DNA from: Pontederia crassipes
Taxonomy: Eukaryota; Streptophyta; Magnoliopsida; Commelinales; Pontederiaceae
Length of the DNA: 64,000 bases
Reading direction: 5' to 3'
Assembly (NCBI GenBank): GCA_030549335.1
Contig: CM060190.1
Coordinates: forward strand, 65,114,118 to 65,178,117
Under the pieces are notes generated by a model that made no database searches, was not told the DNA's origin, and saw only the letters and a list, made by a program, of their open reading frames with translations. The position numbers and the translations under genes are program-made. Position 1 is the first letter of the stretch; every line of letters starts with the position of its first letter. Positions 1-64,000 of this stretch are shown here, piece after piece.

Positions 1-1183
1 TAATAAAAGAAAATTATATAACAATAACAAAAAAATTACTACCATTATTATCATGACTAATGATATTAATTTATTTAAGTTATTGTTTTATAATTATTAT
101 TCACATGAATTGTATATTATTATTAATCATTATTTTGAATATTACATATATTTATTACCAATATTTTCATTTAAAATATTTATTAATCTATTACTATTAC
201 TATATTTATTAATTTTATGAAAAATTCAAGTTTATAGCCTGATTAAATAAATTTTAACTTGACATTAGTGACAAAGGGTATTTAAAAAAAATGTGCATTG
301 CCTAGCAATATTTTATTACAAATAAACAATGTTATTTGAATTGCTGGAGAGAATACTTGTACATAGTAAAAATGCACATTGCTGGCAATCTTTGTGTCAA
401 ATAATGTAGATTGCTAGGTAATGTGAAAAATTAATGTAGTAAACGCCCCCTAAAGCTAAAAGATGAGCAAAAAATTAAGAGTAAAAACAATGGTTCAGAT
501 CTTGAATGTAGTGCAGAAGACATAAAAACTTGCTTCGGGGATGAAATTTGCTAGTAAATAGCAATATGCATCTGGTTTCTTTTTTTTTCTGGAGAACATA
601 ATAGTTGCTGACTGCCTCAGTGTCCTGGAAGACATTGCATCTATTTGCTCACATGGCAACTTGGGAAGAGGAGCATTGTCGTGCAAATTTGCATTCCTTA
701 GTGGTGGGTATATAGCAAAAGCTCCCTCACAGCCTAATACTCTGCTCCCATGCTCGTTTCAAAAAAAAAAAAAAGGCTCCCAAGCAGTAAGTTTAAATGG
801 CATTAAGAAACCATTTCACATTCATAGCTTCAATAACCATAGACATTATATAATGAAAAATATCTTAAAGCAGATGTACATGCTAAAGAAAGTGGCAATG
901 ATATTGAGGAAATATAGATATATCTTAAAGTCATATAACAAACCAATTTTTAGAAGGATATCATAAAACAAATTACCTCACAACATATGACAAGTACGAT
1001 ATATTTTCCATACAAATAAACTATTTCACAGAAACATATGAGGCATAAGATAGTACCACGAATAGTGAAAACTTCGGCTCAGAGTCCATGCAAGGTATTT
1101 CATTTAATGGATGGAATAACCCTATCATACAGATTCATGCCTCTGAAAAAATTCCAGAAACACATTGTGAATGGAAAATTTAC

Positions 1184-2478
1184 CTCATGACTTCTGGAAT
1201 AATTCTTCAACAACTTTATAAGGTTGTCTGCTCCAAGGCAGTCACTTGTTTGTGGAATATTGCTCAGCTTTGTAGCTTTCGAAGGTTTCCGACCTAAATT
1301 TGATCTTTGCTCTTGAGTACTACACTTGAATGCCACTGCGGGAAACTCCTGTCTGAGATACTTGAGCCACTTCTCAACTGCTTCCTTTGGAACAAGATCT
1401 GTTTTATTGAAGAAAATTGTAAAGGATAAAAAAGGCCTCCAACAAAAGAATTTCATAGCATAAACATTAGCTTTATGAGAAATAAATAAAATTTTAATTC
1501 CCAAAATAAATAAGCGGTCACAGAACTACTTGTGCAAGTTTAAACTACAGAAATGACTCAGCAATAATATTTAAATGTACCTATTTTATTCAAAAGAAGA
1601 ATAATTCGTTTGTTGGGATCTGCCTTCAATACCATCTTTTCCAGATCTGATGATCGAGTACCAAGTGGATCTCGTGCATCAAGAACCTCCACTATCACAT
1701 CTGATGCTTCTACAACTTTTACTAACTCCTTGTAGAATGCTCTTTCAGAATGATCTATGGGATTTTTGTGGTCAATCAGAAATGATTCACAATATTAGAT
1801 TTTAATTACTGGGTACAAATAGTTAATATAATAATCAGAAAGAACGACATCAATGATCATTCTATCTGCCAATTCACCTTGATTTCTTGATGTAGTCGTG
1901 GCTCCTTCTGTGATTCTCTTAATTGCGAAATCATGCTCTTTCTCAGCTTCTATGGAGGCCAGGTTTGCAACATCATCCTCAGGTAAACCCATTTTTCTTT
2001 TTTTAGACTGTCAAGCACAATGAACATCGGCTCGACTCAAATTGATATACACATTAAAGGAGCAAATATAATGTCTTCAAATTTCGGTATCTGTTCGTAA
2101 AATTAAACAAAAAAGAAAATTACCCTCTCCTTTTTAGCAGCTTTTTTCTGCTCCAACTCCTCAATAGCTCGAGCTCTACGAGCCTCGAGGGCTTTCAGTT
2201 CTTGTTCCTTGAAGGGCCAGTCATTGGGAATTCCAGGATCCTTCTCCACCTTCTTTCTCTTGTTCAGCCCCAACTTCTTTGCCTCCTTTGCCTTTTTTTT
2301 ATGGTGCTCCTTTACCTTCCTTATTACCTTGTACTTCTGCTTCAAGGACACCCTCTTGCTCTTGCTCTCTAGGTTAGAATCCGCAATTAGTTAAAAATAT
2401 CAAAGTAGCTAAGACGTGCAAGAAAACAAGAATAGCATCAATTTATCTTGGGAACTTACTTTTGCTCTTCTTAACCAT
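1184..2478 (-). CDS. NSN1: Nucleostemin-like nucleolar GTPase NSN1, 5' part (exons 1-5)
   Basis: Nucleolar GTPase of the nucleostemin/GNL3 family, which in plants acts in pre-60S ribosome assembly. Exons read as 2478-2460, 2368-2124, 2007-1878, 1754-1581 and 1398-1184, all with GT-AG borders. Phases agree throughout and give 261 codons. Residues 1-60 are strongly basic (nucleolar targeting), and the GNL3-type N-terminal domain includes the conserved [17 protein letters not shown] stretch. Exon 4 carries [10 protein letters not shown] and the NKID (G4) motif, which is split over the exon 4/5 junction as expected for a circularly permuted GTPase. Exon 5 holds the conserved [18 protein letters not shown] and ending KNYSRSHE. 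The G1 (GxxxxGKS) and G3 motifs should follow but are not found down to position 1, so intron 5 is at least 1.18 kb and the gene leaves the window. The start ATG at 2478 gives the family's usual MVKKSK opening. Family identity is secure; exact borders are by eye. Confidence 0.92.
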
Positions 2479-3200
2479 GTTTGCTACTTCAACTTAACAA
2501 ACGGAATCCCTCGAAATAATTAGCAAACTGCACTACAGGGAAAAATATGACAACAAATCAGTCTCTTAATTCATATTTCTTACTCTACGGAAAGTGAAAA
2601 ACGATAATGTTCTTGCGTTTAACAATCAAATTTGAAGGTACTTTCAATTATAATATCAACAACCATATGATTAAAAAGATGATAACTTTATTGCTCAGAA
2701 CCCCCGTTTAATAGACCAGTCAAAAGGGGATTTCTAATACTACAAAAGAAATTTCGAGCGTCATAAAATCGAGAACTTGGAAACAATCATGGGAATGCCA
2801 GTGACTCGAGGATGAATTGGACATAAGAGAACGAATAAACATTACCTTCCGCGCTCATTCGACGAATAACTTTTCAGCGTCCGTGCGGAGGATACGCAAT
2901 AGGCAGGAGATAGAGTGCACAGGCCACGCGTGGCGAAGCGCAGCAAGGTAGCAACAGCGACTAGGTTGTGCCGGGGCAAAGAGCGATGATAAGGATGCCT
3001 GTACCGGAGTGTAAGGACGAGACGGGGAGGATAGTGAACCCGGCGAGCAGCGGGAGGATAAATCAGGGCACTGGCGGCTTGCTGCTTCGCCGCAGAACGT
3101 CCGGAAGACAGTGGAGCGGGTTTCTCTTTTGTTTTATTTCTGCGACACTAAATTTGAACCATTGGATGCTTGAGCCAATGGCTGAGATCAAAACCCTAGG
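2479..3200 (-). promoter_or_regulatory. NSN1 leader exon, 5'UTR intron and promoter
   Basis: Upstream of the NSN1 ATG a leader intron can be read from a donor AAG/GTAATG at 2845 to an acceptor TGCAG at 2529-2528, leaving a short 5'UTR piece (2527-2479) next to the ATG. The GC-rich block 2850-3130 is the likely leader exon and core promoter. A telo-box AAACCCTAG lies at 3191-3199; such boxes are common in plant ribosome-biogenesis promoters. The 89-codon open frame across this block on the plus strand is a by-product of GC richness. The transcription start is not determined. Confidence 0.55.
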
Positions 3201-3239
3201 ATCACAATATAGGCAGTGTTTGGCAAATTCATGTTGAGA

Positions 3240-6200
3240 ACCTTTTTTTTCTTTTAGCTAGGTAAGGTGGGCCTAATTTTAAACCTATTATCAATTAATT
3301 TATTAATATATAATTATTTATCTATTAATAAAATATATTATTAAAACTTGTAAAATAAATATATTTACATCCATAATAAATAAGTATTTTAGAAATTTTT
3401 TATTATAATTAAATTACTATTATATTGTAATAAAAAACAATATTAAATAAATAAAATTAATGTATAATATTATATTAATTATAATTTTATCATAACATTT
3501 TCAGTTGGTTTTATAAAAATTATAAATAATCTAATTTATATGATATTTGGCTATTAAGAACTTATTTAAGTAAAATATGATATTAATAGCATATAAAAAC
3601 ATTAATCAAATTAATATTAATATATTACGATACAACTTATTTTTTAACCAAATCAACTACTAATTAATAATTATGTATTATTTAACCTTATATCTCATAA
3701 AAATATATATTTTTTAGTTCTAACTTTTAGCCAAATTTTTAATTCTCCGTCATTATATTTTTTATACAAACACCAAATTTAAATTTTTTTATCTAATAGA
3801 TTAATTCTAAAAAAATAAAACTTAATTTCTTTCGTTCAAATACACTTATATAAATGATTGTGTTTGAAATAAAACTTTCATTGAGAACTTTGGCACAGTT
3901 CTATCAAACACCTATTAAATTTTTTGTGAGTCTCATCAGAACTTTAATTTCGATCAACACATTTAATTATAAAAAATCTCGAGAAAAAGTTCTCACCAAG
4001 TACAAGAACTTACGAAGTTTCGCTCGTTGACTGTGAAAAAACATCTAAGTTGAATTTGACAACCGGAACCAGGTGAAACAAAGAGGATTCTCCAAACGAT
4101 ATGATGCGACTTGATTCCTGAGAAGAAATCAGGCCGTAACAAACGTAAGCCTGGTTTACCATCAGAACTAGTTGGTGGTTCTCTTTTTTTTTTTGGCAAA
4201 CAAGGTGACCTTTTTTTTATTTTGCAAACTCTTTTTTTTCTTTTAGTCTTTTTTTCTTTTTAGCTATTTATATATAATAATTTATTTATTATGTGTAAAA
4301 TATGAATAATAAAGAATTAATAAAATAATATTTTTTACTTATTATTTCATTACAAAATTAAATACTTCAAAAAAATAAAAAAAATTTAAATTTGTTTTTA
4401 TATTTAAATAATATTTTTTAACTAAAATTTTAGTAAAATATATATATAAATTATATTTCCATTTTTTATTAACAATATTATATTTTCTATTTACAATACT
4501 AATTTTAAATTTAAAATTTATCAAAAATTAATCCATCGCGTCTACCTTTTTTTATCACATCACCTCTTGATTTTTCATCATTAAGTTTCACTCTGTGTAA
4601 CACATCTCAAACTAGTCTATCAAATCGAATTATTCATTAGAACTCACAATAACTTTAATTCCACTTGACAAATGCAATCCTAATGAACTTTTCAAAATTC
4701 TCTCATTTGAAACTTTTGTCCAAACAATAGAACTTCAGTTCTACCATCCAAACACTATGGTAATGTCTTAATTCCAATCGCATAAGTCCTTTTCTTCTAA
4801 TAATGCATACATTCTTTGGTGACTAACCCATCGATATCCAAGTTTAAGTAGCATACTAATTTAGTGTTTGGAGCGGGAACGGAAAAGGTATACCATTGAC
4901 GACTTCAAGAATCCATTCTCGGTTATTAGCACTATCAACCACTTGGAACTTCTACTACGCCAAGGGTAATAATGCATACATTTTATACACTTGTTTTGAA
5001 ACAAGTGTAGTTTTTGTACGAATAATGCATAGTTTTAAACTTTTAATGGAGAGTTCAGCAAATAAAATAAAAAGAAAAAAAACAATAATAATGACCGGTC
5101 AACACGACACGTCAGTCCATTTTTTAAAGAGCAAGTTATTGTCCGAAGCAAAGAGCCACAGACGGCCCTTTGTTTTTTTCCTTGCTTTCAATTATTTTTA
5201 ATATATATACTTATATTTGAAAAATTATTTATTAATACATTATCATTCATCTTATAAAACAAGTTATTTAATTCAATATTAATTATTAAAATATTTATTA
5301 TGTTTAATTACTAATATATATAGTATTATTAATTAATATTTAATGTTACTATTATTCATTAAACTATTTTTTGATATTAAAATAATAATCAATTATAATA
5401 TTTTAAATATAATTTCTATGTTATAAAATAACATTTGTCTCTATAGTTCTTACCTTTTATCTAAATATAATTTGTCTGTCTAATGAATTTTTTAATTATC
5501 CATCATTATATTTTTCATCAAAACATCAAATCAAAATTTTTCTATGAACTAAACAAAATTTAAATTCTTCCGTCCAAACATTACCTAAGACTATATATAA
5601 AATTATCATACAAGTTCAAGTTTGAACGAGCCTTTGGATGTAATGTAAGAACATAATTGGAGAACTAATAACTTTTTATTGCGTTTAGATGAAAAGTATA
5701 ACGATACAAAATTTAAAAAATGATTTGACGAAAAAATTATAATTAGTCTTTGGATGAAAATAAAATTTTAAAAAATAATTTATAATAATAACTTATTTAG
5801 AATAATGTAATTAATAATTTAATAATATTATACTAATGATTAGTGTATTATTGTAGTAGGTAATCATGCCTAATACAAAAATATTATATTTATATTAAAT
5901 AATAATTTATTGAGATACAAATCGAACTTAAACTAGTTTTTGATTTAGCTCACTAAATTTTGTGAGTTAATTAAAATTAATTAGTGATTTGATAATTAAA
6001 ATAATAATTAATTAATATTTTTATGATAATAAGTAATATTATTTAAAATAAATTTTTATTAAATTAATATGATTTTGTTAATGAAAATAAGTAATTTTAT
6101 TCAAAATTAATTTGAATGATTATTATTATTATTATTATTATTATTATTGAAAAACATCACTCGCATACTGTATTTTTTCAATCTTTTTATTTTTCTCTTC

Positions 6201-7023
6201 CTCGTTGAATTGATTATGTGAGGCCCATCATAAAATTGAAACGAAAAAAAAAAATGGTTCACGTCTCCGAGCAAAACTAGCTGATCCTTTGGTGGAAATA
6301 GAACTATTTTGTGAGTGGTCTAATAAGAACTTAAGTTTTGATGGAACCAACAAAGAAATATGTTGATGTTTAATAGAACTTGAGTTAGTTCTAAAAATTG
6401 CTCCAATTCTATTAGCAGCTATATTAAAAAACGATTAGAATTAAAATAGAAATAGATGCATAGTTGTTAGAGCTAAAAATTAGAGGAAATCTATTGAACT
6501 CATAAAAATCAACTCTTATTAAATTATTAACAATGCATATTATTTTATTTATTATACATAAGTAATTTGTGTTAATTTACTAGTTAAGATACAATTTCTA
6601 TCAATACACCTTGATAAAAAAGAATAATGTTTAAATATTATATACTTTATTCTGTATTTCATAAATCACAAACGCATGTTCTAAATAATTAGTATAATTT
6701 AAAAAATATGATAATTGTTATTAAAATACAACAACTAATATGAAAATACTGCTTTTTATTAAATAAGTAGTATATTAAGATTTATAAACTAATTTTATGA
6801 ATTAAATTTATATATATATATTTTGAATAAAGTTTCAAAGCGCAAATGTGAAAAGTAAAATGAAGAAAAGTTAATAATTAAGTTACAATCTGAATTTTCA
6901 CTCGTTCCATAAACCATTTAAATAGCCACTTCTCATAAGCAAGGCAAATTGTTTAAGCAACTCATATTACTTGTTACAAGATTGCCACTAGTTATATAAC
7001 ATATGAATTCAAAAAAAAAAAAA
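3240..7023. other. AT-rich spacer, no gene seen
   Basis: Very AT-rich sequence with no convincing coding region. Recurrent phrases of the type GTTTGGAT/ATCCAAAC and CAAACAC near 3211, 3910, 4750, 4865, 5575 and 5745 suggest several decayed MITEs, but I could not define ends or target duplications. An (ATT)n tract lies at about 6119-6147. Confidence 0.5.
6119..6147. repeat. (ATT)n microsatellite
   Basis: About nine perfect ATT units in the AT-rich spacer. No gene is near, so this is only a candidate polymorphic marker. Confidence 0.8.
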
Positions 7024-7519
7024 GGTTACTTCCATAAATCTTTCTTAAACTATTATGATTTCCAGGTCTAATTTTAAACTATAAATTTATTTTTTTATTC
7101 ATAAACTGTCACAAATTTTTTTATTTTAATCATTTCATCTACTTCTGTTATGTTTTTCATTACTTTTGATTTTTTTTCATTTATGAAAAGACTAAATTAC
7201 CCCTCCCTTTATAACACATCAAATAATAAATATAAAAATAAAAATGAAAAATCAGGAGAGGGTAATTTAGTCTTTTTCATAAATATTTTTTTTTTGTTTA
7301 TCACTTTGATCCTGCCACCGATTTTTTTTATTTTTTTATTTTGAAGAGAGGGGTAATTTAATATTTTCATAAATGAAAAAAATAGAAGTAACGAAAAATG
7401 TAACAAAAGTGAATGGGAGAACTAAAGTGAAAAAGTCACGATAGTTTAAGGATCCAAAAAAATAAATTTAGAATTTAGAATTAGATGTGAAAAACAGTGA
7501 TAATTTAAGGAAGGTTCAC
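7024..7519. mobile_element. Fold-back MITE with long imperfect inverted arms
   Basis: The first about 190 bases (CCATAAATCTTTCTTAAACT onward, through ATTTATGAAAAGACTAAATT) match the reverse complement of the last about 190 bases at an estimated 75% identity. Both arms keep the order: a 'stretch of T with AAACTAT', 'TTACTTTTGATT', 'TTTCATTTATGAAAA', 'TAAATTACCCCTC'. The middle also repeats the TTACCCCTC/GAGGGTAATT block in inverse. No transposase is present. The superfamily is unclear because the right end is altered by a SINE insertion. The level of arm divergence suggests an old insertion. Confidence 0.65.
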
Positions 7520-7679
7520 GAAAACAACAACAACAAAGCCTTATCCCACTAGGTGGGGTCGGCTACATGATTCATACGACGTCATTCCGCTCTAATTCGT
7601 TGATCCATGTTCATAAGATTCCGCTCTACATGGTTCATACAACACCTTCGAGAACCTGTCGAAGGTTCACGAAAACAAC
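7510..7679 (-). mobile_element. Au-like SINE copy with 19-bp target-site duplication
   Basis: Read on the minus strand, the insert 7660-7529 ends in the motif TAGCCGACCCCACCTAGTGG followed by GATAAGGC and a TTTGTTGTTGTTG tail. That is the 3' signature of Au-type plant SINEs. It is bounded by a perfect 19-bp direct repeat, gaaggttcacgaaaacaac, at 7510-7528 and 7661-7679. The body is only 132 bp and lacks a clear pol III A and B box, so it is probably 5'-truncated. It sits at the right edge of the MITE before it. Confidence 0.8.
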
Positions 7680-8166
7680 TCAAAAAATTAATACACTATC
7701 TATAAAGCTATTACAAAAGCATGCAACTAAAAGTTGAAAATTCCAGAAGAGCTGTACACCCAGTAACCTCTAATAATATGTGATCGATCATTAAAACAAG
7801 GAGGAATGAAATGAAAACAGAGTATTTTAAAACCTTCTGGATTAAATTAAAGTATCAACGTCTGCATAAGTCTGGTGAATTATAAGCGTTATATATAAAA
7901 AAGAATATTCCAGTATTTTTTCGTTTTTTTTCCAGAAAAACTAAACATAAAGTCTTATTATATTATAGACTGACTGAAAGGATGACTCTTACTATTTATT
8001 ATTTGTTTGAACAAAGTTGAGTAATAAAGAAATGTAAAAATGGATCATTGATGACTCGAGAATATGAATTCATCGCAATCCAACTCAGAACCCGAACAGT
8101 GAAAGCTCCTTTTCCCAATTCGATCGAAGCAGACAGCGTCGATCCCCTCAACTAGGGCTGGTTTTG

Positions 8167-8583
8167 ATGTCCCGCACCCGCCGGTCGGCGATGGCGACAC
8201 CTCGCGGAATCACCTCCCGAATCCTTCTCCTCTGCGTCGCACTAACCGTACTCCTGTCGCTCAGCCCGACCTCCGTTAGAGCCGAGGGCGTCGACGCCAC
8301 CACCGACATGGACCCGTGCAGCGCGCAACTGGACGGCGGGGTCTCCGCCTCCGGCAGTCGGTGTCATATCAACTGCTTCAGGGCCGATCCGGTCTGTGGC
8401 GTGGACGGCGTCACGTATTGGTGCGGGTGCCCGGACGCCGCGTGCGCCGGAGTCCGCGTGGCGAAGCGGGGGGCTTGCCAGGTGGGGAGCGGCGGAAGCG
8501 GCCTCGTCTCCGGCCAGGCTTTTCTCCTCCACATCATTTGGCTCGTGGTTCTCGGATTCATGGTCCTATTTGGCAACCTCTGA
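8167..8583 (+). CDS. Kazal-type serine protease inhibitor, secreted or membrane-anchored
   Basis: A 138-residue protein. Residues 15-39 form a signal peptide (hydrophobic ILLLCVALTVLLSLS ending in VRA). A Kazal-like domain spans about 49-107, with the hallmark PVCGVDGVTYWCGC at 75-88 and eight cysteines (51, 66, 70, 77, 86, 88, 93, 104). A GSGGSG linker is followed by a hydrophobic tail at 118-135 with almost nothing after it, which fits a GPI-anchor signal or a single C-terminal membrane segment. Plants have a small family of such Kazal proteins of similar length with signal peptides. The role inferred is inhibition of extracellular serine proteases at the cell surface; the target is unknown. 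The ATG at 8167 opens the frame, and a second ATG at residue 9 is a possible alternative start. It is a single exon, much more GC-rich than its flanks. Confidence 0.85.
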   Translation: MSRTRRSAMATPRGITSRILLLCVALTVLLSLSPTSVRAEGVDATTDMDPCSAQLDGGVSASGSRCHINCFRADPVCGVDGVTYWCGCPDAACAGVRVAKRGACQVGSGGSGLVSGQAFLLHIIWLVVLGFMVLFGNL

Positions 8584-9057
8584 ACAATGCTAGCTATAAT
8601 TTGTTGTTAAGAAATGGTTGAATCTTGAGAGGTACTCGATATTGTAAACTCAATTTTGCTGCATGCACTCAATTTTGCTACGTATTCGATGTTGTACTAA
8701 GTCATCTGTGGCTGTGTTTAAGTCAATGCTTGTTAACATACGATAATAAATGCACTACAATATTTAGCAAAGAAACAGCAACAGCCTGTGAAAACTGATA
8801 AGGCCGAACCACAAACCATGTGATATTAAGCGAGACATTTCAATGTTCAACAAGACTTAAAAGTTCAATATGTCCTCAGCAAACATCTCGAAAGGAAAGA
8901 AGATAACGGTGTCTCCACAGCTAACTATCTTGAACTTGAAGACTCGAGAATACAAATAACCAATAAAAATCTACTTTTTAAGACAACAACGATTTCTGAT
9001 CTATGCTCAGAGGTCAACACAAACTTGCTGTTGGTAGTAGGCACCACCGTAAAATCA
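8584..9057. other. Convergent 3' flanks of the Kazal gene and RPL9
   Basis: Non-coding stretch between two convergent genes, holding both 3'UTRs. AATAAA-like signals occur near 8745 on the plus strand. No further feature seen. Confidence 0.5.
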
Positions 9058-11005
9058 TTACTGTTCATCCACCATGGTGCCCTTCTCACTGACATAGATA
9101 CCATCCAAGAACTTCCTTATATCTTTGTTCTTCACATGGCATTTCTGTAGCACAGAAGAAAAATATATCTATTAAGTAAAAGCACTTGAAGGGATTTGTT
9201 ACTGAACTTGAACCAAAATATGCAGGTTATTACACTAGTTGCATAAAACATAGGTTAGAAAGTAGAAACTGACCTGGTTGATCAAAGCAGCAGAGCGAGA
9301 AACGAGTTCAACATCATTTCCATCAAGGACAAGCTCGTCCTTGACTTTCTCAGACCGAAGAATTGTAACACCGTCAAGCATATCAACCTTCCTTACCTGT
9401 GATACAGATAATTCACACTTCAGATAATTGCCACAATCTATTGGAAACAATTCTGAGGCAATACTTAAGATATCAGAATTTTGACGAGAGAAGCAAATGA
9501 CAAGAATCGACTACATTTCATGATATCAAATTGACTAGAAAATGGGATGAAACTTCTTTTAACTAATAATCTGGACATTGTTGAATAAAAGAACAGAACT
9601 TGGAACATACGACTTCCCTACTGCAGCCAGAAGAATATTGAAAAGCCATTTAGAACATAATGCATAAGAGACAGCAAGAAATAAATGAACATTTCTCCCA
9701 ACACCAAACGATCATTGAATTTACTTGATAGTTGCCAATGCCAGACCGGAAAAAAAAGCGCTCAAACAGGAACAATCAAGTCAAAAGTACATGACTATAT
9801 CTGCGTATTCAACGGTATCCCTTAGTTGCATTTTGAGTTTCTTGGAAACAAAAGAACAAACAGAAGTAAAGAGCATACAATGTGTTACGAAAATTAGTTT
9901 CTGACCGTAGGAAACAACAGATTGGCTAAAGCGTCGCAACAGACAACAACAACAACAAAGCCTTATCCCACTAGGTGAGATCGGCTACATGGATCATACG
10001 ACGACATTCCGCTTTATTAGTAACCAAATATTTCGGTATATTATTCACCAATAGATTTTGCTCTATTAGTTCGCCAAGTATCCGCCTTGGAACGCAACGC
10101 AAAGCGTCGCAACAGAACGCCTGCGAAAATTGCATTAAAATTTTGATATGAATAATGAACCTATTGCCACAAATACAAAAATGAGTCCCAGTTATACCAG
10201 GTCAGCTACAATGATTAAGTCTCTAGAAAACGTCATGGTATTATAGGGTCAAATTATAATCTTTTTTAATTACTAGATGTACAGAAGTCCACTAGAGCAA
10301 CACACAATACAAATAGGGCATCATGGCCAGTAAAGACACATCTCAATTCTGTCTTCAAAGCACTAAACTATTCAAGCAGAAATATAACATCTAAGCCAAA
10401 CTTTATAAATCGATTAGTAAAAACACACACGAATAAGTTGTGCATACTTTTTAAGATGAACAACGACGTTTACGCAATTAAGATTTATTTAATACATTGA
10501 AATTATATCCTCACGTTATCGCAAAATAAAATACCGATATACAAATATCGGGAATGCATCCTAAAACGAGCAAATTTCCAATAAACGGGAGAAAATTGAT
10601 TTAATGGGGGGGGGGGGGGGGGGGGGGGGGAACCTTTTTCTCGCCGAGGAAGTTGCGGATCTCAATGGAGGTGTTGTTGTTGGTGATGGAGGCATTGATC
10701 GGGAAGTGAGCGTACACGAAACGCATCTTGTAGCGGTACCCCTTGGTAACGCCGGTGATCAAGTTCTGGACGTGGCTGATGGCCGTCCTGATCGCCGCAG
10801 TCGTCTTCCGGGATCCGAACCAGGCGTCCACCTTGAGCTTCCGCTTGCCATCCTCCTCCTGGATCAACTGGAAGTCGAGATTGAGGTGTTTGAAGTCGCG
10901 AACCAGCTTGCCGCGTGGACCCTCCACCTCTACTATCTTCGCCTTAACCTTAACCTTCACCCCCTCCGGGATGTCCATCGTCTCTGAAGACAAGATGGTC
11001 TTCAT
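9058..11005 (-). CDS. RPL9: 60S ribosomal protein L9 (uL6), three exons
   Basis: Exons 11005-10634, 9396-9274 and 9144-9058 give 124 + 41 + 28 = 193 residues, against the usual 194 for plant L9. The start [16 protein letters not shown], the internal [12 protein letters not shown] and RNFLGEKK, and the C-terminal [16 protein letters not shown] are hallmarks of uL6. The protein sits on the large subunit near the GTPase-associated region. All phases are zero. Intron 2 and the acceptors are ordinary GT-AG. Intron 1 (10633-9397) starts GTT and then runs straight into 25 cytosines on the coding strand, an unusual donor context. It also contains a SINE. Read through the donor, the frame shows only a proline run before stopping, which confirms the exon end. 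Promoter elements lie just upstream. Confidence 0.95.
9928..10116 (-). mobile_element. Au-like SINE copy in RPL9 intron 1, 16-bp target-site duplication
   Basis: The insert 9944-10100 has the same minus-strand 3' signature as the copy at 7.5 kb (TAGCCGATCTCACCTAGTGG then GATAAGGC and a TTTGTTGTTG tail). It is flanked by a perfect 16-bp direct repeat aaagcgtcgcaacaga at 9928-9943 and 10101-10116. It lies in RPL9 intron 1, in the same orientation as the gene. The body is 157 bp, longer than the other copy at its 5' end. Confidence 0.82.
10606..10630. repeat. 25-base poly(G) tract at the RPL9 intron-1 donor
   Basis: Twenty-five consecutive G on the plus strand, so poly(C) in the RPL9 pre-mRNA, starting at the fourth base of intron 1. 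Length is liable to sequencing and assembly error. Confidence 0.85.
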
Positions 11006-11141
11006 CTTCGCACGCCGGTGATCACCGTGAAAACTTCGAAGGTGGCGACGAGATCGCTCGAGATCTGCTGGAAAGGGCGGCGGGAGGCTGGAGAAAACCC
11101 AGCCGAAACGCCTTTTATATCACGAAACTTAGAAACCCTAG
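11006..11141 (-). promoter_or_regulatory. RPL9 promoter: TATA box and telo-box
   Basis: On the minus strand TATAAAAGG occurs at 11119-11111, about 106 bp before the ATG. A telo-box (AAACCCTAG, plus-strand orientation) lies at 11133-11141, about 15 bp further upstream. This pairing is typical of plant ribosomal-protein genes. Confidence 0.65.
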
Positions 11142-11409
11142 ACGATTTCCCGTTTTATTGTATGGTCGTTAATATTTTAATTATATGTATCTTTTAACTG
11201 CTTCTTAAAACTTTAATAGCTATTTTTAAAATGTAAAACACTGAATGTAGTAATTTTAAGTCAGAAGATATTTAATCCTTTTATATTATAAAAAAATGTA
11301 CATTTACTACAAAATTTTAGATATCAATATAATGAACTAGTTTCCTATCTTAATAAGTGAGATTAAGTTATAAAAAGTTTAATGGATGCCAACTACATGA
11401 ATTTATCAA

Positions 11410-11838
11410 GATGAGGGATCGCACGAAATACAGAAGAACGCGAAGAAGAAAAATGACGACGACTCTTTGTTATGGAATAATGATGATTACAAGAATGGGT
11501 CTCTGTCTAGATCCCTAGAGAGTTTATATAGGCACTCCCTTTAATAGATGATAGAAATTACATACAGACTGAGACTCTAAATAAATCCACTGAAAATAGG
11601 ACACCTATCTCGTGATAAGGAAATAAATCAAATCCGAATCACAAACAGAATACCCCCCAAAAATTTTGCTCAGGGGGCTCCGCCCCCTTGCAACCCCCGT
11701 AGGGGATCCCCCTGGATCCATCCTTTGATCCTCTACAGGCTCGCTGACCGGACAGCGAGACCCTCGTAGGAAAATTCTGCTGAAGCGTCTGACTATGTAG
11801 AGGGATCAATAGAGTTCAGATTCAATGCATTATTAACA
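11410..11838 (-). repeat. 3' LTR of the copia element
   Basis: Shares long blocks with 15860-16088 and with the solo LTR at 55763-56170, for example GAGGGATCGCACGAAA, GGCTCTTTGTTATGGAATAA (or close variants) and TCTGCTGAAGCG. The left border is approximate because the usual TGTTACG edge is not seen here. Confidence 0.75.
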
Positions 11839-14800
11839 AATCTCCACCTTAATTTGAATCATCTTCAGAGAACATAAAACTATGCCACGCCGCCTCCAGT
11901 CCCACATCGGGATTATTACCAAGTATTGATGTTAAGCAAGTCCAAGCAGTGTTGGAACTTGCCATGATGAACAGATTTGGTGAACATATCAGCTGGATTA
12001 TCTTCAGTGCCAATCTTCTTCACCTTGATCATCTTCTCAGTGCGGATGAAGTGATATCTGACATCAATGTATTTGGTTCTTTCATGATGTACTTGATCCT
12101 TGACTAAACATATTGCACTCAGACTGTCACAGTGCATTATAGTCTGCTCCTGATGTAATCCGAGATCTCTAATTAAGCCTTTTAACCAGATGTCTTACTT
12201 TGCAGCTTCTGTCAGTGCCATGTATTCAGCCTCTGTGGTGGACAATGTAACTGATGATCGAAATGTAGCCTTCCAACTAATAACTGAACTGTCCAAAGTG
12301 AAGACATAACCTGTCATAAATCGTTTTCCATCAACATCTCCAGCATAATCTGAATCTGAGTACCCTGCAACCAAACACTCTTTATCACTTCTGTATATGA
12401 GGCCAATATCAAATGTCCCTCTCAGATATCGAAAAATTCGCTTCACTGCTTGTCAGTGCTCCTTTCCTGTATCGCTCATGAACCTGCTGAACTGCATGAG
12501 TAATATCTAATCTTGTGCAAACCATGGCATACATCAGACTTCCAACTGCACTAGCATATGGAACCCGAGACATGTACTCCTTTTCTGCTTCTGACTTTGG
12601 TGCGAAAGCAACATAAATATGAACATTTGCAGCTGATGGAGTATTCAAAGGTTTCTCTCATGATATTTCAAATCTGGATAAAATCTTCTCAATATAATTT
12701 TTCTGATATAAGAAGAGTTTACCCTGCGCGATCCCTTAGAATTTTCATCCCCAGAATCTTCTGTGCTGCACCAAGATCCTTCATGTCGAATTCTGCACTA
12801 AGGAACTTCTTCAAATTCTGTTATGTCTCTTGCAGCAATAAACATATCGTTGACATACAAGAGCAGATAGATGGTGGAGCCGTTCTTCACCTTCTTATGG
12901 TATACACAGCAATCATAGGGACTTCGACTGAATCCCTTACTGATCATGAAGCTATCGAACCTCTTGTACCATTGTCTGAGATATTGCTTCAAGCCATACA
13001 GAGATTTCTTCAGACTGCAAACTTGATTCTCCTTTCCTGAAATGGAGAATCCCTCTGGTTGGCTCATAAGAATATTTTCTTCAAGTTCTCAATGGAGGAA
13101 AGTAGTCTTTTACATCTAGTTGCTCGAGCCATAAATTCTGATGTGCTACAAGAGTAAGTAGCACCCTGATAAAAGTATGTCTGACAACATGTGAGAATAT
13201 CTCATTATAGTCCACACCTTCTTTCTGACTATAATCTTTAGCAACCAGTCGTGCTTTGTATCTCGTGCTTTCAACTCCTGGAATTCCTGCTTTTTTTTTT
13301 GAAGATCCATTTACGGCCAACAACCTTCCTACCTTTAGGCAACTTGACCAGCTCCAACGTCTGATTCTTGTGAAAAGATTCCATCTCCTCACCCATAGCA
13401 GCGATTCACTGTCCAAATTCGGCACATGTGATTGCATCCCTATAAGAGGACGGCTCCAGGGACTCCACCTCTTTAGCTACCTGTAGTGCATAAGCAATCA
13501 TGTCCTCGAAACCATATCATTTAGGAGGACCCACTTCTCTACGAGGACGTCTAGCAGCAATTAACTCCTCTTCAGGTTGCTCATCAGATTCTTCACCTTC
13601 TGGTTTTGCTTCTTGATGTGATCCTTCAGCATCATCCTCAGTTTGAGTGATTTAAACATCCACATGTTTATTGACACTCTCTTCATCCTCCACCTTCAAC
13701 TGAAGCATTGGTGCTTCATCAAAGGTTACACTTCTGCTGTGGATGACTTTGTGTTCTGAAGGAGACCAGATTCTGTAGCCCTTCACTCCTGCACCATATT
13801 CCATGAACACTCATTCTTTGACCCTTGGCTCCAACTTTCCTTCACCGACGTGATAGTATGCTGGACAATCAAAAACTTTCAGACAAGTATAATCAGCAGA
13901 ATTTTCTGATCATACCTCAGTTGGAGTCTTGAGATCAATCGCAGTCGCCGAACTTCGATTCACCAAGTAGCAAGCTGTGTTAACAGCTTCAGCCCAGAAT
14001 ATCCTATTCAGGCCATCGTTAGAGAGCATGCACCTTGTCCTCTCCAAAAGTGTCATGTTCATTCGTTCTGTAACTCCATTATGCTGTGGAGTATCCTTGA
14101 CTGTGCGATGCCTGGCAGTGCCTTCATCTTTGCAGAACTGATCGAATTCACTAGAACAGAATTTCAAACCATTGTCAGTGCAAAGACGTTTCACTTTCTT
14201 CGACGTCTGATTTTCCACCAGAACCTTCCACTGCTTGAAGGCCTTGAAGGACTCACTCTTGTGTTTCATCATGAATATCCAAGTCATCCTCGAGTAGTCA
14301 TCAATCACAGATAGGAAGGACCTCGCACCTTCTAATGATGAAACACGAGAGGGACCCCAATAATTACCGTGAATGTAGTCAAGTGTCGCCTTCGTCCTGT
14401 GCATTGCCTTGCCAAACTGAGACATTCGTTGTTTGCTGAATACGCAGTGCTTGCAGAAGTTGATTTCAGATATCTTCTTCTCTCTTAGAAGACCTCGTTT
14501 GCTGAGAATATTCATCACGTTCTGACTCATATGCCCAAGCCGCATGTGCCACAGCCTGGACCTATCTGATTCGGATGAACTAGTCACTGCAGTAACGTCA
14601 GAGACTGTCTTGTCTTGTAATACATACAAGGACTTTTGTCTGACTCCCTTCAGAACCATAGCATCACCTTTCATGACAATGAGAATGCCTCCAGCAGCAT
14701 TGATCTGACACCCTTTAGAGTCGAGGACTCCAAGTGATATCAAATTCTTTTTCAGTTGCGGAACATGACGGACATCTGTCAGCATCCTCACAAGATTGTC

Positions 14801-15859
14801 ATGAGTCATGATCTGCACAGAACCGATCCCAACTATCTGACATGTTGCATCGTTGCCCATGATGACGTTTCCACCATCAATCTTCTGATAAGTTGAGAAC
14901 CACTCTTTATTCGGAGTCATATGATAGGAACACCCCGAATCCAGAACCCAACTATCCGTCAGACATCCTTGATCAGAAGCAGTCAGAACCAAATCATCTT
15001 CGGAATTTTCTGTTTCATGTGCCACCGCAACGACATGGGCCTTCTTCTTTTTCGGACAGTCTTTCTTCCAATGACTTGGTTCCTTGCAGTAATTACAGAT
15101 GTCATTCGCAGTGATTTTCTTCTTCTTGGATTTGGATTTATTCGAATTCGAGGATTGTCCCTTCTCTGCGGTCGATATCAAACCCGTGGCCTGAGTCTCT
15201 GCAAAATTTCCAGATGCCCTATGCCGAAGTTCACGAGTATGTAGACTCGATCTTACTTCTTCCAGACTTATAATTTCCTTCCCGATAATCATAGACTGAA
15301 CGGAATTTTCATATGATGGAGGAAGCGAAACTAACAGAATTAGGGCAGCATCTTCATTCTCGATCTTAACATCGATATTTCTGAGTTCCATCAACAAAGA
15401 ATTTAACTGATCAAGATGTTCCTTCAGAGGGGTACCTTCCTGCATGCGGAGAAAGAACAGACGTTGCTTCAACAGCAAGTTGTTGGTGAGAGACTTCGTC
15501 ATATATAGATTCTCGAGTTTCAACCACAGACGAGCCGCCTTTTCTTCATCTGCGATCTCGATTATCACTTCATCCGCCAGACACAACAGAATCATCGAGT
15601 GCGCCTTCTCTTCCTGTGCCGCCAAAGTTGCGAGGTCGATATCATTTTCTTTGTCCTTCGAGTCTTCCTCCTTTGGTTTGTTCTTCGACACGTTTGAGAG
15701 CGGCGCCCAACCTCCTTGTTGCTTCAGAAGCGCCCGCATCTTGATCTGCCACAACCTGAAACTGTTCCTGTCGTTGAACTTCTCCACACTCACGTTGTGC
15801 GACGCCATCTCCCTGCTGATCGAGAATCGCTGACAAACCCTAAGGCTCTGAAACCAGTT

Positions 15860-16088
15860 TGTTACGAAAAGGGGAAGAGAGGGATCGCACGAAATACAGA
15901 AGAACGCGAAGAAGAAAAACGGCAACGGCTCTTTGTTATGGAATAATGATGATTACAAGGATGAGTCTCTGTCTAGACCCCTAGGGAGTTTATATAGACA
16001 TTCCCTTTAACAGATGATAGGAATTCTGCTGAAGCGCCTGACTATGTAGGGGGATCAATTGGGTTCAGATTCAAGGCATTATTAATAA
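15860..16088 (-). repeat. 5' LTR of the copia element
   Basis: Begins TGTTACG on the plus strand and ends near GCATTATTAA, the same borders as the solo LTR at 55.8 kb. It is followed immediately on the element side by the primer-binding site. Confidence 0.75.
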
Positions 16089-17870
16089 TAATTATTAATT
16101 AACTTTAATAAATGAGAAGCCATTTTAATATATTTAAACATCAATATTGCCAATTTTTATCAGAGATTGTTTTTGCGATGTTTGATCTTTATGATCATTT
16201 ATACTATTTTTTTCGGCTTATTGTAAATTCTAAAACTTAAACGGAATACGAATATGTAATCGCATAAAGGAATAATAGGATTACAAATTTTGGATTATTT
16301 GTTGACTTCCTCTTTTTACTTCTTTTTAGTAAATCTGGTTTTGAAAATGATTTTTATCGTTCGGTATTGCCCATTATTAATCATAATTTTTGTAATAATA
16401 AATTACACTATCATTTACCTCTAAAATGAATTGACGAATGTCACCTTATGCTTAACTAAAATTTCGTAATGCTTCTCACTCGTAGTATCCGGCTAATTTA
16501 ATTAATTATAACACATGTTTTTTTTTTTTTTACAAAAGCGGTGGAGGATAAAGTGTAAGAAGATCGAGCATAATTTCAAAGTAAGATGTTGAAAAGTTTA
16601 AATTCGCTGACTCTCGGTCAATAAAAGTGAAATCAATAATCAAAAATTTTTTTATGCCCCGTTCGAGACCCGATATCAGAATTATTAGATCTGACTAATT
16701 CTAAATTGAGTAATTAATTATGTCAACAAAGTTTAGTTAAATCAATTATCAAATTTATCCGAAAAAAACCCTCCCATCCAGTAATAATAGGAATTAAGAA
16801 TTATATGTATTCAAAGTGGGTCTCATTGATAATTGTAAATTCGTTGTATATTTATTTTAAAAATTTAACAAGGAGTACCTATAAATTAATAATGGATTTA
16901 TTCCAATTCTCCCCATAATTTCTAAGGGGCTGTTTGATTTGAGAATAAACGTTAGAATATCACCATATTATGAGAATATAGACAAACACGAGTTAGAATA
17001 GGAATATTTTGATCAACGTTGAAAAACGTGAAATCATTTTGAAAATGAAACTGTTATTTTTATGCTCATCGTGAGAATATACATATTCTTCAAAATCAGA
17101 ATAACAGTTATATTCTTTCGTTTTAAACTTTTTGATTTTCTCTTTTATTTTTTATTTTTAAATATTTTATTGATTAGTAGAATTATATGTCATTTGGTTC
17201 AAGGATAAATATTTTTAAATTATTGATTAGTAGAATTATATGTCATTTTATTGATTAGTAGAATTTTTAAATATTTTTAAATTATATATCATTTGGTTCA
17301 AGGATAAATAGTAGAATATCTCGATATTCTCGATAATATGACCAAACGTGATGTGAAATAAAATTAACATGGTTAAATTTTGATTTCGGTGAAACCATCT
17401 TGAAGCACGTGAAACCATCAGTTTTTTGACAAACGAAGAATATTTTTATTTTTTAAAACAATGAAATAGAGATATTATCTTTCTTTTTTATTTTTTCCAC
17501 CATTTTTTATTTTTCATTATTTAACTAAAAACTATTATATCATAATTTGTATTATTATAGTAATAATAAATGTAAACTATTTATAGTAAAGTATTTTAAT
17601 TATAAAAATATTAATTTTTTTCTTTCAACCAAATAAGATGTAGAATAAAAATATAATTAGAATACGATATTCTTTATAATAAATTTTTTTATTCCTGCTA
17701 AGTCAATATCAGTACACTACACGGATCATAATCTAAAAAATATATGATATTAAGTTATATATCGGTCATAAGCGATATACTATATCATCGGGGAAAAACT
17801 CGATATACGCACATCAAAGCCTTTTTGCCTCCGCTCTTCTTCGACTGTTCTGGTCTTGGTGTCGCCGGAG
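16089..17870. other. AT-rich spacer with local duplication, RRP15 upstream region
   Basis: No gene seen. Between 17160 and 17310 a phrase (TTGATTAGTAGAATTATATG and TCATTTGGTTCAAGGATAAA) is repeated two to three times. It lies within a sequence starting GGGGCTGTTTGATTTGAGAA at about 16925 that has the look of a MITE, though I could not prove its ends. No telo-box or site II motif was found in front of the RRP15-like gene. Confidence 0.4.
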
Positions 17871-17873
17871 GAG

Positions 17874-20800
17874 ATGGCGGCAGAACTGGAAACCATGTCT
17901 GCTCTGGTGAAGAGGAAGCGAAAGCGGGTGCAGAAAAAGGGAAACAAAACGAGCAAGCAGTTGAGAATCTCACCAAGGGGCGGGCCGAAGCGCCGGAATC
18001 CTACCGAGAGGATGAAGAAATTATTCCGGAAGAGAGCGAGGGATTACGACTCAGACGAGAACGCGAGGAAGAAGAGGAAGAGGACGTAATGGAGGATGAA
18101 TCCGCAGAGGAAGAAGAAGATGAGGAAGGGGAGAGGGATCTTGACGCCGGAGGCTCCGACACCGACGGGGACGATGAGGGGGAGAGCGACGACGGTGGAC
18201 AGCGTCGTTCCGTAGGAACTAAGCTTGTAGAAGGTTCCAGGGCTTTCAGGATCGCTTTCATGAAGATTATGAAGCTTAGTCTTCCTGGGGATGATCCCCT
18301 TGTAAGATTTGTTGTTTTTTGTTGTGCACTTTGAATTTTTTTCTTACACCCAAACGAGAAAAAAAATTCTGACTTTTAGCTGGTTGTGTTGTTGTTCATG
18401 TTAATGTGAAGGGTCCAGAGAAACAATTGGTTGGTAAATCATGTTAGAGTCCCTATATTTCCTGATATTATTGTGCATTCCTTCTATTAGAAGATGTAAT
18501 TATGATATCAGCAAGCAATGTAGTTTTAGTAATTATACGGTTATGCCAGAGAGAAACCCCCTGGCCCCATATATTATGCTTAAATTTTTTTCCCTAGGCG
18601 GCCGAGAAAGGACATGTGAAGCCTGTTAATTTCTTGGATAGCAAAGAAAAATCTCTTATCAGCATTGCAACAAAAGGAGGTACTAATACATTGAACAAAA
18701 AAAACTTGAACTGATCCTATTGTTACTTCACCACATTGTTGATGTATGGATGAATAACGAACCTAGATCTTTCTGGCTGTTGCTAACTTCATGATCACTT
18801 GTGAATGGTTGGTGCCCAGTGGTCAAATTATTCAATGTGGTAAGACTAAATAATCTGCTATTTTTTTCACATAATGCATAGTTATGTAAAATCCACTGAT
18901 CATAACTCTCTTACAGGTCAGCAAGGCGCAGAATCCTCGGAAGGGCTTGAATCCTTCCAGATCAAAATATTCTAAAGGTATCGAATTTCTGAAGTTTTCT
19001 ATTTAATGGGTCTGATTGAAAATGAGAAATTCTCTTGTTCATTTGTTTTAAAATTGAGATCATTGTTTGGTATCTTTGCATGTTTTGCATATTGGTTTAT
19101 ATGCACCATATGATGTTCCTTGTGCTGAGAAACAGCATAGTCCTTCCTTGCATAAATCTGCAGTGGATTTGTTCTCCTTGCACGAGTTTAATAAGGTGTA
19201 TAGGACATTGAGCATTTGAGCTGCAGCATGCCCTTACATTTTGTCTCTTGTTTTGTTAAGACTTAAGAGCACACTTTGTTGAAGAAGTAGCTATCTCAAG
19301 TTTTTGATTCTTGGCAGTGGGGGTTCTCATCATTAATGTTGTCTCACTGGTGTTTTCTTTTCAAAAGTGGATTTTGGATCTTCCTCTTTTTCCGGTATCA
19401 TTAGATAATCGTTAATCATTGACTGAAAATGTTTGATGTCTGATACGAATATACTATTAAGATTTGCACATTAAGAGAGAGCAAAGGAATGAGTCCAAGA
19501 CGACATTTCATTCAATGGCCGCAGCTCTGGTTCTTGGAGTCTCGATCCCCTGACCCTTCTTCGAGCAAGTTTTCAACCCACCTGCGCCCACCCCCACCCT
19601 CTACACACTCACGCTCTTTCTCTCCAACGCATCTTTCAAGCAGGGGTGTCTTTCCGCCATGCAAGTCGGCTAGGTCTTGCATGTGAGCAAGGGTTAGATA
19701 AAGTTGACTGTTTATGATGCCTTTTGGAACAAAGTAATAAAAGTGAAACTAGCTAAAGTAAATGAGGTTTTATTTTCCAGGTGAATGCCGAGTTTTCTAT
19801 TTACTTGCTAGTTTGCATGACCAAATATATTATAGTTCTTTCGGAGTGTCAATTCCTGTGCCCACTTTCTACGAATAAACATGACACAAACTAGAACTTA
19901 AATATGTACTGAAATAGTCACATTATATGGAGGGGAAATGCTAAAATCATGTATAATCTTTTTTTTTGTCTAACCACTAGTATATCTTGTGATTGAAACA
20001 GTTTTGGCCAAACAAAGAAAACAAACTTTTTTCTCTGAGCTGCGCAAGTCTACAACACAGGCATGTTCACTTAAGCTTCTCCAATGAATTTTTTGTTATG
20101 GCATAATTTGTTCATGTTATTATGCTCTTTTCATTATATACTGTTACAATTTTGTAGTATTATGTAAGCAATACATATTTTTGTAGCCAAGGTACTATGC
20201 ATCACATTTATGTCTTAAGTGTCATAGTTGATAATGTGCTAAAAGGAGGAGAAGGGTGTTGCCTTTATTGCTAACGCATGGTTTATATTTTTCTTTAAAC
20301 TGGAGTTAGTTTGCCTTCAGATTGTAAGGTTGAATTGTAATCTAGAACAACTTTTAATGCATTCTATTCTGAGAAATAATGACAGACTTTGTGATATTAA
20401 AGGCAATGTAGTGTGATTGGTGACTGTTATAACAATGTAATGTTCTTCAAGCTATATTTGTCTAGATAGGATCCTGTGTTTGTCTAGATGGAAGCCTGTG
20501 GAGAACCGATGCAGACAGGATCTGTTAAGAAGAAAACCATTGCAACACTTGAAATAAATAAGCTTGAGACTAACAACCTTTGCTCCATCTTATACTTTTT
20601 GAACGATATTACTATTCATAAGATATATTCCACCCTCTATAATTTTGTTTGAACTTTGTATGCATACCCTTTTTCTTAAGTGAAAAATGATAGCTGATGA
20701 TGTGTCAGCCATCCACCATATTTTATTCGCCAAGGTCTATGCATATCCTTCTAAATACAATCTAGTATTATTTGCTGGAACTTATTTTCTTAGTTACAAT

Positions 20801-21817
20801 AAGATCCTTATATGATTAGCAAATTCTGATAAAGGGATTTGATTAAAAGTAGAATTCATTATTAAATAAGTAGAATTTTGAAGTGTCTTCGGTAGAAAAC
20901 CTGCTTATAAGAATTTGAAGACATGTTCTAAGGCTATGTGCAAGATCCATTCGATTCATGAATATTTTTGTGAATAAAAAAAAACGCATTTGGGCAACCA
21001 CATCGTTATGTGATCATGAATCAACATGCTTTTGTACCTTACACCATTAGAAACACGGATTGTCCTTTAAATGGAAAATTGTGCTGACAATGAAAAGAGT
21101 GCTATCATTTATATAGTTTATTTAGGGAAGGTTCCTTTTAACATGTAATTTTGTGGGGATTGGTTAGTTGGTTATGAGTGTGTACACCTCATAATCCTCT
21201 TGTAGTATTTTATATGATATCCACCTCAAAAGAAATGTTTTATATGTTATATAACAACAAAATTGGATGATTGTCCACCTTAACAATCAACTGCCATTTT
21301 CTTGAAAAATACAGCCAATCTAGAACCCCCTTAAGAAAAATGGGTGTATGTATGTGTGTGTGTGTGTTTATATATTATATAAGAGAAGGGGTTTAAATTT
21401 TGAAGACTGTGTTTTGATATATGATCTCTTCAATCACATCTACATCCTCATTGATTCTCATTTGTGTTCACTGAATAAAGATTGATTATTTGAAACAAGA
21501 AAAATGAAAGGAAGATTTTCCTTTGTATTGGAATTCAATGGTATGCTTTGTGCAGATTCCTGGTTCAACAAGCACTGATAAAAATGATGATCCTGGATGG
21601 GCTCCACTTCGTGACAATTACATGCTTACTTGTTCAAAGTTGAAAGACTGGGATAAGAAGACAGTAAGGATTGGTGACCCGATTCTTGTTCTCTCTTTAC
21701 TTTCTGAGACATTGCACATATCATCCTTGATAGTGTTGCTTCTTCCATTGCTAGGACTCTTCCACAGGAGTCGGACAAGAGAATGTTCCCAGGGAGAGTT
21801 CGTCGGACGAGGAGTAG
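17874..21817 (+). pseudogene. RRP15-like ribosomal RNA-processing gene, seven exons, frame-disrupted
   Basis: Rrp15 family, a nucleolar factor for 60S pre-rRNA processing. Exons: 17874-18301, 18598-18679, 18820-18839 (20-nt microexon), 18917-18977, 20002-20060, 21556-21663, 21755-21817. The last six join in consistent phase and spell AEKGHVKPVNFLDS, VKLFNVVSKAQN, KGLNPSRSK, DPGWAPLRDNYMLT, LKDWDKKT and an acidic end RESSSDEE. Two oddities stand out. In exon 1 the typical N-terminus (MKKLFRKRARDYDSDE) is in one frame, while the acidic stretch and EGSRAFRIAFMKIM are in another, as if one base were lost near 18060. The family's core after DDPL (GPVLSAHKxLVAEKL, about 34 residues) is absent between 18302 and 18597. 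Intron 5 has a GC donor (CAG/GCATGT). Read as a decaying gene or a sequence error; a protein starting at ATG 18089 is the other option. Confidence 0.75.
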
Positions 21818-23555
21818 AAATATCACAATTGTTTGTGATCCTAGAAAGGAATGATGAGTCTAGATTCATAATTCCATATACTGGAAGATACAGAAACATC
21901 TTTCTGCTCGAGTTTTTCCAATCACTTGAGCTGAAAAAATGTGATAATCGGTAGAGTACAAAAAAAAGTGTTAGAAAATGCTCAAAAGGGAGTTAAAATC
22001 TTAATTTTGTATGCTCTAGGTCATTGGACTTGCCTTTCGGATGGACGGACAATCTCTTTCTGTCAATGTGATGACTTGATTAATAGAAGCCAATTCTGAA
22101 GCAATTTTTTTTCTGTAGAAACCTTTTGATAGAAGGGTGAATTGTCCTTAATTTTTGGTGGTGAACTTTCTCATGTTGGAGTTAATTTTGTGTCACATGA
22201 ATTAGATTACTGGATCTCTTGACCATTGCACTTCAATTAGATGAATCCTGAAAGTTGAATGCAGATTTGCAAAATGTTAATGATGCCTTGGCAGAAAAAC
22301 ATGACTTATATGTTCACTGCATCTAGCTTGTATAAGATGATAAATATGTTTCAATCTTACAAAAAAATTCCACCTTTAATAGGTTCAGTGCATGCATAAT
22401 CTCCTCCTACATCATCATGTTCAGAACTTATTTTCCTTCTTGTTGCCATGTTTGTTTTCATCTTTCTCCCTAATATATCATCATCTTCCATGTAATAATT
22501 ATACAAAACAGAGCGAGGGCTGATTGTAATATTTGTATAACAAAAATGTTCTTGACTTCAGATTTGCTTTCGCCTGCATGCAAGCCAAAGGAAAGATGTA
22601 TGCTCTATCCTCACTACCACTGACCTTAAAAAAGATTGATTCTGATCGAGTTCAACGTAGTTCAGGTTTGTAGCTACCAGAGTCCAGAGGTCAGCTGAAG
22701 TCTACAAAAATGCAGCTGTTAATTGGGGTCAGAACTCGCATTTCTGATTTCTAAGTAAACAATCTTTGACAATCTTACCATTTAAAAAAATGATTTCAGA
22801 GTGATTAGGGAATTATTTATAAAGAGTGTCAAAATCATCAATTTGCATAAGAATGCCAACTTGATCCGAAATGAGATGTAAAATGGTGCATGTTGTTTTT
22901 TCTTGAATTCGTCCACAGAGTCGTAATTAAAAAAAGAAGAAAGCATTAGGTGGTGATTAGCGATGCAAAACCAAACAAAGCTTCTCAAGAACAGATTGTT
23001 TTAATCCGAACATTAAACAAATGAGCCAAGTAATAAGTGATGATCTCATGAACAGTGATGTCCAACCTACCTGTGTTAGCAAAACTTAAAAGGAGGGGAT
23101 ATCTCTGGCCCACCTGCTTTGCCTACCCTCTGAAGACTTCTGAATCATATATCAATCTGTCTCTTACCCTCAGATGAAGATAAAAGAATGGACTTGTTTT
23201 TTTCTGACCCAAGTGGTACCATTACCTACTTGCAGGCACAGGCAAGCCATCAATGTTTACATCAAGTCTTGCTACAATTGGATTTGTTCAGTGCATTGTG
23301 AACTATGAAGTATCAGCTCATAAATTTATCTTGGATTTGACAGGCGATTTAAAATTAAACAGGGTTCTGTAACTTCTGTTAGCTACTAAGACAACAAATA
23401 CTCAGCTGAAAGTTCTCCAAACTTTTTCGATGAAACTTGATATATAAACAGCACATCAATAATTTGACTAAGAAAGAATCTAAATTTTTTTTCCTGTACA
23501 AGTGTAAGGGTACTCGGTTTAGCACAAACAGATATGTAATTCTGATACTGTGTGT
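21818..23555. other. Spacer between RRP15-like gene and membrane-protein gene
   Basis: Contains the two convergent 3' ends. A short open stretch around 22566-22670 (ending in a frame that reads KKIDSDRVQRSSGL) follows a pyrimidine-rich AG. It could be a stray exon, but it has no partner exon or family I know. Confidence 0.3.
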
Positions 23556-24482
23556 TTATGCATCTGAAACGTCGATTTGGCAAGAATCCGACTTCTTATG
23601 TGTGTGATGCTTTGGTTCCTCTAACCAGACGAACAGCCCAAGCACCAGTCTCAAGACATTGATGAGGACCAGAAAACAGAGCTCCCCGTAGACTAATCTA
23701 CTAATTGCATTGCCTTCAGGAGCACCAACAGTGAGATGAATGGAGTCACCTGCAACCAGCACCCAACTAGTAACCTCCAACACCATCTTTACCAGCGAAA
23801 TCAACCTCCTTTCTCCAAAGATCCTGGACGCCATTCTCGAGCACAGCGTGCTCGTTATCAGGAACGTCGTTGCAGACCACCCTCTGAAGGGAATCATCCT
23901 CCCACCAGCCACCAGGGCGTCTCTGCGACAGACGCACGACGCGCAGACGCCTGAGAAGCTGGACTCGGTCAGAGCCTCCAGCCCTGTGTAGTAAGGCAGG
24001 ATGACAGAATCCAGGTAGAGACTCGCATGAAGAATCCCTGACACAGTCCAAGCTTCGAGCACCACATACTTGGCATCCTTGTCGGATCCGTTCCGGAAGG
24101 CTAACGCTGAGATTTGGAGAAGCTGGAGGAGCGCAGGACCCATGCGAGAGAGGGGAAACAAGGTGTTGATCCTTAAACCATTTGCAAGTATCAGGAGTGT
24201 CACAGGGAGTGCTATCGGACCTGATGGCCGCAGATACCTCCTCCTCGAGCTCCTGACGGCGCCGAGACCCACTGCCGTGCTTCTGAAGTCGAGCACTGTG
24301 AAGATCGTGGCTGAAACGATCGAGGCCGCCGTGAACAGGAGCACAGCGAAATCCACAATTGGCGGGAAGTTCCCCGCGTAGGCGCTGGCGCAGAAGTAAT
24401 GGTAAGGGCAATTGATGAGGTCAGTGGTTTCTTCCACCTGCCATCTGGTGCACTTGAAGAAGGAATCCGAGCTACTCATCAT
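23556..24482 (-). CDS. Multi-pass membrane protein of unknown function, single exon
   Basis: A 308-residue protein if started at the ATG at 24482; an in-frame ATG 13 codons upstream is less likely, since the conserved part begins with MSSSDSFFKCTRWQVEET. The N-terminus has cysteines in KCTRWQ, INCPYHYFC and a short loop before the first hydrophobic segment (IVDFAVLLFTAASIVSATIF). About six further hydrophobic segments follow, including IALPVTLLILANGLRI, GPALLQLLQISALAF, TTFLITSTLC and LCFLVLINVLRLVLGLFVWL. Basic loops (SSRRRY, CRRD, GERR) and a polar tail with KHHTHKK lie between or after them. I recognise this architecture as a plant family of uncharacterised membrane proteins but cannot assign a substrate. 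A TATA-like AATATAAAGG lies near 24650 on the minus strand. GC-rich coding sequence, intact over its full length. Confidence 0.8.
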   Translation of the reverse strand: MMSSSDSFFKCTRWQVEETTDLINCPYHYFCASAYAGNFPPIVDFAVLLFTAASIVSATIFTVLDFRSTAVGLGAVRSSRRRYLRPSGPIALPVTLLILANGLRINTLFPLSRMGPALLQLLQISALAFRNGSDKDAKYVVLEAWTVSGILHASLYLDSVILPYYTGLEALTESSFSGVCASCVCRRDALVAGGRMIPFRGWSATTFLITSTLCSRMASRIFGERRLISLVKMVLEVTSWVLVAGDSIHLTVGAPEGNAISRLVYGELCFLVLINVLRLVLGLFVWLEEPKHHTHKKSDSCQIDVSDA

Positions 24483-24539
24483 GGCCAATTCACCACCACG
24501 AAACACTTGATACGCTGACAAGCCCTGACCAATTTGGCT

Positions 24540-27500
24540 CAGCCATTCCTCTCGTCTCCAGCTGCGAGACTAAACTAAATTCCTGTCACAGCGCATGAGA
24601 CGCTGCTGCCTTCCTCAGGTTTCCAACACAATACAGAGTCCTGCCTTTATATTCATCCATGCCAGGCCATGGAGGAACTTGGGGCATCTCTGTCAGATGG
24701 ACATCTCAAGGTGAATGGTTGCAGTCATGGCAGGTGGCTTTGGGGAAATCTGAAGGTTTGTTGACTTTCTTCATTTTTCTCAGTGGAAGGGGTGATTACA
24801 TGCTCTTGTTTTTTGCTTCTCTATATTTTGTGACACGCTAAATATGACAGGATGACACTTCTTTACATATTTAAAGATAAAGAATTCGAACTTGAAAGTA
24901 TACTTAATCAGAAAAGAACTGCTTGGATGGAAGAGTTTTTAAAGGTTTGTTAAAGTTGGTTGGAGAAGTTGGTGGGCATCCATAATGGTTAACTTGTTTT
25001 GAGGGTATTTTTTGGTTCCATCTACATTTGGGCGCAGGGTGGAAGTTTGCACCATTTAGGCATTTATTGCAGCATTCATATTGCTCTGTCTTCCTTCACC
25101 TCTGCCTTGGTTCAGTTGTTTACTGTACAATGTTTAATTATAAAGGTTCAGATTCAGAAGTCATTATTTACTTTTGGTTAATGGTCATAGTTTCCAAAAT
25201 GTGATGCATCTTGGGTGGGTTGTCAAATGCAGGCACCTACAAAAAGGAAACGTCCAAAATAATATCCATCTGGGAGCCTGCAAAGTCTGCAACAGTCAGC
25301 AGAGTTATAGGCTACCAAACACGCCCAAGTACAGCATTGTTTAATGCTGGTTTATGCCATCCTCCTCTTAAACAATGCTTAATTGTATCATCTGGGACTC
25401 CAACTTGATCCTGCCTTGCATTCTTAACAAAACTCAAGAAGGCGTCTGCTTAAAAAAAACAAGAAGAGAGCCAACAAAGAAAAATGAGTTTGTGCTTTCC
25501 CAGTTAGAACCTTTTCGCCCTTTGAACAGGAACAATAAACATAGACCACTATTCTGCTCGAAGGTTGCTAGTGGGGTTGGGGGGATTGACGTAGTTGTAA
25601 AGAACTGATCTGAGGGAATGTTTCTGTTATGGATCTGAGTTTAGTACCTGGCCATCTTTCTTAATTGAGATCTGTCAGCTAATCTTGAGCTGCATACTTT
25701 TCTCTTTTTTTTTTCTCATCCTGAGTTAATGATAGTTGACACCATCAATTCGACTTATCAAAAATGTGAACTTCGTGAATATGTCTAATTCTGGATTCCG
25801 CAGAGAATTGCGGTCACATCACCATATAACATCAGATCGAATTATTCGATATCACGATGACTGAATTGATATCGATAAAAAGGAACTGATTGAACATCAC
25901 TGATTATGTGTTTACTGAACAATGAACATAGCCCCAAAAGAGCGGAAGTGTTCTCAGCTTTATCTCTGCCTCTGACAGTGCAGTTACCAACCCTGTTCTT
26001 TAGGATGAGAGTGCAGTTACTAACTTGAGCAAGAGGAAGAACTCGTCAGGGTCCCCTTTTTATTGCTGATGCCAAACACATGGACCATGGTCCAAGCTGC
26101 TTTCAATCTGAGGGGTAAATCTGATGGAAATTTAACGAATGGTTGGCGATGGGGGCTGCATTTCAGGTGACTGGGTGTTAGTAAATTCGAGATCGATTCA
26201 TAAAATCATCGTGTTAGTCAGAGAATTATTCTGCCTTCGAATAATTAGGACTAACAGCTTTGAATGTTGGACTAATATCACATGTGTCATCTCCCATCAA
26301 TTGTTTGAGTGTTAAGCAATACTTGGTAAAAATGTAAAATTAACACATTTTTCCAATGTGAAATTGCATTTTATTATTTAAGCAAATCTTTAATACATTA
26401 ATCTTATAAGATTAAAAAAGTAAAAAATACCTATTGTTCACAAGAGACAACATAACATAACGCATAATACATGCCCATATCTACTGTGCATGCAACAATC
26501 AACCACCAAATTTAGTTCCATGAACTGATATGCTATAAAGGCCTATCTAATGTTATGGCATTGCAGATGTTTCCATTTGAGATTGAAAAGTATGCTTGGT
26601 TCCGCAGTTACTTCCAAGTTAATGTGAGGGCTCTCAGAGTCGTCATGTGCTCTATGTAAACAGCTTTGTTAATGTGAACCTTGAGAGGCAAAATAAATTG
26701 TTAACATGAACTTTGTCAAATTTGAACGATCTCTCTAACTTGCTTACATTTCAAATGAAATTAGATGTCTTGAGATTGCACATGATTGATCCTCTTATTA
26801 CACAATTACATTGTTTAAGGCTCTGGATGACTTCTAATCCTAACTTCTTTACATACTTCCTTTGTCGAGAACAAAAAAAATTAACTCAAATTAATTCTCT
26901 CCTTAAAAAATTAAAACATCTATCATAAAACTAAAAGGAAATTTCAAATTAAATACAACAAGCCCCCTATAGTGCAAGGACATTTCTAACAACAGAATTT
27001 GTTGCTAAAGAACAAAAGATTTTTTTAATAGTTAAGATTCCAAAAAATAATCACAACCTTGAGAGGAAGAATTTACTTTTGAATATGAACTTTGTCAAAT
27101 TCGAAGAATCTCTCAAACATGTTCACATATCCAATTGATGTAGATAAATGGTACAAAAAGATTCTTTATTATTTCAATATGAATATTTAAAGCAACGAAA
27201 CATGGAAAGCGTTTTTTTTTTTTCTAAGCAATTACCATTGGATCATCGTTCGAAGGAATTGATTTAAATAAATTAGAAGTATTATCAGAATACCTCGTAG
27301 CTTTCGATCACTGAAAACTATTTTACGTAGCTTTAGATTCGTTGCACGAGAAAGAAGAAGCCTATTCTATGATTCATATATCTTGAATATTATTACGTCA
27401 AAATTTCGGCAGCCTTAGCAGTATGGTTGTCGTCGCGCGCACACAGAAAAAAAAAAAGAAAGCCTAGTTTCTTCTTTATAGTGCACATAGGAGGGAAGTT

Positions 27501-30500
27501 CCATAACTGCACTTATGTGCAGTTTTCTGTAGCTGCTATAGCAGTTACGCACGTAGAGAACCCAATTATGGGTGCTAGTTCTACATGAACACATTGGTCC
27601 AGGAAACGAAAGCATGCAATTCTATGTATCCAATGTGACTGAGATCACTCACATCAAACAGAAGAACATCGGCCAATAATAAAATATACTCCGGAGACCA
27701 AATAACACAATGAAGATTCTTTGCAGAATGCTGCCAACCTAAATAGATTACCATGCGTTGGGTTGTCGTCCATTTTGAAGAAATCAGAGCTTTCTTCAGT
27801 TTGCACCTTTCACATATACATGAGGAAGCATCAAATCAATATGATCACAACAAAGAAAAAAATATTCACGTTTTTAACATCAACACTTTGATCCGGAAAT
27901 ATTCACATTTTTTACATCAACACTTCCACCTAGGAAAAGTAGAATGGTTGGTCTTTCTGATCATATCTAAACTTGAACATATTTATCTCTGCTCGTCTCA
28001 CAAAATTAACAGTCAAGTGAAGGAAACAACAAATGGCAGAGGAAATCTGATTCACAAGGAGAACTGCACTGTCGTCCTGCATAATAGTCCCTTTGTGTCA
28101 GCATTACTGCTCTATTTAGAACATTATAGACAAACATCAATTGACCATCAGGATTAACATTTCAAACCACACAGGAAAGGTGTTCTAATTAGCTATGAAC
28201 AAATAAAGGTGCTCTAATGAGTGAGAAGGTCAGCATTGTTTCATAACATCTGAAACCAAACCCCTCGAGTTCGTTCCTGAGATGAGAGGACAAAATCATG
28301 CTGCGGTGCAGTGTGCGATTTCTTGCAAAAGTTAATAAAATCTGAGTTTATTTGGAGCTTTTTTATGCAAAGGAGTATCATCGTCATTATGACCGAAGCG
28401 AATGCATCGCATGAGCAAATAATTTGCCCAACTGTATTGGATGAAACTGATCACTGCACCATTGGCACCAATGACATTTGATTAACTGTCAATTAAAACT
28501 TATTTAATGAAATAAAAATAAATGAGAGCGTGGCGAATTTCTATATGCGCTCCAAAGTAAAATGCTACTCTAATCATTTTAATGTTATACTACTGAATAT
28601 AATAATAAAGTAACATCTAAAATTTATATTATCAATGAAAAAAAAATATTTTTTGAACTAGAGAATTTGTGAATTAAGAAAATTACCAAACTGATAAGTA
28701 GTGACGCATTCTGAAGTTTGAAAATAGATTCTTTAACTTTTAGAAAGATAATAATAATTCAAAAATATTTCATCTAAAAATAAGGATGGATTGATTTGAT
28801 TCTCCACAAATTTTATTAGTCTTCCACCACATCTTGGCTCCCAAGACGCCCATTTTCGATTGCGTCACTTACTGTAATAATAAGTGACTGATCTCCTTTT
28901 GCATTTGCAATTTGCTTTTGCACGAGATGGATGACCCCGGAGACACTGCTTACATGGATCGACAGTGACAATATGTAAGCACAACACCGTAATAATCACG
29001 ACAGAAAAAAAAGAACCAATACATTAATTTATTTCGATTCAGATGAGTGAAAAACAAATGGTCTCTAATCAATGTCCCGAGTTATCAGGAGTGTTAAAAT
29101 AAGATGACTGTCCAACAGTTAAATTAAATATATTTCTTTTTCTGGGTGCTCCTGGATCAAAGAGAGGTTTCCGAAACGAAAGATGATTTCAAAAATCAAA
29201 TTTGGAACTACTAACACGTTAATTATTTCAATACCTTTCTCATAAAATTTTGCTAGTAGCATGGTCTATTAGAAAGATCGTAACGGTTAAGATTGGCGTG
29301 AGGCTGAGAGAAAAGAGCAGTTGATTTGTGTGAATAAGACTTCACAAGTGAATGTCAAACGTTGGAAACACAATCAAGAAGTCACTAATTTGCATCCACT
29401 TTTGCATTTTAGGAAAAGAAGCACTTGCCAATTCAACGATGGTGACTAAGAGTCCACACAAAGTAACTAAAAACCGCGCACACAACAAGGGTGGGTGGAA
29501 GCGATTCAACAGAATGCATATGAAACAGCACATGATCATAATGCAATAGCAAACGACTTAAGTATGCCAACAGATCTGAAATCAATTCAAACAATGTGAG
29601 ATCTTGTGTTATTTTCTATGTCCTAAATGATAATCCCCTCTAACCCCAAAATGAATGTTAGCATTGAAACTAAAAGAATATTTGACCATTCAGATGGCAA
29701 AAGTGGAAAACTTTTCACACCATAACATCCATGCAAACAAAATAATAATAATAATAGACAAGTGTGCACACAATGCATCCACCTTACAGTAAATTAGAAA
29801 TATTCACAAAAAGGTTCAATCACAAGTGAAACAATGAGCATAAAAAAAGATTTCCTGTGAGATCCTAATTCTTGGATGAAGGGTTTTCAGTTCTGGATGG
29901 AAGGCAGTGTCTATCTACCCTTAGCACAATAGGTGAACATGCTAAAGAAACACATAAAGGGGGACAGAATTGGGTGGACTTTTCAATCACCATTGAATCA
30001 AAATCCACCGATACAAAAGGTGGAGTTTCTTTGAACAGCACCGTGCCACCCAAGTAGTCAAGATAGCTATGCGCGCAATTCATGATGGCGTGCACTTAAT
30101 ACGGGTCTGTGCCATTCGTCTATTGCTTAGGGACAATGCTCCTTGCCAACATACAAGCACTCTTGGCAAAGGATTGAGTCCTTGCCAATATACATACAAG
30201 CATTGTTGGCAAAGAATTGGGTCTTGACAACATACATACAAGAACTGTTGACAAAAGATCCACGGCGGCTTAATGATTCTACTGATTGGTTAGCTTTGAA
30301 GGCCCTCAAATACCCCCATGGGCTCACAATAAGTGCCTCCTCTGTTCTAATGTAATATTTTTGCTAACTTAAGGGCTTCGACCCTCCATTTTATTAAAAA
30401 AAAATAGCATATTCAGATCCAGTGAGTGGTGCCAATGATGACATTTTTTTCCTTGGGATGTGTGAATGAACAGAATTCATCCCTGGTCATGGTATCATAA

Positions 30501-31990
30501 TGGCATCCTTATAACTAATGCTTAGAATTTGATTAAAAGGTAAATATAAAGACCAGAACACAAACAATCTTAATCCCTACAAAATCATGCAAGATTAAAA
30601 GCAAATTAAACATTGAACTAAAAGATAAAATGTAATCTTTTAACAACTGTAGTATATGCAAAGAAGACAAGTGATCAACAGCATAATAAATAATGTCCGT
30701 TTTTTCGAAGGTAGAAAGATGTCAGACTCTGTCTTCTATCCATTTTATTCATTAGTCAAAGAGGGATTGGATTTTGATAGTTTATGCAAACTTTGGTGAC
30801 ACCGGATCCCTGAAACACAGAAATTACTCAGTTATTGATAGGTACTGAATCATGACATTGGTTCATACTTATATGCACAATAGCGACAATAACATTGCAC
30901 ACTGAAATAAAAATGCATGTGTATGCAAATAAAATAGGGTGAATATTAAATCTTCTGCCTTACCGGAAAGTAAAAAATGCAAAACTATGTAACACACACA
31001 AAGATGACACACATAAGATAAATGTAGAGACCATTCTTAACTATGGGTAGAAGCTTAAAAATTGAAAGATAAGAAAAATGTAGGAACAGAATGTCAATAA
31101 AGGATTGAAATGATAGGATTGGACAAATGCAAGTGAATGTCACAACACAAAAAAAATGAACAATTTGTCTATATTGTCAGTGAGAAAATATTCAACAAGA
31201 CAATTAGTCCATTTTATCATTAGTATGAGATGTCCTGAGAGTTACTTCAGTTCAGCACGCCAATAATTAAGATGATGTTAATAACCCATTTCTATAACAT
31301 GACAATAGTTCAGAGAAAAGTGAACATTGGTAAGCCGAAAGAACTTACCCAATGACAGTACTCATAGGTAATGGAAGGAATAACATTATGACGCCACACA
31401 CGTACAAGACATTGAGGAAAAAAGGAACCCTCTGACTTCTAATGATGTCATGACATAGTGAAGAAACATGTGTTTCTCCATCACGATTAACTCAGAATAA
31501 TTAACGAGCATCGTTCCATTCAACCACGAGATGTTGTAGGTTATCTAACCCTCTAGCCAAGCAAAATCTGTCAGTTGAAGAGACCCTTGCGACAAATGAC
31601 TACAAGAACGGCGACAACGTAATTATGCTGGGGAACATGTAAACGGGCATAACACCAAGAACATACTAATTCTAACAAGCATTATGGTTTCATATCATTA
31701 GGGGTAACCAGGAACTTGTCAAGACATCTTGTGAAGCATTTTCCGCCCAATGTATAATCAACTTTCAATCCTAGAAACAAAGCGATCATAACTATAATAA
31801 ATCCATCAAACATGGCAGACAAAAACGAGTTATCAATAGAAACATTGATTAAGTTTGGTACTGCTGATACAGAAATATCAAGAGTAACCAGTAGAGTATT
31901 CAAACAACTACCAAAACCCAGCATTCGCAACCAGCTAGAGACTAAATAATACAGCGTAAAAAATAGAAGGACCAACGCAAAGATTGAATT
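24540..31990. other. 7.4-kb spacer, no gene seen
   Basis: Moderately AT-rich, with only short random open frames on both strands. The exception is a small tandem hairpin repeat at 30140-30262. The 97-codon frame at 31682-31975 downstream of RPS17 is hydrophobic and low in complexity; I do not believe it. No tRNA, rRNA or recognisable transposon ends were found. Confidence 0.45.
30140..30262. repeat. Three-unit tandem repeat, each unit a small hairpin
   Basis: Three imperfect units of about 40 bp follow the pattern TTGCCAA, then ATACATACAAGCA-like loop, then TTGGCAA. The arms are exact in unit 1 (30143-30149 with 30163-30169) and unit 2 (30182-30188 with 30206-30212). Unit 3 has decayed arms (TTGACAA at both sides). 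Confidence 0.7.
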
Positions 31991-32067
31991 TTTAACATTA
32001 AATATGACTTTTTTGGAACTCGCAATGTCTAAAACATACGGAGACGGGCGACCCCACGCGCATCTTT

Positions 32068-32499
32068 CTAGTTCCTGCGGCCGCCGTAACCTCCACCAGG
32101 GCGGGAGGCGTAGGCAGGGGCGGAAGCGGGGGCGTCCTGCTGCTTCTCAACGCCGGGGAGGTCGGCCATGCCGAGGGAGGCGAGCATCTCAAAGGTCTCC
32201 TTGTCGACTTCGATGGAGTCGACCTTGATGGCGGACTCCTCGGGGACGAAGTCCATGCGGCGCTCGCGCTCCTCCTCCTGCAGCTTGAGGGAGATGCCTC
32301 GCACGGGACCTCGCTGGATACGGCGCATGAGATGGGTGGAGAATCCTGCAATCTTGTTGCGGAGGCGCTTCGAGGGGATGATGGAGACCTCCTCGAGAAG
32401 CTTCTTGTTCGTGTGGAAGTCGAGGGTGAAGCGCGAGTAAAAGCGCTCGATGAGCTGACGGGACGACTTCTTCACAGTCTTGGTGCGGACACGACCCAT
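32068..32499 (-). CDS. RPS17: 40S ribosomal protein S17 (eS17), intronless
   Basis: A 143-residue, single-exon protein starting [20 protein letters not shown], the invariant start of eS17. It also has [21 protein letters not shown], only conservative differences in the core, and the plant-type C-terminus ending [14 protein letters not shown]. It is a small-subunit protein of the cytosolic ribosome, bound at the head and beak region. The length matches plant S17. It is GC-rich against an AT-rich background, has no internal breaks, and is likely expressed given its ribosomal-type promoter. Confidence 0.96.
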
Positions 32500-32710
32500 C
32501 TTTCTCTGACGACGGCGGCACCGGTGGAGGCGGCAAAGGTACTCTTAGTTCTTCCGGCGAACGACGGCAAATGTTCGGCGCCCTCTGGATCTGATGCAGG
32601 GTTTTTAATCAAAGAGCAAAATGCTGATATATGGGGACCCTGTACCCTAGGGTTCGGATGCAGCAAACGATGCACAGAGTAAACAATTTTGGGCCGTGGC
32701 CCAAATTTAC
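32500..32710 (-). promoter_or_regulatory. RPS17 promoter: telo-box and paired site II motifs
   Basis: A telo-box core reads AACCCTAG on the minus strand (32654-32647), inside the near-palindrome ACCCTAGGGTT, about 150 bp before the ATG. Some 35 bp further upstream TTTGGGCC (32688-32695) and GGCCCAAA (32698-32705) form a perfect 8-bp inverted repeat with a 2-base spacer. That gives one site II motif (TGGGCC) on each strand. Telo-box plus site II is the classic plant ribosomal-protein promoter combination. Confidence 0.75.
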
Positions 32711-35700
32711 TTTTGTAGGCCTTTACTTATTTTTGTCCATTTTCAAGGTGTTGTAGCACCGCTGGATATTTTTTTTCCTTTTTCTCCTTATTTTAACGAG
32801 TTCGATTAAAAGGGACTTCTGGAAAATTAAAATGAGAATATTTCTCTGTCACTTCACTGCAATTTATATTGCAAAGTCTAGCTCAACTGATTAACTAGAC
32901 GATGAATTAATGTACATTCATTAATCCGAAAATATATGTAATAATAATGAAGGCATCGAAATAATATACGTGATAGTCAGATTCATCAAATAAGTAAAAT
33001 AAAATATCATCTGGTTGGACTCAAATTAGATTCAACTTAATTAATTTTAATCGGATCGAGTTAGATTGGATCGAATTAATGATTTTTTGAACACCAAACT
33101 CAACCCGACCTAAATCGATAGTCTTTTTTTCTTTTTTAACAAATTTTCCTTTATTTAAAATATTTTAAGTATAAAAATATATATTAATTTTTTATTTTAA
33201 ATCATAAAAAATAACTTTTTATTTGCTCACTATCTGTTTCTATATTTTAAAGACTTTATTTTCATATTATTTTAATTTTTAATCATATAAAATTTCTAAA
33301 TTAAATAACAAAAATATCGAATCGTTGAATTAAATAAAAAAAAATATTGAATCGAATCGAGTCGACTCGAGTTGAAATTTTTCAACTGACTTATTCCGAT
33401 CCAAACTGATTTAAATCGGATCGTATAATTAAGTTCATCGAATCAACCAAACTCGGCGAACACCCTTAATTGTCATCGAATTTCAAAGGCCGTGATCATT
33501 CATGATTCTAACTCATTATTCGAGTAATAAAATCAAGAAATAAATATTAATTCGACCGAACAGATAAAACTGGTAAAATGCATATATAATGCATTTCTAT
33601 TTCTCTCCGATGCTAATGCATGGATTGCAAGATTTGGATTTAATTTGTATATTAAAATTAATTATTTCAACAGTTGCCCGTGTGAGAAATGCCACAAATA
33701 TAATTAATTTATAAAATAATGATATCATAACATATGAAAATATTTTATGAAAACTTAAGATGAATGTGTCACGTAATTAGTAAGCCTACTTAATTAATCA
33801 TATATTAAATATAATTAAAATATATGAAATCAATGGAACGAAGATTTGTCATTTTTATGTCATTGTTTTGGATTTTCTACTATCATATCTAACGATGTAA
33901 ATGATTTGTGTGATTTGATTAATAAATAAACATGTTTAGGACATTGAGAGGTCGATGAATGAGAGCGTCCGTGAATTTGATATTTTCATTGTCTAAATTT
34001 TACAATAAATTAAGTCAAACACAATATTAAATCAATCTTTTTAGACCGGACCGACGACCGGACCGAATTTCTTATCGAATTATGATTAAATCGATCCAAT
34101 CAGATTTTATTAAAATAATAATATTTATAATAATTATAGAGATATAATATAAGTTATATAATATAGTATGTTAATATTGTACTAATAACCTATTAATAAT
34201 ATTAAAAGTTAATATAACATCATTTTAATTGTTAAAAGTTTTAATAATAACAGATTACTATTAATTTAATATCTATTATTTAATGATATAAATGTTATAT
34301 TAATAAAGTTTATCTTAAATTATTCTTATTTATTTTTCTTTAACACTTTCCTTTTTATTTCTTTTATTTATGCCCTTTAATAATTTTCTATTTTAATGTT
34401 AGACAATTTTAAATACTTACATTTTTTTTACCGTTTTTTATTTCCATTCTTATTTAATTTTATACCCGTCATATTTCTTCCTTCCATACCTTTCTTATAT
34501 TCCTTTATTTTTTCCCTTTTTTAACTTTCCTATTTTTATCATTTAATTTTTTTTTCAAAGTTTAAATTGAACCGGATTGAACCGGTTCAATCGGTCCGGT
34601 CCAACTGGCCAGTTCAATCGATTTTTCTCGGTTCAATATTAAAATCGGTTTTGCACTCTAGTCGAACTGGATCATCGGCCGATCCTCAATTAAACCAGTT
34701 GAAGCGATCGGTCTGATTTTCAAAATATTGTATTAAATCAATTTCTTCTTTTGTTTATCAAATCAGAGACCAGGATATTCGAGTCAACAATTGTCGGTCT
34801 AAACAAATGGGACAAAGTTAATGGATAACATAATGACATTTGGCATTGCAAGGTAAAAAATTTCTAGATGAACAAGTGTACTAAAATTAATTAAAAATGT
34901 TGTAGCTCAATCTACACCTAGCAATACTAAGTAGAGGGGCAGAGCCACATATAATCAAGATGTTCCTCAGTATTTTTTAAAAATTTAATTATATATATCT
35001 TATATTAATTTTAAAATACAAAATTAACTTGAACTCTTAAACATGTGTATTATGGTATGAATAAAAGCATATAGTAATAGTTGTCACACGTTGAAATTGT
35101 GAAATGATCATAACTTCAAATTTCATTTCACTCATATTTTAAATTGTTCTCCTCCGCCAATTTCTAATCCTAAGTTTGCCTCTAACTATAAGATATTGAA
35201 GCTTACAAAAATCTCATAAAGAAGAATCGTATTGTTTGCATATTGTTATTGAGAATAAAGAAAAAAAATCATGAAAAATTTGTTGAATTTTATCGATTCA
35301 ATATTCACACTAAATGGACCTTTGTTAAATGCAACAGAAGGGTAAAAGTTGATGGGACCGGAAGTTCTAAGAATTTAGCAATGTAATTTTTTATCTTCAT
35401 TATGTTTCATATTTCTTTAATTTATTATTAAATTTAACTTTTGTGTATAATCTTATGCTTATGACTATATACTATCTTTTGGATCCAAATGTGTGATTGT
35501 TTTTTAAATGATTTATATTTTATGGATATTGCATGTGTTGCTAAAATTTATTCTTTTATATTACATGTTGATGCAAGTGTGGATATTTTGTATGCAAGAA
35601 TATGACTAATTTGGCAATATTAAATGAACAACTGAGGAAGGACTTATGGTATTCTCACTAAAATATATCTACCACTATATCTAAGTGATAAGAAAACAAT

Positions 35701-36210
35701 ATAATTATTTAAAAAAGTAAAACTTGTTGAATTCTCATTGTAGTTGATCCACTTTGACATATATGATTTGATGTTGTATACTTGATTTTTCAAAAATCCC
35801 AAGCATTACATTATTTTCATATGATTCATGAAATGATGAATATTCAATTGCAAATGGATCACAATATTAGTGAACTCATGAGCATCTCTCAAACTTATTC
35901 AAAGAGTTGCTCGATGAAAATAGAATAATTAGACAAATAATGATTTTTGAAACTATGCAATAAATGGTATTGCAAAAAATAAAAATCGTAGGTAAATTTG
36001 ATAAGAGATATTGATGAGTGACCTCTTATTTCGCATTTTTGCTCAGTAGTGAAGCTAAGAAGCAAGATTGGGTAGAATCGTCCATGATGAAAGATGAATT
36101 AATTTCATGTTCAATTGTAGTGCAAGAGGTTTATGGATATAAAAATTGGGAAGCACTATTAGCACTCCAAAATACACTATTGCCACTCTATTTTATCTCA
36201 CAAAAGTAAA
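32711..36210. other. AT-rich spacer with decayed repeats
   Basis: No gene. Two stretches of degenerate short motifs look like relics of MITEs: 33005-33470 (GGATCGA/TCGAATC motifs, ending CGAACACCCTTAATTG, like one end of the hAT-type MITE at 44.6 kb) and 34040-34720 (ACCGGTTCAATCGG motifs). A phrase AGAGGGGCAGAGCCACA at about 34934 recalls ends of common plant repeats. Full borders could not be set. Confidence 0.4.
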
Positions 36211-36214
36211 AATG

Positions 36215-36628
36215 TGTTGGAGTTGATGAATACTTCAGGGCCTCTTGTTTCTCACACCGGGTTCGCCCACGTGAGCTTAGGAGAATATGAGTTTTACCCA
36301 ATTACCTGTGCTGCTGACGTACGAACAAAAGTGGGGGTTCGGGGGGCACCACCCCAACGGCGGTCCCGCTCGTGTGATTCGGATTAAGTTTTTTCTCTAT
36401 TTTATTCAGGTTTTGAACCCATTTGGGAGAGACTATTTATAGCTTATTTTCAGATGTAATCTGTGTGACGACTGTAAAACATAAAAGATATAATGAAACC
36501 TTTTTTGCAGGATGTAGCCCTAATTTCAAGGGTGAACCTGGGTAAATCGTGCGTCTTTTGTATTTTTCTACAATCTCTTTGCGATCTTCTCTTCCTGTTC
36601 TTGAATTTTTCCATCAAAATGTTCAACA
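36215..36628. mobile_element. Solo LTR-like copy, Ty1/copia type
   Basis: A 414-bp block with matching LTR edges TGTTG and CAACA. It contains a TATA-like TATTTATAG and the phrase GATGTAGCCC...GGGTGAACC, which recurs in many plant copia LTRs. No convincing 5-bp flanking repeat was found and no internal domain adjoins it, so it is an old solo LTR or fragment. Identification rests on general resemblance. Confidence 0.5.
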
Positions 36629-37541
36629 CTTTTGGTACTCATATGATGAAGTGACAATAGTATGTTTTCGAGTGACAATAGTGGTGCCCTAAAAACTTCC
36701 TCAACACTTGTTATTTCATATGATGCAAGAAATAGTATGATCTTGCATTATGGCAATAAAGTTGTGATTACTTATGTAAATGATGAAAATATCATTACAA
36801 CGTGAAAGATATTGACAGGGAATAATGTATACGTGATTATAAGTAAAAGTAAATATTTTAGTTGAATACATATTCACGCAAAGTATGATTGTTAATTTAT
36901 TCACCGAGAGATTACTTAATGATGCTTTTCTTAGACATGTAAAAGCACATTACATAGCATATAAGAAATGTACTAAATTTTTTTCAATGGGGCTTTACTT
37001 TTTGTATTAATTATCTTTGTAACAAGGTCAGGATTATGCATGTATAGTATATCGATTAGGCATGAATTTACCCACTCACGTAAGCAAATGTTTTTGGAAC
37101 CTACAAAGATTGAAAACTGAGGGGAAATGATTGAGACACTACTAAGATTGTAACCCTAATGATGTTGCTCTTTTCATATACTTGAGATTTTAGAAAAATT
37201 ACTAAGTACATTTAATTTCACATGGTATCAAAGCAAAATGGGTGATTTATGTAATATTCTTATTATTGTTAATGCATAAGTGACGATCCCATTTCCTCTT
37301 CCTTCTCATCTTATAATTAGCGAGCATCTATAATCAATCTCTTCGTCTTCTAATTTTGATCCACACTATTGTTCGCCAAATTCTTATAGAGATGGCAAGG
37401 TCATTAAAAAAACACTAAATCATATATTCCCTAAACACGTATGCTTCTCTAGCAAATGCTCTCGTGCCAATTGAATGACAATAATTATCTAACATGAGGT
37501 TGGACAAGGGCGGATTGACGTATAGGGTGAGGGGGGCCTTG

Positions 37542-37567
37542 CCCCCCCCCCCCCCCCCCCCCCCCCC
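37542..37567. repeat. 26-base poly(C) tract
   Basis: Twenty-six consecutive C, preceded by GGTGAGGGGGGCCTTG and followed about 65 bases later by CCCCCCTCCCCCCC. The whole block resembles the GC-rich edge of a repeat. Confidence 0.85.
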
Positions 37568-37674
37568 TAAATTTTTAATTTTTTATTAATTATATATGTT
37601 AAATTATCAAGTTTAGAATGAAAAGTTGTATTTGCCCCCCTCCCCCCCTTAAATAAATGTTTTATGCTATTCCT

Positions 37675-37760
37675 ACCCAAAAGTCTACTTAGCCTACTGG
37701 TAGTAAAACTTCTTGACCTTAGAAGAGGTCACCAGTTCAAACCTGGCCCTCCTTTTTTTT
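37675..37760 (+). mobile_element. tRNA-like segment, possible SINE head
   Basis: TAGCCTACTGGTAG resembles a pol III A box. CAGTTCAAACCTGG, about 40 bases later, fits the B box consensus GTTCRANNC. The segment between does not fold into a canonical tRNA, there is no CCA-adjacent acceptor pairing, and a T-rich stretch follows. A tRNA-derived SINE head is the best reading; a tRNA pseudogene is the alternative. Confidence 0.45.
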
Positions 37761-38404
37761 TCCTGGGTCCCCCTGAAGTTGGAAATCCTAAGTTTAAATC
37801 TCCATGGAACATCTTTTTCTCTCAAGGTGATAAAATTAATGATATAGTTCTTTCTATTGACTTAAATTTTTAGAAAAATTAATGAACACATCTAATTTCA
37901 CAAACAAGAACTTTTTCTATATAAGAAATTGACCAAAATCAACTTGATGTTTAACATGAATCTTACTCACTTGTTCTGACCTTATGAAGAGTAGTTTAAT
38001 TTTAGAGTTTGACTTGATCTCATAGAATTATTGTTGAGTTTCAATAAGGTTATTCATATATTTATGTTTTGGTTTATGTATGCTTATGTGCTTTTATAAC
38101 CTAAGGCTATTGATATATTACTAGTTGGACATGCACACATCTTGCAATTGCAGTTTATAATCACATTATTAATAAGAAAGTGTGAGGGACCTCGTTGAAT
38201 GTACATATTAAGCAAAATATATCATGTACTGATCAGTGATCACATTTGATTTATGTCACTACAAGAAAATCTTAAATTTCTGACTGATAAGCCTGATTTG
38301 CAATTTCCTACGAAATTTTTGATGACATAAAAAATTCTTTCAAAATATCGATGATAATTTATCGACTGTCTGGTCCCTCGGTAATTACCAACGGCTACGA
38401 TTGT

Positions 38405-39300
<896 letters not shown>

Positions 39301-39830
39301 TATTCAATATTTTATTATTTTAATTGTAGTAAAATTTAATATTTTATTTTTATATTTTCCGTCGGAACTAATTGATTGAATTGAAAATTGGAGTTGGCAC
39401 TTGATGAGATATCGGGATGACTATATCGGGATGGATTAAAGGAAGTTGTGGTGCAAACTTCCACTCATTAAGTGTCAATGAATAAGATAATGATTGTCAT
39501 CTTCTATTATTTAAGCATGAACTTATTGGACCATGGGTCATATTGGACAAAGTGTCATATTGTTGTTTGATGTTCATACTATCGATTGAAGATTTGTTTA
39601 AAGATGACAAGCATATAATTGGCGAGCCTAAAGAATGATAATGGGATTGAATCTAGATTAATGTTTTACCTAGTAATGACATTGGATTGGATCGAATTGT
39701 TACCGGATTTTGTTTATTGATCTCATCTTATTATTTTATGTAATGCTAGAGTAATGACTCATTTAGCAATATACTGGAATGTTATTAAAATTGATAGATT
39801 GTATGTCTTTATTGTTATTATTGCATATAG

Positions 39831-42800
39831 GCATTGCTATTGCATTAATAAATTTATTGTTAATAAGTGAAATTAAGTGCATTTATGAATGACATATGTC
39901 ATCCGAATTGTCATGACTTACATACTGGGCGTAAGCTCATGGGATGAATGTCTCCTGCACATATCTTGCAGGCGAATATGATTGAAGGTGTTAATAAATG
40001 AAAGACCACAAACGATGCTCATAACGAATGGTGCTTGCACATATCCACGGTTAAGTAAAAGTTAATTATTGTAATCCTTTAATTTAATTATTTAAGTTAT
40101 TAGTCTTCTGCTGTGTTATATCGTGTTCGAATCATCATTGCCTATTTATGTTTATAAGTAAGTTGCAAGATAATAAAGTTTTTGGTCCTGTGACAACTCC
40201 GTGATAGGTGCTTCCCGGGGCGTTACACCACGACTCAGATAGCTCTAGCTCTGGCCGCCCTCTTCCTCTCCCTCTCCCTCACTCACGATTTACGATTGGC
40301 TGACGGGAGGATCAGGTTGCGGGCGTCAGATCCATCACGAGGCGGCCAGAGCGACGAATCAAGGCTTGGATGGGCGGATCCATTGTGAGCGATCTGATCC
40401 ATGATCTGGCCTCGGGCGGTCGGGTCACCCACCAGGCGGTCTGATCTGGGCACGAGGCGACGGATTAGGCTCGGGCAATCCGGCGCGAGGCAGCTTAACC
40501 AGGCCTCGAGTGGCTGGATCCATCGCGAGGCGACCGAATCAGGCCTCGGGTGGCCGGATCCATCGTAAGGCGGCCGAATAAGGCGATGGGTGGCCAGATC
40601 CGTCACGAGGGGACCGGATTAGGCCCCGAACAGTTCCTTTGTTAAATAGGCATTGCTATTGCATTAATAAATTTATTGTTAATAAGTGAAATTAAGTGCA
40701 TTTATGGATGACATATGTCATCCGAATTGTCATGACTTACATACTGGGCGTAAGCTCATGGGATGAATGTCTCCTGCACATATCTTGCAGGCGAATATGA
40801 TTGAAGGTGTTAATAAATGAAAGACCACAAATGATGCTCATAACGAATGGTGCTTGCACATATCCACAGTTAAGTAAAAGTTAATTATTGTAATCCTTCA
40901 ATTTAATTATTTAAGTTATTAGTCTTCTGCTGTGTTATATCGTGTTCGAATCATCATTGCCTATTTATGTTTATAAGTAAGTTGCAAGATAATAAAGTTT
41001 TTGGTCATGTGACAACTCCGTGATAGGTGCTTCCCGGGGCGTTACACCACGACTCAGATAGCTCTAGCTCTGGCCGCCCTCTTCCTCTCCCTCTCCCTCA
41101 CTCACGATTTACGATTGGCTGACGGGAGGATCAGGTTGCGGGCGTCAGATCCATCACGAGGCGGCCAGAGCGACGAATCAAGGCTTGGATGGGCGGATCC
41201 ATTGTGAGCGATCTGATCCATGATCTGGCCTCAGACGGTCGGGTCACCCATGAGGCGGTCTGATCTGGGCACGAGGCGACGGATTAGGCTCGGGCAATCC
41301 GACGCGAGGCAGCTTGACCAGGCCTCGAGTGGCTGGATCCATCGCAAGGCGACCGAATCAGGCCTCGGGTGGCCGGATCCATCGTAAGGCAGCCGAATAA
41401 GGCGTTGGGTGGCCAGATCCGTCGCGAGGGGACCGGATTAGGCCCCGAACAGTTCCTTTGTTAAATAGGCATTGCTATTGCATTAATAAATTTATTGTTA
41501 ATAAGTGAAATTAAGTGCATTTATGGATGACATATGTCATCCGAATTGTCATGACTTACATACTGGGCGTAAGCTCATGGGATGAATGTCTCCTGCACAT
41601 ATCTTGCAGGCGAATATGATTGAAGGTGTTAATAAATGAAAGACCACAAACGATGCTCATAACGAATGGTGCTTGCACATATCCACGGTTAAGTAAAAGT
41701 TAATTATTGTAATCCTTCAATTTAATTATTTAAGTTATTAGTCTTCTGCTGTGTTATATCGTGTTCGAATCATCATTGCCTATTTATGTTTATAAGTAAG
41801 TTGCAAGATAATAAAATTTTTGGTCCTGTGACAACTCCGTGATAGGTGCTTCCCGGGGCGTTACACCACGACTCAGATAGCTCTAGCTCTGGCCGCCCTC
41901 TTCCTCTCCCTCTCCCTCACTCACGATTTACGATTGGCTGACGGGAGGATCAGGTTGCGGGCGTCAGATCCATCACGAGGCGGCCAGAGCGACGAATCAA
42001 GGCTTGGATGGGCGGATCCATTGTGAGGGATCTGATCCATGATCTGGCCTCGGGCGGTCGGGTCACCCACCAGGCGGTCTGATCTGGGCACGAGGCGACG
42101 GATTAGGCTCGGGCAATCCGGCGCGAGGCAGCTTGACCAGGCCTCGAGTGGCTGGATCCATCGCGAGGCGACCGAATCAGGCCTCGGGTGGCCGGATCCA
42201 TCGTAAGGCGGCCGAATAAGGCGATGGGTGGCCAGATCCGTCGCGAGGGGACCGGATTAGGCCCCGAACAGTTCCTTTGTTAAATAGGCATTGCTATTGC
42301 ATTAATAAATTTATTGTTAATAAGTGAAATTAAGTGCATTTATGGATGACATATGTCATCCGAATTGTCATGACTTACATACTGGGCGTAAGCTTATGGG
42401 ATGAATGTCTCCTGCACATATCTTGCAGGCGAATATGATTGAAGGTGTTAATAAATGAAAGACCACAAACGATGCTCATAACGAATGGTGCTTGCACATA
42501 TCCACGGTTAAGTAAAAGTTAATTATTGTAATCCTTCAATTTAATTATTTAAGTTATTAGTCTTCTGCTGTGTTATATCGTGTTCGAATCATCATTGCCT
42601 ATTTATGTTTATAAGTAAGTTGCAAGATAATAAAATTTTTGGTCCTGTGACAACTCCGTGATAGGTGCTTCCCGGGGCGTTACACCACGACTCAGATAGC
42701 TCTAGCTCTGGCCGCCCTCTTCCTCTCCCTCTCCCTCACTCACGATTTACGATTGGCTGACGGGAGGATCAGGTTGCGGGCGTCAGATCCATCACGAGGC

Positions 42801-43098
42801 GGCCAGAGCGACGAATCAAGGCTTGGATGGGCGGATCCATTGTGAGGGATCTGATCCATGATCTGGCCTCGGGCGGTCGGGTCACCCACCAGGCGGTCTG
42901 ATCTGGGCACGAGGCGACGGATTAGGCTCGGGCAATCCGGCGCGAGGCAGCTTGACCAGGCCTCGAGTGGCTGGATCCATCGCGAGGCGACCGAATCAGG
43001 CCTCGGGTGGCCGGATCCATCGTAAGGCGGCCGAATAAGGCGATGGGTGGCCAGATCCGTCACGAGGGGACCGGATTAGGCCCCGAACAGTTCCTTTG
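39831..43098. repeat. Tandem array of four 819-bp units inside the CACTA element
   Basis: Unit starts (GCATTGCTATTGCATTAATA) are at 39831, 40650, 41469 and 42288, an exact spacing of 819 bp each time. The fourth unit stops at 43098, a few bases short. Each unit has an AT-rich first half and a GC-rich second half. The GC-rich half is itself built of about 40-bp degenerate repeats on the theme AGGCCTCGGGTGGCCGGATC. Units differ by only a handful of substitutions. The 107-codon minus-strand frames in units 1 and 4 are closed in units 2 and 3 and look non-coding. A CCCGGGGCGTTACACC phrase resembles LTR ends, so the unit may include captured retroelement sequence. Confidence 0.93.
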
Positions 43099-43473
43099 AA
43101 ATTATCAATGGATATTGCATCTCGAGGCAGCAGATCAAACCATGACCGACCACGAGGTGGCGGATTAGGCTGTCAGGCAGTCAATTTTTTTATATTTTAA
43201 AAAAATCTTTGCGACAGACAAAGCCGTCAAAAAAGTAGATAACCGTCGGAAGTACATCAAAACTTTCGACGGTTAAAGCCATCGAAACTTTCCACGATTT
43301 AGACCGTCGAAACTTTCGACGGCCGCAACTATGGGAAGTTCCGATGGATATTTTGCCGTCAATCTTCTGACGTTTTCTTCTTGTCCGTCGGAAATGATTC
43401 GAGACACCCACTTTTCCAACGGATCGCTTTCGTCGAAAATTTCGTAAAAAACCTTCATTTTTTTGTAGTGTGT

Positions 43474-44142
43474 ATATATATCATGGCATATATTTAATGA
43501 TTAAAATTAGATATTATATTAATTTAATGTTGAGAATAAAGAACTATCGGCATATATAATAAAGATTTTGTTTGTTAAAGAGCACGCCTCAAGTTGTAAA
43601 TTATATATAGGTATATATTGATCGATAATGTTTGTATTTAATCAAGCATTATCACTGTCTTGAAGAAGTACATATGTATGTTATAATTCATAAAGTGTGA
43701 ATTAATTAATTTGATATAATGTAGTAAAATCAGGAAAAAAATTGGGTTAGGTCGAACCGGATGAGATCGATCATCTTGGATGGTAATAAAATAATATAAA
43801 AATATATTTGACTAAAATTCTGATAAATATATTCACTAATAATTAATATAAATTATACATATCAAAGTATAATAGTAATATTAACAAAAGAGTATGAATA
43901 AAAGAACAAGTTAATTGTTCATATATATTTTTTTTACTTTTCTCTTGAACATATAAAGCAATATATAAACTCACAGTACTTAATTACTAATTTTATTTGA
44001 GACAAATAAAAATTCAAAACAAAAAAGAAAAAAATATCTAACATTTTTATTTTTATTATAGGACTACATAATTTTATTCTCATATTCAAGTATGGTGAAA
44101 AAGTTACGACTTTGATAATAATACAAATAAAAAGACTTTGGT
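43474..44142. other. AT-rich spacer
   Basis: Nothing recognised between the CACTA element and the hAT-type MITE. Confidence 0.5.
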
Positions 44143-44150
44143 ATTACATA

Positions 44151-44637
44151 TAGGGGTGTTCAACGGGTCGGGTCGACCCGCGAACCCGACGACCCGACCC
44201 GACCCAAATCAGCTTGGGTCGGGTCGGACCCGACCCGACCCGTCCCCGACCCTAGTCAACCCGACCCGAAGATCCGATTTTTTTTATTTTTTTAGTTTTC
44301 AATCTATATTATGTATAAAAAATTAAAAAATAATAAAATAAAATATTTTAAATGTGTAAAATAATGTTTAAATGTTGAATAAGTTATTTTATATTTTTTA
44401 AATAAATATTATATAATATTTTGGTATTAAATAATAGATAAAAGTAAGAAAAAAAAGAAAAAATGATGGTCGGGTAACCCGACCATTCGACCCGATCCAA
44501 TCCGATTCGAACCGGGTCGGGTTGAATCGGATCCGACCATAAAAAATGGAGTGACCCGACCCGACCCGATCAAAATCGGGCGAGTCGGGTCGGATCCGGG
44601 GATGGATCGGGTCAAATCCGACCCGTGAACACCCCTA
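44151..44637. mobile_element. hAT-like MITE with GGGTCGG-rich inverted ends
   Basis: Terminal inverted repeats start TAGGGGTGTTCA and continue with CGGGTCGG on both sides. The 8-bp target duplication attacata is perfect (44143-44150 and 44638-44645). The TAGGG start fits the hAT consensus, as does the 8-bp duplication. Both flanks are packed with GACCCGACCC or its complement; the middle is AT-rich with no coding frame. Confidence 0.85.
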
Positions 44638-44645
44638 ATTACATA

Positions 44646-45599
44646 TTATAGAATGGTTGTGGATAACCCATTGAGATTGTATTTCTAATTATTTTTAGGA
44701 TAAGTGCTCAATGGTTTAATCTCATCTCACGTTTGACCGAATTTGATCGATCAACCTTGATCCATAAATCACTTTAGAATTCGAATTTCAGTCTGACCGA
44801 TTCGACCAGCTGGTTCGATTTGAGATTTACAACACTAATTTGATCTACATATTCGTATAAGTGTCAGCATTACTTTTTTTAATTCTTTTTACAGGCACTG
44901 TGTCCATAAACTTTTAATTATTATTCCTTTATAATCGAGATAAACTAATGATCTAAAAACGATCGACGGGTTTCTAATGAATCATGCATAATGTTTGGTA
45001 TATATATGATGTCGGAAAGTTCTTTACTTTTTTTGCTCTGCGTGACTTGGACCGGTTACCAATCCAATATTTGTTTCCTCGGTGATATTGTTGAGACGCC
45101 AATTTTGATCATTGAACTTCAAAACTAACATCTGTATATATTGATCGACTTGACCCATGTGATGAACTAATTTTCTTTTTCCTTTTATAATACGAATTCG
45201 AAGATAAATTTCAAGTATATACTGATCAATTCAAAGCATCAAATTTGTCACAGAGTTGAAATGCTTTGAAACGTTGAACAATCGCATCTGAATAAAAAAC
45301 CACCCACTTTAATTAATGGATACTTTCCGGCAGATGGATACATATATATATTTTTTCCAAAAGTGAGTGCCCTGCACTTTCCACAGCATCTCACATGGGA
45401 GTCTTCCTCTTATCCTGTCAGCAAAGCAAGGAGGAGCATTAAAACTATACCTCTCTCTCTCACTCTCCAAGCTTTCCTACAAGGATCTCACTACGCCGAC
45501 GTCGCATCCCATGGGTAACCAGTCAAAATCTCCATTCACGACAACACATATATCTAAAAAGAAAAAAAAAAGGATCAAGAAAAGTTGACACGACACGGT
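44646..45599. other. Spacer upstream of the HMA gene
   Basis: No gene. Some decayed degenerate motifs (TTGATCGA, GACTTGACC). Confidence 0.4.
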
Positions 45600-45773
45600 A
45601 CGTAGTTGTGGGGTGGGGGCATGCGTGCATGGAATCCACTTTTAATCCATGCATTCTTTAGAAGCTTTATATAGGGCTCATGTCCGTGAGCAAAATGATC
45701 CAACAATGATCAGTTAGATTAGATCAGTTGGGAAGGGGAAGTTTGCAGGTAGCTAGAACTAGAAAGAAAAGAA
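45600..45773 (+). promoter_or_regulatory. Promoter of the HMA-domain gene
   Basis: TATA box TTTATATAG (TATATA at 45668-45673) about 106 bp before the ATG. Upstream, TGCATGGA (45626-45633) and TCCATGCA (45646-45653) form a perfect 8-bp inverted repeat with a 12-base loop. Each arm contains CATGCA or TGCATG, the RY element bound by B3-domain factors. An A/G-rich leader precedes the ATG. Confidence 0.6.
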
Positions 45774-46500
45774 ATGGCAAATTTGCAGATCGTTCCAGCA
45801 GACAAGGGGGTGCGACCGCAGTACGTAGAGATGAAGGTGCCTCTCTACTCCCACGGCTGCGAGAACAAAGTTAAGAAGGCCTTGTCCCATTTGAGAGGTA
45901 AGTAGACTGCCAATTTTAATTCTGTTACTCGAGTACATATCCGGGTGTTCATATTTATGCCATGATCAATCCATCAGAATATATAAACCAGCTATACATA
46001 TTGTTGATTATGACGTTCTTTCATATATAAAACTTTGCTTTTCTTTTCTGATGATCAAAGATGCTAACGATTTCTTAAAATGTAAATTTAGGGCATTTTC
46101 TTGTGAACTTCGCATTAATCTTTGTTAATAAAAACCATGGCAACAGACTTTCATAATTGCCATTATTAATGAATAATGAATGAAAGTTTTTTTTTTCTGT
46201 TTTCATGTGCATACAGGAATACATTCGGTGCATGTTGATTACGATCTCCAAAAAGTGACGGTCTGGGGGATATGCAACAAATACGATGTGCTCGCAACCA
46301 TTAGAAAGAGACGAAGGCAAGCTCGTTTTTGGGACCTGCAGGCCGATGATAAAAGCAAGGAAGAAGAAGAAGAAATTACGGAGGTGATGGATGATAAGGC
46401 AGCAAAATGGACAACAACGAAGGGCAGCAGTTTTCTCAGGGTCATGTCATGGAAGAAGATGTCATGGACAAAGAGACTCTCTCCGTTTGTGAGATCGTAG
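45774..46500 (+). CDS. HMA-domain (ATX1/HIPP-like) protein without the usual metal-binding cysteine pair
   Basis: Two exons, 45774-45897 and 46217-46500 (GT-AG, phase 1), encode 135 residues. Residues 16-80 form a heavy-metal-associated fold: YVEMKVPLYSHGCENKVKKA, then IHSVHVDYDLQKVTVWG and the RRRQARFWD end typical of one plant subfamily. The CXXC loop is changed: Ser26 stands where the first cysteine should be, leaving only Cys29. Metal transfer by the standard CXXC route is therefore unlikely; a protein-interaction role is plausible. The C-terminus is acidic (KEEEEEIT) then basic and ends FVRS, without a CaaX farnesylation box. The intron position after the first beta-alpha unit is usual for this family. 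Confidence 0.85.
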
Positions 46501-49070
46501 TTATTAATTGTAAACATTATTAACATGGCCTTCTTATTTCTCAACTTAATTCCTGTAAGAGAAAATTTTGAAAATTAAACAATAAGAGATATCAATATTA
46601 TCTGATCATTTTAATTAATTGGTCTTTATATCGATTTAACCACTATATATATATTATAACATAGTGTGTATAAAATACAGTTAATATGTGCACTTTGTAT
46701 CTTACATACTACACTATTAGGCACGGATTCTTAATACTTGATATATATAAGATGCACTATTTTTTTTATTTACAAGAAAGTAGAAATTTGCAGCTTAAAA
46801 ATGAAACTAGTCATTCTCAATTTATGAAGCATTTACGGCGGCAACGACAAGCTATTGAAAATGGCGGCAGATTTAAGTCAGATAAATCTTAGCAGAAGTC
46901 TTGTCTTCGTCTCCAAGACATGGAATGTAAGACACTTTTTCATTGACAACCCTTGTCATCAGCATTCATGCAACAGCATGTAAGAGTTGGAGAGAACGGA
47001 CAAAAGAATTTTTTTTAACTTTTCGGTGTCCGAAATTACTATCATTCGATTAATTTAGAATTGAAAAAATAAAATAATAATAATTTATTTCTTGATTAAG
47101 ATGGTAACTTCAAGACTCGAATTTGAAGTTACTAATACTTAACGAGCGTTTAAAACTCAACTCTGATAATAATCACCATTGGTTAGATTTTTTTTTTCGG
47201 TAGTGGCCGTTGGTTAGATCTTTATATCCCGTTTTGATGAACTGAAGTAGCACCTACAATGGATCAGGCATACATACAAAGGTACAATATCCTCAGCCAA
47301 AGCTACATATATGTTACAGCACTTAAACATCGAGCACAATACAACGTTTCACCGCTTAGCACCATAATGCACGTAAAAAATTATGAACGAAAAGCAAATT
47401 CTAGTTCGGGCAAAAGACAAATTGAAATGTGGATAATATTTCATGCATGCTTATTATTGTCCAATATAACGATGGCCCACCAAATGATTGGTAAGAATAT
47501 ATGAATGTGAAACAGTAAAATAAAGGCATGCAGTAGGTTAATTAGCACTTAGTAACTTGGATAGATAATGCCAACAACCATCTAAAAATAATAAATTTGC
47601 ATCAGAATTAATTTGCAGTTTAGAACCCTTAAAAAAAAAGCTAGCACTGAACCAACAATTAGGCAGTTTTCACGTCTCATGGTTGATCAAACTTTGTGAT
47701 CTGACCCTAATTTTCCTCTAAAAAAGATAGTTAAAAAAATATTGAATGGTGACCTTAATGTCAAATGGTTCGAAGGCTAAAATTCATAAAATTCGGTTTT
47801 AAGATTAAATACGAACAAGCTATAGTTCAGAAATAACCCTAAATTAAATGATCAACTAAGGATATGACCCCTTATCCTAAAATTCGGAGAAAGTTAGATA
47901 TATAGAAGCCATTATCCCAAGAAATACTAATTACAAAAAAAAACATATAATTGAATTGTATTCTCAATCGAGTTTGCCCTAAATATATATGTCCTTTATG
48001 CGAATTTATTAAATATTATTCATCTAAACATTAAAATGGCGTTACATGAATATTTTCATAATGATATTGATTTATCAAAATAATTAGATGAATATTCCTA
48101 ATCTAGTTTTAGTCATACTACTAATCATCATATTGTTAAATTGTAAGATAAGATAGTCGAGAAAACGTCCTCAAACTTTTTTTCTTTGTTTTTTTTTATT
48201 AATAACATTTCGGTTGTTCCCCGTTTTCTAAGACAAACGAAAGAACATGGGGAAGTTTCGATGGGACTTCAACTTCTAATTTCGAATCGGGCCGCCTATT
48301 AATGCCACATTAGCACCTCCTAATTAACATGGGCTGGATAACTACTATTTAAGTCTAGAAAATTTATAAAATTAGTGAGAAAACCCTTCAAATGTAGGAT
48401 TTTGTTTCTTGTCTTAGTTCTGCAATTAAGTATTGTTTTTATCCTATTCACATATATTGCAAAGAATGCACGATACTTCTGTCACACAATATACTTAATT
48501 AACTTAAATTTTGAAATTTTATTATTTTTCTATTGTCGCTCTATTTTTTTCCTGGAGAGCTTTGATTCTACTAATCTTGCACAAATGAATATGAGTATAT
48601 GACTATTGAATCTCCCAACGAGTATATTGGGAGTACGTAACGAGCATGTTAAACATAAACAAAAACAACTTGCTCTATTATTATTATAATTATTATTATA
48701 AATTTTAAAATAATTGAACTCTTAAAAAATTGAAAATATTTTTTAATATAATATGACAATCCGATAAATTTTTTGGGCCGGCCACAAACAATTCAATCGT
48801 AAACATCCTTTTTCACCTGGTCGTAAACGTTCTTTATTATTTGACTTAATAGTTCAATACTTTTAGAACTTTTATTTGTATCCCGACCCTACGAAAGACC
48901 TCCGGTGTTCCGTTAACCAACTGCGCTAAGCAACGTAGGTAAATACTTTTAAAACTTTGACACAGATTTTTTTTTTCTTTTAGAACAATATAGTATTATT
49001 TAAGGCCTCTATTATCATATCAATATAATTAGATTGAACAACATATCTATCACGATTTAAAACTTTGACT
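46501..49070. other. Spacer with short repeat remnants
   Basis: No gene. On the minus strand around 48938-48882 the text GCTTAGCGCAGTTGGTTAAC looks like a tRNA A-box region, followed by ACACCGGAGGTC, but no proper B box. This is probably a tRNA-derived repeat remnant. Confidence 0.4.
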
Positions 49071-49507
49071 TAACGGGCGTTAAAGGAGGGACACAATGTC
49101 TCCCCTCTTTTTATTCATCAGATCAAGAATCAATGAATCAGATTCAAAGTCTTTAAATGGAAATGAATAAAATAAGATCCATAAATTTCTAATCCAATGG
49201 ATAAAAGCATAGGAGACACGGTGTCCCTCAGGAGACACGGTGTCCCTCCTTTAAATGGGGGACACCTTCATTTTTTTCTTTTTTCCTTTAATGGGCGTGT
49301 CCCTTCATTTTTTCCTTTTTTCCTTTAATGGGCGTGTCCCTCCTTTAAAGGAGTGTGTCCGTTTATCCGTTGGATTAGAAATTTATGGATCTTATTTTAT
49401 TCATTTCCATTTAAAGACTTTGAATCTGATTCATTGATTCTTGATCTGATGAATAAGAAGAGGGGAGACACTGTGTCCCTCCTTTAAAGGAGGGACACGC
49501 CCATTAA
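49071..49507. mobile_element. Fold-back MITE with nearly identical ~122-bp arms
   Basis: The arm 49084-49205 and the reverse complement of 49361-49482 or so differ at only three positions over about 122 bases. Both start AGGAGGGACACA and run through TCATCAGATCAAGAATCAAT to CCAATGGATAAA or its variant. Outside the arms, TTAACGGGCGT and TTAATGGGCGT flank the element. The centre holds further copies of the end text (GGAGACACGGTGTCCCTC twice in tandem; TTTAATGGGCGTGTCCC twice). No coding frame. The high arm identity indicates a young element or gene conversion. The superfamily is uncertain (TTAA-like edges suggest Tourist or another TA-rich target type). Confidence 0.85.
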
Positions 49508-52180
49508 ATTCTTTTTTTTATTGCAAAAGGGAATCAATGTTCATACTATTCAAAGATATTTGTATGGCAGAAAATTCTCACGATTGTGCCAAAAAAAAAA
49601 GTAATATTTAGTACCATTTTTCGGGAGCAAATTTATCTTTCTGGATGAACCTAAAGACTAATATTTTTTTTCTAGCTTTTAAATATTTGTTATTTTGTTG
49701 AATATTTCTACATCCATGTGTTGCAAAAAGAAAAGATTAAAAGAAAAAAGAAGAAGAAAAGACAACTGAGGTACAAGGCCCGAATGAAAGCTCAAATTTT
49801 GGAGCAGTTGCAAGTCAACTGGGCCATCAGATTCGGCCTAAAAAATCACTTTCTTATTTTTTTCTTTTTTTCGAATTTTTTGGCAAAATATTGGAATGAT
49901 TAGAAATAGAAAGTATCCATTTTCTCTCAACTTCTGTAATTGGCGAGTGGCTTAAGAGTTAAGACATGAGTAGTCGGCCCAAAAAATACGAATTTTAATT
50001 AGATATTTTTTTTTTAAAAAATATTGCATGCAAATGAATTACTGCTATTAAAAATAACCATTTGTTGGTTCAATGCAGTAGTTATAGAACTTAAAATGCA
50101 TGCTAGTCTTAATGAATTTATTATCACGTTGAAAATAAAAACTATCATTATGTATATCATAATATTTATTATGTCCAATTTTAATTATGAAAATCAATGC
50201 AAATTGTTCAAAATTTGAACTTCAATTGTTCATTTAATGCTATGATTAACTGAATTATGAGTGATACCTTACTAAACTTTTAAATTCGTATTAATATTTA
50301 ATTTTAAAATTTATATGGCCAAATTCATTACACATAATAACTTAGACTAAAATTTTCGCTAACTTGAGTTGAATTAATTTCTTTTTAAAAATTAATAATT
50401 TCTCATATTGGTTATAAGTAATAACGATTAAAATAACACGTTTCATGCAAAAATATAAGAGCAAAGATATTGCCTCTTTTAGATGCTGACTCAGAATTTT
50501 TACCAAAAAAACATGATATGTCAAGTCAATTCATGTTTTATATATATCCACCATATCTACTTAGGCATACGAGGTTAATATATGGTATACCACTATAACA
50601 TTTTTGTACTTGAGTAAGATATTATTTATTTTGAACTTTGGCCCATACCATTTTACTAAGAAAATTGTCTTGCTAAGTCAAAGACTAGTTCTCATATATA
50701 CTTAACATATTTTCTATAGCTCATGCATATGAGACTAATTCAACACATGTCTCTTGCATCCTTCCCTCCTCGATGGACTCAAAGTTTATGTTAAATGATG
50801 ACATCTCACCATGTACAGATCTATATGGAGTGATTCTAATCATATATAATATTCATGCACTTGTGTAGGATATTATCCATTTTTTTATTTTAGTCCACAC
50901 AATTTTACTAGTCCAATTGCATAAGTAACCTTGGTTCACATGAAAAATAAGTAGTTCTTTTATAATTCAATATTGTCATAATAATGGATGCCTTTTCATT
51001 GAGTAGTATATAACAAATGCATGTTCACAAGGGTTCCATTGAACTAGCTTAATTCATTATTGGATTGTATCGAGAAATAAGATATACGTGTGACAATGTT
51101 TAATATAGTTTATGGCCAATTTGATTCCAAGACAAAAGGATAATGCATGATTATTTAAAAAGCACTTCTCGAGGAAGAGTCCTCATTGCACTAGTCTTGT
51201 TTGTCCTATTAATATTGGAAATAATTTAGTGTCACATAGAATAGATTTCAATGATTTTAATTATAAGTCAATTCAAAGTTTATATAGTAGATAATTTTCA
51301 AATATGTTTGTCTTAGCTATACTGCAAAATGCATTTAGAGCATAAAGAATTACAATATGATTGTTTGATCATTTATTAGAACATTCATTGTTGAGCTATC
51401 ATCAAGCACTAACAGACATGATATATTCTTCAAAGATAGCTGAACGATTGTGATTCTTAAGAAATCACACTCAAATAAGCTCCTATAAAGAAAATAAGAT
51501 GTTCTTACTCAAGTCACACAGAGTCATTTTCATTTTCAGATGAGTGAAACCATAATGAGCCTAATATGGACAAACATGATATCGTTGAAAAATATCCTTT
51601 TGGGTCTAATGGACAACAAGCATGCTATCGTGCACACTCATCGGCTGCAATGCACGATCATGCCTAATCACAGGCAATTGTTGATTATGCGCAATTGTCA
51701 CTCTTGTGATGCACATAAGATGGTTTTCTTTTTTGCGATCATGGGTTAATGTCATTTGCGTGATGTGCAAGCACAACAAGCGCGCTGACTTCACGCACTT
51801 AAGGCACACTAATGTTTGTTCTCCAAGTCTTTTTTGTTCAACCTTTTTCTTATAAGAGGGGAGTAATATTGAGTATTCATGATATAACTTTTACAATAGA
51901 TTTTTTCCGAAGATACTTGCATTATCACAATCTATTCTGTTCATCCAATGCTTGTCATTGATTATGAAATAGAGTATGGATGGCACCACCCTTGTTCTCC
52001 CTGAAAGAGGAGGGGGGAGGAGGGGGAAATTCCCCCCGAACGAGGCCCGCAATGATTGGGGGTTACCATCCCTAGATTAAACATGTATTCGAAAAAGAGC
52101 TCAAATGCATTATGAAATCTCTAGATTAAATAAAAAATTCTCAATAATTATATATTATTTTCATTATAAATGATGATTTT
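49508..52180. other. AT-rich spacer, no gene seen
   Basis: Only short random frames. Near 51980-52075 a purine-rich GAGGAGGGGGGAGG block lies between GGATGG and CCATCC, perhaps the edge of another small repeat. Confidence 0.4.
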
Positions 52181-52184
52181 GGGG

Positions 52185-52680
52185 TAAATTATATGAATCA
52201 TCGTCCAACTTTGAGTGCGATAAGTAGATGATCATCCAACTTCAATTTGTAATTAGACTATCCTTAAATTTTATTTTTCTTGCACGTCTGCCAATAACCA
52301 ATTTTTTGGTTACACTACTGACGTGACACAATAAAATAATTAAAATATGAATATATATAATAATATAAATTAATAAAAAAAAATAAAAAAGAGACGCAAC
52401 TTCACCGGGGGCTGATGCTCGCCTTTCTCTCTCATGCATGCGACATGGGAAAAGGGGGTATCATCCCCTCCAAACACATGCGAGAGAAAGGGGGTGTCGA
52501 CCCCCTGTGCGAGCTCACCATGCGTCGAGAGAAAGGAGGCTGGCTGACTGGAGAGGAGCACGTCGGCCCACTTAATTCGACTCTAGCAAGGGGCAGTCAC
52601 GAGGACTTAAAGTTCAAGAATAGTTTAATTATAAATTAAAGTTAATGGACTGATAGAAATTATTCAGATGATAGAAGAAT
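52185..52680. mobile_element. MITE with imperfect subterminal inverted repeats
   Basis: The left text AACTTCAATTTGTAATTAGA (about 52229 on) with CTATCCTTAAATTTT matches the reverse complement of 52605-52650 (AACTTTAATTTATAATTAAA then CTATTCTTGAACTTT). A second related but truncated sequence is at 57880-58149. Ends and target duplication are not proven. The GC-rich middle has GAGAAAGGGGGTGTCGACCC-like text. Confidence 0.5.
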
Positions 52681-52880
52681 TATACAACTCTCTTATTATT
52701 CACATTCACAAAAGAAATTGATAATACAACTAATTCATCCAAAAGTTGGTCAATAATTTGATTTAAATAAACCTATGTGGACCTCATTATCAGTGATCCT
52801 TTAGTTATAGCCTAAACATTCTGTTTGCGTGTAGAACAACTCCATCAACGTGCACATGAGTCCAACCAATCTAATCATTG

Positions 52881-52901
52881 CCCCCCCCCCCCCCCCCCCC
52901 C
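52881..52901. repeat. 21-base poly(C) tract
   Basis: Twenty-one consecutive C; 170 bases before the poly(G) block. Confidence 0.85.
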
Positions 52902-53071
52902 ACATTCCATGACCACTCCATATATATCTCCAACTTACACATACGTACGAGCAGCATATACAGATACTGTACATTCGTATTTATATATATGCCCAAGTGC
53001 ACGTGCCAACCGTGTCACTCAAAACCTAAGGCATCCCCTCATTATTTTTATTGTGCTGTGGTGGCCGTCGT

Positions 53072-53118
53072 GGGGGGGGGGGGGGGGGGGGGTGGGGGGG
53101 GGGTGGGGGGGGGGGGGG
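53072..53118. repeat. Poly(G) block, 21 + 10 + 14 G separated by single T
   Basis: Forty-five G with two single T interruptions. Tract length may be affected by sequencing. It could form G-quadruplexes. Confidence 0.85.
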
Positions 53119-55762
53119 ACAAAGGGAACAGGCACCATTTAGTTTTAAGCCCCTGGGGACGTCCATTAATTACAAATATAGCGCGTCGGCAGCGGCGTGG
53201 AGACAGCTGCTGTCTCTTTCCCTCTCTCTCTCTCACAGCCCATGAGCTGCGGCTGCAAAGCAGAGAAAGCATGCAGCGGCAGCAACTGCAACTGCCACTG
53301 CAACCCTGGCCCTGCAGCAGCTGTTCTTGCTTCCTATGGCACCTCCTCATTAACTCCGTCCCATGTCAAACAAGATCCACGTCCCCACACACTCCCCTTG
53401 GTAGCCTCTCTGCATACAGTCTTGTTGCTATCTCGTATAAATGCTTGTATTAATATGTACAGATATATGTATCGTATACTACATACATGACCTGTGCGCA
53501 TGCATAATTACATGTCTGCTGCATGCAATGTTGGAGGAAAGCGACCCAACCTCCCCTCGAGGGAGGGAGGGAGGGGAGGCGGGGGCGGCAGGGTCAGGGC
53601 CAGGAAGTATTAGGTTGCCCACCCCGGCCAGCTTTTGCAACGCCGAGATCCATGCATATGCTCTCCTAAGTCCTCTTCTTTTTTTCGACCATTTTGCTCC
53701 ATGTACCCTTTGAGTTAATTGTGTGCATGCTCTCATACTCTAAACCACACACATCTTGACAGTTCAAAAAAAAATATCTGTAGCTCAGATGTCAACTAAA
53801 TGCATGTATATAGTGGTAATTACTATAAAGACAGGACGGAAAAGCGTGCATGCTTATCCATATTCTAATAAATGTTTTAACATATATGAGACTTGAAGGA
53901 GTATATATAGAGTGAAGGAGAGGAGAGGGAAGAGTTCAGTAGCGATCAATTAGATGGGGAAGGGAGAGCGGAAAGCAAGCAAATTAGATGAGAGTTACGT
54001 GAGAGGAGAGAGGAACGATGGAATATGGATGCATGTAGCGATCGACCGAGCGTGGGCCGTGGTCCTACTCCTAGCTAGTGCAACAACAACTACTACTATT
54101 CGTCTTAATTGTGGTATATTGACACACATCGCTAAGGGTACTTTCATATCATACATATAAATTAGACTAATACAGATGTGGGCGCATGCACTGATCGCAG
54201 CCTCACAAGCTCTTCCTATCATCTGAATAAATGGAAAAGGGGTGGCCGGAGGTGAGCGTGGTTAAAAGGGAGAGAGAAATGAGAGGGTCGGCATGCATGC
54301 AATGGAGTGATAGCTAGAGAGGTCCCCTTACGGCTAAATGAAGTCAAGAGAGTTTTCATCTCGGGAGGTCATTTGCCCCCATCTATTTCGCAGTTGTGTC
54401 CCAACTTGAGATGAGAGAGGGCCAAGTGGGGCGACACAGTCATCTCACTGGGGATTAATGATGGAATCCATCCGTCCATATGCATGATTACGATATGTAA
54501 AGCAAGCAGGTGGGCATTCATGCATATGGAGAGCGAGAGAGAGAGAGAGTCTGGGGAGATTCCAAGTGGCTTTCCCCACATATGTTGTGGCGCTTGCAAG
54601 CGAGATGTGGAATCGCCCCATCCAAACAGCTATCATGTTCCTTCTGATATCAGGAATTTTTATATACATCTGATAAACGGTAGTTTTCGCACAAGTTGTT
54701 AATGGTTGTATTAGATGCATATCCCACTATATATAAAAATTATGTAGTTATTTATTGAAATTATATTTCTGTATGTACTGAAATATAGAACACATGTATA
54801 TACGTCTATAACATGCATATTATACTACGTAATAGGATCTCAAAGTTACTTCAAATTTGGGGATCACACACCACTAAATTCAACAATCGGTTGATAATTG
54901 GAACTCGAGGATATTTTCACATTGGAAGTAGTCGCGCACTTTATTTCTCGACCACAAATATGAAACTGTCCTTTTAGTCATTTGACACTATGCGTGCACC
55001 ACTAAAATTCTAAATTCAACAATCGATTGATAATTGTCGACCATCAAAATATCACATCATCTTTGAAACCTATTATATTGCAATATGACTTTGTATATTT
55101 TATCATATAAGATATCCGGAGGGCCTCCCTAATCCTATATACGTTGTCACTCATCCAACTAATTCTCTAATATATGGCATGCATGTAAATGGCATATATT
55201 TTATCTTTAAGATTGAACCTACTATGAAAATATAGGGTAGGACAAAGGATGAAATAAGTATATCGTGCATTAATATATATGGTATGTCATAAAGTTAGAT
55301 CCCAGGGAACATATACTTTGACTAAGTTAAAATATTTATTTATGTGTTTGATAATCATAAAAAATAATAACGACACAAAATTGAAATCTTGAAAGATAGA
55401 CATTTGAATGTAGCAACTAGCATCAGAAATTATTTTCAACTAAGCTCTTAGTTTTTTTTATTACTAATTACTATTTGTATGACGAAATTATTATTATTAT
55501 TATTATATTTTATTTCGTGATTAAAAAATATTTTGACTATGATATACATATAATAAATTAGATTTATACTTTATTAAAAATGTTTATTATTCTTAAAATA
55601 GATAAACATTCAATAATATAAGTTAATTGATTTATAATGCATAAATTTATTTAAACTAATTAATTATTATACATGTATTTTAGATCATTTTATGTTAATC
55701 AGCTAATTGAGACGCTACATTGATTGAATACTTCTATTTTTTTTTAAATCATTCGAATACTA

Positions 55763-56170
55763 TGTTACGAAAAGAAGGAGAGAGGGATCGCACGAAACAA
55801 AGAGGAACACGAAGAGGAAAAATGGTGGCGGCTCTTTGTTATGGAATAACGATGATTACAAGGATGTGTCTCTCTGTCTAGACCCTTAGGAAGTTTATAT
55901 AAACACTCCCTTTAACAGTTGATAGGAATTATACACGGACTGGGACTCTAAATAAATCCCCTGAAAATAGGACGCATATCTCGTGATAAGGAAATAAATC
56001 AAATTCGAATCACATACAGAATACCCCTAAAAAATTTTACTCAGAGGGCTCCGCCCCCTTGACCCCCCACAAGCTCGTTGACCGAGCAGCGAGACCCCCG
56101 TAAGGGATTCTGCTGAAGCGCCTGACTATGTAGGAGATCAATTGGATTCAGATTCAAAGCATTATTAACA
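55763..56170 (-). mobile_element. Solo LTR of the same copia family as 11410-16088
   Basis: Edges are TGTTACG and ATTAACA, and the interior is close to the LTRs of the copia element at 11.4-16.1 kb along its whole 408 bp. It has the same orientation and no internal domain. The flanking five bases TACTA and TATTA differ at one position, consistent with an aged 5-bp target duplication. Confidence 0.85.
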
Positions 56171-57879
56171 TATTATAATTTAATCGCTAGTTATCAACCG
56201 TCATTCGTTGAGATCAAATGCTCGTTGTCAATTGTTATTTATAGTTATTTACAAGGCTTATTTATGCCAAAGAGAGCCTCCATATATAAAATTACGATAA
56301 TCATAAAAAAACTTCCCTCTAATAAATCTATCTTAAACCAATTCTTCATTTCTGTTTTTTTTTTCTCATCGACGTTCTGACAAGTTTAATTCGCAACAAA
56401 AGCGTTAAACTTAAGCATATCCCAACAAAATAAACAATGATAGTTCTTGAAATCTGATATCTATGCTTTCATTCATGTGGGGTTCGACGTACATGAGAAC
56501 CAGAATTAACAGGTCACCTGCAGTAATCAGTAATACATGCCTAGGTGAAAATTTTATTCTTTTTTTTCTTGTAGTAACAAATTAAAAAAGAAAATATGAA
56601 TGTAGACATAATGCATGTTTTATCAGCTAGTAGCTACTTGCAATTGTCCACATCCACAGTTAAGGACGCCCATGTGATGCGTACTACGTCTCCAACTGGA
56701 CTTGATCGATCTCGGAAGAAAGGAAAGCCAACGCCTGCAGTGCATGCAGTATGTGTGGTCCAATTAAAAGTAGATCTCCCTATGATCGATCTGTCTCTGT
56801 CCATAGCCCTAGTTGGCCAGGCCTCCATCTTAATTATACGGCATGCATCATCCAGACCTCGTCTGTCTCAGAGGTCATGGGGAGAGCGAGAGCGTACACG
56901 TAGTACCTACTGTGTATTTATACTCGTATGCATGTATGTATTTATACATATACACCTTCTTCTTTTAAAACAACAAATAATTCAGAAAGAGGCCCTTGGA
57001 GTATAGTAATCGTATCTGTGATCAAGTGTCCACATCAAAGGGGTGGAGAGTATGCATGGAAGAATAGAAGTGTACTAGATGTCGCTTTCCCAACGGTGCA
57101 TGCCCCGCTCCCCTTCCATCTGCAGTTGAATTGCAAATTTGCAGTCCTCTTTTTTCTTCTCCTTTCTTAATTATTATTTGGATTACAATGCATGTAGACG
57201 AGAGGACTGGAAAATATTAGTAAAAAAGTAATACGATCTTAAAATTTGGAAATTAATAAAAAATTATGTAAAAATCGAAATTAATAACTGTGGCAGCAGC
57301 GCGCACATCACGGCCACCTTCGCTGATCTTAAAAGTTGGATTGGGTTGAGGTGAAGAAGGGGGTCCGTGGCAATCCGTGATTGAGGGGGTAAAGCACTGC
57401 TGCGTCAGGCCTCTGATTTTTAGATCGCACCGGTCAATCATAAGTCAATGCATTATTAATGGTTTTCATAAATTAAATGTTGGATAACAATTTATATCGA
57501 ATGCTTTTTCACGTAAATGAACTATGAACTTTAGGTGATTATTTAAAGCATACAAATTAATCATAAACTCTTTCGAATAGAAAAAAAAAGATGAAGAATT
57601 TTTCGAGGGCTCGTAATTTAAGAAATTGGTATTTTAAAAGTTGCAAACATAGAAGAATAATAACACTATATATTTATGATAATTTGAAATTAAACTCTAA
57701 CATTTAACCTTTCAATCTAACTATGACATAATAGCATATCATCACATCATAATCAAATATAGTTGCTTATTTCATATTTAGTTACACCAAATACGTTAAA
57801 AGACTAAATATATTTAATTCCATTATACAAAAAATAACAGATTCCAACTTAATAACTTTCACATTCCATTCCACTATAA
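56171..57879. other. Spacer, no gene seen
   Basis: Nothing coding is recognised. An imperfect inverted repeat spans about 57288-57405 (CTGTGGCAGCAGCGC against GCACTGCTGCGTCAG); weak. Confidence 0.35.
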
Positions 57880-58149
57880 TTCGGTAAAATTTCCTAAATA
57901 CCCTTCAACTTTAATGTTTTTCTAACTCTACGCTCTAATTTCACTTTGTAACTAAATTATCCTCCATCTATCAATTTACTTCATCAAATGTCATTTTTTC
58001 TTGCGATCGGCCGTCTTTCGATTGCGCTATCGACGTGATGTCTACACGACTTATTTCTCTCTCCTCCATGCGAACAACTATTCCACGTGGCATGTTAAAA
58101 TAATATTAAAATATAAATATTTCTAAAGAAATAAAAAATGAGAGGGCGT
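57880..58149. mobile_element. Left part of a MITE related to 52185-52680, cut by the gypsy element
   Basis: The order of motifs (CTTCAACTTTAATG, AACTAAATTATCC, a TCTTGC...GACGTGA block, AAATAATATTAAAATATAAA, AAATAAAAAATGAGAG) parallels that of the MITE at 52.2 kb. It ends where the gypsy LTR begins. Confidence 0.4.
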
Positions 58150-58150
58150 G

Positions 58151-61100
58151 TGTCCCGGGGGGCTTTTTCCGGGACACGTCGAGTTATCTTACTTCTATAT
58201 ATTTTCTCTTTTTCAACCAACTTTTGTACTTAGTTTTTTTTTCAAATGTGGTAGTGGCAGTTTTGTAATTCTGCACTTTAAAAAGTGTACCCCCTTGGCT
58301 TGTCTTCCACACCACACGTTGCATATAGGCCTCACGGGCTTGCGGTATAGTAAGAGGAGACCCACTAGTGCTCCCCCTAAGCTTTGTAATAATCCCTATT
58401 TTCTCAACAAAGATGTCAAGCTTTTCTAAATCTAGCACCGTGCCTCGAGCGTGGGGTGACAACCCACAAAAGAGCATCCCAAAGCGTCCCAAATAATCGA
58501 GCGTTACGCCGAGGTGCCCGTTTGTTCACAAACGTCTCCACTGAAGAAGCATCGCTCGGGATCGTGCATTCCAAAAACCGTGGCATATGAAAAGTGACAT
58601 AAGCAAGATTCCGCAAAGCGCTCAAAAGAGTTTGCCTAGACATTGGACACGTCTAGGCGCCGCACGGGTCGGTCGAGTGAAAAATGATCCCGTGACAAGT
58701 TGGTATCAGAACAACATTTCTGGGACCGCTCAAGTTGGCGTTCGGGGATCAAGGTGAAATGACGTCGAATTCGAAGATGACGAATGAACCCATCGCACCG
58801 GAGAAGGGCCGACAGGAGCGAGGGTGCGCTCGCTCGAAGGACGCCATGTCCATCTTCAAGCAACGCCTCGGCCAATTGGACGTGGGAGAAATGCAAGATC
58901 AACTCGCAACGCACGAGCGGGAGTTGGAGAAGACCGTGGATCTCGCAACGGTGCGGGACAAAATGGCACCGTTGTATACGGCTCGAGTCCATGGAGGCGT
59001 CAATCATGGACATGCGGGAGATCTTGGATAATGATCTCTCAAACATGAGGTTCGAGATGGAGCAAGAGTTCAAGACCATGCGGGAAGAGCTCAAGCGACG
59101 CTATGGAGATGGGCGGCGTCCCGAGGCACCCGCCCAGCATGAGGCATCCGCTGGGGACTGTGCATTCCAAAAATTATGGCATACGAAAAGTGGCATAAGC
59201 AAGCTTCCACAAAGCGTTCAAAAGTGTTTGCCTAGACATTGGACACGTCTAGGCGCCGCACGGGTCGGTCGAGTGAAAAATGATCCCGTGACAAGTTGGT
59301 ATCAGAACAACGTTTCTGGGACCGCTCAAATTGGCGTTCGGGGATCAAGGTGAAATGACGTCGAATTCGAAGATGACGAATGAACCCGTCGCACCAGAGA
59401 AGGGCCGCCAGGAGTGAGGGTGCGCCCGTTCGAAGGATGTCATGTCCGCCTTCAAGCAACACCTCGGCCAATTTCAATTGGACGTGGGCGAAATGCAAGA
59501 TCAACTCGCAACACACGAGCGGGAGTTGGAGAAGATCGTGGATCTCGTAATGGTGCGAGACGAAATGGCGCCGTTGTATACACGACTCGAGTCCATGGAA
59601 GCGTCAATCATGGACATGCAGGAGACCTTGGATAATGGTCTCTCAAACATGAGGTTCGAGATGGAGCAAGAGTTCAAGACCATGCGGGAAGAGCTCAAGC
59701 GACGCTATGGAGATGGGTGACGTCCCGAGACACCCGCCCCGCATGAGGCAAGAATCGATGTGCCAAAGCCGATGCCCTACAAAGGCGAGCGATCGGCAAA
59801 GGAGATCAACGACTTCCTGTGGAACGTCCGAAGGTACATGGAGGTCTTGAATGTGACGTCTGAAGCGAGGATGGTGAAGATCACATCCTTCTACTTACAA
59901 GATGCGACGAGTCTGTGGTGACGGTGTCATTGTGATGATGTGGAGCATGGCATCATTGATCCCATTCAGAGTGAGACGACTTCAAGAGGCAGCTTATCAA
60001 CTATTTCTGCCCCGCCAAGTCGGGATTGAAGGCCAAGATTGCGTTGTTCAACATTTGTCAGAAGGACACGTTAAAGGAATACGTGAAAGAATTCACCGAG
60101 CTCTGCCTACAGAATTTCCAAGTGGACGAAGACACATTGCTTGCGGTCTTCGTGAAGGGTCTGAAGCCATGAGCTAGGACGGAGTTGGAGCGACGAGACT
60201 ACCCCAACCTTCGCTCGCTAGTCGCCACTGCTGAGTCGCTCGTGGAGTACGCCAAAGCGAGCGCTCCACCACCAAAACCCTCGAGCAAGGGCAATGATGG
60301 GGGAGAGAAGTCCAAGTTGCAAGGAGGCAAGCCGCACTATCAAGACAAAGGCAAGGAACACCAAGACAAGAAGCCCAATAATGAAATATTTATGAGGGAC
60401 GAAAAGTCGCCAAAGCCTTGCTACATTTGCAAGGGTCCACATTGGACGAGCGATTGTCCGCAGAAGGCGACAGTCAACACAATGTATTACCCCGACGAGA
60501 AGGAGGAGGCGTATCTTAATTCCATGCACGTCCTCAGCGCTATCAACGCCTCAAAGGGTCCTTCATCGGCTGCTCGACTTTATGCGAATATCGAGTTGAA
60601 CGGGTAAGTCTTCAACGCCCTCATCGACACGGGAGCATTGGAATTGTTCGTGTCAGAAGTGGCCGCCAAGAAGCTGAAGCTGCCAGTACAGAGGACTAAC
60701 GTCACGTTCAAGATGGTGAACATGAAGTCTATCTCGATCACAGAAATTTCTCCTGGAGTGAAGGTTCGTATCGGTAAGTGATCGGGAAGCTTCGACGTGA
60801 TGGTGGCACCAGTGGACGACTACGAAGTGGTGGCAGACATATCTTTTCTGCAACACATTGCTGCATGTGTCATTCCACTTGTCAACTCGATGGTCATCTT
60901 CGACCTCAAGGGACCTTACAACATTTCTGTGAGGTCAGGCGGAGATCTCAAATAGAAGACCCTCTCCGCCATGCAAGTGGCGAAGGAGTTGCATAAACAG
61001 GAGCACACCTTCATGACGACCGTTATCTTGGAAGGTCCGGGGCCCTCCACTCCAACACCTCCCAAAGTTCTTGAAACCCTTAAGGACTTTGCGAATGTCA

Positions 61101-61873
61101 TGCCCCCGGAACTCCCAAAATGATTGCCGCCGAAGCTTGAAGTGAACCATGTCATCGACTTGGTCCCAGGATCAAAAGCTCCACATGGAGTCCCCTATCG
61201 GCTCGCCCCTCCGGAACTCGCAGAACTCCGTAAGTAACTCACCAAACTATTGGATGCAGGATACGTTCGGCCTTCGAAGTCTCCATATGGTACCCCGATT
61301 CTCTTTCAAAAGAAGCATGACGATTCCCTCTGGATGTGCATCGACTACCGGGCGCTCAACAAGCATACGGTGAAAAACAAGTATCCCATCCCCTTGGTGG
61401 CGGACTTGTTCCACCAACTTGGCAGTGCAAGATGGTTTACCAAGTTAGATTTTCGTTCGGGCTATTGGCAAGTCCAGAACGCGAAAGATGATGTGCAGAA
61501 GATGACGTGCGTCACAAGATACGGCTCCTATGAGTTTCTCGTGATGCCTTTCAGCCTCACCAACGCTTCGGCGACCTTCTGCACCCTCATGAACAAGGTA
61601 TTGCAACCATTTCTTAACAGGTTCGTGGTTGTCAACCTCGACGACATTATGATCTATAGCCGGATCTTGGAGGGGCATATCGAGCACATTCGGCAAGTGT
61701 TCGAGGTGTTGCGGCAGAACGAGCTCTACGTCAAGCGGGAGAAGTGTGCCTTCGCTCAACCAGAAGTGCACTTCATGGGTCATGTCGTCGGAAGTGGAAA
61801 GCTGAAGATGGATGGCACAAAGATTCGTGCCATCGTAGAGTGGGAGCCGCCCAAGCGGGTTCCCGATGATTAC
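58151..61873 (+). mobile_element. Ty3/gypsy retrotransposon, broken and interrupted
   Basis: A fossil gypsy element on the plus strand. The 5' LTR is read as 58151-58697 (TGTCCCGG to GTGACA), followed by the primer site TGGTATCAGA. The part from the LTR end into early gag is present twice in tandem (about 58564-59159 and 59160-59755). Gag with coiled-coil-like helices follows, then a CX2CX4HX4C-type zinc knuckle near 60420, an aspartic protease region near 60630, and reverse transcriptase (61250-61870) with SPYGTPILF, CIDYRALNKHTVKNKYPIP and a DD active-site region. The polymerase resembles the Galadriel/Monkey chromovirus group. Several breaks are present. Its 3' part is missing at the junction with the next element. 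Confidence 0.85.
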
Positions 61874-61879
61874 TTTTCT

Positions 61880-64000
61880 ATAGAGTAGAAAAGTTTGGCA
61901 AGTATACCGATCGCACAAGTAGTAAAAAGATATCGATCCCACGAGGACTTTTATCTCTCACTCTTACCAGATGACAATTCTTGTAGAGAAATGAATTTAG
62001 AAGATAATCAGAAGAAAATAAGGAGCAAATCCAAGAAAAGAGAAATACCAATTCGAAGAAATGTTAATTTTACTAAGCATTCCTCCACTGTTAATCGAGT
62101 ACAAAAATTACATCTGATGGTAATAAAATAAATTAGGACTCTAACCAGATGTCCTATCTGTTGTATCAGTTAAATATTTGAAGAAAGTTTAACCAAATCG
62201 TTCTCCAAATATTTAAGGATTAAAATATAAATGATTGATTCATCTCAAAGACTTCTCAATCGAGTAAGTCTAAGTCCACACCCCACTAAATCTCACAGAG
62301 TAGATAGGGGAGAGATACGAGATGTTGAAGAATAAATTTGATTCAAACAGAACACATATTCAGAAAATAATATTTCATCAAAATAACAGTGGAGTTCAAT
62401 AATATAAAACCAACAAAGGAAGATTAGTCCATTGCTGAAGAATAAAACGTTATAAAGCTGAAATTCAGACTACAAAAGAGGAGCAAGAAAATAAAACTCT
62501 AAAATGTGACTCTAGACAAAGTAGCCACAAGACTCTCTAAATGGATGATTTTCTTCTCTGCTGCTGCCCCTTTTGGTGTGGAAGTGGACGTCCTTTTATA
62601 ATCGCTTATCGGTGTCAAAATGGACCGTGTAATCATGACACGGGCCATTTTCTCTTTGTTACAACACGGTTCGCGTCGACTCGAAACAGACCGTTTCAAT
62701 CAGCACGTGACAAAAATTCCCCCGGCCGTGTTGGTTTGACGTGAGATGCTGAAAAACGGTCCGTGTCAAAGTAACACGGTTCATTTTTCTTCTCCTGCAT
62801 AGAAAGCCCCACAGTAAATCAAAAGAATAATATTCTATAAGAAAAACACGATAATTGATGCATGATCATTCAATTTTCAATTTCTTAATGTGTTAAAATA
62901 TATAAAATTGAGCATGCATCACAATCCCCAAGTTTAAATATTTACTTGTCCTCAAGTAAGATTCAAGATAAGATATGATCTTCATCAAATTACTAATACT
63001 TTTCTCTTCTCATTGTTTAAATTTTTTTCATTTATCGCTAGAGTACCTCTTCTCTTTTCCAATAATTCCTGCTTCAAAGAATATATGATGCTAAGACCTT
63101 TTTAAATCAATGAACAATTAATCTCAACTAAAACCAATAAGTCTAAAGAATAAATATTAAATGAGCTTTTTGTTTTCTCATTTTTTTTCGTTTCCTCCAT
63201 CTTGCTCAAAGTGGTTAATGTAACAGGTTTTCGATCGACGGATCCCAGACCAGTTAGTCTTAGGTCGTCAGGCAAGAATCCCCAACGGATCTAATGGCCC
63301 GAACACACTAAGGTGCCAGAGATAAACATTTTATTCAACTTCTTTTTAGAAGTTATATTATTATTATTTTTTCTTTTTCTTTTTTTTTCGCTCAATATAT
63401 TTATTCAATAGAAAGACTGCTTTAGAAGAGACTAACAGATAAAGATCATCAAAGCAAAATAATTCGAATCAGCTCCAACTTCTTATCCAAAAACCCAATA
63501 CTAAGGCGATATTTGAAAAAAAAACTTTTGATAAAGAATTTCATAAGCAAAGAGATGTTCTTGAAATCGTCGATTAAGATCAAGAAAATATGGAAAGTTA
63601 TGAAAAGTGATGCGCGACATATTAGATAATTATCTTGATGCAAAAAAACACGAAATGCAGGCGCAACCCCCGAACTTGAAAGAAACACTGTCTCAGTGTT
63701 CAACTAGTCGGACGAGTTTGCGTACATCAAAATAGCAAAAGGACATAACAAAAGATCAGAAGTGAAAGACACAACCCTGCTAATCAAACTCAGGTGGTGG
63801 AGGTGGAAAGGTGTTATCCACTGGATCTGGAGGAATCTGGTGGTGTCGAACTATCTGACGAACATCTCGATCGATCCGAGTGACATCCTCTACAAGGCGA
63901 TGAAGTAATGCTCGATCCTCCTGGGCTGCAACCTGCATACGATTCAACTGATCCATGACTAATAAATGATACTGTGTCTGATCAGTTCGTATAGCATCAA
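61880..64000 (-). mobile_element. Second LTR element inserted in the gypsy copy, runs off the right edge
   Basis: After about 61873 polymerase similarity stops abruptly. The text TGGCAAGTATACCGATCGCA then TATCGATCCCACGAGGAC is the kind of edge seen in LTRs of plant gypsy elements. The phrase CCCCAAGTTTAAATATTTAC followed by TTGTCCTCAAGT, also common in them, follows near 62925-62957. The last about 220 bases are open on the minus strand (see next entry). The far LTR is outside the window, so family and borders are tentative. Confidence 0.5.
63780..64000 (-). other. 3' end of an open frame of the nested element
   Basis: An open minus-strand frame enters from the right edge and stops at 63780-63782. 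It is rich in Q, D, R and H (MDQLNRMQVAAQEDRALLHR) and ends in a proline run before EFD. The helical, charged composition and its place inside the nested element suggest an element-encoded gag or accessory protein. No family is assigned. Confidence 0.4.

Follow-up and report, generated by a model that had tools for sequence, protein, structure and literature searches.

How a first tandem duplication becomes an array, and whether an array carried by a transposon can seed satellite DNA, are questions raised by a locus of Pontederia crassipes at which four 819-bp units lie head to tail inside a CACTA element. A passage of a 2025 review (PMC12628747) describes the origin of composite satellite monomers as an open question. 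The locus lies in a 64,000-nucleotide stretch of DNA (assembly GCA_030549335.1, contig CM060190.1, positions 65,114,118 to 65,178,117), referred to below as the window. The original prediction regarded the array as a plausible seed for satellite DNA spread by transposition.

Structure of the array and its host element

The observation of a four-unit 819-bp array in a CACTA element is confirmed. The array spans 39827-43098 and comprises four head-to-tail units, each exactly 819 bp with zero indels, that start at 39827, 40646, 41465 and 42284. The predicted period without indels was thus exact in 3/3 steps, but the predicted unit starts lay 4 bp inside the true left edge (39827). Identical runs of at least 40 bases at a lag of 819 were confined to the array in a scan of the 64-kb window, thereby excluding a chance origin of the period. 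The features of the locus are listed below.

38257..43470, + strand (nominal, because no coding frame orients the element): non-autonomous CACTA element holding the array, 5,214 bp, delimited by terminal inverted repeats (TIRs) and a target-site duplication (TSD)
38257..39368, + strand: CACTA left arm, with AT-rich repeats of about 200 bp and a 131-bp ATA run; relatives dispersed
39369..40227, + strand: 3′ part of a retrotransposon long terminal repeat (LTR), 859 bp, left end cut, right end intact (...GGGGCGTTACA)
39827..40645, + strand: unit 1, made up of the LTR 3′ end (39827-40227), a native CACTA GC-rich segment (40228-40641) and filler TTAA (40642-40645)
40646..41464, + strand: unit 2, the most divergent, with 11 private differences
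41465..42283, + strand: unit 3, with 2 differences from unit 4
42284..43098, + strand: unit 4, without the terminal TTAA
40642..40645, + strand: putative filler TTAA, 4 bp, at the junction of units 1 and 2; also at 41461-41464 and 42280-42283
43099..43470, + strand: CACTA right side, consisting of a short GC-rich remnant, subterminal CCGTCG/CGACGG-type motifs and the right TIR

Over the 815 sites compared, 18 were variable across the four units, and the pairwise substitutions numbered 15 (units 1-2), 6 (1-3), 6 (1-4), 13 (2-3), 15 (2-4) and 2 (3-4), in agreement with the few substitutions that had been predicted. Each unit joins an AT-rich half to a GC-rich half, as predicted, but the sub-repeats of about 40 bp said to make up the latter account for only part of it: TRF found 3.2 copies at 75-79%, which together span some 130 bp of a GC half of 418 bp. 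Across the whole GC half, the identity at a 40-bp lag was 0.44, the top value among lags 5-199. The array also contains a 111-codon minus-strand frame; a coding role for it was rejected, as its unit-4 copy, the one copy scanned, had no Pfam match and the frame is cut to 68 codons in unit 2.

Placement of the array inside one CACTA element is supported by the element's ends, CACTACAAGAAAAT and CACTACAAAAAAAT, of which 13/14 terminal bases match, and by the duplication TGT on both sides (38254-38256 and 43471-43473); the element thus has both the CACTA-start TIRs and the 3-bp TSD of the group. Six overlapping CGTCGG/CGACGG-type words, taken as the measure of subterminal motifs, occurred 11 times in the 372-bp right side, 6 times in the 1,112-bp left arm, 7 times in the 3,272-bp array, and 1 and 4 times in the 5-kb flanks, so that subterminal direct and inverted repeats of the CACTA kind are present, although enrichment in the left arm is modest. 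The longest frame in the element has 111 codons, and no transposase of its own (Transposase_21) was found, the three element frames scanned having no Pfam match; the element was therefore classified as non-autonomous. Elsewhere in the P. crassipes genome, matches to Transposase_21 were abundant (150/150 scored were above the cut-off, from 3,921 first-look candidates), and the same search gave matches in 0/14 control genomes. Four of the genomic loci (C7:39682750, C2:40204455, C18:2354410 and C2:28922062) carry Transposase_21 in open frames of 926-927 codons with no stops inside the match and are perhaps recently active CACTA elements.

The unit joins a retrotransposon LTR to native CACTA sequence

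The AT-rich half belongs to the LTR piece at 39369-40227, whose left boundary was set by BLAST and is uncertain by a few bp. Its portion 39369-39826 is single copy, and the portion 39827-40227 lies within unit 1. Five distinct dispersed copies, two of them the paired LTRs of one element (L010), align with the piece over 847-859 query bases at 74-76% identity. In the aligned dispersed copies, the AT half and its left flank form one continuous LTR stretch; in copy L008, for example, the sequence reads uninterrupted from ...GCATATAG into GCATTGC.... In L008 and L010, the LTR is followed by words resembling a primer-binding site, ATATCAGAGC and GGTATCAGAGC. A pair of LTRs, each at least 2.57 kb long and 86.6% identical to one another, encloses an internal region in L010; GGTATCAGAGC, a putative tRNA-Met primer-binding site, comes after the first of them, and the frames listed in L010 were all short (99-111 codons). 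Since L010 has these paired stretches around an internal region together with the primer-binding-site-like word, as expected of an LTR retrotransposon, 39369-40227 was identified as the 3′ part of an LTR.

A search of the 1.13-Gb assembly with the unit, in which the best 40 of 175 candidates were scored and which therefore gives a lower bound for the LTR copy number, returned 44 matches, namely the 4 units and 40 others. All 40 of the latter stop at or before query position 401, and the LTR ends at 397. The possibility that the AT half is native CACTA sequence was rejected in view of these dispersed LTR matches and of the relatives described below.

The GC-rich half showed a different distribution. 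In full length it was found only in the four units (own assembly, 26/26 candidates scored), and the remaining 23 matches were pieces of 45-189 bp with 69-92% identity. Left-arm relatives occurred at many dispersed loci (own assembly; best 40 of 142 candidates scored). We compared relatives with the parts of the element at 38 loci, corresponding to 25 distinct places, which are a sample of a CACTA family with many more members. The beginning of the GC segment (GC head) was present in 9/25 places and the LTR in 0/25. Among 12 larger regions, the left arm was followed by the GC head in 7 (L044-L049 and L051), and the right part was also present in 6 of these 7, the exception being L047. Within the stretch fetched, L050, L053 and L054 had the left arm only. 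In L052 the left arm was accompanied by a short piece of the GC segment and by the right part, and in L043 left arms occurred with short pieces of the GC segment and of the right part and with a second array. In 7/7 regions with left arm and GC head, the end of the left-arm match and the GC head were separated by 227-542 bp of native spacer containing a pyrimidine-rich stretch; in the window, the LTR piece occupies the place of this spacer. The GC half is thus assigned to the CACTA family, because relatives show the left arm and then the GC head, with the LTR in none of them.

Since the AT half is LTR and the GC half native CACTA, the 819-bp unit is a hybrid spanning the junction between a foreign LTR and its CACTA host. 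This make-up, foreign LTR plus native CACTA sequence, was missed in the original prediction. The array is accordingly a composite tandem repeat, with a monomer drawn from parts of two transposable elements (TEs) and arranged head to tail.

A single junction shared by all units

All three unit-unit junctions read ...CCTTTG-TTAA-ATAGGC..., and TTAA is lacking both in the left reference (GCAT-ATAGG) and in the right reference (CCTTTG-AAATT). A 26-base junction pattern, with up to 3 mismatches allowed, gave 3 matches in the 1.13-Gb assembly, all at the array, and the reversed control pattern gave 0. Because all junctions share TTAA and the junction is found nowhere else, these data point to what would be one founding end-joining event followed by homology-driven growth. 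None of the four 8-base words spanning TTAA occurred within about 300 bp of either breakpoint. No relative matched the right reference at 43099-43120, and apart from the locus itself no match begins before 43121; TTAA could therefore be lost ancestral sequence instead of filler. It would be ancestral if a related CACTA copy had a single LTR-GC segment ending ...CCTTTGTTAA.

Order and age of growth

The predicted sharing of two variants by units 3 and 4 is correct, the sites being 352 (G/A) and 564 (C/G). The outgroup LTR copies are mixed at site 352, so that its polarity is ambiguous, and do not cover site 564. Site 254, one of the three private differences of unit 1, is T in this unit, as in 5/5 distinct LTR copies aligned, and C in units 2-4; the outgroup thus makes the state of unit 1 ancestral. 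Stepwise growth, as originally proposed, fits sites 254, 352 and 564, which group the units by position, but conflicts with site 779, where units 1 and 4 have A and units 2 and 3 have G. Purely stepwise growth would thus need gene conversion or repeat mutation in addition. As a whole, the variants support array growth that was probably young, tandem and mostly stepwise.

Unit 2 holds 11/15 private differences (binomial p ~1e-4 for equal rates), an excess that a simple clock does not explain. With the majority state taken as reference, 8/11 of them are C>T or G>A. Unit 3 has zero private variants and is for this reason the least well separated copy. At an assumed substitution rate of 1.3e-8 per site per year, which makes the age a rough scale only, the differences between units would correspond to about 0.1-0.7 million years.

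Proposed origin of the array

We propose that a non-autonomous CACTA element acquired an LTR retrotransposon, by insertion or by capture, beside its native GC-rich segment, and that a deletion then took the left part of the LTR and the CACTA spacer that is kept in relatives. A later head-to-tail duplication, from inside the LTR to inside the GC segment, would have arisen through illegitimate end joining that left TTAA behind. The copies would then have misaligned by homology, and unequal crossing over or gene conversion would have raised two units to four, most likely by addition toward the right. What is inferred here is the sequence in which LTR insertion and deletion took place, the pathway of end joining and the steps of recombination, and we consider this scenario as a whole, from LTR nesting through deletion and end-joining duplication to homology-driven growth, to be quite probable.

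Confinement to one locus and a second array

Spread of satellite DNA by transposition was not borne out. The whole-genome search with one 819-bp unit (1.13-Gb assembly; best 40 of 175 candidates scored) found no further full unit in CACTA copies or elsewhere, and since full units and the unit-unit junction (at most 3 mismatches) occur at this one locus only, such spread is not supported. Travel of the whole unit with CACTA copies was likewise rejected, as the LTR was found in 0/38 loci (25 places). The sequence appears to have been amplified in place, with no seeding elsewhere in the searches. With four copies at one locus and no further full unit or junction, the array lacks the long arrays and the many copies or several loci of a satellite, and a genome-wide satellite was rejected for this assembly.

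Evenly spaced left-arm matches on contig C12 led to a second array, which, having been found through the spacing of hits, is one further case and not a rate.

L043:1474-7976 (contig C12, 10979973-10986473): second four-unit array, recognized from left-arm matches

The first three units measure 1651, 1646 and 1642 bp, and the last, in which the final piece is missing, about 1,560 bp; the units differ from one another by 1.5-3.4% substitutions. Each carries a left arm of the family and, after it, the left end of another CACTA element, one of high copy number, that inserted there; the last copy of this nested element is complete (L043 7521-9255, TSD CCT). Full units were found only at that locus, and the nested left end is dispersed (best 40 of 3,672 candidates). 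Units 1-3 end in a 121-bp piece, 113 bp of which are 95.6% like L043:1186-1297, to the left of the array. On a speculative reading, to which we give little weight, large tandem arrays would start recurrently at the junctions of elements that are nested within the GC-rich domain of this CACTA family, and the two four-unit arrays, each with a hybrid unit across a nested-element boundary, would be independent newborn composite satellites at one and the same stage.

Alternative explanations

A first alternative, a mechanism described for maize elements, is abortive gap repair following excision of the CACTA element: slippage while the element was copied back into the break would have produced the duplication, so that transposase activity would have driven the array. 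The abundance of Transposase_21 matches in the genome (150/150 scored, 3,921 first-look candidates) is in favor of this explanation, as is the 121-bp junction piece at L043, whose resemblance to left-flank sequence (113 bp, 95.6%) is of the kind that template switching leaves. However, the locus bears no excision-specific sign, and a scar of this kind would also be left by ordinary break repair. The filler has just 4 bp, and the four 8-base spanning words are absent within about 300 bp of the breakpoints. We therefore regard gap repair as unlikely, while giving it the most credence among the alternatives.

The junctions, identical in all copies, would also fit a model in which the 819-bp segment formed an extrachromosomal circle with a single closing junction, was multiplied by rolling-circle amplification and was then reinserted through homology. 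Yet the units differ by 0.2-1.8% and share variants in groups, which indicates steps over time, not one burst, and makes such a circle improbable. An assembly artefact or haplotype mosaic is very improbable given the 18 sites at which the copies differ, which speak against mere duplication during assembly, the clean junctions and the 78-Mb length of the contig. Least plausible is that the CACTA element captured a satellite already present genome-wide, a case for which a passage of PMC8978399 offers a parallel in an array within CACTA elements of Chenopodium quinoa: no other full unit or junction was found in the assembly, and a dispersed LTR and the host CACTA family account for the two halves. 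End-joining duplication across the LTR-CACTA junction, followed by growth through homology, thus remains the preferred explanation.

Relation to known tandem repeats

TE-derived tandem repeats, CACTA arrays and composite monomers are already known, and the present array is an early, unusually legible case. As in maize CRM1TR/CRM4TR (PMC3648361), for which illegitimate recombination was proposed for the start and gene conversion for the growth, the monomer has its start within an LTR and its end in neighboring sequence; the maize repeats, however, derive from one centromeric retrotransposon (LTR and UTR), whereas here an LTR and a CACTA element are joined, in four copies at one locus. The C. 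quinoa array (PMC8978399) likewise lies within a CACTA element, but comprises 32.5 copies of 171 bp in several elements, in contrast to the 819-bp hybrid units found once here. Jozin-derived CficCl-61-40 (PMC7320549) is also a tandem array in or from a CACTA element, with tnp2-derived monomers of about 40 bp that belong to the major satellite family, unlike the 819-bp hybrid units found once here. Ogre 3′UTR arrays of Lathyrus sativus (PMC7004042) are similarly short and TE-borne, and are a satellite source there, but they are carried in dispersed element copies, whereas the array here was found once. Tandem LTR-retrotransposon structures in plants have been described as well (PMC11899658).

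According to the review passage on TE "graveyards" (PMC12628747), tandem copying across nested TE remnants would give rise to monomers containing pieces of several TEs; those composites involve short stretches, whereas here the parents, the junction and insertion-free relatives are readable. Both parent elements, the shared junction, the grouping of units at base level and relatives without the insertion can be seen at this locus, which is therefore suited to testing how an initial duplication develops into an array. The locus is a clear and young example of a possible start of satellite DNA, and not of the spread of such arrays.

Other features of the window

Reverse-transcriptase sequences, of the copia type among others, are also present in the window, as is ribosomal protein S17. 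On the minus strand, 13910-15952 is a copia-type gag and integrase frame of 680 codons with no stop. Two direct copies of about 600 bp, 91.5% alike, lie at 58546-59750, with reverse-transcriptase sequence nearby at 61238-61885. An inverted repeat at 49080-49487, with 126-bp arms that are 98% complementary and 156 bp between them, is perhaps a small foldback element.
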